A stretch of DNA of 64,000 nucleotides from Anadara kagoshimensis. Its lineage: Eukaryota; Mollusca; Bivalvia; Arcoida; Arcidae. The position numbers and the translations under genes were made by a program. Under the pieces are notes generated by a model that had not been told where the DNA came from, searched no databases, and worked only from the letters and a program-made list of their open reading frames with translations. The stretch covers positions 9,612,085 to 9,676,084 of the forward strand of contig CM037863.1 of assembly GCA_021292105.1 (NCBI GenBank), read 5' to 3'. Positions 1 through 64,000 of the stretch are shown here, one piece after another (position 1 is the first letter of the stretch; every line of letters starts with the position of its first letter).

Positions 1-1216
1 TGCCACCACTGTGGCAGGATTGGAGGTATCGGGGCTATTTAAGGGGTTTCAGGGGTCCTATTATGACGTAACCAAAACCCCACACAAGGTCCAAGTTATG
101 ATGTAATTCTTACGCCTGGGTAACTCCAAGACCTTGAGGGCCGACCTCCTCTCAAGTTTGACGAAATCCTAACCTAAACGACCGAAGCCAGATGGTGTGG
201 TTCTATCTCCGAGTATCTAGCTTGGAAGTAAAGGTTCGGGACAACGTCAAATCACGTGTACCGAGCAACAGAGTGTTGAGTTCAATAACCACCAAGTACG
301 CGACTCCGGCAAAAAACAAAAGGTAAAAGCTGCCACCACCTCAAACGAGGAACAAGAACTCAACGTGCGTGAATCCGCAAGCCAGTATAGCTTGAATTGA
401 TCTATTTCTGTTCTGTCAGTTCAGATACTGATCATAAAACTCAATTACCAAGATCATGACACTAGATCAAGTACATATATTCATCTAAACTCAACCAAAA
501 TTAAGGGACTTAATAAAATCAGAAATCCTAGGATATACCCTAACTCACAAACAAGGGCTGTTATCTGAATGCTCAAGTATAACTCGAAATTTTAATATAA
601 TCAATTATGCCAAAAATCAGTAAAAGTACACAACACGTACTTATAAATGCTGTGTATTAAATTAACCAATAACCATATAAATTTGATACTAGTGCCTCCT
701 ATGGTCATTAGAATTCTGGCACTACTGTCTTATGGTAGCTAAGACAAAAGTCTCAAATTTAAATGTAAATATAAATATAATTTCTAAATCTGACAAATCT
801 AAATAAAATACTGAGCATTCAGGCTACAACACTTGTTGAAACTAATCCCTAAAGTAAATGAAAACTATAAGAAATGGCGTACACTATATATACAACATTT
901 ATTATAAAACTAGATCAAAACTTTATTTACACAAATATATACAACTCTCAGCCTACAAATCTCACTTCCTCCTCATGAAAAATAACCTTAACAAGGCATT
1001 AATTCAGGGACAATAAAAAAATGAGGGTAAACTAGTATTCCCAAAAACTATTATTAATCCCAATAATCAAAACCTTATCAAAACTATTATTTGTACTTTC
1101 CTTAACCTTAACAAGAATAGAAAATACTGAAAAACAGTAAAAACCTACTTTACCTCAAAAATGAATAAACCCCCCAAAAATATACCTACACGAATATAGG
1201 GCAAAAATATGAAAAA
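1..1216. other. Non-coding stretch, nothing recognised
   Basis: AT-rich sequence with no convincing exon, no long open frame and no repeat that recurs elsewhere in the window. The first 350 bases are less AT-rich than the rest and may be the edge of an element running in from outside the window, but nothing in them identifies it. Confidence 0.5.
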
Positions 1217-1300
1217 TGACTGCTAAACAAGAATGTGACTGCTAAACAAGAATGTGACTGCTAAACAAGAATGTGACTGCTAAACAAGAATGTGACTGCT
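1217..1300. repeat. 19-bp tandem repeat, about 4.4 copies
   Basis: Unit TGACTGCTAAACAAGAATG is repeated head to tail four times without visible mismatch, then a partial fifth copy. The perfect identity suggests recent expansion. It lies just before the hairpin array and may belong to the same element. Confidence 0.9.
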
Positions 1301-1392
1301 CCCGACCCCATTGACATAAAATTCAGACCACATATAAAGTTATCTCGCATGTTTTGGATTAATACCATTAATAATACAGCAATCCAAGAGAA

Positions 1393-1645
1393 ATTCGACT
1401 GGTCACGCCGAAATATACCAAAAATCGACTGGTCACGTCGACAAACATAGGATAATCGACTGGTCTCGCCGAATTGCAAGTGAAATTCGACTGGTAACGT
1501 CGAATTCCACTTGGGCACGACTGGAAGCGCCGTAATATAATGAAACTCGACTGGTAGCGTCGAAGTAATTCCATAATAAACCAGAATATAACTCACTAGC
1601 TGGTAACACTAGAATACTATATTAATTTTAGCTGGCAACGCTAAA
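1393..1645. repeat. Array of eight hairpin repeats with covarying stems
   Basis: About eight units spaced 25-60 bp apart. Each has a short inverted repeat around a conserved loop of the form TGGTMAC. Examples are TCGAC-TGGTCAC-GTCGA, AATTCGAC-TGGTAAC-GTCGAATT, CTAG-CTGGTAACA-CTAG and TTTAGC-TGGCAAC-GCTAAA. Stem sequences differ between units while pairing is kept in five units; three have one A/C mismatch. Open frames across this block are by-products of the repeats. Confidence 0.75.
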
Positions 1646-2340
1646 CTAAGTAAAATCCATGTGGACCAGCGACCAGGTATTGGAACCAAGCACTCAAAAT
1701 TTCTACACGAGGTCTCTTGAAATCCCAAAATACTCCTCTTTTTATAAGATCCCCATCATCCTACACAAATTACTGACCAATGAAATCTAATAAAATGGGG
1801 GTCAAAGCAACCTGACCCTACCTATCCCCACATTTCAAAGGTACTGTGCTTGACCATTACAGTAAGAAGTTAAATTTAGTATCAATTTCAATAAATTTCC
1901 TTTTTTAACAATGGTACTGTGGTCAATGTTTATACAAGAAATTAGGACATTGACATATTTCTCTTCAGTGTAAGGTCACCATGGTATTTCTTTGGAGAAA
2001 TAACATACTTAGTGAACTTTGACTATTGCTAAATCTACTAAGTTTTATGACCTATAAATTAATGGAGAATTTAAGTAAAATTTAACAAATATTTCCCCAC
2101 AAATAATTATTAAAATATTAGCCCAAAGTACATAAAAATCAACTACCAATACACATTATGGTGTGATTAATTAATCCCTTTGTATCAGAATTAACTCCCA
2201 ATTAAGAAATGATGTAAGTAATTAATTAATTATGTAACTAATTAATTAATTATGTCACCCTGTGACACTACTATATCTGTTTTAAGACGTTCTATTCTGG
2301 TTAAGATCATCACCTTTGAGTAAACAACACACGCGAATAA
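1646..2340. other. AT-rich spacer
   Basis: No gene seen. It contains a short TAATTAAT-rich stretch near 2217-2255 and ordinary AT-rich sequence. Confidence 0.5.
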
Positions 2341-2344
2341 AATA

Positions 2345-2580
2345 GTACAGAACAGTCCTGTCTAAAGTTTAACTCTAAGCTAACGAATTAGTGCCGAATC
2401 TGCAACTCATCTCAGCTCTCCGTTAGCTATACCTCGGCAGCTTTTCGGCAGCTGCTAGCTATCTCAAAACAGGTTTCCAGTCACCAGCTTTCCATATTTC
2501 ACTTGGCAGCCGCGATTTGACTCCTTTCCGTTAGCTCAGTGTTAAACTTTAGAAAGATCTGTACCGCGCATCGAAACACA
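2345..2580. mobile_element. MITE-F copy 1 (degenerate)
   Basis: Ends are related inverted repeats: a CTGTCTAAAGTTTAACTCTAAG-like left end and a TCAGTGTTAAACTTTAGAAAG right end. The same terminal pair bounds copies near 5105-5405 and 20128-20338. The interior is rich in CTCGGCAG/AGCTATC motifs. No coding capacity, so a non-autonomous element is the simplest reading. Confidence 0.6.
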
Positions 2581-2799
2581 AGTCCTGGGGACGTTAAATG
2601 GGCCACTGTTAGGATACAGTGTTATTTCGAATTCTTTGTCGTAAGTATTTAATGTAATATTGTCATTTATTTCAATATTTTGTATTTTCGTTATGTATAT
2701 CAGACATAATTATGCAACACATATTTTACTAGCAGTTACAAGTATTTTACAATAGAATTCGCATGGTTAAAAGTTCATTTTCTCGTTACACAATATTCA

Positions 2800-3039
2800 G
2801 GGTTATCTCCCTTTTCAGTCTTCGTCAGCGAGTCTCAAGTCAAATTTTTGCCACTTATATCTAGACATCGCCAGCTATAGTCGAAGTACAGAAATGTTTC
2901 AATATTTATATAATTCATATAATGCAAACTTGTAATATAAGCGATGGTTAATTTGTGACACGTCTGAGAACTTCGAATTCGCCTGGCGGGATAACTGGGA
3001 GAATTTTAACAAAAATACACAATATTAATGGCGGACAAA

Positions 3040-3078
<39 letters not shown>

Positions 3079-3400
3079 AGCAACACTGAAATACGAGTAT
3101 TAATATAATGTGAAACGGGTTTTACGCCAAAGCCAATATTCTTTCACCTTAATTGATACGGTCGATTCTTGTATATGGTTGAGGAAAGCGGAATTCCATA
3201 AGAAAATCGCCATACTTTGTCAAGCGAACTGACAAAATCGCACACTAAGACTCAAGTTGTCCCGATTTGGATTCAAAACAAGGCGGTGAGTGGAGCTGTG
3301 ATTCTAAAGCGCACGCTTTAGAGCACTTAGCAACAGAGAAAGGCGACACGACACCGTGACAGATCCGCCGCTATTAATTTCCGCTAGATTAGCAATACTG
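2800..3400. repeat. Decayed SINE-B-like sequence
   Basis: The stretch near 2813-2900 matches the SINE-B body (ATCTAGACATCGCCAGCTATAG resembles the TATCGAGACGTCGCCAGCTATAGG-type core), and 3200-3370 has the GAACTGACAAA...GATTTGGATTC pattern of a decayed tRNA-like head on the minus strand. An (AAAT)n microsatellite lies between them at 3037-3080. Confidence 0.45.
3037..3080. repeat. (AAAT)n microsatellite
   Basis: About eleven perfect AAAT units. Confidence 0.95.
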
Positions 3401-4122
3401 TTAATTCTATGTATCCGCTCGATTGAACTCTGTCTTAGTGCATGTTTCTTTTTGTGATTTTCTTATGTAATTGAATGTTTAATGATGCAAATAAGTTAAT
3501 TATCTGAGGAAATCCTGTCGCGATTTCTTTTTGTTCAAAAATAAAGAACATCCATTATAATGTAATAATGAAATAGACCCCACCAAAACCACATGACTAC
3601 AAAAGAATCGTCCAATTGCATCAGTTGTTACAAAAGTAATATTATGAGTCAGATGCATCCGTCAAAACATCAATTAAGATGTTATTACACCTGCACGCAT
3701 ACATATACTGAGTATACAATTTATAATCCCTTATAAAGCTTTAATCTCAGTCTTGTTCCGTGACCCTTCTCTGCATTAATAAATAGACAATTTCCCCGGT
3801 TTTATAAAGAAATCCGTAAGTCTATTTGGAAATTACAATCACGACCATCAATTAAAGTGCTTTCAGCAAAAATAGCTTCACCGTGTTTCCGTCTACCCGA
3901 CAAACAGAGCTGTTCCGGAAGTGCGTTTTGACCGGTCTGCCGCTTACGAAAAAGATAATATATCCGGCAAGACCGCTTACGAAATGAACAATGGCCCTTA
4001 TTGTTATAATAATTTGAATAATAATAGCTAATAATAGTTTGCAAATCAATATTGTTTCGAACAACCCACAATGGCATCGTATGCAAAATGTGCAAATAAA
4101 GCATTTAGTAAAAACCAGACAG

Positions 4123-4260
4123 ACATGATTGCCGAGTGGTAGTCACTATTTTTCCATTTTGGGTTCGAACCTCAACCAGGATTTTTTCTGAGATAATCTT
4201 CATCCCTTGCCTATACACGTATGGGTTCCCTGATTATATATTTTTTACTTTGCCAGGCCC
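4123..4260 (+). mobile_element. tRNA-headed SINE fragment
   Basis: Begins with a tRNA-like head: GATTGCCGAGTGGTAGTCAC as a weak A box and GGGTTCGAACCTC as a clear B box. A body follows with CTGAGATAATCTTCAT, shared with the SINE at 50925-51480. No foldable full tRNA, so not a tRNA gene. Confidence 0.65.
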
Positions 4261-4327
4261 TGTGAAAATATGACAAATTATTTTAAAGTCCTAACCATCT
4301 CATCAACATTGTATTTGATTTTTAAAC

Positions 4328-4567
4328 AGTTTGACTTAAAATTTACCTTTATTTTAATAACCTTTGATTGATCAGAGTTTGACTTAAAATTTACCTTTAT
4401 TTTAATAACCTTTGATTGATCAGAGTTTGACTTAAAATTTACCTTTATTTTAATAACCTTTGATTGATCAGAGTTTGACTTAAAATTTACCTTTATTTTA
4501 ATAACCTTTGATTGATCAGAGTTTGACTTAAAATTTACCTTTATTTTAATAACCTTTGATTGATCAG
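4328..4567. repeat. 48-bp minisatellite, five copies
   Basis: Five head-to-tail copies of a 48-bp unit starting AGTTTGACTTAAAATTTACC and ending TTTGATTGATCAG. The copies look identical by eye, which implies recent expansion. Not coding in any frame. Confidence 0.95.
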
Positions 4568-5051
4568 AACAAAACTATTAATAGTAACCGAACTAACCAT
4601 CTCCGGTTTGGATAGTCAGCCACTATATAAAATATACTTAACAAAAAAAAGTTAAGGACCACATCAAAAACATATTTGATTTTGTATAATGCAAGTCATA
4701 TCATTTCATTATCACACTTCTCGTAGTTTCATTAATGAGATTTAATTTTATGCAAAAAAAAAAAATTACTTCATAACATCATTTGAAACAAGAAGAGAAC
4801 GAGAATAGTCTAGAATACAGATAGATATTATATTTTTCAGTTCTTGAGGTTTTAATCAAAATTTTGCATCGGTCCCTTACTTTTTAGTTAAGTATATATT
4901 GTAAGTCGCGAAATGATGAAAACATGCTTATGCGTAGTTAAAAAAAGTAAACGAAATAAAATCAAAGTAAAACAAAAGACGGACTTCTGAGTTCAAGATA
5001 TACTAGTATTATTCTCTCTAATCTGTTTTGATCCGATGCTTGATACAGTAC

Positions 5052-5118
5052 TGTCATGTGCTGATTTTACATTTTTATTATAAAACCGGGTAATGCATTC
5101 AAAACCAGCACATGACAG
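5052..5118. repeat. Inverted repeat with TGTCATGTGCTG arms
   Basis: Arms TACTGTCATGTGCTG and CAGCACATGACAGTA flank about 36 bp. The right arm overlaps the start of MITE-F copy 2. A related core (TGTCATGTGCTAC) forms a second inverted repeat at 40942-41007. Confidence 0.8.
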
Positions 5119-5405
5119 TACAGGTAAAAACTTAACACTTAAGCCAATAACGAATAAATGCTCATTTGCAGCTCATTGCGACTGTTCGTTAACTTTTCAG
5201 CAGCTGTAATCAATCTCTCGTCAGATTTGCGGTCCCGAGCTACCCGTATCTCAATCTTTCGGCAGTTTTTCGGGCACTAACTACCCATATCTCGGCCACT
5301 AACTATCCATATCTTGGCCACTAACTATCCATCTCTCGGCCACTCGTTAGCCGAGCTTCGACTCCTTTTCGTTAGGTGCGTGTTAAACTTTCGACAGGTC
5401 TGTAC
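5105..5405. mobile_element. MITE-F copy 2
   Basis: Left end ACAGTACAGGTAAAAACTTA and right end TGTTAAACTTTCGACAGGTC/TGTACTGTAC resemble each other in inverted order. The interior carries three near-identical ACTAACTATCCATATCTCGG-type subrepeats (about 5275-5345). Confidence 0.65.
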
Positions 5406-5409
5406 TGTA

Positions 5410-6350
5410 CATTGATAACAGGGGGCAGAAGAGAGAGATCATATTAGACAGGGGATCAGTTAACAGCTGGTTGCTTCGGCGGTCGAGTGGCTTCACATAA
5501 ATCTCGAGGCATCCCACCGATCTGGTCCGAACTCTAATCTGATAGATTTTAGTGCCAGAAAGTTTGTTAGTTTGCTATCCGAAGATCAATGTATCAGAAA
5601 GTGTATCAATTCACTTGTCGAGGATGGATGGTTTTCGCCGGGCACTTCGGTTCCCTCCATGATCCATGGACTGGCTGTCTCGATATAAGTGAATTAATAA
5701 GAATTTTGAGCGGGCGTATAACTCCATTACTCTGCTCCACTCCTTTTAATTTCAAAAGGAAAAAAATCATTTTTAAAACATTGCATTTGTTTGCCATTTT
5801 TAAACAACACAATTATTTTATATTTTAAAATTTTAAACTTAAAATTTAAGAATCTATCACGCCATTTGTTTGTCATTTTTAAACAAAATTTTATTTTATA
5901 TTTTTATTTTTGAAAGAAATTCATCAAATACCCAATATAGAGTTATATTACACTGTTTATGTACCAAGTATCGTTGTACTTGTATACATGCTGATATAAA
6001 ATTGCTTTAAATTATTAAATGTCGTGTGTATTATTTAACTTTCTTTTGAATTTGTGAACTATGAAGGGAAGGGAAACATGCCTTAAAATGACCTTGACGT
6101 TGAGGACAAAACTTACAAAAAAAACTATTCATAAAATTAATAAAATGGACAATTGACTTTAATATTCTGTTTTTTATTCTCCGTTAATCGCGTGACGTGT
6201 AATTATATGACGTCACGATTTAATTAAGCAATACATTGATGATTCATATTTTAAAGGTGTATTTAATTTGGTTTTGTATACATGTGTGTGTTTTATATAT
6301 ATCGAAGACGTTCATAACTTAAGGTGTGTGTGGGTTTTTTCTTAACATTT

Positions 6351-6399
<49 letters not shown>

Positions 6400-6734
6400 A
6401 TTAACATGTCAGGTGTGCGTGTGTTTTTTGTCATTGTTTGCGTGTGTTTTTTAACATTTCAGGCGTGTGTGTGAGTATATGTGTATGTACATCACAATTC
6501 ATATATGATTACAACTTGCGTGTAAGTGTTTTTTATTTTATTTTTATTTTATTTTTTTAATTCATTATTTTATTTTTATTCATTGGTTTTTATTTAGCAT
6601 GGACATAACTATTATGTAAGTTCATTTCAAGATACAGGTGGGTGGATGGGGTACGTGCTTGTTTAACAATGAAAATGCATGAATTAAGCTGTAATATTAA
6701 ACTGTATTAATTTTAAATCTATTATATATTTCAG
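5410..6734. other. Region upstream of FAXC coding exon 1
   Basis: Holds a SINE-B 3' fragment (about 5669-5740, ending in CCATTACTCTGCTCCACTCC), a (GT)n microsatellite (6353-6397) and AT-rich sequence. The FAXC ATG directly follows a TTTCAG acceptor-like site at 6731-6734, so an untranslated first exon and promoter probably lie in or before this stretch. I could not place them. Confidence 0.45.
6353..6397. repeat. (GT)n microsatellite
   Basis: About 20 GT units, with further GTGTGT patches on both sides. Confidence 0.95.
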
Positions 6735-6874
6735 ATGTTGATGGCGGATTTGTTTTGGTGGAGTAGAATGGAATTCTTTACTCTCACCCTCGGGATTAAG
6801 TTTTTAGGAGGAGTCATTGCCACGGGAATTTTAGCGCTGATTTTGAGATTTAAAAGAGAAAAAAGTGATGAAAC
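6735..6874 (+). CDS. FAXC: FAXC coding exon 1 (membrane anchor)
   Basis: Encodes residues 1-46 plus two bases of codon 47. It includes the hydrophobic stretch FTLTLGIKFLGGVIATGILA and a basic stop-transfer-like RFKREK. The donor is AAAC|GTAAGT. Confidence 0.88.
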
Positions 6875-7579
6875 GTAAGTTTTAATCTCTCTCTCTCTCT
6901 CTCTCTCTCTCGTACTTGTAAACACCATAAAATTATAATGTGTTTATGTAGCGTGTTCTTTAATTCTAGTTTGTCCTCTAATGGTCAAAAGTGTAAATAC
7001 AATGTAATTTTCACCATTTATATAGAACAATTATAACAGATTGGGAGACGAGTTTATAGTTCAGTGTGGATAATTACTTTACAGTTGAACTTTGTAACTC
7101 ATACATATCCTAGCCATAATACATGTGTGTAGGCATATCCAATGATAATTCAAAATAATTGTAACGAATTGATTGCTTTGTCACTAAAATTAAAATTAAA
7201 TAATTCCCAAATCAACCGAGTTTATTGTAGGACATTTGGTTGTAAAAAATCTAAATTGTTAGTGTGTTTAAATCGCCATCTCCTTTTGTTAACTTCGACA
7301 AAAACTGTTTGAGTGGTTAAAAGCTTGCGCTTACGAATGACACGAGTGTAACCGTCTATAGGTTAGGATTCCGACTGAGGCAAATCCCATTGTGAGAAAG
7401 TTTGTCAATTCGCTTTCTCAGAGAACTCCCGTTTGACCCACTACACCTGAACCGTCTCGATATAGATCGGAGAATATCGACTGTGACTATTACTATTAGA
7501 CACTATTACTAAGCTCAACTCAAATTTGGAACATGATTACCACTACCAATATGTGCATTGTACGTGCGCGCGCATGTGT

Positions 7580-7619
<40 letters not shown>

Positions 7620-10600
7620 AGACGTCTTAGAAGGTCTGTCAATTCGATTACCGAAGATCGGTGTCTGTTTTCTTTTCAGCTATCTCAGAGATGACAGTCT
7701 CGATATAAGTGAAAGAATCTTGGCTGGTGCGTAAATCAGCATTACTCCACTTTCAATTCCATAACGTTGCGCTTTTATTGATCGCGTATTGCGCTGACAA
7801 ACTTGATCAAACTGACCAATCTCTGTCTCTTACTTACTTACTGCCCATTACGCCCTCTGGCGTGTGGGACAGCAACGAAGTCTTTCCACTTTTGTCTGTC
7901 ATTAGCCAGTAATTTGCAGATTGTCACATGAATGGTGTGAATCGTTCATTTCTGCTTCAACCTTGCACCTCTATGTGATCTTTGATATTCCTTTACGTCT
8001 TTTACCCTCAGGTGTCCAGTGTAGGGCAGATTTAGTGATATTGTGTGGTTCTTTTCTTAGGACATGTCCAATCCATCTCCATCTTCTTTTCTTTATTGTT
8101 GTATACAGGTCCTCTGACTGGCATCTTCTAGATGCTAGAAGATGCCAGAAGAAAATCTCTGTCTCTTGCACTATACAAATTGAAAAAAAAAATCCATAAA
8201 AACAGTAAAATATATTATTACGTATGATTGTGGAACTTGAGTTTGATACCAGAAGCAGTGATAGATTATATATATCATTTCTAAATATTTCTAAACAGGA
8301 CACAGATTTATCCTACAGATACAGTGATTTTGCATCGGACTGACAAGGGTCCTTACGCTCCAAGTATATCACCATTTGTGATGAAGTTAGAGATGTACCT
8401 TAGGATCCATAAAATCCCTTATCAGGTATGTAGTTAATATAAATCAGAGTTGAGTTGAGTAATGGTGTTTAACGTCCCAGTCAAGAATTTTTCACTTGTA
8501 TCGAGACATCACCAGCTATAGGCGAAGGTGCAGAAATATTGCCTGTGCATTGCGATGATGGCATTATACTGCACGGTTTTTTTATCGTGCCAAGCTTACT
8601 AAGACACGGGACCTCGTTTACTTTAAGTTCTCGGACCCGGCCGGGGTTCGAACCCACAGCATCCCACTTTCAGAGCGAGCGCTCTACCAACAAATCTAAA
8701 TAAGACCTCTTGTTGTATGTATAGGCCAAATTATCTTACACAAGGATGGCAAGACATTTGTTGTTGCAATATAAGACAATGTCTTTTCATCGTAAGGGGA
8801 GATAATTCTGCCTATAGCTGTAACCAAACGGAGCTAGTAAGGTTACATGTAAAAAGAGGTCTGAGCTTTCAAAATTGGTATTGGCCTTTTTCGCCAAGCA
8901 CACGGAATTTGAAAATAAAAGTCACAAATCTTTTGGAATCGTCCTTATAAATATCGTTAAGCGTGACATGCTAAAGAAGAACCAACATTGCTCTATGCTG
9001 TTTTTAACTGTCGATCCGATTGATCGTCATTACCTCCCTTGTATAAGCTAGATATATGTATCCTATCGGAGCACCCGGTCTCTCTCTCAATGGTGGAAGT
9101 TCACGTGTTTAACCTAAGGCAAATTTCTTTTTTTACTTTGCTTTGTACTTTTGTTTTCGATTAACTTACACCACAGAGGAGTTCAACGACTTTCAGCCAC
9201 TTATAAACTTCTATAAGCAACACATTGTTTTATTTATTTTCAGAGTGTATGTGACAATAAACGAGGCCCCAAGGGAAAACTACCCTGGATAGAATATAAT
9301 GGAGAGACTGTGTCAGATACACAGTTTATAATGAAATATTTGAATAATTTACGCCATATTGATTCTAATGACCTTTTGACCCCGGAAATGAAGAGCAGTG
9401 CGCATGCGCTACAGAGAATGGTTGATGAACACCTTTATTGGTAGGTATGCTAAATTGAATTAAATATTAAACTAAGTAATTTGTCCTATTGTCTAGATCG
9501 ATCCTTTATAAATCGCATCATTAAAAATTTATAAACAATACACAAGCTAGAATGTATACTTCTGATATTGTCATGTAGGACTTGTCCTATCGATATTTTA
9601 AGTCTAAATCGGGTTCATTCGCAATGGTTATAAACAAATATTTTCTTTCTTTCTTTTGTTATTTTTTCATTTACCCTCACCTTACTTTTTGCAACATATC
9701 ATCTCGATATGCATGGGCTTTTGGCCTTAAAATCTCAAAGTTCTGGTCTCGACTAACTGTTTTAAGCAGCTAAAAAACAAGCAATGAAAGGGGGCATTGA
9801 ACTTACTTGCGAGCTCTTCTTGGAGGCTTTTGTTATGACTGGCACAAGCTGTATGCGTATTCGTTGACATGTAAATGCGTGGGTCAATATTCTAAATGTA
9901 TTTATTTTCGCGGTGTACTAATTTTTGCTAATTGTGTTACAGTGCATATTTCAAAAACTCGAAAATTTAACTGCCTATATGTCTAAATTACCTTTACCGC
10001 GAAAAATAAATATACGCAAAATTAAATACGTGTACAGTATTTTCACGAAATTAGAAATAACGAAAATGATTTATTTCACAGTAATGACATGTTTTTATTT
10101 CGGGAAAATGATTTAGTACAGATTGTAATATATTGTTTTTCGTTGACATGCAAATCCGTAGGTCAATATTTTCACGAAATTAGGAAATCTCGAAAATGAT
10201 TTATTTTACAGTATTGGCGTGTTTCTATTTTAGGATAATGATTCAGTATAGATGGATTTGAAATATTTGCTTTTCGTTGACATACAAATATAACGAAAAT
10301 GATTTATTTCACAGTATTGGCGTGTTTTTATTTCAGGATAATGATTCAGTATAGATGGGTTATAGACAATGAAAAGAAAGAAATGCAGCAAACACAATGG
10401 AGTAATTTTAAGATATGGCTAGTGTCAAAAATAGCAAAAATACAGACATATATACAGGGAATAGGAAGACACACAGACTCGGAGGTCTTACAAATATTGG
10501 ACCAAGATATTGAAGCTTTGTCATTATATCTAGGTAGGTTATTCTTCAAAGCGGGGCTATACTAGTTTACCCTTGTCCTGTCCGAAACAAAAAAATCGTA

Positions 10601-13600
10601 ACAGTTTTCCCAGCAACCACTTGTCATATGAGTTATAGAATACTTTTCAAAATTTCTGCCACTTCACCAATAAGTTAGTGATGTCTCGATATAATTTAAA
10701 TATTCTTGACTTAGGCATTCATTTATTCATTCTTTTATTCATAGTAGCAAGTGCAAGGCATTATGATAGATGTTACTAAGGTCTATAAAAATTGGTCCAT
10801 AACCATGACACGTTAAAGTCGCCCTGAGTGAGCGCTATTACCATGCATACCATAAAACACACTGCATTTCACATGTACACACCAACTTGTTCATAGAGTA
10901 ATCCATAGAGATTAATAAAATACTCCTAGTCGCGAATAGCTAAAAAATTGCTGATGCGACGTTAAACATTTAACCAACCAACCAACCAGCCATCACCATG
11001 AACAAAGTTAACACCGAGACTTAAACCAGTTGATATAGATGGTCTCAAATGAAAATCAAAGTAACTAGGACTGACTTCATACATAAGCCGGAGGGTCAAG
11101 TAACCTTTGTAAAGAACTGTGTAGTTATTCATCTGGGAAGATGTACTTAATGATACCACTATTTAATGTTGATGATAAGACATCCCTCTGGCAAATTTGA
11201 CAGTTTGTCAATAAAATCACACGGCATTTTAATATATTGTCCTTGTACATGGTGTCAAGTTAGATTAATAATCTTTTTATATTTCTATTTTTAAAAAGAT
11301 TCATAGTTATATATAATTTAAAACAAGATAAATATTTTATGTATGGCATTGTATTATTTTGTCCAAAATGTTCGATAATTAATTCATACAAAAGTCGCAG
11401 ATATCGGGTGCAAAAGTCGCAGATATCATGTGCAAAAGTCGCAGATATCGGGTGCCTGATGCAGGTAAATGATTGAACATACCGGCCCATGTTCAAATAA
11501 AAATTAAAAAAGCAAAGTAAACACTTTACATAGCGAATACTTATACAGGTATACAGGAAAGTAAGGTCAGGTGCTCCGGAAGGGTAACCTAATTTTTGAC
11601 CATCCATCTATACATCAGGATTTTCTCGTATAGATCTGCATTTTAGAATAAATATTCGTTTCAAAATGTTAACCAACAGCTCTTCATAATAATGAATATC
11701 CGTGTCAAAATGCTGACGAACAACATTTTATCTCCCTTGGCCTAAGAGGTATTTTAAAAATGTATGTTTATCACAGTTTAGGTTTAACTTGTCCATTTAA
11801 AAGATATAAATACCTCCCGAGTTAAAAGCTATGTTTTCCTTCAAAGGGAAAGGTTACTTCTAACAAACATCAACATGCTTGTGTTTCCATGTAAATGGAT
11901 AATTTAAATGTACTATATACAGGTACATTTTGGATGGCAGTATTAATTGGGGCTTATTTTTTACACAGTTCTTAAATCGAGGACCGGTCAACAATCGATA
12001 CTCCAATTGTCATTAGTATCAAGCAAAGTTGTAATCAAAAACAAACATACTAACCCATGTCCAAATCACAATCCAGAAGCAAAGTAAAAACTTTGGAACT
12101 GACAAGTTAGGTATAACACGTGAACTTCCACCAAGGAAGTGAGGCCAGGTGCTCCGGAAGGGTAAGCACCTCCTGTTTAGCTAGCTACACCCGCCAACTT
12201 CGTGGTTGGACTAATGAGTTAAAAAAGTTCATCTCCATCGTGTTAAACCAAGTCAAGATTCTTTAATAAATTAAGGCGGTTATTTTAGGAATAGATGAGG
12301 AAACCGTAGTTCTCGGATAAACAACGAGCGAACTGACATTCAACAAACTGACAAACTTTCTCACACTAGGTTCTGTTCCAAATAGGATTCGATCCTAGGT
12401 AGTGGGAGGCTCTATATAACCTGTTACACTGTACACATATATTCATTTAAGATCATCCATAGTTTCATGATTCTTTCACACAATTTTGATTACACACGTG
12501 GTGGGTGTAGCTAGCTAAACCGGAGGTGCTAACCTTCCGGAGCGCCCGACCTCACTTCTCTGGTGGAAGTTCACGTGTCTAACCTAACTTCTCAGTTCCA
12601 AAGTTTTTACTTTGCTTCTGGATTGTGATTAGGACATGGATTAGTATGTTTTATTTTTTTACTATAAATGTAACGCCCTTAGTTGGTTATAATTACAGAA
12701 ATTTTCTATCATTGATCAAATAAATTTGTTATTATATTTTAGGAGAAAAACTATACATGATGGGTGATAAGCCAAGTGAATTGGACTGTTCTGTGTTTGG
12801 ACATCTATCACAGTTTAAATGGCATTTACCGGATACAGATGCTAATAAACTTATTACTGGTAAGTAATTATTCCTTTCCTTTAGTAGAGAAAGGAAATAT
12901 TAAATTCGTCCGTCCAGTCACATCCCGTCCTTAGTAATTTTCTAAAACTAGGAATCACTTTTTACGAAACGTAGTGCAAAGCAATTAATAGAATATGTGC
13001 ATATGATTAAACAGAGTTGGTTTGCGCATTTTCCTTGGAGTTCTTGGTCTTTGAACATAGGCGCAAGTAACAAAATATACCTACTGAAGAGAAATCTTAA
13101 TTTACTTGTTACAAAATTAAAATATTGTCAAAAAAGCTTAGATTGTATTTAGCAACTTATAAGCGTACCACTTGATGCAATTTACCAATTATATGGAGCA
13201 TGAAGAATGGCGTTTTATTGATAAAGACGTTTCGAAAATTGCAACATGTTCCTTATGGTTCTATGGCTCCGATGAAACCTGATAAAGTTGTAATTACGTG
13301 TCCCAAAAATATTTTATTTACTATTTCAACACTAATATTTACTTTCACACCTAACTCTCCATCGGTTTGCACATTTCACTTTGTCCTGTATAACCAACGT
13401 TGTAGTTTGAATCCTGTAGTTTACCATACACAAGTGTTTCTAAAATATTTAATAAATATACTATGCTGCCTAACTTGTAAAGCTAGTGGGCATCAATTCC
13501 CTTGTTTTGGTTTATAGTCGGGTCATTGAAAAATTTCATAGGGAACGACAAGTGAATACATTTAAATAACGTTTGAAATATCATAACTGTTAATGTTAGC

Positions 13601-14158
13601 CAGATTATTTGTAGGCACTTCTTTTGTATAGTCAGAATTGTTTTTATATTTTTTGTTTTATTTCAAATCAAAAATAAACATACTGATCCATGTCCGAATC
13701 ACAATTTCAGAAGCAAAGCAAAAACTTTGACAAGTTAGGTTAGACACGTGAACTTCCACCAGGGAAGGGATGGCCGGGTGCTCCGGAAGAGTAAGCCCCC
13801 CCTGTTTAGCTAGCTACACCCTCGTTTAAATTTGCTGAATCTCTGAAAATCCTCTCGGACTAAGATATTCTGCCTCATACATAATATTCCTTTGGTTAAG
13901 TTATGTTAAATACATGTATGTTTTGGTCCTTTGGATACATTTTTTTTTCATTCCCTTGAAAAAACAATTGGTTTCACAAATTTGGTCCAAGCACCACCAC
14001 TGAAACGGCTGTCTAGTGCACTAAAACGAAAACTGATATAATATTTAATTTTATTTACAGATAAATATCCCAATATAAACAGCTATTTAGAGCGAATGAA
14101 AACAACATATTGGCCTGATTGGGAAGATTCTATCACTCATGGTAGTGGAGATAAATGA
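6735..14158 (+). CDS. FAXC: Failed axon connections homologue, six coding exons
   Basis: Joining exons 6735-6874, 8299-8425, 9244-9440, 10337-10533, 12743-12859 and 14061-14158 gives 876 nt, 291 aa and a TGA stop. All introns are GT-AG and every phase fits. An N-terminal membrane segment (residues about 14-37) is followed by a thioredoxin-like GST_N domain (about 55-125; GPYAPSISPFVMKLEMYLR and KLPWIEYNGETVSDT) and a GST_C-like domain (about 145-285; GDKPSELDCSVFGHLSQ). This order is that of the metaxin-related FAXC family, known from Drosophila as a factor in axonal development; related proteins include the C. elegans Cd-responsive CDR proteins. It is shorter than vertebrate FAXC, mainly in the tail. 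Enzyme activity is not implied. Two ATGs (residues 1 and 3) start the frame; an upstream non-coding exon is likely because AG abuts the ATG. Confidence 0.93.
6888..6911. repeat. (CT)n microsatellite in FAXC intron 1
   Basis: About twelve CT units beginning 13 bp past the exon 1 donor. An imperfect (AG)n of about 17 units lies in the same intron at 7584-7618. Confidence 0.9.
7584..7618. repeat. (AG)n microsatellite
   Basis: Perfect AG run within FAXC intron 1, followed by a decayed SINE-B piece (about 7620-7765) that ends in TATCGAGACG-related and CATTACTCCACT motifs. Confidence 0.9.
7830..8190 (-). pseudogene. LINE reverse-transcriptase tail fragment
   Basis: The minus strand encodes RRWRWIGHVLRKEPHN followed by ALHWTPEGKRRKG, the C-terminal signature of a common non-LTR retrotransposon class. 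The same signature occurs at 42680-42770 and 45830-45930 on the plus strand. Only the extreme C-terminus and 3' end are present. A perfect short hairpin (CTGGCATCTTCTA / TAGAAGATGCCAG) lies at its head near 8120-8150. Confidence 0.8.
8299..8425 (+). CDS. FAXC: FAXC coding exon 2
   Basis: Acceptor CTAAACAG|GA, donor CAG|GTATGT, entered in phase 2 and left in phase 0. It encodes residues 47-89, including PYAPSISPFVMKLEMYLRIH, the first half of the GST_N-like domain. Confidence 0.92.
8453..8697 (-). mobile_element. SINE-B copy, minus orientation
   Basis: Read on the minus strand it has a tRNA-like head (GTTGGTAGAGCGCTCGC; B box GGGTTCGAACCCC) and a body ending TTGACTGGGACGTTAAACAC, then an ACTCAACTC tail. 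The internal part (AAGTCACTACCC region) is deleted compared with 46201-46545. Confidence 0.85.
9060..9165 (-). mobile_element. MITE-D outer-arm fragment
   Basis: GGAGCACCCGGTC and GTGGAAGTTCACGTGTTTAA match the outer arm of the long-inverted-repeat element found complete at 15742-16735. It sits about 80 bp before FAXC exon 3. Confidence 0.75.
9244..9440 (+). CDS. FAXC: FAXC coding exon 3
   Basis: Acceptor TTTTCAG|AG, donor TTG|GTAGGT, left in phase 2. It encodes residues 90-154 and most of codon 155, with GKLPWIEYNGETVSDTQFIM completing the GST_N-like domain and a linker reaching the GST_C-like half. Confidence 0.92.
9859..10336 (+). repeat. Tandem repeats containing decoy copies of the exon 4 splice acceptor
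   Basis: A unit of about 125 bp occurs about three times (10039-10166, 10167-10290, 10291 onward), with an older trace at 9859-9895. Each copy includes the polypyrimidine tract and the first bases of exon 4. Copy 1 has lost its AG. Copy 2 (AG at 10232-10233) keeps acceptor-like TATTTTAG followed by GATAATGATTCAGTATAGAT, but runs into TGA at 10259-10261. Copy 3 is the real acceptor at 10336. Confidence 0.88.
10337..10533 (+). CDS. FAXC: FAXC coding exon 4
   Basis: Acceptor TTTCAG|GATAATG, donor CTAG|GTAGGT; it encodes residues 155-220 and the first base of 221. Predicted mostly helical (RWVIDNEKKEMQQTQW, DSEVLQILDQDIEALSLYL), fitting the start of the GST_C-like domain. Confidence 0.92.
10806..10988 (+). 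mobile_element. SINE-A copy, 5' truncated
   Basis: Contains the SINE-A core GTTAAAGTCGCCCTGAGTG and ends GATGCGACGTTAAACATT then (AACC)n. The tRNA-like head is missing. Confidence 0.8.
11475..11600 (+). mobile_element. MITE-D outer-arm fragment
   Basis: Shares GAAAGTAAGGTCAGGTGCTC and CGGAAGGGTAA with the MITE-D arm. Three AAGTCGCAGATATC repeats precede it at 11392-11450. Confidence 0.65.
12027..12655. mobile_element. MITE-D element with both arms and a nested insert
   Basis: The left arm (about 12027-12200, AAACAAACATACTAACCCAT ... GTTTAGCTAGCTACACCC) and the right arm (about 12500-12655) are inverted copies of about 160 bp. The middle carries a decayed SINE-B-like head on the minus strand (ATAGGATTCGATCCTAGGT). 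No coding capacity. The same arms recur in at least 15 other places in the window. Confidence 0.85.
12743..12859 (+). CDS. FAXC: FAXC coding exon 5
   Basis: Acceptor ATTTTAG|GA, donor ACTG|GTAAGT. It encodes residues 221-259 with MGDKPSELDCSVFGHLSQFK, the most diagnostic stretch of the FAXC/metaxin C-terminal domain. Confidence 0.93.
13664..13812 (+). mobile_element. MITE-D single left arm
   Basis: Only one arm (AAATAAACATACTGATCCAT to TAGCTAGCTACACCC) is present, in FAXC intron 5. Confidence 0.8.
13925..14045 (+). repeat. Repeat G copy ending at the FAXC exon 6 acceptor
   Basis: Contains TTTGGTCCAAGCACCACCAC, GAAACGGCTGTCTAGTGCA and AAACTGATATAATATTTAA, matching the repeat G consensus seen at 33335-33525. 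Its 3' end runs directly into TTTATTTACAG, the acceptor of FAXC exon 6. Confidence 0.8.
14061..14158 (+). CDS. FAXC: FAXC coding exon 6 and stop
   Basis: Acceptor TTTATTTACAG|AT; it encodes residues 260-291 (ending EDSITHGSGDK) and TGA at 14156-14158. Confidence 0.92.
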
Positions 14159-14669
14159 AAAAGGAAGTTTTACGGGATTCTGAAAACCGAGCAAATCAGA
14201 GACACTACACTGTTAAGACTATCTCCTGAAATAGTTCTTACCAGAATCTAAGACCGAAGTGGTTAACAGTTTATAATTGCCAAACTGTTGTGTGCTTTTG
14301 CTTTTGTAATTATCATGAGCAGCACATAGGCTACTTTTGCTGTTTTAAAAACTTAGAGCATTATATTGCGACATTGGGAACAACTGGGATGCCTTTGTTG
14401 TATAAAAGAATGGTAGCAGCATATGGTGACATTGGAAACTGAACGGTGCCAACATAGTAATGCAAAGTTCATCAGAACGCGAACGCAACTATATATATAT
14501 AGTTCCGATAGTACATGTTCTATTGTTAAATGTGCTGGTACACCAATTCCGCCTTTAATTTTCGTTTTTTTTTACTAATTCTGAATACACATGTACTTGC
14601 ATATTTTGACTTGTAAGAATTACTCATTTTAATTGAAAAGTGTACCGAATCGATAAACTGTTGAAGGTA
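14159..14669 (+). other. Probable FAXC 3' UTR
   Basis: Sequence after the stop has no other gene. The nearest AATAAA is at 14760-14765, inside a MITE-C element, and a second is at 15191-15196. Which is used cannot be told from sequence. Confidence 0.5.
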
Positions 14670-14846
14670 CAGTCAAATCTGTCTATAAAGGCCACCAAAT
14701 GGAACCAGTAAAAGTGGCCTTTATGGGTAGGTGGCCTTTATAATGTTTCAAATAATATGAATAAAGAATATTTGGGATAAAATTCTACTGGCCTTTATAA
14801 GCAGGTGGCCCTTTTATAGTGGTGGCCTTTAAGGCAGGTTAGACTG
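14670..14846. mobile_element. MITE-C copy 1, Tc1/mariner- or pogo-like
   Basis: 177 bp between TA dinucleotides. Termini CAGTCAAATCTGTCTATAAA and TTTAAGGCAGGTTAGACTG are inverted. The TA target and CAGT start fit Tc1/mariner/pogo MITEs. Copies recur at 27064-27242 and 28124-28302. Confidence 0.88.
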
Positions 14847-15470
14847 TACATGCTGATCGTCTAATGTCCGTTCGTACATATGGAGCATGAATGTATACAA
14901 GTACAGGCTAGTAACCTCGGTCCAGTTGCACACAGCACAATTGGATTTGATTATTATTTAAATTATAACAAACACAGCACTGCCCGATTTTCTAATTATG
15001 TTTTGATTAATTATAAACTTTGATCAAGTTTTGTGTAACAGGATCCAGTATTGCATACTAACTGAGTATTATTATTATAACTAGGGGCAGTTGTTCGAAG
15101 CCTGATTAGTTTAATCAATTGATTAATCAGAAATTGAATGTTGCATAATTTTAGAGATATTGTGAACTTCATGTTGAAATGTTGAAAATGAATAAAACTT
15201 CCATCAAATAAACGAAAATTGTAATAAAACTAGATCCGATCATGATATTTTGATGTTATTCGTGTTTTAAATTGCTGCTAATGATATATTAAACTAATCA
15301 AGCTTCGAGTCCTGGTATTACATCATTCATGGAAATCCATCTTCCACATAATCGCATTTTTACATTTTTGTGATCAGAACATGTTTTTGATGTAGCCACC
15401 TACTCTAAATATAGTAGTTTTTGACTTATAATAATTGTTAACTTGCCATATCATTTAGCAAATATGTTAC

Positions 15471-15514
<44 letters not shown>

Positions 15515-15741
15515 AAGTTTACTCGATTCTGTAAAAGAAATCCATGATAAGCCAGAAAGAAAGAGAGAGAGAGAAAGAGATTGTTTTTAAAAATTCTTGT
15601 ATCGTTATTTATTATGGAACTATTTTGTTATAAAACATTCAATATGATTATAAATATTACGTCTTTGTTACATGCTGAATTTATTACCAATAAAATAACT
15701 TTTTTGCAAAAATGAAGTTTTATGTCATTCCTTTTACACCA
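14847..15741. other. Spacer with AG microsatellite
   Basis: No gene seen. It contains an (AG)n run at about 15474-15515, a second AG-rich patch near 15560 and candidate polyadenylation signals. Confidence 0.6.
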
Positions 15742-16735
15742 ATCAAAAACAAACATGCTAATCCATGTCCAAATCGCAATCCAGAAGCAAAGTAAAAACT
15801 TTAAAACTGACAAGTTAGGTTAAACACGTGAACGTCTACCAAGGAAATGAGACCGGGTGCTTCGGGAGGGTAAGCACCTCCGTTTAGCTGGCTACACCCG
15901 CCATTTGTGCAAATAAACTTAAGTGTAAGGGACTTTGAACTATGGGATTTCAAATATATCCATGGCAAGACACAGAGACATCAAACCTACGTCACAACGT
16001 TAATGTGATGACGGCCATAAAACTATTTAGGGCCCTCATAAGCCACGGCTTTCAATATCCATGGGTATATGTCAAATTGCAAATATAATGCACTAAGTAA
16101 CATGAAAAGTTGGGCGTTTGGTTTTCATGCAACACCTGCCATAACGCAGAAGATTCTGAACCAACAGGCACAAGTTTAGGTAGGCAGTAAAATCTTTCCA
16201 AAAAAAGTTGGTGTCTGAACTCGTTATCCTTAACATGGGAAGTATTTTGCAGTGCCACTAGACTGCTTTCGGTTCGTACTTTTACATTTTGTTGAAACTT
16301 TAGGTTAGGCAAATGACCAAAACAATTTATAAAGTTTAAATTATGCAGCATCTATATTTTGGTGTTGACCTTAATGAATATTACAAGCCTAGTTTAGCAG
16401 GGCTCTCAAAACCTTTTATGATCGTCATCACAATAGTGTTGATACGTTTGGTATTCAGGATTATCCTGGATATATTTTACGTCCCATAGTGCCTTATACA
16501 TTTCGCTCTGAATTTCTATTATACACCTTCCGGGTGTACCTAGCTCTAGCTAAGCAAGAGGTACTTACCCTTTCAAAACAGGAGGTGCTTACCTTCCGGA
16601 GCACCCGACCTCACTTCCCTGGTGGAAGTTCACGCGTCTAACCTAACTTGTCAGTTGCAAAGTTTTTACGTTGCTCCTGGATCATGTGGATTGTTAATCG
16701 GAAAAGGATTAGTATGTTTGGTTTTGATATATAAT
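15742..16735. mobile_element. MITE-D, longest two-armed copy
   Basis: The left arm (15742-16062) and right arm (16383-16735) are inverted copies of about 320 bp. Reading from outside inward: AACAAACATGCTAATCCATG, ACACGTGAACGTCTACC, GGTAAGCACCTCC, TAGCTGGCTACACCC, CAAATATATCC, ACACAGAGACATCAAAC. The central 320 bp has no coding sequence. This copy best defines the family. Confidence 0.88.
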
Positions 16736-16835
16736 TCATGAAATATTCATTTTCCAGAAAACTGGAAACTGGGTACTTTTGTGGCCAGAACATAACTAAA
16801 ACATCACGCATGTATTATTTGGAATAATTGAAAAC

Positions 16836-17110
16836 TTACCAATCCATGTCTTAACTTTGAACTGTCAAATTAATTGAAACACGTGAACTTTCACCATGGA
16901 AGTGAGGCAGGGTGATTTGGAAGGGTAAGCACCCCCTGTGTAGCTAGCCACACCCAAAGACGCCGGCAATCACAATTGAGAAGGAACTTGAATTTATGGG
17001 AGGCCAAGTTTAATCAGGGCAGTTTTGGATACAGAGACCTTTCAACATATGTTTCAAGACGAATATAACACTTTTAGAGTCTTATCTGGCAATATCCTTA
17101 CGTCAACAAT
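16836..17110 (+). mobile_element. MITE-D single arm (decayed)
   Basis: Matches the arm from CTTACCAATCCATGTC to TAGCTAGCCACACCC; the inner part decays after 16990. Confidence 0.75.
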
Positions 17111-17404
17111 TTGTTTGTAAGCAACTTGCTTCGTTGTATAAAATCCCAGTGGTGAATTAAGAGATTAACAAGATTAAAAACTTTTTTACCAGTATGTGGT
17201 TGGCACTGTTTCGTTCCAGTTATTTACGACCAAAGGCTAATGAATTATGTTGAAATTTATCTGGTATGCGAACTTCTGTGCAAGTATTTCTAATCAAAAT
17301 TGTACTAGTATACACATGTATTGACATTAAGAGTCCTTGTAATCTGTTCCACTTCCTCTTTCGCAGATAAACGTCAGACAACTCGGTCCATTTTTCTCCT
17401 GCCA

Positions 17405-17540
17405 GGGCAATCGAAAACAAACATACTAATCCATGTCCGAAGCACATTCCAGAAGCAAAGCAACAAATTTGGAACTGACAAGTCAGGTTAGACACGTGAC
17501 CGTCCACCAGGGAAGTGAGGCCGGGTGCCACGGAAGGGTA
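17405..17540 (+). mobile_element. MITE-D outer-arm fragment
   Basis: AAACAAACATACTAATCCAT through GGAAGTGAGGCCGGGTGCC matches the outer 130 bp of the arm. An open frame here is a by-product. Confidence 0.8.
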
Positions 17541-17804
17541 CGGGCGCACGGGAAAGAAAATTCCTTTGTCCTTTCAGATAATGATGAAACACTGCGATTG
17601 AAGTCGATGGTCTTAACCAGTTGTGTGCCTGTTACCGCCAAGAATTAACCATGCTTATATATTAAGGTCTAATGCAGTGTATTACAAATTATATGCACTA
17701 TGCAGTAATAATACTTACGTCATAGAGACATGGGCTCCTGAAGTAGCTTTTAGAGACGAGACGCTGTTCAGTAACAAATTGCGTATGCAAAAGAAGTTTT
17801 GTTA

Positions 17805-17875
17805 GTTGATTGGTTGAATGTTGCTTAACGACGCATCAGCAAATTTTCAGCGATTATTACTTCAGTTGGAAGTTG
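17805..17875 (-). mobile_element. SINE-A 3' end fragment
   Basis: GATTGGTTGAATGTTGCTTA and GACGCATCAGCAAATTTTCA match the 3' end of SINE-A on the minus strand. Confidence 0.7.
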
Positions 17876-18845
17876 AGATGGTTTACCTAATCTGCCAGGT
17901 TTTTATTACCTTGGTTTTGGGATTACAATTTGCACATTTGTGTTTGATTTGTGCTGAATATGTAAATCAAGGATTAACGCATTAAAAACGTTAAAATATT
18001 ACAACAATTTGTTAGTCACAACAAATGGTTAGACAGCCACCATAACGACGAATACGTTAGAAACATCTTATAGCATTATATGACAATATGGCATCGATTT
18101 AAATTGTTTGTTTACGATTTCAATTTGCCCTAGGTGAACATTAGACTATTAATGGTAATTAAATCATGAATAAATAATTTCAATTAATATAGAAACGACG
18201 GATCGTTGGCCACGGCCAAAATGTTCCTACAAAGGACGGGCAAGTTTAACCCTCTGGCTGCCACGATACCATATATGTCCTCCCCCAGCCCGCTGCCAAG
18301 AGGACATATATGTCCTTTTTTTCTATGATTCCAACCACAATACTTTAAACCCTATTTCTTATTAATCCACTTTATATCTTATTTTCATAATAACAAAGTA
18401 AGATGGTAATTAACTGACATAACGGTTGCATGACGTCATCACAAAAATTATGACGTAAATATAGCGTAATTATGACGTAATCAAATGCTGCTGTCGTACA
18501 TCATTGCTACTGTAGAAAATGCAGTCGTAAATGCCATCACCAGTGACTGAACAGCCATGCGTGCTGGTATATTTTCCTTAAAACTAACGGACCTATCTCA
18601 TTTGATAAAATAATTAAATAAATAATTATTTTCAGGGCAAATTAACAATTAATTAAACCTTCGGCAACGCGAAAAACACTGATCCATTAAAAACTTATTT
18701 TCTTACAAATGCATTGGGTCATATATAGAAAAGCAAATAAGTGTTAAATGGTTATATTTTCGGAAAAATGAAAATTTATGAACGGCCACTCGACAGTTTG
18801 AGATGAGATGAAATATGCTTGGAATCAAAGAAATTAAATGTCGCT

Positions 18846-18846
<1 letters not shown>

Positions 18847-18882
<36 letters not shown>
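18847..18882. repeat. (AAT)n microsatellite
   Basis: About twelve AAT units inside the piggyBac-like element. Confidence 0.95.
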
Positions 18883-19425
18883 TTAATACAAGTTTATGTC
18901 AGCACGTAATGATATCATGTTTTTTTCATCAAATATTTTTTCGATGTAGTATTTTTCAGATCTCCAAATGCGTTGAGCGTTCTCTGATTTTCATTAATAC
19001 ATAGCAAACAATATGTTGAGAAAAGATAACATTGTATACGATTATCACAACTATTTACAATTGTATACACCGTTTCATCGCAGACGTGTATCACTAACTT
19101 TGTTCAAAATATACAGTTTTATATTTGAACTCTGTACGTCATACATAAAGTTAGTTCTAAAATATTCAGAAAATTCATTATTGGGTACTGTGGTATAAGC
19201 ACGAGGTATACGAATTACAGTCACCTATACCTTAACCACCCCTTATAATTTGAAGTCCTCGCATATAATTTTTAACTTTTACGAATCATTTAATCGACTT
19301 TTAGATTACAACATGTGGTCTGTCAAATTATATAATTAGAACGCCTCTTAAAGGCTTCGTCACGCACTGTGCAAATGTACCCGACTAAATGTTTGGATTG
19401 ATTGTGAAAAGTACTTTGTCTCTTC

Positions 19426-19522
19426 AGGTACCCGGGAAATGGATTTTAAGCATTTTATAAAAAAAGTATAGCGTATCACATATATATATATGAAATGCTT
19501 AAAATCCATTCCCCAGGTACCT
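19426..19522. repeat. Inverted repeat, 30-bp arms
   Basis: Arms AGGTACCCGGGAAATGGATT (continuing TTAAGCATTT) and the inverted AAATGCTTAAAATCCATTCC (continuing CCAGGTACCT) flank about 35 bp with an AT dinucleotide run. Possibly a small MITE. Confidence 0.85.
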
Positions 19523-20127
19523 GTACATATGACACGTAAGACGGTAAGGAAAGCTTCTAGAAGGAACTCTCCATTGGTTGTCATATGAAATGGTTTATAG
19601 TATGTTTGGAATGTATTTGATGAAAACAAAACCTACAAGTACATAAATATTTAACTAACATTAAAATTGTATACAAGTAATGTATCGCTTAATTCACGTT
19701 TGCAATAAAAGAATGAAGTTGTTTTTGGATATAATGTAGGTGGCAATATATTTCATTTATTTTATTCAGCATTTACACCAAAAACAAGGTCAAGCTGATT
19801 ACAATATACAACTGCGTTCCTGGGTCATAAGCGAAAAGGACCCTTATAACATCCAAATTGTCATGCAGAAAACACATTTTGAATGCAATAAATATATTAT
19901 GTTACAAAAGCATGACTGTGATTTTGCATTTTTTTCCACAACTATTTTGGGTTAATTCACTTTTATTGCTATTTCATATAACCTTTTGTTAGTTTCCAAA
20001 CATTTTTCATCTGAATGCCTTTTTTTCATATGGACGGTCAAATATAAAATACGGAATATAGTAGACACAAAAATTTGAAGAATACATGCACACATTATTG
20101 TATAGAGATGAATACATGATAAAGAGT

Positions 20128-20338
20128 GCATAACTGTCGAAAGTTTAACACTAAGTTAATATAAAGTAGTCTAAGTTTGGCTGCTAAGTGGCAGAAATAT
20201 GGATGGCTTAGTGACCCTAAAAGTGGCCGAGAGATAAAGAAAAGTTGGCAAAAAATCATCGCTAAAATGAACTGAGATGAGCTGCACATTAGCACTACCT
20301 CGTTTTCTTAGTGTTAAACTTTCGACAGGCCTGTATTG
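20128..20338. mobile_element. MITE-F copy 3
   Basis: The cleanest copy: CTGTCGAAAGTTTAACACTA at the left and TAGTGTTAAACTTTCGACAG at the right are perfect inverted 20-mers. The interior is rich in short TTAGC/GCTAA and GGCCGAGAGAT motifs. About 210 bp, no coding. Confidence 0.8.
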
Positions 20339-22008
20339 TATATGGGCATGCTATCAAAAGGAAAAAGGGACTCGTTAGAGATCAGGGAGGGATCCGCTGC
20401 GCTATAAGAAAATGCCCCTTGTTGGTTTTCCTGTGCATCATCATTCCAAAAAATGCATTGTCACGGATTATGCTACCTCCTTATTGATCTACGCTTGTAG
20501 CCATAACTAACAATGAGTTATGTTTTTATCTGATTTGTGCTAGCTATATTTCGCAATCAGGATGCTTTTAGCATCTATTTATGTTGCAGTTCCCAACGGT
20601 CAGCGGCAGTGTGAATAAAAGTTATATATGTCTAAGTGTCAGAAAATGTTTCCCAAATATCGTGTATGTTGAGGTATGCTATCGTCACTTTGCAATTGTG
20701 TCTTTTCATTACCGTTTACTTTACTTGAAAATAATTAATCACGGCTTTCATATCAATAACTTAAAACATAAAACGTGTATACATGAACTCTGAGATAGTT
20801 AATCGGATACTATCGGGAAAGTCGCTGACGATAAAGAAACCTTGCTAAATAAGCACTGTACATTCTAAATTTGTGCAAACTTTATACCTGTATGGTAAGA
20901 CTTCAATAATTTTAGAAATATCACGTTATACGCAACATTATCAGTTAATCTAGAACTATACCAAATAGAAAACAAGCCTCTTAGCTAGGAAATTAATTCA
21001 AGAGAATTGTGCTAAAATGGTTTGTACGAACGGCCCTGACTGCCACTATCGTCGTTTCACGACTGCTGCTTGTATTTTTTCAACAGTTGTTTGAACTTGA
21101 CATTAAATTAAACAAACTTGAATCTTGAATGTAATAAATAAACATCCATAAAAATCTATCTGTGTACCTGTTCTATAAATACTTAAGATAAATTTCATAT
21201 CAAAACCCATTGCATAACCTCTGTGTATTTAAGAAACTATTAGATGCGATTTTGGCGTTTATTTATCATTTTTTCCAACCCATCTTAAAATTCTCTTTAA
21301 TTAACTGACGGATTGAGCACAGCATTCTTGTTTGATTATTTATTTCTTTTAAGGAGGATCTATTACAAATATAACTCTCCTCCACTAATAGCATACACAA
21401 TGAAAGTAAATACTGCCCATCATGTGCAGATTTTATTTCAACGGTATTCTTGACTTTCATCAGGCGGCACAGGTGTCGGTAATGCTCCTTGATAATGCGC
21501 ATTTCAATATTGCATCATGACCAACTTAATGTTTTATAGTGAATTTTTAAATTAATTAAAACTGTTAGCTCAAAATTTGAGGATTCGATAGTATTTTAAC
21601 ATTCAATTGCATGAACATTAATAAGCATCTCATTTAAATCACTGTTATTATCATTATACAATTTGTTAAAAAATAAATTTTACGAGGTCAAAAAAACATT
21701 TCGGGATAGACTACTTGCCTAATAGAAATTCAGCTCTTCTTCAACTTGGTTTTATGCTGGAGTTTATACTTTTAAGATATGAACAAAAATCTGCGAATAA
21801 TGATGCGTAAAATATTGAAAATTTCATCAAAATCGGACAAATAATGACCTTGGAATGAATGTTTTACGACGTATGACATCAGGTGAATGAAGACAGGTTC
21901 TCCTTTTCTCTGAACGTCGTCATTTTTGATGACGCAATCATGATGACGTTTTAACCTTGGCACAGCGCTGACGTAATTTCAACTGTCCCGTGGCAGCGAG
22001 AGGGTTAA

Positions 22009-23500
22009 AGTGCACACGAAAGAATGAAATTCGGCCTGAATTGTGTCATTTAATGACGTCACCGCCAGTAGTACGTCATTAGTTGTTGTTGTGGCGTTGC
22101 TTTGGTACCAAGATGGCGGCCAGTGTCGGAAAATAAAAGGCATGGCCGACGATACGTCAATAGATAAGAGGTAAAATAGATTTATACATATAATGTAATA
22201 ACAGGAACAGTTTAAAATTACATTTTGCAATATTCAGGCGAATGATTTAATAATAATTACAACGTAGCAACCTTACAATGACGTCACAATATTTAAGGGG
22301 AGATAATAATAAAATGGGAGGAATTAATAGTGCTCAAGTTTTTCCATCTGATTTCTCAATAAAGTGTTGTTCTCTGTTTTCCTATTTCTTGCATACACCG
22401 GTTATATATTAATGGTCAGTTTAACAAGATTAATACCCGGCGTATCTATCCTTTGGGTGTGATATATTTCCATACATGGTTGATCAAACACTAATGAGTT
22501 GTTTATCCCTTTGGATGCCATAAGAACTTTCTAAGAGAATGCCAAGCAACATTTCAGGCCTTGCAGATTTGAAAGTCACAATGACGTCACAATCATTGAT
22601 GCCTCTCGGAAGCGTCAAGATAACATTACATTTTTAGCGCCATTTCTGCGTAATTTCGCGGGAACTTTAAAAGCTAATCTATAACTCGAAATTTCCTTAA
22701 ACGCTATACGTTGATTCGTACTTGGATGATTGATTTAGAATTTAACAGCAATACAAACCCTGTTGGTTATGCAGATAATATTAATTTTGCTATTAATGCA
22801 CCCAGGTTCTCGCTCAATATATAGATATTATTATATGACCATTTGTGTCACACCCCTTATCAGGACTCGAGGGCTGATTAGAGGTGTAATATCAAAATAG
22901 TTATATTACAAACTGTTTATCAGTTTTATTCAGTTGAAAAGACTTGACTAGATGACAATCTCCAACAACACAGGAGATGATAAAGGTTTAGGTTCAACTT
23001 TGTGACGCCGGGGTTGCTAATTAATCATTTTTCATAGCATGCATAAATTTTTTTCTACAAATATTTTGACGCCCGATTGTGTATTATGGGCATTATTTTG
23101 TTTTTCAATCAATGATCAGTTCACAAACATAAATCGCCACAAAAAGTAAACAATTCAAAGTACCAGCATAATTTCCGGATTCATGTTGGTATACTGTCTC
23201 TGTACGTAAGTCCATCGTTTTTGCTACAAGAACGGTTCAGACATAAACAATGCATGGTTTTGGTACAAGTTTCGGTTATATTGATTCTAGGAATAAACAA
23301 AAGAAAACGTTGATGATATTGTTATAGATAAGATGGTGTACGCTTAACATGTAAAAGAAATCTACATCTACATGTATATAAAATACATGTAGAACAAATT
23401 TATTTCATGAATATAAGAAACGAATATCAAGAAATTATAAGTATGTCGTAAAAGAAACACGAAAAGTAATAAAAAGTTCCAATATGGAAAAATGCTAAGT
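22009..23500. other. Spacer without recognised gene
   Basis: No coding or repeat identity that I can support. It includes several TGACGTCA-like palindromes (22053, 22276) and ordinary AT-rich sequence. Confidence 0.5.
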
Positions 23501-24062
23501 TCACTCCAATAAACTTATATTGCGTATAGCAAGCAATAATGTCTTCAGCGATTCCTGTTGATACACTGAATATATTGTGTGATTTCGGTGCGATTTTTGG
23601 TACCGATCATAGAAGTTCTGTGAAGGAGAATAAAATCGCTTAAACTGCATGTTTATATGGTCTACAAATGGTCGGACTTTTCCTATCGGGTCATAGAACG
23701 GACTGTTCCTATTAGGTATGTTGTTGTTGTTTACTACATGAAAAAACTTCAAAATATTTTGAAACCGATTCCGACTCATTACTTCACTAAACCAGGACGT
23801 TCTCTCGCTTCGGTATTTTGACGACCAATATTCCTGTATCGATGGTTTCTGTATTACCCCCATGTTGATAATAACTGCTATGAAAGCCTTGAACTCTGTA
23901 AAAGATACTGGCCTCCAGGCTTTTACACGTGAATGGGGAGCAAGCCTTCCAATATTCCTTCCAATAAAAATGAAGGAACTATGGTACTATTTTGAATAAT
24001 GATCAAGGTAATTTTGAATTAAATACGTTTACAATTGATTTCCATTATTTCCATTACTATTT

Positions 24063-24397
24063 GGTCAGTCGATAGAGTGCTCGCTCCGTAAGGGGGAGGT
24101 TGTGGGTTCGATCCCCGACCGAGTCTGACCAAAGACTTGAAAGTGGGTAGTCACTGTTCTTTCGCCAAGCACTCGAAATTACGAAATGAAAGTCACGGTT
24201 CTTTCGGATGGGAACTTAAAATAAACGTGGTCCCGTGTCATGGTGGGCTTGGCACGCTAAAGAACCCTGTTGTATAATGCCATCAGCGCAACGCACAGAT
24301 AAAATTTCTGCACTTTCGCCTATAGCTGGCGACGTCTCGATGTAAGTGAAATATTCTTGACTGGGACGTAAACCCCATTACTCACTCACTCACTCAC
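24063..24397 (+). mobile_element. SINE-B inserted in the piggyBac pseudogene
   Basis: tRNA-like head with GATAGAGTGCTCGCTCCGTA and B box GGGTTCGATCCCC; body AAGTGGGTAGTCACTGTTC; tail (ACTC)n. Flanked by a near-perfect target duplication TCCATTACTATTT / TCCATTACCATTT. Confidence 0.9.
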
Positions 24398-24589
24398 TCC
24401 ATTACCATTTTGCAAAACATATGCACTTGATAAAATCATAAAGACCGTCTAGAAACGGTAACAAGATCAAGAAAAGCTAAAGATAAAACTTGACAGGTCT
24501 TTCAAAATCGAACAGTTCAAGTGACCGTGATGACTTTCGTTCGACAAAATATTGGAATAATATATTGTATCAAAATTGTTTCCTAAACT

Positions 24590-24692
24590 ACACAATTGTA
24601 ACAAATCTACACATTTGTATCAAATCTACACATTTGTAACAAATCTTCACATTTGTATCAAATCTACACTTTTGTATCAAATCTACACATTA
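24590..24692. repeat. About 20-bp tandem repeat, five copies
   Basis: Imperfect units of CACATTTGTATCAAATCTA between the two transposase blocks. Confidence 0.85.
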
Positions 24693-25167
24693 CATTATAT
24701 GATGCATATTTTCACATTGTATCATACCAACTACATTGTATGATCTTTGAAGTACCGAAGTTGATAGAGCCATTTATTTCAGCGGCAAAATCATGGGTGC
24801 CCAATATCACCTTCGATTTTCTCACCTATTTGTTTCTTTGACACACTGTCTGATTAAATTTGTGGTAAAAAACAACATAAAATATGTTAGTGGAGTTGAA
24901 TCCCTCGGTGGCATGTTCTTCGGTCCAGTTAGTTCTTGAAAATCAAATGGTCTGTCTTGGTTTTCCGGCGGGTATAATCGAATCCACGGAGCAGCCATGA
25001 CTGTGGAAATACGAAGCGTTCCGAAGTTACGTATGACGTAATTCAATAGCATATGACGTCATTGTGATTGTTGCAACGTCAACTTTGAAAGAGCCTCCAA
25101 GTGCGGCCCTCTGGCACTCAAAGGAGTATAGCAAGGGCCGCAATTGAGGCCCTTTGGCATTCTAAGG

Positions 25168-26579
25168 GTTATTTGTTTATTTATGAATTATAAAACAAAT
25201 TGTTACCATCAAAGTATCTATAGTTGATACAAAAATATCAAATATTTGGAACCGCTTCGAACGATACGTGAGAAGCGTTTATAAATTCGGATATTTGAAA
25301 GTTTTTTTTTACTTTCAAAGGTTGGACAATTTAAATGTTAAATTGCATAAGGGATTAAAATCTCTCGTGTGACTACAGGTAGGAATCGGATGCATAACCT
25401 GCTGTGCTTGGCCGGTCTCTAAACTTGATGCACGGTAGATGGTATTTATCGGAATAAGGGAATAAGAAATATTTAAATTCATATTTCAAATTGTTATGAT
25501 TCCTTTATTAATTAGTGGATAATACATATAAGACGTCAACTAGTCAAAATCTAAGAAGTCCGCTACGTATGATCGGGTAAGAGGTCCTTATGCAAAAAAA
25601 AAAATTTGACTTACATAATGTATTTAGATCGAAATATGCTTCGCATAGAAATTACACAATATGTACTGAGGTATTAGCGTGCACAATGTTGATATCTTCA
25701 TGCAAACTTGTTTGAAGACGTCATTTTTGTGTTGAAATCATATTGTAATAATTTTGTATAGTTTTATACAAGAACTGGTGCAATATTTGTGTATTTTGAG
25801 ACAAAAATGTTATTTAAATAATTTAAAAAACAAATGAAATGTATTTTTTTTGATTGATTTTGTGAAAGATTTGACATTTTTACGAGCTTTAGTATTGGAT
25901 ATAATATGCTTAATAAGTTGATATTGCACTTGTAATAGTTCAATAGTCAAATAAAAAACTTTTATATAATATAAACAATAAAATATAAATGGGAACACTC
26001 TATAAGTAAATGAACAAAAGAATGATACAATTATTATTAAAATTGTTTTAGTTGTACATACATGTATGTGCATTTTCGTTGTAAGGATCGATTCATCATC
26101 TACTTTCATTTAAAAGCATCCAATATAATTATCGATAAGGTGCTTGCATAAACCATTATTTCTAAACTTCTTCATCAAATGGAAAATTTCAATTCATCAG
26201 AGAATAATATATGAAATATGTATGGTCCTGATTCTAATTTGAAGGCCATATTGTTGATCAAATTATATTAAATAATTGTTATGATATACCATCATTAATC
26301 TACCAACTTGTCCTGGTTGTGCAAAGGAATTCGGTGATAACGGGTAATATTTCCATTTTGAGTTTCATTGTATTTTAATTTTTGTTTGATTTTGTTTTTT
26401 ATTTATAATATTATTTTATTTATTTATTTATTTAATGCATGCATTTTGTATTTTTTGTATTTTAATCATATTGCTTTTGCTTGAAGACGGCATTAAGCCG
26501 TGTCAAATTGAACAAATGAAATCGATACTTGTGTTTTAAACTTTGTTTTGTTTTTTACTTATAATTGCATTTTGTTAAT

Positions 26580-26628
<49 letters not shown>

Positions 26629-27061
26629 TTTATTGCATGCTTTTGTATTATTTTTTTTGAATTTTAATAATATTTCTTTTGCTTGAAGACGGCATCAAGT
26701 CGTGTCAAATTAATTTTTGAAATTAAATTAAATTGAACAAATTAATTCTGTGACAGCAGATAATGTTTTAATTTTATTTTAATGCATTGCATTGCATTTT
26801 AATTTTGATAAAATTATGTTACACAATTTATTTTGTTTGAAAACAACATACTCGGCCTGATAAAGCAACTTAATTTAGTGATTTTGTTTTATCTTTAATT
26901 TGTAGTGTATTAAACTTCTTTGTATTTCAATTTTCTTAAAATTGGTTAGACAGACAATGTTAAGTCGAGTAAAGATAGCAATAATCAACACAATCAAGAG
27001 CATCGTACAAGAGAATTAATATAAACAGCAAAACAAGACCAAAAAGGACCATAAATACGCG
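25168..27061. other. AT-rich spacer with a duplicated 120-bp block
   Basis: No gene. Blocks at about 26405-26515 and 26595-26720 share (TTTA)n followed by TTTTGCTTGAAGACGGCAT and AAG(C/T)CGTGTCAAATT, a direct duplication. Long T-rich open frames here (such as near 25810-26109) look like chance. Confidence 0.6.
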
Positions 27062-27063
27062 TA

Positions 27064-27242
27064 CAGTCAAACTTGTTTATAAAGATCACCCAAGGGAACC
27101 AGTAAAAGTGACATTTATGGACAGGTGGCCTTTATATACAGGTTCAAATAATAAGAATAAAGAACAATTGGGATACAATTTTACTAGGTTTTATAAGCAA
27201 GTTGTCCTTATATAGAGATGGCCTTTAAGTCATGGTAGACTG
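27064..27242. mobile_element. MITE-C copy 2
   Basis: 179 bp between TA dinucleotides, with termini CAGTCAAACTTGTTTATAAA and GGCCTTTAAGTCATGGTAGACTG. Same family as 14670-14846. Confidence 0.85.
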
Positions 27243-27244
27243 TA

Positions 27245-27650
27245 TACCGTTATGGTACAGCTTGTTCCAACAACTGGAACTCTATACAACGACGAATGCT
27301 GTTTACAAATAGATTGTTGACCCAGGGATATTGCAAACCTATCAGGTACCTCAATAATTTTATGGCTGTCATCACAATATTGTTGATAAGTATAATGTCT
27401 CCGTGTCCAAGATTGTCTTAAATACATTTGACTTTCCATAGTTCCATGTTCCTTTCGTTCAATTTTGTTTACACACATGGCAGGTGTAGCTAGCTAAACA
27501 GGAGATGCTTACCTTTCCGGAGCACTCGGCCTAACTTTCCTAGTGAAAATTAACGTGCTAACCCTGTTTTGTTAGTTTCAAAGTATTTACTTAGCTTCTG
27601 GATTGTGATGCGGACCTCGATTAGTATGTTTTGGTTTTTTGTAATAAACT
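27245..27650 (-). mobile_element. MITE-D right arm upstream of the PAN/CCP gene
   Basis: Runs from the inner end (GCTTGTTCCAACAACTGGAA) to the outer end (GATTAGTATGTTTTGGTTTT). It abuts MITE-C copy 2 and ends about 60 bp before the first coding exon, so it occupies the last part of the upstream intron or leader. Confidence 0.85.
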
Positions 27651-27710
27651 TAAGGCAAGACAGAAACTCTATGTATGGTAAACATAAAAAATATTTTTGT
27701 TTTGTAGATC

Positions 27711-28112
27711 ATGTCGATAGAAGAGGCATACCACAAAGTTGAAAAATTGAAAAAACCTACAACATCATATTTATTGTCTAAAAGCACCAGACGATTTAAT
27801 AATACTATGTTGCCAATTATTGTACTACTGTATTCCTTGATTTGTGAAATCAGTACCTTGACAAATGGTCAGTGTGTGCCAGGGGGGAACGTGGAATATG
27901 GTGTATCTATTGTAGAAAACACCATTATAACATTAAATCGTATAGGTTTTCAACAATGCATAAAGGAATGCAAGAGAACACAAGATTGTCTGTCAGTGGA
28001 TTTTAACAGGGATGCGTATATATGTGATCTTAAATCAAAATTATTGAAGGATACAAATACAATAACTAAACCAAATGCCTGGAACTGGCATATAGATATG
28101 GATAATGTTCCG
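27711..28112 (+). CDS. PAN/CCP gene exon 1 (signal peptide and PAN domain)
   Basis: Acceptor TTTTGTAG|ATCATG and donor CCG|GTAAGT. It encodes residues 1-134. The first 32 residues are charged and the hydrophobic signal starts at Met33, which argues for the inner start or for a signal anchor. Cysteines follow an apple-like pattern (CIKECKRTQDCLSVDF, YICDL). Confidence 0.87.
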
Positions 28113-31100
28113 GTAAGTAAATACAGTGAAACCTGTCTATAAAGGCCACTCAAGGAAACCAGTAAAAGTGGCCTTAATGAGTAAGTGGCCTTTATATACA
28201 GGTTCAAATAATTTGATTAAAGAATAATTGGGATACAATTTTACTGGCCTTTATAATCAGGTGGTCCTTATATAGAGGTGACCTATAAGGCAGGTTGGAC
28301 TTTAATTAAATATGTTTTTCTTTTCTATGCAGTAATATTCCTGCTTCTCCTTTTACTGCTTAGGGTGTGTTTGTTGTTAAAGTAAAACTCTAATGTAAAG
28401 TTTGTTCCCGCTACGCAAACTTTGTTCAACGAAGCAAGTTGCTTAAATAAATAAATTGTTGACAGAGGGATAATTATTGCAATCCCTGGCTTATCAAGGT
28501 TCCCATAATGTGTTTTGGCCGCCATCACAATATTGATGATGCCTCTGTATCCACTATTCCCATGGATATATTTGACGTTCCATAGTCCCATGTTCCTTTC
28601 ATTCTCAAATTTGATTAAATGCGTGGCGGGTGTAGCTAGCGAAACAGAGGTGCTTAGCCTTCCGGAGCACCCGGGATTTGCAAACTTCAAATATTTACTT
28701 TGCTTTAGGGTGGTAATTTTTACTTAGATTGAAATGTTTGTTTTTAATATGTTAAGCATCAAAGGAACCTGTACACTTACGATTATCAGTTTGATCGGAT
28801 ATATTTTGCGGACTTAGAAGAATTATTATTCACACTTAGCCATTTTCCGTAAATATGTGTACAAGTTGGTTCAGATTATTATTTAGTTATGTACGATGTA
28901 TGACCCAATTTTGTATTTTGTCTGAAATTATTCAACGATGTTAAGCGTTAAAAGATCCCATCCGTCACCTGAGCTTAATTTTCCCATCAACATTGGGGAT
29001 GTGGACATTAGTTTTCTTCAGAGACAGTTCAAGTTGGTTTTATATTCATTAACACAAAAAGACATGTAATTGGATAGTTTTTTCAACCCTTTTTAACAAA
29101 GAAAAAAAGTTTCACATTTTAGCTTTCAATACTACTGGTGAGGACATGTATTACGAAACGACCGTTTTTTGTTGTAAAATTAACACTGGTATAATATGCC
29201 ATTTATATAATTTCAGATAGTGTCTGATTGTGACGGATTTGGGTGCAGCATGTATGACAAGTGTATAAAAGATAGCTGTATACCTTCTGGTAAGTGTAAT
29301 AATAATCCAATTTAGAAAATTTCTACACAACACATAAAATATGGCAATATCAATACCTGGATTATTACTTTAGATTTAGATAATTGGGTTATATTAAAAC
29401 ACTAAGGTACACTGACCCTCATGCAAAGTATTTCCCAAGCTAAATTTGATAACAAATATTTTGGTCCTGTTTTGGTTATCTTTTTAACATCTTGAAAAAA
29501 TTGGTTTCTAAATTTTCGTCCAAACACTGCTGATGAGGAATTGTATTCCGAAACGGTCGTCTAGTGCTGTAGAATTAAAACTGGTTAATGTGTCATTTAC
29601 GGGTCACACAATACTAGAGAAAATGTAGTCAGATCAAGAAATGTTAGATAAGGACTGTTCATATAGATGACACTGCTGGGACATTTTGTCATATAAGTTT
29701 TAGAATACTGTAACCCGCTTTATAACGATGCATACTTATTTTCGCATAACGGGTCTAATTTGTTGGTATTAATGATTAATACTTCAATGATTGAAGTGAA
29801 GTACTGATCGGTGAACTGGTAAATTAAAATCTGAAAATAAGACTTGTCACATTGTAAGTATCACATACAGTGATCGTAATTAACCTGTATTCTAAAGTGT
29901 TCCCTAATTTATCCATTAACCCGCTTGTCGGTGGTCAGTCTACTGGGCCATTAATAGCTAATTACTTCTCATACGCAAGTATATTGATGGACGCCATACC
30001 ATTTTTTCTACACCTATGTCATTTAAAACATGTTATAAATACTATAATTTAAACAAATATTTTAAAATTATTATTTTAAAACTGACTATAGAACAATTAA
30101 TGTACGTCCATACCCATTCAGAGTCACAGAAGCGCTATATAGTACTGATTTTTTGTTGTTGTAATTTTAGCGACAGTTTCATTTTAGCGCTAACACTCTT
30201 TCTCCAATTGCGCTATAACAAAACTGCCGATAAAACACACGGTTAACCGTATTTCATTCAGAAAATTTAAATGTGTAATATCACACATCCCTTGGTGGAG
30301 CTAAATGATAATTGCTCAAGTACCAATCCATGTCCAATCTACAATCCCAAAGGCAAAGTCAAATCTTTGAAGAGGACATATAAGATATGTCAAGTCTTCA
30401 CAGGAGCAGGACATTATATTCTAGAGAAAGAAATTCCGTAGTCACCGGCGTCATCAGCAAATCGGGATTAAACACATGAACTTCTGCCAGAGACCGGAGG
30501 TTTTGGAATGGTTGACACTATCGGTTAATCTAGCTATACTAGCGACGTGTGGTATCAAAACTAAGAGCGAGGGTGCCATTTAACTAAAATGTCATAAAAG
30601 CCATGAAACTTTTTGAGTGCCCTATTAAGTATTTGCTTGCAATATCCAGAACTCAAGTACTTATTTTTGAGCAGCTTGCTTGTATTTCAATACTTATAAT
30701 AGGTTGCTTTGTCTTTTCCAGGATGTCCACCATCTTCGACAATAAAATATAGCGACGCTTCACCAACAGACGGACTATCTTGTGGAGGAGAGAGGACATT
30801 TAAATGTTTGGAAGGATACACAGGGAGGGGGAATCCGATTGCTAACAGTTTAACATTTTCCAATAATGATTTTAAATGTTGTATGTTCTATTTATGATAG
30901 GGGTCACTGTGTTGTGTGTAATACAATACCTGTTGAATTTATAACGTAACAGAAAAATCATTTTTATTAATTCAGGTTTTACTGTAACAAATATTCTATT
31001 TTTTAAACCGTGATAGTAGAGTAATATAACATTTTACAACGCTATATTTACAATTCCATTATTACAACTTCGATAACACTTTAATTGCCATTATGCGTTA

Positions 31101-34100
31101 TCAGTCGATAGCAACAATAGAAAGTAGTTCCGGCTTTCTTGACAATCTGTGTGTCAACGGGTTTCTAGATCCCCATTTTGATGTTGCGCGTAACGTTGAA
31201 AACGGAAAAACCCAAAGATATTCACACTACGCCCAATAACTTCAGTCAGGCATACTTACAAATTCTACGTTTTCAAATTGCACGTTCATTATTAACATGA
31301 GAATGTAAACTAATTTATAATTATTCAATAAAAATCATAAGAAGGAAAAGTCTGTACTATTTTTTTACGTTGACAGTACCATCGACATTTCCATTCGCCA
31401 CTAACACAGTGGAGTGACATCGAAATGTACATTGTATATGTTTGTTAAAGTTAGCATGGGAAATATTGAAAATATAAAAAATAAAGACAATTGTATTGTT
31501 AGTTATCGTGGTATAACTAACAATACAATTGTCTTTATTTCTTAATAACCCAACTTGAAAGTGTCTTATATATGTATCTTGGTTCCATTCGCCTTTGACG
31601 GCTCTTTTAAGACCAGATAAAAATAGGTCTTTCGTTTTTGAAGACGACGTTTTAGAATTCTATAATCCATTGGAGGCAAAATACCACGGTTCACATATAG
31701 AACATTTGGTACAGTGAAATCTGAATTATTAAAGATGCTTTTGTAAATCAAAAGGTTTAGGTTTTAAAATGAACATGTTTCGCATGATAGGTGTGTTTTT
31801 ATTTTATTTCAACAACTCAATTTGGGGAACCTAAATGTTTACTAAATCCTTTCTTCCGGCAATATGTTTTCGGTATTTTTAACAAATATTTACAAAACAT
31901 TATTTTAACAATCTTCGGGTACAGTAGATTTGTCATTTGATATTCGTGTTTTTTATTCTTCATACAGATAGGTAGATGACATTCTACATAATTATATCAC
32001 TTAATAATATTGAATTTCGAGAATATTTGAATATCACAATTTAATACAATATAGTATAACTTTTTCCTCTAGGGGAACTTTATACAATAAAGCAAGCTGC
32101 TAGCAAAGAAATTCAGGGAGATCGCAAGTCTAGGATTATCAAGGCCATAAAAGTTTTATGGTCGTCATCACAATACGTCGATATTTATGATACCTCAATT
32201 TCATAAATTCGCTTGTATAAACCTTATTCCGTGTTCCTTGAGGTCTCAATTTTAACTTGCACGTCAAGGGATATCTGGCTGGATAGAAACTGCTTACTAG
32301 TATCCTTCTGTAGGTCCCCCTTTATTTCCCTGCTGGAAGTTCACCTGCTAACTTAAATTCCCAGGTTCAAAAGTTTTAGTGTTGTAATTTGGATATTGAT
32401 ATGTATATTTTAACTTTAAGTGTTGCAAATACGTTGTCATTAATAACATTGATCAAAAACAAAAATACTTATCAATATCCGAATCATAATCCAGAAGCAA
32501 ATTAAAAACTTTGGAACTGACAAGTCAGGTTACAGACGTTAACTTCCACCAGGGAAGTGAGACCGGGTGCTCTGGAAGGATACGCACCTCCTGTTTAGCT
32601 ACCTACACCTGTCGCGGGTGTAATCAAAATTGTGTGAAAGGACATTGGAACTATGGGACGTAAAATATATTCAAGGCTAAAATATATACCCTGGACACAG
32701 AGACATTATTTAATTGATATTTTACGTTTCGTTATCATAGATAAAACAGATGGAGAATGGATATTATTGGCAAGGTTCATGGCTGGTATTGGTTCGCCTG
32801 TGCTTAGCACTTGGCTGTCAGCGGGAACTTCCAGCGAGTCTGATGCAAGTGTTGAAGAAGGATGTAGTTCAATGAACTTTACAGCTAATTGTACAAAACA
32901 TTACAGAACGAGTCTTGTTGATGAATGGGAGACGTTAAATATTACTGAGGTAATTCTTACTAGGTCTGTTTTAATTTTGCAGCACTTAACGACCGTTTCG
33001 GAATAACATTCCTCATAGTAGAGCTATGGTAGTTCAAGTTGTTTTAAAAATGTTGAAATGAAAAAAAAATAGAAGGACAAAAAATAATTTACCAAATCCA
33101 CCGAAGACAATATTTTAAACAATAACGATGAGGAATTGTATTCCGAAACGGCCGTCTAGTGCTGTAAAATCAAAACTGGTATAATATGTAATTTAAACCC
33201 CTGAGCCGATATCTCTGCTGGTGGCTGGTGCCCCGATGATGTCATAAACTCAGTAGGCAATAATTTCGTATTATTGTCAGAAAAATACTATAATTGTCTA
33301 AATTTCCTGCAAGTTTAAATTTGAAATTTCTCAAAAACTAAGGTATACTCCCTCATGCAAAGTATTTCCTTAGCTTAATTTGGTAAAGTATATTTTGGTC
33401 CTTTGAGTAGCTTTTCAACATCTTCAAAATAATTTTGGTTTCATAATTTTGGTCCAAGCACTACTAATGAGGAATTGTATTCCGAATCGGCCGTCTAGTG
33501 CTGTAAAATCAAAACTGGTATAATTTAAATGTAATGATGTACAAATATTTGCCGTGCTCCGATGGTTTGCGTGCTTTGTGGCCCCCAGGGCCAAAGCGGC
33601 CGGAGTTTCACTCCTGACAGGTTCAACTATGCCGTGCGGGATTGTCAGGTAGAGGTCAGACGAAAGTGTGCACCATGGCCCTCCAGGTTAGGGGTTGGGC
33701 AAAAAGCTAACTACCTACTGCTGTTAAAAAAATCTAGTTACAGAAACAACAGACGTCAATTAGATGTCCAAGCCTTGTGAGCCTTCTTGTACTAAGAGAA
33801 TTGCGGTTAAGGTAATGTTAGTTCTTGAGGAATTTTAAAATTTACGAAGCAGGTAATTTTGATTAACAATGTTTATCTGACAATACAATGTATTGCCTTT
33901 TTGTTTGCGCCTGTGTACATGACGTCATTTTAGCTGTTTCGAGGACAGTGTTTATCTGGCAATACAATGTATTGCCTTTTTGTTTGCGCCTGTGTACATG
34001 ACGTCATTTTAGCTGTTCCGAGGACAGTGTTTATCTGGCAATACAATGTATTGCATCTGGCAATACAATGTATTGCCTTTTTGTTTGCGCATGTGTACAT

Positions 34101-37100
34101 GACGTCATTTAAGCTGTTCCGAGGAGAGTGTTTATCTGGCAATACAATGTATTGCCTTTTTGTTTGCGCCTGTGTACATGACGTCATTTAAGCTGTTCCG
34201 AGGACAGTGTTTATCTGGCAATACAATGTATTGCCTTTTTGTTTGCGCCTGTGTACATGACGTCATTTTAGCTGTTCCGAGGACAGTGTTTATCTGGCAA
34301 TACAATGTATTGCCTTCTTGTTTGCGCCTGTGTACATGACGTCATTTTAGCTGTTCCGAGGACAGTGTTTATCTGGCAATACAATGTATTGCCTTTTTGT
34401 TTGCGCCTGTGTACATGACGTCATTTAAGCTGTTCCGAGGACAGTGTTTATCTGGCAATACAATGTATTGCCTTTTTGTTTGCGCCTGTGTACATGACGT
34501 CATTTTAGCTGTTCCGAGGACAGTGTTTATCTGGCAATACAATGTATTGCCTTCTTGTTTGCGCCTGTGTACATGACGTCATTTTAGCTGTTCCGAGGAC
34601 AGTGTTTATCTGGCAATACAATGTATTGCCTTTTTGTTTGCGCCTGTGTACATGACGTCATTTTAGCTGTTCCGAGGACAGTGTTTATCTGGCAATACAA
34701 TGTATTGCCTTTTTGTTTGCGCCTGTGTACATGACGTCATTTTAGCTGTTCCGAGGACTAGTAATACATGTCGTAAGAAGCAGCACTTTTAAATTTCTTT
34801 CAGGACTGAAAAGCCAAAATATATAAAATGGCTAAAATGCAAAATGTGAATATATCCATTGAGCTGGCCTTAAATAACATTTTATTTTTTCATTTTCCAG
34901 CACTAAACGGCCATTTCGGAATACAATTCATCATTAGTAGTGCTTGGACGAAAATTGTGAAACCAATTTTTTTTCATGGGGGTTAAAAATATACAAAAGA
35001 CTAAAGTATACAAAATAATTTTTCTAAGGAAATGCTGTGCATGATAGAGTACACCTAACCTTTTTGAGCATTTTCAGATTTTAACTAGCAGCCCGTCTAT
35101 AAAGTCTTATCTCTTTTGGCTGTTTCTATCAATTATCTTTCCTCGTTGCGGTGATTGTTGATAAGTTTATTTTTTCAGTTAAAAGCTCTTTCTTCTACTC
35201 GTCATCACTGGCATTAAAATTGATTGATTGATTGATTGATTCATTGATTGATTGATTATTGATTGATTGATTCATTCATTCATTCATTCATTCATTGATA
35301 CAATGGGTTTAACACCCCAGTCAAAAATATTTCATTTATATCGAGATTCCATCAGCTTTATTTGAAGTGGAAGAAATTGTGACCGATGCAGTGTGCTAAT
35401 GACAGTTGACAGGGAAAATGCTTTAACGTGTCACGCCTGTTTTACACAGTACATCGGTTTAAAGATCTCTTCTGACGTACCCGTTATTTTCATTCTCAAA
35501 TGCCGAGTGCTAGCCACTATCTACTTTCAAGTCTTGGTCAGACATAGACTGGGGTTTGCATCTTCAATCTTTCACATACGGAACGAGCACTTCACTATTG
35601 ATCTACATAGTGGTTTATGGGGCATTAAAAGCCGGATAGTTAAGACGAACCATATATCATCACCACATATCTAAATATATATATATATATATATATATCG
35701 TTATTGCAAACCTAGGCTTGCCAGGGGCCTCAAAATGTTTTATGTCCGTCACCACAGGTCGTGTCACTTTTGAATTGGCTTTTTGTAAGACTGTGAATCA
35801 AAAACAAATATAACAATCAATGTCCAAACCATAATTCCAAAGCAAAGCTTACAGCTGAAAGCTCTAGTTTAGCTAGTTTTACCCGTCATGTGTGTAATCA
35901 AAATTGGAATTAAAATGAATAGAAAACTACGAGACGCCAAACATATCCTAGACTATCCTGGTCACAGAGACGCCAAACATATCCTAGACTATCCTGGTCA
36001 CAGAGACATCAAACTTATGAATAATACTGTCATGATGGTCATAAAACTTTTTAAGAGCCTTGATAAGCCTAGTCTTGCAATATGCCTGGGTCAACAATTA
36101 ATAATATATAATCCACATTGGGAATGAAAGGAATATTAAACAATATGACTTCAAATATATCCAGACTAATTTTGGATTGAGGCACAATGATACCAAAATT
36201 GACAAAAGCAAAATCATATATTATTGCGTTACAACATATATCAATTTTTCGCAAGTTACTATAGCACTGCTAAGTTTATTTAATGTTTCAGGTAAAAATT
36301 GAATTATTTGAAGTTGGTGTTATGGTAGCAAATATTCATTTTAAAGGCAACAACACGGACAAAGAATCGTGGTTCAGCATCGATAAATACTTATCATCGG
36401 GTTGGACAGATATAAATACAGGCCAAACATTTCTATTTTTCGATATATATGGTGAGATCGGGTGAGTACTTTATACAATGTGTTTGGTTTGAACTTAAAT
36501 GTACTCTGTTTATGACCACGTGGTATACTAGTACCTTAACATTTGTGTGGAATATTTAATTTCAATGGAAATACGTTTTCTGGTATAATCAACATTATTT
36601 CGTCAATTTTGTGACAACGATGTTTTCGAGGACGCCATGCACAAATGTGTAATGATGGTGATTACGTCGTACATCAACGAACTTTAACAGCGTATATTTT
36701 TAAAATTTAAATCCATAAGTAATGAAGATTTCACAATCGGTTTCTGGTTTAAAACATCAAGCTCTGTTTCAAAACCATGCAGCTGGATACGAAGGGTTTG
36801 ATCAGAGGTGTTGGAAACTTACCAATTACTAGTAATAATACATCTATTTATGCGATAAATAAGCTATGGTAGAGATTGTTCTATCAAAGGAACTTTATAC
36901 AAAGGAGCAATTTGAAACTGTATGACAAATGTGATGACTTCAATTTTTCTATTGTCAATTTTTTGTCTCTATGCATCAATATACCTGCTTCCTCCGCTTG
37001 TTGTGTATTAATTAATACGCTATGGTAGAGCTTGTTCCCACTACAGGAACTTTATACAACGGAGCAAGCTGCTTACAAATAAATTTTCACCCAGAGATAT

Positions 37101-39495
37101 TGCAAATATAGGTTTACCAGGGTCCTCAAAAAGTTTTATGACCGCCATCACAGGATTAATATGCTTTTATTTTTGATTATGTTATTTCTGATGTTGTTTT
37201 ACTGTAAAGTTACTTTCCAATGTTATTTTACATTAGAGTTTCACGGTGGTTTTACATTGTGAGGAATCATAATGGATGTGAAAATGATGCAGGGTGGTTA
37301 GCAATCTCTGAAGGTAATGCATGTAGTTATGAAGACGGGGCCAAACCCATTTTTTTTTACTCGCCATTAGATACATATTGCACTGGATGGAGTCGTGAGT
37401 ATTAAGTCTACTTTTTCTTATACACTATATGATGCACATTCCTTTTTCTTTTGGCGAAATGAACCGTCCGTGAGATGACAAAAAATCTTCCAATAGGAAT
37501 TCAATTGATTGATTAATTGACTGAATAGGCTTTTACGTCCAAGTGAAGAATATTTTACTTATATCGAGACATTACCAGATATATATGAAGTGACAGAAAC
37601 TTCGACCTTTGCAGTGTGTTTAGTGCAATGTGCAGAGAGCTCGAGTGGTTATGTTACATGTCACGCCGGTCATGACACGGAGCATCGGTTTTTATAATCC
37701 CTTTCGAAGGATCCCATGACTGTCGAGCGCTTGGCGAAAGAACAGTCATTACCTATTTTAAAATCATGTTCATACCCGGTAGGGTTCGAACCCACGACCT
37801 CTCACATAGAACGCGAGCACTCGAACAACTGAACTACTGTTGTGGTATTAAAACAAAATAAATTCTACAAATAGCAATACGAAAAGCTTTTCAAGTTTTA
37901 ATCCTGTTTTAATTTTGGCAACACAATAGAACCAGTTCGGAATAAACTTCCTTATCACTAGTGCTTAAAACTGGAAATCCAAATATTTTTAAGATGTTGA
38001 AATAAAACAAATTGAATGACCAAAATGTATTCTGTCAATTCCACGTCTAACAATTAAGCCTAGCTTATGTGTTCGAGGAATTTTTAAATGTATAAAGCAG
38101 ATAATTTTAAAGAAAATATTTATCTGACAATACTATGTAAAATCATTTTAAAGTGACAAAACAGGTCCGTTCAAAAAACGTCATCCCTTGTATAGAATCT
38201 AAAATTATTTATTTTATTATCTTACTGCAGTATGTGTTACAAACTAAAATAATCGGTCTGATTAGACACTATATTACGTTTGCACAACGTTTTAAACACT
38301 TGTTGACAAAAAGCACCTTGGTGTCGAGTGTTTTTTGTTTTAAATTTCGACTGTTTTAATGTAAATTAAATTCCAAAAGATTAAACAGTTAAAGACTTAA
38401 ATTCAAATATATTTCTCAATATCAAAAACAAATACATTAATCCATCTTGAAGCAAAGTAAAGACTTTTGAACTGACAAGTTAGGTCAGACATGCGAGCTT
38501 CCATCGGTGAAGTGAGGCCGGGTGCTCCGGAAGGATAAGTGCCTCGTGTAGCTAGCTACATCTGCAACGTGTGTAATCAAAGCTGTGTGAAAGGAACATG
38601 GACTATCGCACGTCAAATATATCCAGGGCAACCCTGGACACAAAGACATCAAACTTATCAACAATACTTAGATGGCGGCTATAAAACTTTTTAAGGTTAG
38701 TCACGTGAACTTCCACCAGGGAAGTGAGGCCGGGTATCTTAGAAATAGATTATCTATAATGCAATTTGTTTATAAAAACTTTATAGTTTGATTTTCAAAT
38801 AACACTAGCAAATGCAACAGCTCGACCTTGTCAAGTTTTGGGTATGATATCTCCTAACGATGATAAAGTTATGAAAAAGTTTCTTCAACATTAAACTATG
38901 AATTATATGAAAACCTTATCTTAATGCTGTGAAAATGCATGCTGGATGTCATGCGTTACATTTTCAACAGGATCTAGCTCCTGCTCATTCGTCAAAGTCG
39001 ATGGGAAATTTTCTACAAACATACCCGTTTTAGAATGTCCTCATGAACCCCATAGAAAATCTGTGGAGTTATTTTAAGAAAGTTTCAGCTAAGGATAATC
39101 CTAGATCACATTTTGCTCTTTGGAAGTCCCTGCAGAGCCACTGGTACATTATGACAAAAGCCAAGTGCAAAAAACTGTTTGAGAATATGTCAATGCAAAT
39201 AATGGCCGTCATCAAAACAAGAGTAGCATCAACTAAATATTAACTATTAGTTATGTATTTTTGAAAAAAATGAAACTGTTTTAAATAAAATAAGTCATGT
39301 TAACTCTTTTGTTTGTTCTTTAATACAGAAACAAGGGGGTGACGCTTCTTTTTGGAAATTAAGGGGTGACGTTACTTTTTGAACGGACTTGTAATTATCA
39401 TTTGAGATTAAGATATCAAGATATAATTTTTGTTTTCAGATTATAAAAAGGCTGATGTGATGGCGATTTCTGTGAAAGCTAGTAATTTTCCATAA
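27711..39495 (+). CDS. Secreted PAN/apple-CCP protein with a molluscan-type C-terminal module
   Basis: Exons 27711-28112, 29217-29289, 30722-30880, 32741-32949, 36292-36461, 37237-37394 and 39440-39495 join in frame to 1227 nt (408 aa, TAA stop); all introns are GT-AG. An internal Met33 begins a signal peptide (MLPIIVLLYSLICEIS), so translation may really start there (27807). Then come a PAN/apple-like domain (about 55-130), a Cys-rich linker (139-155), a CCP/sushi-like domain (about 160-212; CGGERTFKCLEGYTG), and a C-terminal module (about 216-403) with EWILLARFMAG, EEGC, ESWFS, NGCENDAGW, CSYE and ADVMAISV. From memory, modules of this pattern recur in uncharacterised bivalve and gastropod secreted proteins. 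Likely extracellular binding or recognition; no catalytic motif seen. N-glycosylation sequons NFTAN and NITE are present. Confidence 0.87.
28124..28302. mobile_element. MITE-C copy 3, 11 bp after an exon donor
   Basis: Starts CAGTGAAACCTGTCTATAAA after TA at 28122-28123 and ends near CAGGTTGGACTT before TA at 28303-28304. It begins 11 bp downstream of the exon 1 GT. Confidence 0.88.
28385..28745 (-). mobile_element. MITE-D right arm
   Basis: Inner end TTTGTTCCCGCTACGCAAAC, outer TAGCTAGCGAAACAGAGGTG and CTTTGCTTTAGGG. About 70 bp of the outer arm (the GGTGGAAGTTCACGTG part) is deleted. Confidence 0.8.
29095..29205 (+). repeat. Repeat G copy ending at the PAN/CCP exon 2 acceptor
   Basis: ACTACTGGTGAGGACATGTA, TACGAAACGACCG and ACACTGGTATAATATGCCAT match repeat G. 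Its end runs directly into TATATAATTTCAG, the exon 2 acceptor. Confidence 0.8.
29217..29289 (+). CDS. PAN/CCP gene exon 2 (Cys-rich linker)
   Basis: 73 nt, acceptor TTTCAG|ATAGTG, donor TCTG|GTAAGT. It encodes VSDCDGFGCSMYDKCIKDSC, four cysteines in 17 residues, resembling half of an EGF-like or PAN-terminal knot. Confidence 0.85.
29395..29605 (+). repeat. Repeat G copy
   Basis: From CTAAGGTACACTGACCCTCA through GGAATTGTATTCCGAAACGG to AAACTGGTTAATGTGTCATT. This is one of the fuller copies. Confidence 0.85.
29606..30300. other. Intronic spacer, nothing recognised
   Basis: Intron 2 sequence of the PAN/CCP gene with no repeat or exon that I can support. Confidence 0.5.
30315..30690 (+). mobile_element. 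MITE-D left arm, diverged
   Basis: CAAGTACCAATCCATGTCCA, ACATGAACTTCTGCCAGAG, AGCGACGTGTG and GCAGCTTGCTTGTATTTCAA match the arm in order, with divergence. It ends about 30 bp before the exon 3 acceptor. Confidence 0.7.
30722..30880 (+). CDS. PAN/CCP gene exon 3 (CCP-like)
   Basis: Acceptor TTTTCCAG|GA, donor TGTT|GTATGT. It encodes GCPPSSTIKYSDASPTDG then LSCGGERTFKCLEGYTGRGN and NNDFKC. The hydrophobic/aromatic-C-x2-GY core is CCP-like; the canonical final Trp is Tyr here once spliced. Confidence 0.85.
31479..31540. repeat. Perfect 28-bp hairpin
   Basis: The left arm (31479-31506, starting AAATAAAGACAATTG) and right arm (31513-31540, ending CAATTGTCTTTATTT) are perfect complements around the 6-base loop CGTGGT. 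It lies in intron 3. Confidence 0.95.
32070..32420 (-). mobile_element. MITE-D right arm
   Basis: Inner GGAACTTTATACAATAAAGC and GCAAGCTGCTAGC; outer CTGGAAGTTCACCTGCTAAC and GTGTTGTAATTTGG. It pairs with the left arm that begins at 32448, so the two arms are back to back rather than enclosing a core. Confidence 0.75.
32448..32715 (+). mobile_element. MITE-D left arm adjoining exon 4
   Basis: GATCAAAAACAAAAATACTT to CTGGACACAGAGACATTATT. It ends about 25 bp before the exon 4 acceptor, so the branch-point region is probably element-derived. Confidence 0.82.
32741..32949 (+). CDS. PAN/CCP gene exon 4
   Basis: Acceptor TTATCATAG|ATAAAACAG, donor GAG|GTAATT. A second AG nine bases later (32749) would also keep frame and remove YKT/D-region residues, so the exact start is uncertain by three codons. 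It encodes EWILLARFMAGIGSPVLST, VEEGCSSMNF and the NFTAN and NITE sequons. Confidence 0.83.
32967..33195. repeat. Repeat G, inverted then direct
   Basis: A minus-strand piece (GCACTTAACGACCGTTTCGG, from 32980) is followed by a plus-strand piece (GAGGAATTGTATTCCGAAAC, from 33130) ending AAACTGGTATAATATGTAAT. It starts about 20 bp after the exon 4 donor. Confidence 0.8.
33555..33800 (+). repeat. Less AT-rich block resembling a LINE 5' leader
   Basis: TGTGGCCCCCAGGGCCAAAG, GCACCATGGCCCTCCAGGTT and GGGGTTGGGCAAAAAGCTAA stand out from the AT-rich surroundings. From memory this resembles untranslated leaders of non-LTR elements of the endonuclease/RT type. An open frame across it has no recognisable domain. 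Confidence 0.4.
33870..34758. repeat. 79-bp satellite, 11 copies, CRE palindrome in each
   Basis: Unit order: GAGGACAGTGTTTATCTGGC, AATACAATGTATTGCC, TTTTTGTTTGCGCCTGTGTA, CATGACGTCATTTTAGCTGT. Every unit holds TGACGTCA and the hairpin GGCAATACA-a-TGTATTGCC. Copies differ at only a few sites (T/C in CCTTTTTG/CCTTCTTG, TTTAG/TTAAG). One unit has a 22-bp internal duplication (about 34054-34075). It lies in intron 4. Open frames on both strands are by-products. Confidence 0.95.
35221..35300. repeat. GATT/CATT simple repeat
   Basis: (GATT)n, then (CATT)n, just before the SINE-B copy and possibly its degenerate tail. Confidence 0.9.
35300..35600 (-). mobile_element. SINE-B copy, decayed
   Basis: Body features on the minus strand: CACCCCAGTCAAAAATATTT, TATCGAGATTCCATCAGC, ATGCCGAGTGCTAGCCACTA, TTTCAAGTCTTGGTCAGACA. 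The head is poorly kept. A (TA)n run follows at 35670-35698. Confidence 0.75.
35700..36125. mobile_element. MITE-D fragments with an internal 36-bp duplication
   Basis: A short right-arm piece (35700-35770, GCAAACCTAGGCTTGCCAGG) is followed by a left arm (35796-36125). The left arm carries two direct copies of GAGACGCCAAACATATCC...GGTCACA at about 35932-36003. Confidence 0.8.
36292..36461 (+). CDS. PAN/CCP gene exon 5
   Basis: Acceptor AATGTTTCAG|GTAAAA, donor ATCGG|GTGAGT, left in phase 2. It encodes VKIELFEVGVMVANIHFKG, then KESWFSIDKYLSSGWTDIN, the central strand-rich part of the C-terminal module. Confidence 0.88.
36880..37160 (-). mobile_element. MITE-D inner-arm fragments
   Basis: Two pieces: 36880-36920 (GGAACTTTATACAAAGGAGC) and 37020-37160 (GGTAGAGCTTGTTCCCACTA to AGTTTTATGACCGCCATCAC). 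They define the innermost end of the arm. Confidence 0.75.
37237..37394 (+). CDS. PAN/CCP gene exon 6
   Basis: Acceptor TTACATTAG|AGTTTC, donor GAGTC|GTGAGT. It encodes RWFYIVRNHNGCENDAGWLA, then ACSYEDGAKPIFFYS and YCTGW, the most diagnostic segment of the C-terminal module. Confidence 0.88.
37505..37850 (-). mobile_element. SINE-B copy
   Basis: Minus strand head TTGTTCGAGTGCTCGCGTTC with B box GGGTTCGAACCC; body TATCGAGACATTACCAG-like (plus strand) and GTGCTTAGTGCAATG region. About 345 bp. Confidence 0.82.
37905..38140 (-). repeat. Repeat G copy with a single satellite-like unit
   Basis: Inverted repeat G (GTTCGGAATAAACTTCCTTA), then TTCGAGGAATTTTTAAATG, AGCAGATAATTTTAAAG and ATATTTATCTGACAATACTA. 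The last pieces match the sequence at 33825-33890 just before and into the first 79-bp satellite unit, but here the unit is not amplified. Confidence 0.65.
38161..39392 (+). mobile_element. Tc1/mariner-type element remnant
   Basis: Inverted ends: ACAGGTCCGTTCAAAAAACG at the left, and at the right the reverse complement of ACAAGTCCGTTCAAAAAGTA. The plus strand keeps the C-terminal transposase half: FQQDLAPAHSSKS-like (one frame change) and NPIENLWSYFKKVSAKDN, then MTKAKCKKLFENMS and TRVASTKY. The QQD..PAH and NPIENLW blocks carry the second D and the E of a DD34E triad. The N-terminal half is replaced by a MITE-D insertion (38425-38745). It cannot encode an active transposase. Confidence 0.85.
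38425..38745 (+). mobile_element. MITE-D left arm nested in the Tc1 remnant
   Basis: Arm from ATCAAAAACAAATACATTAA to GGCTATAAAACTTTTTAAGG, followed by a second short piece of the outer arm (TCACGTGAACTTCCACCAGG). A piece of arm has thus been duplicated in direct orientation. Confidence 0.8.
39440..39495 (+). CDS. PAN/CCP gene exon 7 and stop
   Basis: Acceptor TTTTGTTTTCAG|ATTATA. It encodes YKKADVMAISVKASNFP and TAA at 39493-39495. The ADVMAISV ending closes the C-terminal module. It begins 47 bp past the Tc1 right end. Confidence 0.82.
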
Positions 39496-39529
39496 AAGAT
39501 TTCAGATAAATTGCATGTTCACCTGTGTA

Positions 39530-39535
39530 AATAAA
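39530..39535 (+). terminator. Polyadenylation signal of the PAN/CCP gene
   Basis: AATAAA 34 bp after the stop codon. This is the closest canonical signal and would give a very short 3' UTR. Confidence 0.6.
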
Positions 39536-39689
39536 TTAAGGATACATCGGTATATTTTGTTTTCTAAACAGAGAATTTCTACATCCTCCACCCACTCATA
39601 TGCATTTTTGTTAATAACATTTGTGAAATTGTATCAAAACAAATAAACAAATAAATACCAGGACATTCCATATTAAGACACATGTGCCG

Positions 39690-40015
39690 CTAACATAACA
39701 GGAGGCGCTTGCTCTTCCGGAGCACCTGATGGAAGGCCGCGTTAGTAAAATGGATTTGTCAGTTTTCAAAATGCTTACTTTGTTTTTTTTTTTCTTTTAT
39801 TTACTTTTTTGGATTGTGATTTCAACAGAAACCGGTATGCTTGTTTGTGACTTTTGGGTTGTGATTTGGACATGGGCTGGTATGCTTGTTTTTTCTTGTG
39901 GGTTGTGATTTGAGCCTGTTTGTTTTTGATTTTTTGAATGTGATTTCAGCATAGATTGCTATGTTTGTGGTTGACTTTTGTGATTGTGATTTGGACATTT
40001 TTGTCCAAATCTCAC
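39690..40015 (-). mobile_element. MITE-D right end with amplified terminus
   Basis: The outer arm (AACAGGAGGCGCTTGCTCTT) is followed by four or five imperfect copies of the terminal about 40 bp (TTTGGGTTGTGATTTGGACA, then TGGGCTGGTATGCTTG) in tandem. Confidence 0.75.
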
Positions 40016-40021
40016 AGTCAG

Positions 40022-40805
40022 TTATATGCCCTTAAAAGGGTTGCTGGACAGCTCGTATCCAGGACAACACGTACCCGACCCGATACAACTCGTACCCGTT
40101 AATGTTTTTATATCAAGACAACTCGTACCCAACCCGAGGCAACTGGTACTCAGGAAAACAATAATTTTTAAGAAAATTAAGATTTTTTATTATTCAAAAC
40201 TTACTTGTAATCAATTTCGCCATCAAAAACATCCACACTCGTAGATGTTCTTATATCAAGACAACTCATACCCAACCCGAGACAACTCAGACTCAGGAAA
40301 ACAATAATTTTTAAGAAAATTAAGATATTTTATTATTCAAAACTTACTTGTAATCAATTTCGCCATCAAAGAACATCCACACTCGTAGATGTTTTTATAT
40401 CAAGACAACTCGTACCCAACCCGAGACAACTCAGACTCAGGAAAACAATAATTTTTAAGAAAATTAAGATATTTTATATTCAAAACTTACTTGTAATCAA
40501 TTTCGCCATCAAAGAACATCCATACATAAACATAAAAACTTACGTTCCGTTGATTGATAAAGAAATTAATAATAGGCAGGGTAAAGGGGTTTTCTAGTAA
40601 TGCTTTTTAACTTTGAAATAGTCAAATAAAATTTATTTAAAGATAAAAAATGATTTAAATTTTCTTATATTAGAACGAAATTCGTTAATATAGTTCAATT
40701 GTTTTCTTGGGCACGAGTTGTCTTTTGTTACGAAATGCCTTGGGTACGAGTTGTCGTGTTATGGGTACGAGTTTACTTGGATACGAGTTGTCTTTATACC
40801 CTTAA
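40022..40805. mobile_element. Element built from ACAACTCGTACCC motifs
   Basis: The left end (CAGCTCGTATCCAGGACAAC, ACGTACCCGACCCGATACAA) and the right end (GGGTACGAGTTGTC, GGATACGAGTTGTC) hold the same motif in inverse order. Between them, a unit of about 145 bp occurs three times from 40108, 40252 and 40398. A terminal-repeat element with internal tandem repeats is likely; no coding sequence. Confidence 0.7.
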
Positions 40806-40941
40806 TAGACCGGTTTCGCGATTTACATACATAATTTTAATATGATTATGATGATTGTGAAGAATCAATAAAAAAGCATTGAAAATAGCCCGGCATGTTT
40901 GTTTGTGAATGGGAAAGCAGGGGAACCTGGTGGAATAACAG

Positions 40942-41007
40942 CTGTGTCATGTGCTACTTTTGAATGTATTATTTCATAAAAATTCAAAAGTAGCACATGA
41001 CAGCTGA
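40942..41007. repeat. Inverted repeat, 25-bp arms
   Basis: CAGCTGTGTCATGTGCTACT and AGTAGCACATGACAGCTG (with TTTTGAAT extension) flank about 16 bp. It abuts the start of the LINE pseudogene. Confidence 0.88.
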
Positions 41008-41166
41008 AATATTAAAAGCAGACACAGAAACAAAAGCAAAATACATGTACTTAGAAAAAAATTCAGCGATTTGGAAACAAGAAGCTGTACCAGCGGTATG
41101 GAATAAAGGCCTGGTTGTTAAGATTCCCAAGAAAGGTGATAGAACAGTATGTGACAATTATAAAGG

Positions 41167-41560
41167 TTGGTTGGTTGGTTGAATGTTGCTTAACGTCGCA
41201 TCAGCAATTTTTCAGCTATTCGCGACGAGAACTATTTTATTAATCTCTATGGATTAATCTATGAACAATTTTGTGTATGCATGTGAAGTGCTAGTGTGTT
41301 GTATGGTCTGCCTTGTACTAGCGCGCACTCAGGGCGACTTTAACGTGCTAGCTCACAGAGTCAATACGCCGCAGACAAGCGTACCACTCCCCCAGTCCAT
41401 TATACTGATACCAGGTGAATCAGTAAAGGCCAACAGCAAGGAAAATTCACTTTTACAAGGAAAATTCACTTTCCCACATGTGGTCCGAGCGGGACTCTAA
41501 CTCACAGCGGTGAGAGACCCTGGATTTGAAGACTGACGTCTTATCCATTAGGCCACCGCG
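41167..41560 (-). mobile_element. SINE-A full-length copy inside the LINE
   Basis: On the minus strand the head is GGTGGCCTAATGGATAAGAC (A box) with a GTTAGAGTCC-type B box, and the tail ends in (AACC)n. A perfect 11-bp target duplication AATTATAAAGG lies at 41156-41166 and 41561-41571. Confidence 0.93.
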
Positions 41561-41660
41561 AATTATAAAGGCATCACACTTATATCTGTGCCTTGAAGAC
41601 TGACGTCTTATCCATTAGGCCACCGCGAATTATAAAGGCATCACACTTATATTTGTGCCA
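41527..41660. repeat. 67-bp tandem duplication across the SINE/LINE junction
   Basis: Unit TGAAGACTGACGTCTTATCC ... TTATATCTGTGCC occurs twice and contains the SINE-A head, the target duplication and LINE flank. It therefore formed after SINE insertion. Confidence 0.9.
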
Positions 41661-43095
41661 AGCAAAGTCTACTCCAGAATACTGATACAAAGGGTTCAAG
41701 ATGGAGTATAAAGACAACTACGTGAAGAACAAGCTGAATTTAGAAGAGGGAGAAGTACAATAGAACAACTATTTACACTAAGTAACATTATAGAACAATG
41801 TATTAAATGAAACCCAACCCTGTTTGTTAATTATGTTGATTTTGAGAAGGCATTTCACTCCGCCAATAGAGAGAGTCTCTGGTCCATCATGAAGGCATAT
41901 GGCATCCCAGACAAGCTATTCAGAATGGTCTAACTTCTCTATGAAACATTTCAATGTGCAGTCCTAGAAGATGGTGAAGAAACTAGCTGGTTTCGGATTA
42001 CAAAAGGGGTGAAACAAGGATGTACAATGTCTGGGTTCCTATTCTTATTGATAATAGACTTTGTAATGAAAAGAACCGCAGAAGGAAAATACAACAGGAA
42101 TAAGATGGAACTTTACAACAAAACTTGAAGATCTAGACTTTGCAGATGAACTTGCTCTATTTTCATTGAAATTTCAGGACATTCAACAAAAGATACAACA
42201 ACTACATGAGAATGCAAGTCGGGTTGGACTCAAGATAAATATACTAATGAAAACAAAAGTGATGAGACTCAATACTGATGTAAAAGTGCCAGTTAAGATC
42301 GATGGACAAGACCTTGAAGATGTAGAAACATTTACATATCTTGGAGGGGTGGTAACAACTAGAGGAGGTACTGATGAAGACATTTCCAACCAACTGGGAA
42401 AGGCAAAATCACAATTTAGAAGACTAAGAATAATCTGTAGCTCAAACTTTTCCATCCAAACAAAACTTAAACTATTTAACAGCTTGGTCATGTCGGTACT
42501 TTTGTATGGAAGCGAGACATGGAAAACTACTGAGAGAGATAAGGAAACGATAGACGCTTTCCAGAATAGATGCCTTAAAAGATTCCTGAGAATGAGATGG
42601 CCTGACAGAATTACAAATGAATACCTTCACAACAAAACAAAAACAGAAAGAGCAAGTGACATAATAAGAGTAAGGAAGTAGGGGTGGATTGGCCATGTTC
42701 TCAGACTGGACAGCAGCAGAATTTGTACCACCGATATTACATGGCACCCAGAAGGAAAGTAGTCAATCAAATACAACAGGGCGAAGAACAACAGAGAAAG
42801 AGAGAACACAACTGGGATAGAAGATCTGGGCGTCAGCAAGGGCAGCTGCCAAAGACAGAGCATCGTGGAAAATGTGTATTGGGGCCTTATGTGTCAGTCG
42901 GCACGAAGAGGATAGGTGACGTGAGGTGAGGTTTAGATACAGGAAAAACTTCAATATTTCAATTGTATGAATAAAATTTGCTATGATGAAAATAATGTCA
43001 ACCTATGGCAAATATAAATTTGTAATGTTATTTATGGAGGGCAGTGTATTTTGATATTCTTCACTTACTTCATTCTATTTAATCGTACCTGGAAA

Positions 43096-43225
43096 TCCGC
43101 ATGTCCATACACCGTTGTCATAAACTATTTCTGTGGAAAGGAACCTGTTGTCGAAAATGGCGATGTTTACAATGGAAGTGATGTCTTTGGTGACGTGTTA
43201 CGTCGTGTGTACAACAGGGTTCGTC
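43096..43225 (+). pseudogene. Possible orphan CCP-like exon
   Basis: Encodes FCGKEPVVENGDVYNGSDVF then GDVLRRVYN. The CGxPPxxxNG start and GDVxxxxY spacing resemble the first half of a CCP/sushi domain, but the expected cysteine is missing and no good donor follows. It could be a decayed relative of the upstream PAN/CCP gene, or chance. Confidence 0.35.
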
Positions 43226-43406
43226 ATTTGCCTTGTTTTTCAACATGATAAATCACCATTGCGCCAGTATTTTACTCTGTGCAGAAATATTCTAGGCTAA
43301 TCACGGATAAGTATACAATGTTCCTGTATCGACTAGGTTCAATTGTAAAAGTGAAAAATATCAATCGTTATTCAACTAAATTTGACTTTCTATGGAAATA
43401 ATATTA

Positions 43407-43554
43407 GTTACACAGTCTGTTCAATGTTGGTGACCTACTATGGTTTATACAGGGTTAAGTAAATTCCATATCGGGCGAGGGCGAAGCCCGAGCCCAGATA
43501 TGGAATTTACTGACCCTGTATAAACCATAGTAGGTCACCAACAGACTGTGTAAC
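43407..43554. repeat. Near-perfect 148-bp palindrome
   Basis: Arms GTTACACAGTCTGTTGGTGA (left arm with a 7-bp insertion), then CCTACTATGGTTTATACAGG and AGTAAATTCCATATC, meet at a centre GAGGGCGAAGCCCGAGCCC. Compact foldback MITE or cruciform former. Confidence 0.9.
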
Positions 43555-43559
43555 GATTA

Positions 43560-44220
43560 TATCCTACCGATCACCCTGAAGACCCACGGTGGACACCTTT
43601 AAGCAAACATACAGTACACGGATACGGAGACCGGAGAGAAGTTCAGGATGAGACACTGCTGTATGTTTTAGTAACCTATAGCTCCAAACAAACCCTTTAG
43701 ATATCATATTATGTCACTAAAACACTGTGTAACTATTATATCATACCGATCATATCAATAAATGATTTACAAAACCAATTTGAATGTATCCACACAGCGA
43801 CATGTGAATGATGACTGAGTTAGAAATACCATCGTTTGACATTCTGTCTGACAAAATATTGAAAATAATAATGAATTTGACTTACTAGCAGCTTCCGTCA
43901 AAGAAATCAATTGCACTTTTATCCTTGGACATCAAATATTTTGTTTCAGTATCACAACACTTTTACTAGTGTCTGTATTTGCCGTAAATACTTGTGATAA
44001 ATATGACGTGTTTACTACGAGGCGGGCGCCATATTGATGTTGGTCAGGGGAAATAACTCTCATACTGACATGATATGAACAGACCTGACCCGATATGGAT
44101 TATATTAGGTCACCACGTGACCAGCATCGTCGAATGAAATTAACAGAAACTAGTGAGAGGTAGGATATAGCGTCATTCGCTGCCACAACTACAGTGATTC
44201 AAACAGTTGTGATAAGCATT
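43560..44220. other. Spacer, nothing recognised
   Basis: Contains another GTGTAACTATTATATCATACCGATC phrase (about 43730) that echoes the palindrome's right flank, so part of this stretch may be the same element. No coding sequence. Confidence 0.45.
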
Positions 44221-44227
44221 TAGTACT

Positions 44228-44530
44228 GGGTTATGAGAGAGTGAGTGTCTAACGTCCCAGTCAAGAATATTTCACTTATATCGAGACGTCGCCAGATTGT
44301 AGGCGAATGTGCAGAAAATTTGCCTGTGCGTTGCGCTGATGGCATTATACAGCAGGGTTCTTTAGCGTGCCAAACTCATCATGACACGGGACCTCGTTTA
44401 TTTTAAGTTCCCATCCGAAAGAACCGTGACTTTCATTTCGTAATGCCGAGTGCTTGGCGAAAGAACAGCCACTAGCCCACTACCCACTTTCAAGTCTAAA
44501 GTCAGACCCGGCCGGTGTTCGTACCCACAC
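44228..44530 (-). mobile_element. SINE-B copy
   Basis: Plus-strand body: ACGTCCCAGTCAAGAATATT, TATCGAGACGTCGCCAG, CATGACACGGGACCTCG, AATGCCGAGTGCTTGGCGAA. The tRNA-like head is interrupted after the B box. Confidence 0.88.
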
Positions 44531-44629
44531 CCAAGAAAGTACTGTGTTATCTATCTGACAGATGCTAGTAGGTAAACAACTGAACACCGAGTGAAAAAAA
44601 TTCTGCTTCCATTTAAGGTGTTCAATAAA

Positions 44630-45007
44630 TAAAAAACAAACAAACTAATCCATATCCAAACAAAATCCAGAAGCAATGTAAAAACTTTGGCACTGACAAA
44701 TTAGGTTAGACACGTGAACTTCCAACAGGGAAGTGAGGCCGGGTGCTCCAGAAGGGTAAGCACCTCCTGTTTAGCTAGCTACGCCTGCCACGTGTGTAAT
44801 CAAAATTGTGTGAAAGGAACATTGAACTATTGGACGTCAAATATATCTAGGGAAATCCTGGACACAGAGACATCAAACTTATCACATACTGTGATGACGA
44901 CCATACAACTTTTTGAGGGCCTTGATAAGCCTAGGCTTGCAATATCCCGGGGTCAGCCATTTATTTGCATACAGCCTGCTTCGTTGAACAAATACAACGA
45001 ACTATAA
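44630..45007 (+). mobile_element. MITE-D left arm, the longest single arm
   Basis: From AAAACAAACAAACTAATCCA to TTTGCATACAGCCTGCTTCG, about 375 bp, covering outer and inner arm but with no opposite arm nearby. Confidence 0.85.
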
Positions 45008-45287
45008 GTGATGAGCACATAGAATGAAACAATGGAAGTTCATTTGTGGGCAGCGAAACCGCAGAAGGGGATGGATAGTCAATTCATTATAACGAGTGTT
45101 TGATTGTAATGGGTACCATTACTATATGTGTTCCTTCCAGGGCGTCATATATTTCAACACAACATAATATTAGAAAATATAACATGAGAACAGTAAGTGT
45201 AAAGGGTGAAACGGTGAAACTCAGAATCCTGTTGAAAGCAATACATAGTTAACTCTATTAAATGAATGTGTGTATGCAATTTGAATG

Positions 45288-45669
45288 AATGGTTGGTTGG
45301 TTGAATGTTGCTTAACGTCGCATCAGTAATTTTTCAGCTATTCGCGACGAGAACAATTTTATTAAGTTCTATGGATTATCTATGAACAATATTGTGTATA
45401 CATGATTGCAAATGAAATGCGAATGTGTTGTATGGTCTGCCTTGTAATAGCACGCAATCAGAGCGCCTTTTAAAGTGCTAGCTCACCGAGTCAGTACGCC
45501 GCAGACAAGCGTACCACTCACCAAGTCCATTATGTTGATACTAGGTTAACCAGTTAAGGCCAACGGCCAGGAAAATTCACTTTCCCACATTTGGTCTGAG
45601 CGGGGCTCCGACTTAAAGTGGTGAGATACCCTGGATTTGTAGACTGACGTCTTATCCATTAAGCCTTCC
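45288..45669 (-). mobile_element. SINE-A full-length copy
   Basis: Same structure as 41167-41560. A perfect 10-bp target duplication AATTTGAATG lies at 45278-45287 and 45670-45679. Confidence 0.92.
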
Positions 45670-45770
45670 AATTTGAATGGGGTATATCAATTGCTGTAAA
45701 GGAACTAATATCTGTGTGCGATAAAATTACATGTATTGTATAAAGAACAAAAATTTGTGGAAACAAAATG

Positions 45771-46045
45771 TTGTAAAGTAACGAAAGGCTGTACAACAGA
45801 ACAAAATCAAAATGAGCAAGTGAAATAATAAAAATAAGGAAGTTGGAGATGGATTGGTCATGTACGTACTTAGGATGGAAAACAACAGATTGCAACACAG
45901 CAATGGCATGACACCCAGAAGGAAAGAGGAAAGTAGGTCGGTCAAAAACAACATGGCGCAGAACAACAGAAGATGATAGAACACAACTGGGATGGAAGAG
46001 CGTCGACAAGATCAAGCAGAGATATTTGTTTGTAGGTGACACGAT
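45771..46045 (+). pseudogene. LINE 3' end fragment
   Basis: Plus-strand frames give EIIKIRKL then MDWSCTY-like remains of WIGHVLR, followed by WHDTQKERGK- and TTWRRTTEDDRTQLGWKS-like sequence. It matches the tail of the 40995-42937 LINE and of 7830-8190. Confidence 0.75.
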
Positions 46046-46200
46046 AACTACAATACATGAAATTGTCAACGGCTGAACATTTTCGCTAAATAACCACGTG
46101 ACACTAAAAATGCAAAATTCTAGGTGAGGCAACAGCCTCATTTGACACAATGTAGTAAAGGCCGTGGTTAAACTGATACTTTAACTCTATTATATAAAAC

Positions 46201-46545
46201 AACCACTGCGGTAGATCAGTTGGTAGAGTGCTCACTTCGTAAGTGGGAGGTCGTGGGTTCAAACTCCGTCCGGATCTGACCCAAGACTTGAAAGTGGTTA
46301 GTGACTGTTCTTTCGCCAAGTACTCAGCATTACGATATGAAAGTCGCGGATGGGAACTTAAAATAAACGTGGTCTCGTGTCATGGTGGCCTTGGCACGCT
46401 AAAGAACCCTGCTGTATAATGCCACCAGCTCAACGCACATACAAAATGTCTGCTCCTTCGCCTATAGCTGGTGGCGTCTCGATATAAGTGAAATATTCTT
46501 GACTGTGACGTTAAACGACACCATTACTCAACTCAACTCAACTCC
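46201..46545 (+). mobile_element. SINE-B full-length copy with target duplication
   Basis: Best-preserved copy. tRNA-Thr-like head GCGGTAGATCAGTTGGTAGA with TTCGTAA in the anticodon position and B box GGGTTCAAACTCC; body AAGTGGTTAGTGACTGTTC; tail (ACTCA)n. A perfect 12-bp duplication ATTATATAAAAC lies at 46189-46200 and 46546-46557. Confidence 0.95.
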
Positions 46546-47264
46546 ATTATATAAAACTATGCATCGAATTTGAATGCAATAGGTCAAAGCACTGCGAAAA
46601 AAGTGCAGAAAACGTGGTCTGTAGACACACAGACAGACAGGAACAAAACTTTAGTCCCGTTCGGTGAAACTGGGAGGGGGTTATATCTATGAGTGGATAA
46701 TCTATGTGAATAACGGGAGTGTAATCTCCAACCTAGAAATTAATCGTGATTAATTAACAGTTTTCAAAGGTTTTATTCTCATCCATTCGTATTTTACCTG
46801 GTAATAAAAAAAATCCTTTCATTCGCCAGCGTGAACCACACCCCCGAAAATTGGTGTGGAACGTTTGCAGAAAAACATTACTGTCTCTAAAATATCGTTG
46901 TTTTTTACGGGAATCTATGATTCCATGATAGTTTCATACAAAGGTCAAATGTTATGGGGTAAAAAGTGGAGTTACTGAGCTCAATTATATTAGATTGGTT
47001 GATTACGTCCCAGTCAAGAATATTTCACTTTTATTATACCTCACAAATATTAAAACACTTTTCATTGGATGTTTTCCAATTACATGACATGTAATAAATG
47101 AAATATTTCCAACAGAATCACTGTCAGCGTGTGACAACTTCTCACAGCCATGTGATAACCTCGCACAGCCATGTGATAATACTATTATCACCTGGTGATA
47201 ACCCGGTACAAGGGAAATAACTCGTACAACAGGGCCGTGTTGTCATTTGGTAAACAATAACAAT

Positions 47265-47477
47265 GGCGGCCGGTCTTTTTTTTTTTTTTTTTTTGTAGTT
47301 CGTTGGAAGCGGACTTGGAGTTAATTTTGCATGACAAAGATGCAGAAAACACAAAAAGGGGCACCCAAGCTTTAGTGAAAATACTAAAAATGCATTTGAT
47401 GGAAACAGAAAGAGAGGTAAACCTAGATTCTGCGGAATATAAAGTATGTAGACGAGCGCCAGTAAAGGATGGTTGAA
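47265..47477 (+). pseudogene. Short coding fragment broken by a poly-T tract
   Basis: ATGGCGGCCGGTC at 47265 precedes 19 T. After it, one frame reads SSLEADLELILHDKDAENTK then RGTQALVKILKMHLMETERE up to a stop near 47475. With 19 T the ATG meets TAG; with 18 T the frames join. Alternatively TTTTTTGTAG is a splice acceptor. GTATGT at about 47441 could be a donor. The DKDAENTKRGTQ phrase resembles N-terminal segments of recombinase- or KCTD/QRICH1-type captured proteins, a weak recollection only. Confidence 0.45.
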
Positions 47478-47566
47478 AGTGTAAACTAAAACTGGCTGCA
47501 TTTAATCTAATTCAAAATTTATATATTGTTTGTGTCATTTTACATGGTAAGCTTTGTTTCGGTATA

Positions 47567-47663
47567 ATAAAATAATAATTGCCCTCTAGGTGATGCCCTC
47601 GGGTGACAACCCTTCTGTCGGGTGACAATTCTGGATGTCCCCATACCTAGAGGGCAATTATTG
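47567..47663. repeat. Inverted repeat, 17-bp arms, with internal GGGTGACAA repeats
   Basis: ATAATTGCCCTCTAGGT and ACCTAGAGGGCAATTAT are perfect inverses. Between them, TCGGGTGACAACC and TCGGGTGACAATT are direct repeats. Confidence 0.88.
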
Positions 47664-47960
47664 TATAATATCGAGACGTCGGCGAAGTGTCCGAAATTTT
47701 GGCCTTTACAGAGAGCTAAGGTCACTCTTCAACGTAGTTCGTTACGTACCACGCCTGTCGTGACCTGGGGGATCGGTGTTAAACGACTTTCCCACGAAGG
47801 ACCCCCGTGATGTTTCATTTCTACATGCCGCGTGGTTGGCGAATGAACAGTCACTACCTATTTCTAAGCCTTGTTCATACCACCACCAGGGTTCGAACCC
47901 ACCATCTCCCACATACGGTCGAAGCGAGTACTCTATTAATTGATCTACGCACGTAGTGTC
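47664..47960 (-). mobile_element. SINE-B copy adjoining the inverted repeat
   Basis: Body TATCGAGACGTCGGCGAAG, CCGCGTGGTTGGCGAATGAA; head on the minus strand with B box GGGTTCGAACCC. Its 3' end is cut by the hairpin element. Confidence 0.82.
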
Positions 47961-48166
47961 CCTCTATCATTTAACATAATATTGAGACAAATGTTTATAA
48001 AACTACCGATTCGTAGTTCAGAACAGTTCATGCTTAAATGGAGCTTAATTATAGAACAATCCAGCTTATGCCAAACGGTGTTCAAAGTAGAACATCGGGA
48101 CCCATTACCCTTTTGGATAGGCCAAGAACGGCAAGTCAAGCAGTACTCGTGACAACCAGCGCTAAT

Positions 48167-48512
48167 GAGACCGTGGGTGCCTAATGGATCAGTAAGAAGA
48201 CATCAGTCTACAAACCCCGGGTCTCTCATTGCTGTGTGTTTGAGTCCAGCTCAGACCACATGTGTTCGTTGGCCTTTACTGGTTCACTCGGTGTCAACTA
48301 TAGTGTGACTGGGGGGTGGTACGCTTGTATGCGGCGTACTGACTCGGTGAGCTAGCACCTTAAAGTCGCCCTGAGTGTACTCTGGTACAAGGCAGACCAT
48401 AAAAAACACTCGCACTTCACGTGCATATATACACATTAATACTTGCAGATTAACAAAGAAGGTCTCGTCGCGATTATAGATGAAAAAATTGTTGATGCGA
48501 TGTTAAATGAAA
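48167..48512 (+). mobile_element. SINE-A copy, plus orientation
   Basis: Head CCGTGGGTGCCTAATGGATC, B box GTTTGAGTCC, body ACCTTAAAGTCGCCCTGAGT, end GATGCGATGTTAAATGAAAT. The AACC tail has eroded. Confidence 0.85.
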
Positions 48513-50320
48513 TGTATTCAAAGAGAGACAACTCGTGTTTCCAACTAGTGTGTAAGTTCATTTTGCGCGTTTGCAATATATATTTTAAAAACATGGAAAT
48601 GTCATATTTTCGATAATGTTGTTATAGCAACGAAACAATTCATGTTCAAAGAAAATAAAAGGTTGTACATAATGTTTCTAGAAGTTAGCATTTGGGAGGT
48701 TTTTTCAGTGATAATCATTCGACATATTTCGCTGGTATTTAATAGTAAAATAGATCAACAGGGCCATTTTTTGTTGCTGTCAGTTTGTGAACCAGCTCTT
48801 TATTGACCTTTGTAAACATTCATTTAGGAATCAAGTTTCATAATGACAAACATAAAATATGAAACAAAACAATATTATTAATTAATATTTTATTTATTTA
48901 TTAATAAGGTTGGCCAATTCGACGGATTTATCCGTTTTTGACGGAATTGTATCGGCATAAAAATTGATAAACGGTCGGATCATAAAATGAAAAGGTCAAA
49001 TTAGACGGATTTTTTTCCATTTTGACTATTTTGTTAATAAAAAATCGGCGGATTTTTTGTTTGAAAATTGTGCCAAAATCAAACACTTACCGAGAAAAAA
49101 GTACCTAAATGGCAACCCTGCGCACTAAAAACTTGTACCGATCTGGACAAATAATAAATTTGATCGGATATTCTGTTATTTTGCCTTTTAATTTTATGTA
49201 TTTATTTATTTATTACTAAATTAAATTAAATTAAATTAAATTAAATTAAATTAAATTAAATTAAATTAAATTAATGAATTAGTGAGCTTCAGATGATAAG
49301 TATTTACTAATTTTTTTTTCAAACCAGGCTTTATTACAGTTTATTTAAACAATATTTTATTCAAAAATGTTGAAAAGGATTGGACAGCAGGCATTGCCTT
49401 TTTACAGTTTATAATATGTGACTGAAATCCAAGGCGACAAATTCACCATATCTACACCATATATAAATATGTAATACGTAATTACTTCCGTTTTTCACAT
49501 TAAGGTTTATTAAATAATAAATTAAAATTTTAAAAATGACAAAAAAATATTTTTACTGACTATTTTTTTAAAAATATATAAATAAACGGATAAACCAATA
49601 AAAATCGACATTCATGTTAACTACTATTAGAATCACAATATTTACATATTCTCATAACTACGTAGGTCAGATGTAAAAAACCTTACTCAACATTCTGTCA
49701 ACGACATTTTGAATTTATCGATAATAAATTAATTATTTACCGCCAAAACCTTATTGATTTCCCCTTGTGGGCCCCAATGTCTCCGGATCTTATCAAAAGC
49801 ATGTGTAATACGTCACTGCTTATGAATGTCCTAAAAAGCCCGGATGAACTCAGGTGTGAGTTACCTGTGCAGATTTTGATGACAAGGACGAGGCATGAAT
49901 TTATGAAGAGAAAAGTTTTGATCGAAGCCGGTTAGTAGATTTAACATTAATTAACATAGGTATTTAGATCTAGACAAAGTCATAGATTGGATTGATATCC
50001 AGGTAATTCAGATTTTGCATTTAAAAATTGAAAACATACCTGGCTATCCAGCTGCACCCAGAATGACCCAAATGCGGTGTATGTCCGCTTCAGTGAGTCA
50101 CCCTCGATTTTCCACAAATAATCTTTGTTATATTAATCACCATAGGAAGTGCGTTTAAATTTTGTTTTTCCGTAAAATCCAGTCGTACAAATAATTAATA
50201 ATCAAGTGATATCTAGTTAAATATTGGATCAGCGTTCAAGATTTGAAGATTTTTGTAAAATTCTACAAAGGCGGAAGTGGGTAAGGTATTTGATATAAAC
50301 AATTTATTAACACCTGTGGT
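48513..50320. other. AT-rich spacer
   Basis: No gene. It contains repeated GACGGATTTTT phrases (48915-49050), an (AAATT)n run at about 49213-49275 and long A/T tracts. Confidence 0.6.
49213..49275. repeat. (AAATT)n microsatellite
   Basis: About twelve AAATT units. Confidence 0.95.
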
Positions 50321-50465
50321 GTTTCCATTCCAGGTAGCCAAAAAAGGCATTTCTGAGAATTTATTGAAAAAGTAACTTATTTTAGCAATCTGTTAAAAAA
50401 AACTTCAAAAGGACTATAATGTCGCAGGTTTTGAAAATTTGGTTACTAATAATTTTAAAATTGTA
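50321..50465. mobile_element. MITE-E copy 1 (diverged)
   Basis: Begins GTTTCCATTCCAGGTAGCCA and contains AAGTAACTTATTTTAGCAA and AATTTGGTTACTAATAATTT. The right TIR is degraded. Confidence 0.75.
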
Positions 50466-50924
50466 ATTAATTCAACCTATGGTAAGTCACAGAGCAGTAA
50501 AATAAGAAATATTCCATTAATATTCACCTGTTCACAGCAATGCAAGGGATTATTTTCAATTCTATATATGGAGGGACAGTATAAAAAAGGTTTTGAAGTA
50601 ATATTATATAGTCATTTATTTTATAGAATTAATGTGGAATGAATAAAAATGTGTGATATGATAATATCCATGATATTGTCATGCAGTGATCAATCAAACA
50701 TGGGCCATGGGTTCACTGACCCTTTATTTATCCAAATAATCCCCATTGTTAAGGCCTTATAGCAGGCTATATTAAAACATTACAAGAATGCAGAAGTATT
50801 GATATTAGGTATCATAGAAGTATGTGTTTTTGTATATGGTCTTCTCAAATATTCTAGATTGAATAATGGTCAGGAATTTGTTACTAACATCACTCATTTT
50901 GATTTTAATCACTCATAGATGGGC

Positions 50925-51480
50925 GGACATGGCCAAGTGGCACTGTCATCAGCTTTCTAAATCGAGGGTTGTGTGTTCAAACCCCACTCAGGAATTGGAA
51001 ATTTTCTGAGATAATATTCATATCCTGTCCATACTAGAGCTGTAAAAAGCTTAAAGTACTAGAAGCGCGTGGCCTAGTGGTTAAGGCCTTGGACTCATGA
51101 TTCGAAGGTCGTGGGTTCGATCCCTGGACCGGGCGATGTGTTGTGCTCCTTGAGCAAGACACTTAATTTCACGTTGTTCCAGTTCACTCAGCTGAAAAAT
51201 AAATGAGTACCAGCAAAATGCTGGGGGTTAACCCTGCGATGGACCGGCGTCCCATTCAGGGGAGAGTCTTGTACTCTCAGTCGCTTAACGCCACGGAAAC
51301 CGGGATAAGCTCCGGCCTGATGGGCCTAATGGCTCGGGACAGACTTTAACTTTAACTAGAATATAGTCTTTCGGATGAAACTCAAAACTGAAGTTCCGTG
51401 TCTTATTGCATGCTAAAGACACCTCTGTAGAGTTTGAAAAAGAGAAGGCACCTGTGGCCGCTACAGAGGTTTACAACTAA
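50925..51480 (+). mobile_element. tRNA-headed SINE interrupted by another SINE
   Basis: The head (GGACATGGCCAAGTGGCACT, B box TGTGTTCAAACCCC) and first body part (CTGAGATAATATTCATATCC) lie at 50925-51055. The rest (TCTTTCGGATGAAACTCAAA, TGCATGCTAAAGACACC) resumes at 51362. The 4123-4260 copy shares the first part. Confidence 0.78.
51056..51355 (+). mobile_element. Inserted SINE with a 7-bp target duplication
   Basis: Head GCGCGTGGCCTAGTGGTTAA and B box GGGTTCGATCCC; body TGTGCTCCTTGAGCAAGACA, CCCTGCGATGGACCGGCGTC, GGGATAAGCTCCGGCCTGAT; tail (TTTAAC)n. ACTAGAA flanks both sides. The body matches a SINE type that I recall as widespread in animals. Confidence 0.88.
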
Positions 51481-53815
51481 AAGCAATTGAAACAGACTGA
51501 GCAAGATAAGATTATAGTTTACTGTTTTCTCAATTAATAGGGGGTGTGTCTGGAAAATAAAGGGCATAATTTAAAAATAAATCATATTAATTCTTTTTTT
51601 TATGAGGTAATCATTAACATTCTTGAATATATACAATGGCACATCAAAGTAAAGTCATATTTATTGAAGTCCTTGACCCTTGGGGTAATCCATAGCTCTA
51701 GGGTCATTCCCCTTAGTATTGAGTTCAAGCAGTTAACAGCTGATTAACCTGACACTTGTCCTGATGAATACCTGTTCAGGTAATCAGTAGTAATTAAACA
51801 GGTGGAGATAATTACAAATAAGAATAGGTGTTTGAATTTAGATTGATGTTTTGCTGACCGTAAATTGTTGATTGAATCGGATAGAGATGAGTTCACTGTC
51901 ATCACCCCAAGAAAAGTCAATGGTACTGTAATTAACATGTGACAGAACCTCATTTTGTACTTCAGTCATTAATTTTGTACCCTCCTTTAAAATATAATTA
52001 TTATTATAATTTTTGTACAGCGTGAACAAAGTGAACCTGTACTTTGTCATCGCTTTCTTCCAAGATATCGAGCTTCTTTGCTATGAAATTATAAGATATG
52101 AGTACACCTGGAAATAGTGCGCCTGATAAATGAGCGTGAAAGAAGTATATCTGTTTTATCGTGAGATATGTATTCTGAGACGGGTAATGCATTTGGTTAC
52201 ATATGCACATTTGGAATAAATTTTCCGAATACATTTCAGAATCTAGTAAAATATTGCGACGGGATGCATCTAATAATTTCTGCAATTTGGCGAACTGATC
52301 TCATGTTTACAATAAAAAGTAGTTCGAGAAGTTTGCGTCCTACGATGTAAAATCATAACTTTTTAAGAAATGAACAGCAACGGCAGGTTGTTTAATTAAT
52401 TCTTCGTGAAATCTACGGAAATTTAAATTTATTTTGAAGGTTATGATAACGTATTTTAATGTTGAGGCAATTGTGTCATATTTTAAAATGTTTATCAATT
52501 AGATTTTACTTTCGTGAAAGGGAGATAATTCGTACAGTGTTGTATGCAAATTTTATATACAGTCGTTTTACCAGTTCCGAACAGGGTTTCATATAAGCGC
52601 TGCTGCAGACGTCATCCACAAGCAGAGGAAATAAAATTTATGTGGTGTAATAATACAAATGTTTACTGATTCCAAAATATCGACACCTGTCCTAAAAAAC
52701 ACGTGGTAGTATGTTTTCTTGAAAAAAGCATTTCCGTGATCACGATTTGTTTACATCGTTAAACTAGGTCACCAACAATCTCGTACATTTAGGAAGCGGT
52801 TGAAGAAACAGCAAATTGAGAAAGTTATTTTGCGATTCCTTTAATTGAACGGGATTGAAATTTTAGATTATTCGGTAGTAAAAATTCGGAACTGGTATAC
52901 AACTAAATGATTCAGTTATGCATACAACCGCTAGAATGTACCCCCTCATAGCGACGGTAGGATCTGCAAAACTCTACTCTCTCTATCCAAAATGACAAAA
53001 CGATGGGGTACAACTTTTTAAAATTTTAATTACCGATTGTCTTTTTCATATATTTATGAAATTAATTTTTTCTACCATTTAATTCAGCAATACATGGTTT
53101 GGTACATAAAAATTTGTTTCTTTTTCCAAAAAAACCCATCCGTCGGACTATATGCATAGATTAACGACACCCCCCCCCCCCCCCCGAATTTTCGGTTACT
53201 GTATTTTGTCTTGCCACAACACAATTTTCCCAACTACGCTGTACAGCAGCACGACAGTGCTATGTTTATTTATTTATTAATGTTGTATGTCAAAACTTTT
53301 TGAGGGAGTCACACCATTTTGAACATTTCTATGAAAATAATTTTTCAAGAATTTTGACATGAGTCCCAAAATAATAATCTTGTTCGACAAAAATAATGTC
53401 CGAGGGGCCACAGATATGGCCCATGCTTTTAGTCTTGATTCAGTTTTAAATTAATTCATTTTTTACCTCTTGTTTATAAATTTTTTGTTAATAAAAATAT
53501 ATAAAATGCATCAAAATTTACTCATAATTTTGACAACATGACCTATTTTATTTTCCAAGGCCTGGGTAAGGATGATGTAATTATCTACATCAAAATTTCT
53601 GATAAGAACACAGCATTTGCATTTTGCCTTTCATGTTGTTTTTTTTCCCCCGCACTAATTATGACTGTTTTATCATTTATAATCAACCTACATAATCATA
53701 TACATGTAACATTTTCTCAGGATTAATATTTAATGTGATGGATAGAGATTATTATAAATATCAGCTGGGGTAATTTATTCTCTTTGATGATAATAAATAG
53801 AGCATTATTGTTATT
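51481..53815. other. AT-rich spacer
   Basis: No gene or clear repeat apart from a poly-C tract (about 53167-53186). Short open frames (51544, 52168, 53538) have no domain and no splice context. Confidence 0.55.
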
Positions 53816-53819
53816 TGTA

Positions 53820-54290
53820 TATTTACAACTGCAGTAGCTTAGTTGGTAGAGTGCTCCCTCTATAAGTGAGAAGTTGTGGGTTCGAACCCCAACCAGGTCT
53901 GACCCAAGACTTGAAAGTGGGGAAGTGACTGGTCTTGATAAGACTTCCTTTTGTATCATTATTGTTGTTTGTATATTTACAACTGCAGTAGCTCAGTTGG
54001 TAGATTGCTCCCTCTAAAAGTGAGAAGTTGTGGGTTCGAACCCCAACCAGGTCTGACCCAAGACTTGAAAGTAAGAGGTGATGGGTCTTTTACCAATCAC
54101 TTGACATTTAGAAATGAAAGTTACTGGGTTTTTTCGGAAGAGACCTTAAAATCAGGTATGACATTTAAAAGAAATCTCCCTGCACATTTCCCTGAGTGCA
54201 CTGCAAAAGTAAAAAATTCTGTCGCTTCACTTATAGCTGGTGACATCTTGATATGAATGAAATATTCTTAACTTGTGATTTATTTTTTAA
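53820..54290 (+). mobile_element. SINE-B with duplicated head
   Basis: The tRNA-like head and flank (TGTATATTTACAACTGCAGT, then AGCTTAGTTGGTAGAGTGC) occur at about 53815-53935 and again at 53970-54090. The second copy continues to the 3' end (TATAGCTGGTGACATCTTGA, AAATATTCTTAACTTG). Confidence 0.85.
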
Positions 54291-54403
54291 TTTTGTGAAA
54301 ATAGCAAAACTTACCACCACATCTAAATATCCATGTTTACAGTGTTGTATCGGTATATAATTGTCTCCCTTCCTGGTAGTCAACTGTAACATAAAGTATC
54401 CTA

Positions 54404-54800
54404 ATTTAGGAAATTTGAGTAAAAATATTTTTTAAAAATTACTGTATTTTTACAAATGTTAGAAATTTGACAAATAATAATTTTATGATTTGTGGAAACT
54501 AAGGAAATTCTTTCTAAAAGTAACATTTTTTTTAAAACAGATTTTTTTAAAAATAGGACTGCTTTTTCACAAAGTTTAGAAATTTGGTTAAAAATAAGTT
54601 TTAAATTTGTGGGTTTAATAACCTATATATATAACAGTAGAATATTAGTATTTATGTTTCCATTCCTGGTAGCCAAAATTGCCATTGGCTACTAATTTCT
54701 GAGGAATTCTTTCAAAAAGTAACCTATTTTAGCAAATTTGTGGAAAAATACTTTAAAAAGGACTGCTTTTTCACAAAGTTTAGAAATTTGGTTATAATGT
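54404..54800. mobile_element. MITE-E copies 2 and 3
   Basis: 54404-54505 is a partial copy ending TTTGTGGAAAC. 54654-54800 begins ATGTTTCCATTCCTGGTAGC and holds AAGTAACCTATTTTAGCAAA. Repeated phrases between them (CACAAAGTTTAGAAATTTGG) show local duplication. Confidence 0.78.
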
Positions 54801-54952
54801 GGGTTTAATAACCTATATAGTTGTATATTAGTATATGTATATTTTTTGTACAATAAATCAGAGTATTATCTGTATTTATTTCCTGTTTTATAAAGTGGTC
54901 ATTTCATATCAATCATTGTCCTTTTAATAAAAATATAATATACCCTAAATAC

Positions 54953-55085
54953 TAGACTTGCACAAGTCCCTATATTAAATTATTAATTTTAGTATCTTGC
55001 CCCTTTAAAACTATTACAGAGATCAACTGACAAAAGTCAATTTACTATCAAAACCCAGGAATATAGGGACTTGTCAAGTCTGCAT
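54953..55085 (+). repeat. Left 133-bp TIR, itself a foldback
   Basis: The TIR starts AGACTTGCACAAGTCCCTAT (after an initial T) and near its inner end has AATATAGGGACTTGTCAAGTCT in inverse orientation, so each TIR has its own 22-bp internal inverted repeat. Confidence 0.95.
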
Positions 55086-55504
55086 GAAGCTCTTGCTAAC
55101 AATTATATTTGATTGACATTAGAGGTCAAAAAATCAAATGATAACACAGCACAGTCAGATTTAATTACAATACAATGTGGTCCAGCACACGCTTGGTGTA
55201 TATATTACAAACACTCACTAACACAATTTTTATTTTAAAACTACATTTTTTATGACCTCGTCAACATCAAAAAAGTTTTTTAAGTTTATAAATTATACTC
55301 CAAGAACAAAACAAAGAAGAAAACTTTTCATGGGTCTGCTAAAACTAATTCCTGTTTATTGATTGAAAAACATCTCCAAATTGATATACATCCGGATTTA
55401 CATACCTGTCATATACCATTTTTTAAAATTTAATCATAAAATACATTCAAAAAATGGTATCATTTTTTAATGTATTATATGGTTAAATTAAAAAAAATCG
55501 ATAT

Positions 55505-55790
55505 ATATCATACCGATACAGTATGCAGGAAATGTATAAGGGATATCCAAAAGGTAGAAAGTATTGTTTCACACTTAAAAATATCTTATCAAACTTAACT
55601 ACTGAGACATTACAAGTGTCACATGGAAAAGAATATACAACTTATAAAAGGCAAATCAATGAAGAAAAAAAGACATCAAAATGAAAAGTTTTATTTCCAA
55701 AGGAGGACGACGACAAAGAAAATGACAAAAGTCAAGAGGATCTATGTAGTTTTGTTCCACTTGATATAGAAGAGAATACAGAGTATACAA
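55505..55790 (+). pseudogene. First coding block of the DUF6589-like gene
   Basis: One frame gives DTVCRKCIRDIQKVESIVSH with a C-x2-C pair, then a stop. A second frame resumes with an acidic stretch (KEDDDKENDKSQEDLCSF) and ends at a good donor ACAA|GTAAGT. At least one frameshift or stop separates them. The CxxC followed by a helix resembles the N-terminal zinc-binding region of this protein family. Confidence 0.55.
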
Positions 55791-56298
55791 GTAAGTTTTT
55801 TAAAATTTTATATCTGTAAAAAGTTGTAAAGAATTTCACCTTCATGACTAACCAAATGTGGCCCGTATAAGACAAGACCAACGGAAATAAATGTCTCAAA
55901 TCTAGTAATAAGTATCAATATATGCATGTACTAGTGAACATATTTCTGTATTTCAAAATCATAATAAATTGCATTGTGTCCATTATTATCTCAAATTGAA
56001 TATTGAAAAACAACTGACTTTCCTTGTGATGCAAATAATAATAGTACAGTAAAACCTCGAATCATCACCACCATTTGTTTAGTCAAATTTTGGCATTATA
56101 AAGGGGTTAAGCGATAAATTGGGATAGGCGGATAAAGAAAAAACATAAAGAAAATGGATTTTTGGACTTCAAACCTTTTCTATTTACAGAAGTTTTAGTT
56201 TAAAACAAATCACTTAACCACACCACATTTATTTGACCTCTTTTTGTTGTAGATTGAAGTTTCAAATGGATCGCAGAAAACTGTGTATTTTCTCAGAC

Positions 56299-56823
56299 AG
56301 TTATATGTACCTATAATGTGTCTCTGAACAATCACCAAAAATCACCAAAAACTGTGGCTTGCACTTCAAGAAATACCCGAACTAAAACACCTTTCTTACA
56401 ACATGAAATAAAAACATTGTCATCAAAAGAAACAAATTCTATTCTCAGAAAAACGGATAAAAATATTCTGAAATCAATCACTGTAGATCAGATTCTGTCA
56501 GAATGGATGGAAAAGGCACCAACATTTTTTGAGATATTAGAAGCATGTACTATCAACCCTTCACAAAGCCGATATAAGTACAAAAAGGATGAAGCTTTGT
56601 TACCAGGTATTATGTCGACAGGTTGCAAACTTTTATTAATTTACAACCAAGACATGAATCCACTCCAGCATTTAAACAGCGTCATTTTAATAAAGGGTGG
56701 GTGTAAAAAGTCTGCATTTACAAGGCTTAATGCAATATACGATTGTCTTAGTTATAAGGCATCCCTCAACATATCTGAAAAGTTTAGCGAGGACTGGAAC
56801 CTTGAACTGAAGTTTTGGGGTCA
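56299..56823 (+). pseudogene. Middle exon of the DUF6589-like gene
   Basis: Open for about 170 codons between an acceptor-like TATTTTCTCAG and the donor GGTCA|GTAAGT. The core reads DQILSEWMEKAPTFFEILEA, then LLPGIMSTGCKLLLIYNQDM, LQHLNSVILIKGGCKKSAFT and RLNAIYDCLSYKASLN. From memory, metazoan proteins with a downstream DUF6589 domain show the same layout (CP/AP-FF-xLxAC, then QxMNxLQ, then GxxxKxxxxRLxxL). Confidence 0.6.
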
Positions 56824-56911
56824 GTAAGTTTCGCAAGATACCTTCATTGAGGACAGATTGCAGAGTCAGATTAAGGAAACACAGGAATCAATTGCAATTG
56901 ACACACTAAGG

Positions 56912-57684
56912 CATAGGCGTAGGATGGTTTTTAATATTGGGGGGCCAAACCGAAGCTATGTCTATGTCGTGCCGCAGGTACGACCTCTTGCCAGGCACGA
57001 GGCGGGAAGAGTATGAGAGGGGTGCCAAACCCCTCGCATAGGTGGGGGTCCGGGGGGCCTCCCATGGAAAATTTTCAAAACTAAGTCTTGTCTTGACGCA
57101 TTTTCAATGTATTGTGCATCGTTTTTGCTGGGGGTAAAATACTGTGATATCAAGGCAAGGAAATAACTGTATGGCACAAGTTCCATAATCACCCCTTGCA
57201 ATGGAAATGGATATCAGAGGCTGATCCAGAATTTTAGAAAGGGGGCGTATAATGTGAGAGCCGAAGGCTCGAACCTTCTAGGGGGGTTCGGGGGCATGCT
57301 CCCCCGGAAAATTTTGAAAATGTGGCGCAAAAACCTGCATTCTGGTCCAATCTGAGCTGAACAATATGTATTATTAGAGACATAAAGGGGGGGGGGGGAG
57401 TATGTCCCCCCGCTGAATCCGCAACTGGATATGGGGTACACCGGAAAATTTTGACGCCCTTTACAAGTATAATGATGAAATTGATAACTGATTGGTTACC
57501 AGATGGACATTTCCTGTTAAAGCTCTTGGGTTTTTTTTTTTTTTTTTAGCACTTACATTATAAACATAAACTATGATACAAAATTTCACACAATATATTG
57601 CGGGGGCCTGCCCCCCTCCCCTTCTCTGACATTGGGGGGGGGGGCCTGGCCCCCGCTGCCCCCCCCCCTGCTCATACGCCTATG
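56912..57684. mobile_element. 773-bp G/C-run-rich insertion with TAAGG duplication
   Basis: Ends CATAGGCGTAGGA and TCATACGCCTATG are inverted. TAAGG flanks it at 56907-56911 and 57685-57689. Inside are two related blocks with GGGGGTCCGGGGGGCCTCCC and GGGGGCATGCTCCCCCGGAA followed by AAATTTTGAAAA, plus poly-G, poly-C and poly-T runs. It interrupts the DUF6589-like gene and so is younger than the gene's arrival. Confidence 0.82.
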
Positions 57685-58118
57685 TAAGGGGTAATCCATA
57701 GAATAGTCAATACAGTTGATCTAATCATTGAATTATCTCAACTGGAAACAGATTTAGAACAACACAGAGCAGCTATGCATCCTGGATTTTATTTTGTAGG
57801 GACAATGTTGATATGCGAACTAAAGTTCGACACATACAAAAAATACATCTTTATTTTGTAAATATGCCTCTATGGCCTTTTTCTTGTTTTCTCTAATCTC
57901 TTTATAAGATAATTGTTTTAAACCATTTGTAAAATCCATGCTGTATGTACTATGATGTTAAATAAAACAATGAGTTATACTGACCCAGTATGTGTGATTT
58001 AATTATATTTTGCTAGGGACATTTAAGTTCAGTCTGTAAGCTGTATCTGGAGAAGTAATTAAAGCTGTCAACAGTGTTAAATGAAAATTAATGACCGACC
58101 ATATACTGGTCGGTGGAA
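57685..58118 (+). pseudogene. Last coding block of the DUF6589-like gene
   Basis: VNTVDLIIELSQLETDLEQH, then RAAMHPGFYFVG, then after a one-base slip DNVDMRTKVRHIQKIHLYFV. The GDNVDxxxxxRH phrase marks the start of the conserved C-terminal domain in my recollection. Only about 25 residues of that domain remain before stops. AATAAA occurs near 57962. Confidence 0.55.
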
Positions 58119-58251
58119 ATGCAGACTTGACAAGTCCCTATATTCCTGGGTTTTGATAGTAAATTGACTTTTGTCAGTTGATCTCTGTAATAGTTTTAAA
58201 GGGGCAAGATACTAAAATTAATAATTTAATATAGGGACTTGTGCAAGTCTA
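58119..58251 (-). repeat. Right 133-bp TIR
   Basis: Exact reverse complement of 54953-55085; outer end GGGACTTGTGCAAGTCTA. Confidence 0.95.
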
Positions 58252-58599
58252 CCTAAATACATATAGACCTATCTCAGTCAACAAATTGATCACCACGGTT
58301 CTCTGCCTGTGGACATATTTGAGTGATTTTATTTTGATTATATAGACTGTGACAGGAAATAGGTGAGTAGTAATTGTGGTTGACAGTGGAACCTTTATGA
58401 CCTGTTAATAGTTCAGAGATCACCAAATGAAAGTAAAATTACTAACCTGTCCATTCACACTCTATCTCAGATCTTGTTATGAATGGCAGGCTTCTTCTAC
58501 CAAGTATTGAATCAACAAACTGAAGTTTATGTTGTTTATGCTGTGTACAAAGAAAGGGACTCTGCATATTATCTTTAGGGACAAATAATCACACTAATT

Positions 58600-59450
58600 T
58601 AATGGACCATTTGCACTACATTCCAAGACTCCTAACTCCAGGGACCCTTCACAATATAATATACAACCCAAGATTTTGACTCTAGAACTAACTCAAAGGC
58701 TTAATGCTACATACCATAACTCCTGAACCCTAACATCAGGGACCCTTCACACTAATTCCAGAGACAATGCTGACTATAAACCAGAGCTCTTACCTCAGGG
58801 GCCCTTCACAATATAACTCTGGACAGAAAATACACATTAATACCACAAACCTTTCATGCTATAACCCAAGACTCTTAATCTTTAGCATTACTGGTGTTTC
58901 AGGCTTCAGAGACCCTTAACAATATAACCTAGGGCTGAAAATTCACACCAAATGCCACAGTCCCTTCTTACTATAACCCAAGACTCCAGCATTACTGGCC
59001 CTTCAAACTCAATTCAGGGTCCCTTCACAAAATAAATCGGGACCGAAAAATCACACTAATACCACAGACCCTTCATACTGTAATCAAAGACTCTAGTTTC
59101 TGCACCACTGACCCTTCACACGAAATCTCAGGACCCTTCACAATGTAACCCAGGACCGAAAATTCACACCAATACCACAGACCTTTCATGCTATAACCCA
59201 AGACTCTTAATCTTTAGTACTAGTATTACTGGCCTCTTCAGGCTTCAGGGACCCTTTACAGTATAACCTAGGGCCACAAATTCATTCTACCATAATACTA
59301 CAGTCCCTTCACGCTATAACCCAAGACTCTAATCTTAGCACCACTGGCCCTTTACATTAAATCTCGGGACCCTCCACACTTACAGTATAACCCAAATAGA
59401 CCACTAATCTTCAATCTAAATCAAGGGACCATTTACACAGAACTTCATGT
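58600..59450. repeat. Degenerate repeat block of ACCCTTCAC / ATAACCCAAGACTC motifs
   Basis: About 850 bp in which GGACCCTTCACAATATAACC, CACACCAATACCACAGACC and GCTATAACCCAAGACTC recur at a spacing near 35-45 bp, with a higher-order unit near 130-280 bp (compare 58800-58900 with 59145-59250). Old, imperfect minisatellite. Confidence 0.8.
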
Positions 59451-59929
59451 TATTGGCAATGTAACAAACCCAATCAGAACACCTTTACACTATAGGGAAG
59501 AATTATACCAACAACCACTAGCATCCACTAGAATTTAAGTATTTGATTTCAAATTACCTTAATGACATTCAAATGTGATACATGTAATGTATATTCAATC
59601 ATATGCATTTCCGATTAAAATGGTACCAATATTAAAATTTGTCATCAGAGCACACGAACAAATACTTAAGGAATTTTTTAGGTTTATCATGACACAAAGT
59701 ATAATAATTTCCTGGTCGTGTTGAGATATATATATATATATATATCCATCGTGGGAAAGTACAATATAATTATTTTTGATAGAAACAATTACTGCATCAC
59801 AAGCCTCATCAAACTTTGTATATGGTATCTATAGTTGGATTGGGTAAGTTACATGTATATACAATTCACACTTTTTGTATATATTTTAAGGTGGTACACT
59901 CTTTGCCGAAAATTTTAGGTGTACACTGA

Positions 59930-60135
59930 ACATTATTAGGGGGTACACACTGAACATTTTGAGGGAGTACACACTGCAAAAAATTTTGAGGGGGTACACT
60001 ATCTACAAACATTTTTAGGGGGTACACACTGAACATTTTGAGGGAGTACACACTGCAAAAAATTTTGATGGGGTACACTATCTACAAACATTTTTAGGGT
60101 ATACACAACATTTTGAGGGGGTACACTCTCGGAGA
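59930..60135. repeat. 79-bp minisatellite, about 2.5 copies, with about 26-bp subunits
   Basis: GGTACACACTGAACATTTTG, AGGGAGTACACACTGCAAAA and GGGTACACTATCTACAAACA repeat twice with few differences. Each subunit carries GTACAC. Confidence 0.88.
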
Positions 60136-60345
60136 AAGTTTGTCGGATCCCGTACTGAAGGTCAGTTTGACTTTGTTTCTCCAGGCACTTCCTCTGCCAT
60201 CCAAAAACTGACCACCCCAATATAAATGAAAGAATTTTGACCGATGCCTAAAACACCATTGCATTACTTCACTCTACTCAAGGAACCGTTGACTCCAAAA
60301 CCTAGAATAATCCCAGACCTGCTGACATCGGAATAAAGTCGGTAT
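60136..60345 (+). mobile_element. Decayed SINE-B-like sequence
   Basis: CGGAGAAAGTTTGTCGGATC, CCGTACTGAAGGTCAG, AAATGAAAGAATTTTGACCG and CACCATTGCATTACTTCACT follow the order of diverged SINE-B-like pieces at 5530-5740 and 7620-7765. Confidence 0.5.
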
Positions 60346-60662
60346 AAGTGAAATAATCACTACTACTAATATATGTTTTGTAACATAATGAGACATTTTG
60401 TTACCTGTGCAAGTTTGCACAACATTTTACTCTAGTTTTCTGTTTCATTCCAATTATCAATATTTCAGATATTTTATTTGTCAGTTACAGTGTATCAAGG
60501 CTTGTAACATATCAGAGCACATATATCTGACATTTGATGAGGAAGTTAATGTATTATAATATCTACTCTGTATAAGTACAGAAATTAATGTGTGAACCAC
60601 AAATAAAATGTCAATTATTTTTTTATACAAGATCAGTTATAATATATTGTATACATGTATCT

Positions 60663-60830
60663 ATGTTTCCATTCCTGGTAGCCAAAATCGCCATTGGCTA
60701 CTCATTTTTGTGAAATTCTTTCTAAAACTAACCTATTTTAACAAATTTGTGAAAAATTACTTTAAAAAGTACTATATTTTCACAAATTTTGGAAATTTGG
60801 CTACTAATAATTTTAAAATTGTGGAAACAT
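60663..60830. mobile_element. MITE-E, complete copy
   Basis: 168 bp bounded by ATGTTTCCA and TGGAAACAT. A longer inner pair, GGTAGCCAAAATCGCC at the left and GGAAATTTGGCTACTAATAA at the right, also inverts (TAGCCAAA / TTTGGCTA). No coding capacity. Confidence 0.88.
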
Positions 60831-61437
60831 AGCTTGTATGTGTGCATGGTTTGTTTGTTTTTTTTTTTTTTTTTTTTTGGGGGGGGGGGATGGTGTGTGG
60901 TGCGGTCATCTCAAGATGGGGACAGTAGATTCAGGTAATTTTGACTTTGGTTTAAATCTCTTACCGGTAGGTTATCTCCTGTACTAATGGTCCATTTGCA
61001 CCCTCAACTAAAATTTTAGTATTGACTGTAAAAAACAACAGGAACAAAAAACAAACAACAAAAAATAAATAAATAAATGTCTGAATTTTCAATTTTTACA
61101 CATTTCTGTGAAAAAGGATTTTTTAAAAACTAATATAAGTACCGTACTTGTGAATACAAACTATAAGGTTAATCCATTACATTTTCAAAAAGCACTGGTA
61201 AATGTTTTAATTTCAGGGAAATCTAAAGCATTAATTTATAATAAATAAGGTTTACCCCAGACCGGTTTTGATCAAAATTTCCGTCATGAGACTGATTAAT
61301 TTTAATTATATTTAACTGATGTCATTACGGTATTGCTTACTTTTAATTATATTATATTGAATATCTGTCATAATCTGCTGGAGTTAGACTGATCGGTCCA
61401 GATAGATCTGTGATCGTGAGTGTCTTCGGGATAGGAT

Positions 61438-61845
61438 GTGATACTCGCACGGCTACACTATAAAACGTATCCTCAGGGACAGCTTCAAATCTATTATGAT
61501 GAATATGACTTGGTTATTAGAATTGGACAAATAAAAGGATTTCTGTTTAGTCAGTCAATAGCTTGGAAACAAATAAAAATAAAAGAGAAAAAATTTCTCT
61601 TTAGTCGGCAGTGTCGAATACCAGCTGTGTTAAAAGCAACTGTGCAATTATTTATTTCATGTGTTTTAACTGGGGCTTGTAGAAAAACTCTGCAAAATGA
61701 ATTACTTTACCTAAACATACTTGTATTAGAATGTCAGAGGCAATCATATGAGAAAGCTTGGAATAGTTTTAAAAGACTGTGGAGAAGGGTTATTTGTGTG
61801 TATGCAGTTAAAAAGTTATTTCTAATAGGATTCTTAAATAAGTAA
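61438..61845 (+). other. 135-codon open frame, uncertain
   Basis: Opens at a GTG after a stop and has no ATG near its start. Composition is ordinary (Lys, Leu, Ile, Arg) with phrases such as RQCRIPAVLKATVQLFIS and KAWNSFKRLWRRVICVYAV. No domain recognised and no splice context decided. It could be chance in AT-rich DNA, or the 3' part of an unrecognised gene, since the following sequence resembles a 3' UTR with AATAAA near 62275. Confidence 0.2.
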
Positions 61846-61883
61846 TTAGTGGACACCAGGACAGGTTAATTTTTGATACTAGT

Positions 61884-62195
61884 TGGTGTGTATGTGTTAA
61901 GATATACAGAGGCAGGCAAGTTTAATTTTTTTTTTTATGTAACAAGAATGTAAATTTTAGCAAATTATCCCACTTTGTACGTTAGCTAAAATTAATTTCT
62001 AAGAGGGATTATTAGTTGTTACACAGTGCCATGTTAAAGTCACCAGTGATATAGGTGCTTGAATCAGCCAGGGTGTAGTGTATGTATTAAGATATTACAG
62101 AAACAGGCAAGTTTTAGTTTTATATATATATATTTCTGCGTTTTGGTGAAGGTGAAACAAGAATTTTAGCAAATTATCCCACTTTGCTCATTGTT
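61884..62195. repeat. Direct duplication of about 105 bp
   Basis: TGTTAAGATATACAGAGGCAGGCAAG ... ATTTTAGCAAATTATCCCACTTTG at 61895-61978 is matched by the same phrases at 62089-62194, with a small insertion in the second copy. Confidence 0.8.
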
Positions 62196-62748
62196 CCTTA
62201 AATCTGTTTTGTTTATCTAAGATATGTTGTAGCTAACTTATATTTATTGAATTATTTATATGTCACTACTTGCAAATAAAGCATCAACACAGGTTATAAT
62301 GTTTATTAATTAATAAATGTTATTTTTCTGGCATTTTGAGTAAATGCCCTTTTTCAACTCATTTTTTTTTTGACATGGATTTCTTATACTGAGTGTTTAG
62401 TCTCTTGCCAAACACACTTCCAAAACATGTATTCATATTTTTCATTAGGTGGACACCTGTACATATTTTAAATTCTATTGTCTTGTGGTAGTATATATGT
62501 CGTAGTTACGTTTGTTGTGTTATAAAAAAGAACAGAAAAAAATTTCCAGGTACGCAAATTTATCTAGATAGTTCAAATATATTGTTTGAATTTTAAACGT
62601 CTTTTTGTGTAAACACATTTTTTGAATTTTTTTAAGTTTTAAAAAATGACCTCTTTTGAAGTCACTTGAAATTTGATTCCAGGTTGTATTATTTTTTAAA
62701 TCTAAACCCACATGTTGTTATTTTAGAAGTGTTTGTAGCTTACCGGCT

Positions 62749-62962
62749 TGTACATTCCACATGTGGTTATAATCAGCTGTTACAAGAATGTTACATACAT
62801 GTATTATTATACCGGTACATACAAATTTGTGTGTGTATAACATATTTTTTGTGATAACCATATTTTCCTCCCCTCCCTCCCCCTCTCTGTCTTTTTTTAC
62901 CATCTTGTACATTCCACATGTGGTTATAATCAGCTGTTACAAGAATGTTACATATATTATCC

Positions 62963-62992
<30 letters not shown>
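62749..62992. repeat. Direct repeat pair with E-boxes, then (GT)n
   Basis: TACATTCCACATGTGGTTAT, AATCAGCTGTTACAAGAATG and TTACATA occur at 62750-62797 and again at 62907-62952 without visible mismatch. The units hold CACATGTG and CAGCTG. A (GT)n run follows at 62969-62992. Confidence 0.88.
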
Positions 62993-62993
<1 letters not shown>

Positions 62994-63179
62994 AAGGGGG
63001 AAGCAAAAACATTTTGTTTTTTGTGATGCATGTATTTCTTCATATGCACCATATCTTAAATTAATATGTCCTACCTGATTTACAAGGGATACAGTAGCAT
63101 TATAAATTATTTAAACAGCAAGCAGCTTTATAACTAGAACTGTCTCTTTAGAGGCAAATACTCCCCACCCCGGCCAACT

Positions 63180-63365
63180 AACATTGACCTCCTGACCTTG
63201 ACCTTTGACTTATGCACATAAATTTGGTATGTTGGTTTACATTTTTCCCAAGTTTGATCAAAATCTATCCATAGACATGGAAGATATAGAGTGGACACCA
63301 CATTAGGATGGACAATCGGGCAAACAGACAGACAGACAGGGTGATTCCTATATATCCCCCTAAAC
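63180..63365 (+). repeat. Dispersed repeat of the GACCTTGACCTTTGAC type
   Basis: TGACCTTGACCTTTGACTTA, AAGTTTGATCAAAATCTATC, ATGGAAGATATAGAGTGGAC and ACAGACAGACAGGGTGATTC. I recall near-identical phrases as very common in bivalve genomes. A related GACACACAGACAGACAGG phrase is at 46622-46640. Confidence 0.6.
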
Positions 63366-63774
63366 TTTGTTGTTGTTTCTGTACTGAATTTTAGTTATAG
63401 CTTGATGATAAGCATTTCATATCTTTGTTGCAATGGTTTTAGTCAGTAAATAAGTATTATTTTATCTTGATAGACAATGTTCCAGAAAGGGTACCAGTAA
63501 TTTTTAAAAGCTTTTCCTCTAAAACACCATAAGATCAATACCTTTGCATTCATGTGTTGTTAAATATGGCCCACTTATAAGGCCTTAACAATGGGGTTAA
63601 TCTGGAAAAATAAGGGAACGATCATCAATGCTCATTACCCTTTTTACAATTAACATTGTCTATGAATTTGCTTTTCTTAATACTTTTGTGTCAGAACTAT
63701 ATATATAAAGGCAGTTATTGATAATAATTTTGTTCGAACAGTGAGTATGGTCAGTATTACATTGTGATACTGCT

Positions 63775-63926
63775 ATGTTTCCATTCCTGGTAGCCAAAAT
63801 CGCCATTGGGTACTCATTTCTGAGGAATTCTTTCAAAAAGTAACCTATTTTAGCAAATTTGTGGAAAAATACTTTAAAAAGGACTATATTTTCACAAATT
63901 TCAGAAATTTGGCTACTTATGGAAAC
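63775..63926. mobile_element. MITE-E copy
   Basis: Begins ATGTTTCCATTCCTGGTAGC and ends GGCTACTTATGGAAAC. A few bases shorter than 60663-60830 near the right end. Confidence 0.87.
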
Positions 63927-64000
63927 CTAGATACTGCATTGGAAACCCTAGATCTCAATTCAATAACACCCTTTTGAAAACACTAAAATGCCCTACACTA

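Follow-up and report, generated by a model that had tools for sequence, protein, structure and literature searches.

How can an element spread when its ends are perfect and the coding sequence between them is broken? The question is raised by an insertion in the window, the 64,000-nucleotide stretch of the Anadara kagoshimensis genome analysed here (Table 1). Its two 133-bp terminal inverted repeats (TIRs) are reverse complements at 133/133 positions, and the same nine bases stand directly outside both ends as a target-site duplication (TSD); in both respects the original prediction was correct. Inside each arm the outer 23 bases are repeated in inverted orientation at the inner end, with 95.7% identity (54954-54976 and 55060-55081 in the left arm). 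BLASTN of the element against the window returned no second copy within these 64 kb. We consider it very probable that the insertion is a non-autonomous, internally deleted copy of an AcademH-type transposon, whose longer copies encode a probable DDE transposase of the DUF6589 family and a RecQ-like helicase.

Table 1. Features of the element, in coordinates of the window
Feature	Position	Strand	Remarks
Left TSD, 9 bp, CCTAAATAC	54944..54952	.	adjoins left TIR
Left TIR, 133 bp	54953..55085	+	
First coding exon remnant, DUF6589-family gene, CxxC	55222..55790	+	boundaries approximate; C9 counterpart zf-AD-like, 4.7e-5, below Pfam cut-off
Palindromic insertion, ~103 bp	55406..55508	.	missing from C9
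Second coding exon remnant, N-terminal to DUF6589 Pfam domain	56253..56911	+	stop and frame damage
Nested 773-bp insertion, ends CATAGGCGTA/TACGCCTATG	56912..57684	.	TAAGG at 56907-56911 and 57685-57689
Second exon, remainder, including HPGFYFVG/DNVDM (candidate first catalytic D)	57685..57835	+	frame change
Internal deletion junction	57835..57838	.	C9 element 2079 joined to 6623
5' stub of RecQ-like helicase gene, 'MDFTNGLKQLSYKEIREN...'	57838..57939	-	matches residues 2-45 of C9 helicase frame
Right TIR, 133 bp, identical to left	58119..58251	-	
Right TSD, 9 bp, CCTAAATAC	58252..58260	.	adjoins right TIR

An open frame of 189 aa (56258-56827) inside the element is longer than expected by chance: when the interior was simulated 1000 times with a first-order Markov model, 2 runs reached this length. 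The window frames alone gave no Pfam match to DUF6589, and all that a PDB search with the 189-aa frame returned were ribosomal proteins, none with an E below 0.5. Relatives of this frame were found neither in viral contigs nor in prokaryote genomes or plasmids, and viral contigs likewise yielded no relative of the fourth exon of the full-length copy described below and no match to a degenerate HPG..VGDN.D pattern. The single viral-contig match to a 19-base TIR pattern (L001) lies in phage-like DNA without TIR structure and was set aside as chance.

The gene content of the family is apparent from longer copies in the host assembly (1.115 Gb, 36 contigs). The copy at C9:24856677-24863724 spans the complete element, 7,048 bp; its arms are identical, and an exact 9-bp TSD, GGGGTTACC, flanks them. 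Its plus strand encodes a gene of several exons, with DUF6589 matches in the later ones: the fourth covers positions 156-410 of the model at 87.2 bits (1.2e-24), against a curated cut-off of 27, and the third covers positions 63-149 at 25.4 bits, just below that cut-off. The second exon, of up to 372 aa and containing HPGFYFVGDNVDM, has no Pfam match. The first, with its CxxC motif and zf-AD resemblance (Table 1), is read in two overlapping frames (446-925 and 808-1011), so that C9 may be damaged there. By eye, GT-AG sites are present at most of the expected exon borders. Convergent to this gene, two open frames on the minus strand encode a helicase (DEAD, 2.5e-19; Helicase_C, 3.3e-15); they match the NCBIfam model recQ_fam at 3.1e-25 and 5.1e-27, as single exons below the model's own cut-off. 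Outside the two genes C9 has no frame longer than 98 aa, and the five scanned there gave no meaningful match. A second copy, C15, retains both TIRs, one with a deletion, and the TSD CGAGTGTCA. The fourth exons of C15 and C11 show 0 base substitutions relative to C9 over 1,143 bases, with one gap opening in C15 and four in C11, and helicase exon 1 contains two stops in each.

Compared with C9, the window copy has lost one segment and gained two insertions. It aligns to positions 1-498, 494-1928, 1935-2079 and 6623-7048 of the C9 element at 87-94% identity, and the 4.5 kb that it lacks correspond to the remaining part of the DUF6589 gene and the greater part of that for the helicase. The exons by which C9 matches DUF6589 are all among those deleted from the window copy, and the C9 counterpart of the 189-aa exon is without a match; the DUF6589-like gene originally proposed for the window thus belongs to that family by way of C9, and not by any match of the window frames themselves. 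Two details of the earlier gene model have changed. The 'GDNVDM' part, previously taken for a separate exon, shares one open frame with the 189-aa stretch in C9, and in the window this one exon is broken by the 773-bp insertion, a stop and a frame change. Nor is a single split gene all that is left of the coding sequence, because the start of a second gene, the helicase stub, is present on the minus strand. In C9 the site of the 773-bp insertion is empty and TAAGG single. An insertion of 0.7-0.8 kb near C9 position 1935 is common to 8 of 19 paired copies, window included, and is therefore older than their spread.

The search of the host assembly that the original prediction had proposed uncovered a large family, with at least 45 TIR matches (40 of 394 first-look candidates were scored, and all genome counts are lower bounds). 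Twenty stretches were examined, two of which (L015 and L016) form one region with one insertion in inverted duplicate. When 20 TIR-bounded intervals (the window and 19 loci) were inspected beyond their outermost arms, 19 showed an exact 9-bp TSD; the one interval without it, L025, has a truncated left TIR, and L022 was left out of this count, its mate being absent from the stretch examined. Of the paired deletion copies, 19 were compared (without L022 and L025); none retains the middle part, and in 13, window included, the deletion junction is the same within 3 bases. The others have a slightly larger deletion, joined at 2024|6623 (four copies) or 2024|6646 (one), or have undergone a near-complete deletion (L020, 243 bp). 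Consistently, 34 of 55 genome matches to helicase exon 1 stop at residue 45-48, that of the window among them, and three of these 34 lie next to longer matches belonging to a helicase family that is more distant. The deletion copies apparently represent one defective lineage amplified in trans: its spread despite broken genes points to mobilisation from elsewhere, and together with the common junction this supports the earlier description of the window copy as a non-autonomous deletion derivative.

Are the DUF6589 gene and these TIRs regularly linked? DUF6589 (PF20231) has at least 27 matches in the host genome and 0 in 14 control genomes. Among seven close copies of exon 4, whose pieces are 84-100% identical, two have both TIRs (C9 and C15), three have one (C8:33647, C8:35486 and C11), and two (C17 and C8:33726) have none within the limited flanks available. 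A convergent helicase-like end was seen by eye, within flanks of 1.5 kb, at 9 of 27 PF20231 loci (L030-L034, L036, L039, L041 and L052). Pfam found Helicase_C in five of the eight loci scanned, namely L031 (C9), L032 (C15), L033, L036 and L052 (C11), and gave no match for the helicase-looking frames of L030, L039 and L041. L033 and L036 are near-copies of each other. Some sister families contain a PHD finger inside DUF6589, which scores above the cut-off in L033 and L036 and just below it in L040 and in a separately scanned frame of L045. At L038, DUF6589 is joined to a C-terminal part that by eye resembles XPG; neither Pfam nor phmmer confirmed an XPG-like nuclease there. Two observations that would have spoken against the original reading did not occur: the relatives did not encode a recognised transposase in place of the DUF6589-like gene, and the 56299-56823 product was not assigned to another family.

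Which protein might catalyse transposition? A helicase alone explains neither TIR-bounded insertion nor duplications fixed at 9 bp, which makes the DUF6589 protein the likely transposase. This conclusion, reached by elimination, is joined by conserved acidic motifs. In alignment A3, which is composed of fragments and includes near-duplicate rows and, in some read-through rows, intron sequence, the D of a 'DN' motif is present in 5 of 6 covering rows (L035 has N), the D of a 'D-L' motif in 7/7 and the E of an '[MI]E' motif in 5/5. As a point against the DDE reading, a PDB profile search returned PHD-finger proteins only. Of the two roles first offered for this protein, transposase or standard passenger, we thus favour the former; that its gene lies within these TIRs is an observation, and the catalytic role is deduced from sequence.

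We envision a scenario whereby the DUF6589-family protein acts, most likely, as a DDE transposase, with one zinc-finger-like domain at its N-terminus and a further zinc-finger-like stretch that separates the second candidate catalytic residue from the third. It would presumably bind the CAAGTCCCTATATT boxes repeated within the 133-bp arms and insert the element via 9-bp staggered cuts, with the convergently encoded RecQ-like SF2 helicase possibly assisting. A lineage that had lost 4.5 kb across the two genes would keep its ends and might thus be amplified by the proteins of better copies.

Among known transposons, the closest likeness is to AcademH, a lineage of the Academ superfamily that was reportedly described by Kojima in 2020. 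According to PMC10045372, TSDs are 9 or 10 bp for AcademH and 3 or 4 bp for AcademX, a difference related there to helicase and nuclease, and a fungal survey has DEAD and Helicase_C among the domains from AcademH, KolobokH or Helitron (PMC10799480). The SF2 helicase of C9 (DEAD plus Helicase_C) and the 9-bp TSDs fit AcademH as reported there, and we therefore file the element as AcademH-like on the basis of these two features, listing the 133-bp arms with internal inverted repeats as a difference. The iMITEdb paper (2016) differs in giving a 3 bp TSD for Academ in general, but is older than the AcademH paper. AcademX, presumably of the same superfamily as our element, stands apart by its reported 3- or 4-bp TSDs and nuclease, against 9 bp and a helicase here. 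That DUF6589 might supply the catalytic core throughout the Academ superfamily, in helicase and nuclease lineages both, is a tentative idea that we consider rather doubtful. It is conceivable instead that the DUF6589 transposase is unrelated to Academ and belongs to an undescribed superfamily, which would be the undescribed family of the original prediction taken at superfamily level, its likeness to AcademH being convergent. No paper within the literature searched, the set to which this statement applies, names DUF6589, and the matches to PF20231 were unrelated by title, which would suit such novelty; but C9 encodes a helicase as well, and two independent traits reported for AcademH, SF2 helicase and 9-bp TSD, would have to coincide in a group of animals, the bivalves, for which PMC10294476 reports Academ amplification. 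We regard this reading as quite improbable.

Less probable still, to the point that we would hardly expect it, is a Mutator-like element (MULE) whose DUF6589 and helicase genes are passengers captured in the manner of Pack-MULEs. According to PMC6446971, MULE TSDs span 8-11 bp, which includes the 9 bp of the present element, and TIRs commonly reach hundreds of bp; Rehavkus is listed with 9-bp TSDs, TIRs of 26-400 bp and a PHD finger. However, no MULE domain emerged when 11 of the 28 C9 frames of at least 60 aa, every frame above 98 aa among them, were scanned with Pfam, in keeping with the absence of a MULE transposase noted at the outset and unlike what either Mutator-like elements or Rehavkus would lead one to expect. 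Moreover, DUF6589 is accompanied by a convergent Helicase_C frame also at the more distant L033 and L036. A further proposal, compatible with an AcademH-type transposon yet in our view unlikely, is that each 133-bp arm is a small element and that two such arms carry the genes as cargo. The inverted 23-bp repeat of each arm points in this direction, as do the doubled arms of L010, L017 and L029, where the TSD flanks the outer arms only, and a 231-bp two-arm copy with its own 9-bp duplication nested in L029. The two-arm copies may, however, be plain deletion derivatives, and a similar 229-bp pair in L022 lacks an exact 9-bp TSD. KolobokP offers a partial parallel in its long terminal repeats containing shorter inverted ends, but these are reported as LTDRs (direct, from the name), with TSDs of 3-4 or 4-5 bp and a His-Me finger nuclease, as opposed to inverted arms and 9-bp TSDs.

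If the window copy is an AcademH-type deletion derivative, when did it insert? Identical TIRs had been read as a sign of recent movement. Across the family, however, 38 of 44 arms (aligned over at least 110 bases) match the window arm with 97% identity or more. A variant carried by one arm of a copy tends to recur in the other, as 44C>T does in 7/7 carriers among 17 copies examined, and some variants are present in one arm only. A permutation restricted to substitutions gave P=0.00015 for this sharing (17 copies), and 0/20,000 with one inverted duplicate dropped (16 copies); an earlier version counting indels gave P=0.059. Both left out the doubled-arm L010, L017 and L029 and the 243-bp L020, and the substitution-only version also gap-rich columns. 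Such sharing suggests that the arms were homogenised with each other or that a founder effect was at work. Because the arms are conserved, and apparently homogenised, family-wide, their identity dates the insertion poorly. The closest sister, L010, is 97.6% identical to the window copy; for the 16 further paired copies above 243 bp in length (which leaves out L020) the identity is 86.6-96.5%. As to selection, dN/dS values are suggestive only. For exon 2 they are 0.27-0.57 between C9 and 18 derivatives, 1.11 between C9 and C17, 0.99 between the window copy and L011 (15 nonsynonymous, 4 synonymous) and 0.37 between L011 and L014 (7 and 5), the window copy and L010 differing by 4 nonsynonymous and 0 synonymous changes; for exon 4 they are 0.42-0.46 between C9 and three copies and 0.87 between C9 and C17.

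With these results, a Pfam family of unknown function gains a probable role as a transposase, together with one complete copy, precise element boundaries and candidate residues for catalysis. Here, too, a cut-and-paste transposon that bears a helicase stands cleanly beside a deletion lineage that it apparently mobilises, so that what the helicase does, and why the duplications measure 9 bp, become testable questions.

Sister-family loci L033, L036 and L040 carry DUF6589 with an internal PHD finger (just below cut-off in L040), and at a further one, L045, the finger, again just below cut-off, lies in a frame adjacent to DUF6589, whereas the full-length 7,048-bp relative C9 has a C2H2-like stretch at the corresponding place. 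A 1,438-aa open frame (L038, L080) combines a GDSL-lipase-like part (35.6 bits) with a DUF6589 match (46.1 bits). Its C-terminal portion, which ends in a weak CXC-like stretch, appears XPG-like by eye, an assignment confirmed by neither Pfam nor phmmer.

Features of the window and an inverted pair of family copies
Feature	Position	Strand	Remarks
piggyBac-type transposase remnant	window 23501-23986	-	PF13843, 1.2e-24
Open frame with PAN domain	window 27708-28142	+	2.9e-6
79-bp tandem array	window 33866-34758		contains palindrome GGCAATACAATGTATTGCC
Reverse-transcriptase-like remnant	window 42070-42681	+	DUF6451 and RVT_1, both below cut-off
Nested 773-bp insertion	window 56912-57684		inside the window copy
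L015 and L016	C8:22096950-22110800		two 6.33-kb copies, inverted orientation

The nested insertion, which contains runs of G and of C, has the termini CATAGGCGTA/TACGCCTATG and a 5-bp duplication, TAAGG; it is common to 8 of the 19 TIR-paired copies compared. In the family copies L010, L017 and L029 the TIR arms are doubled at one end or both, and the 9-bp duplication flanks the outer arms on their outside. The 9-bp duplications of L015 and L016 are reverse-complementary to each other, and this pair apparently represents one insertion, duplicated in inverted orientation.
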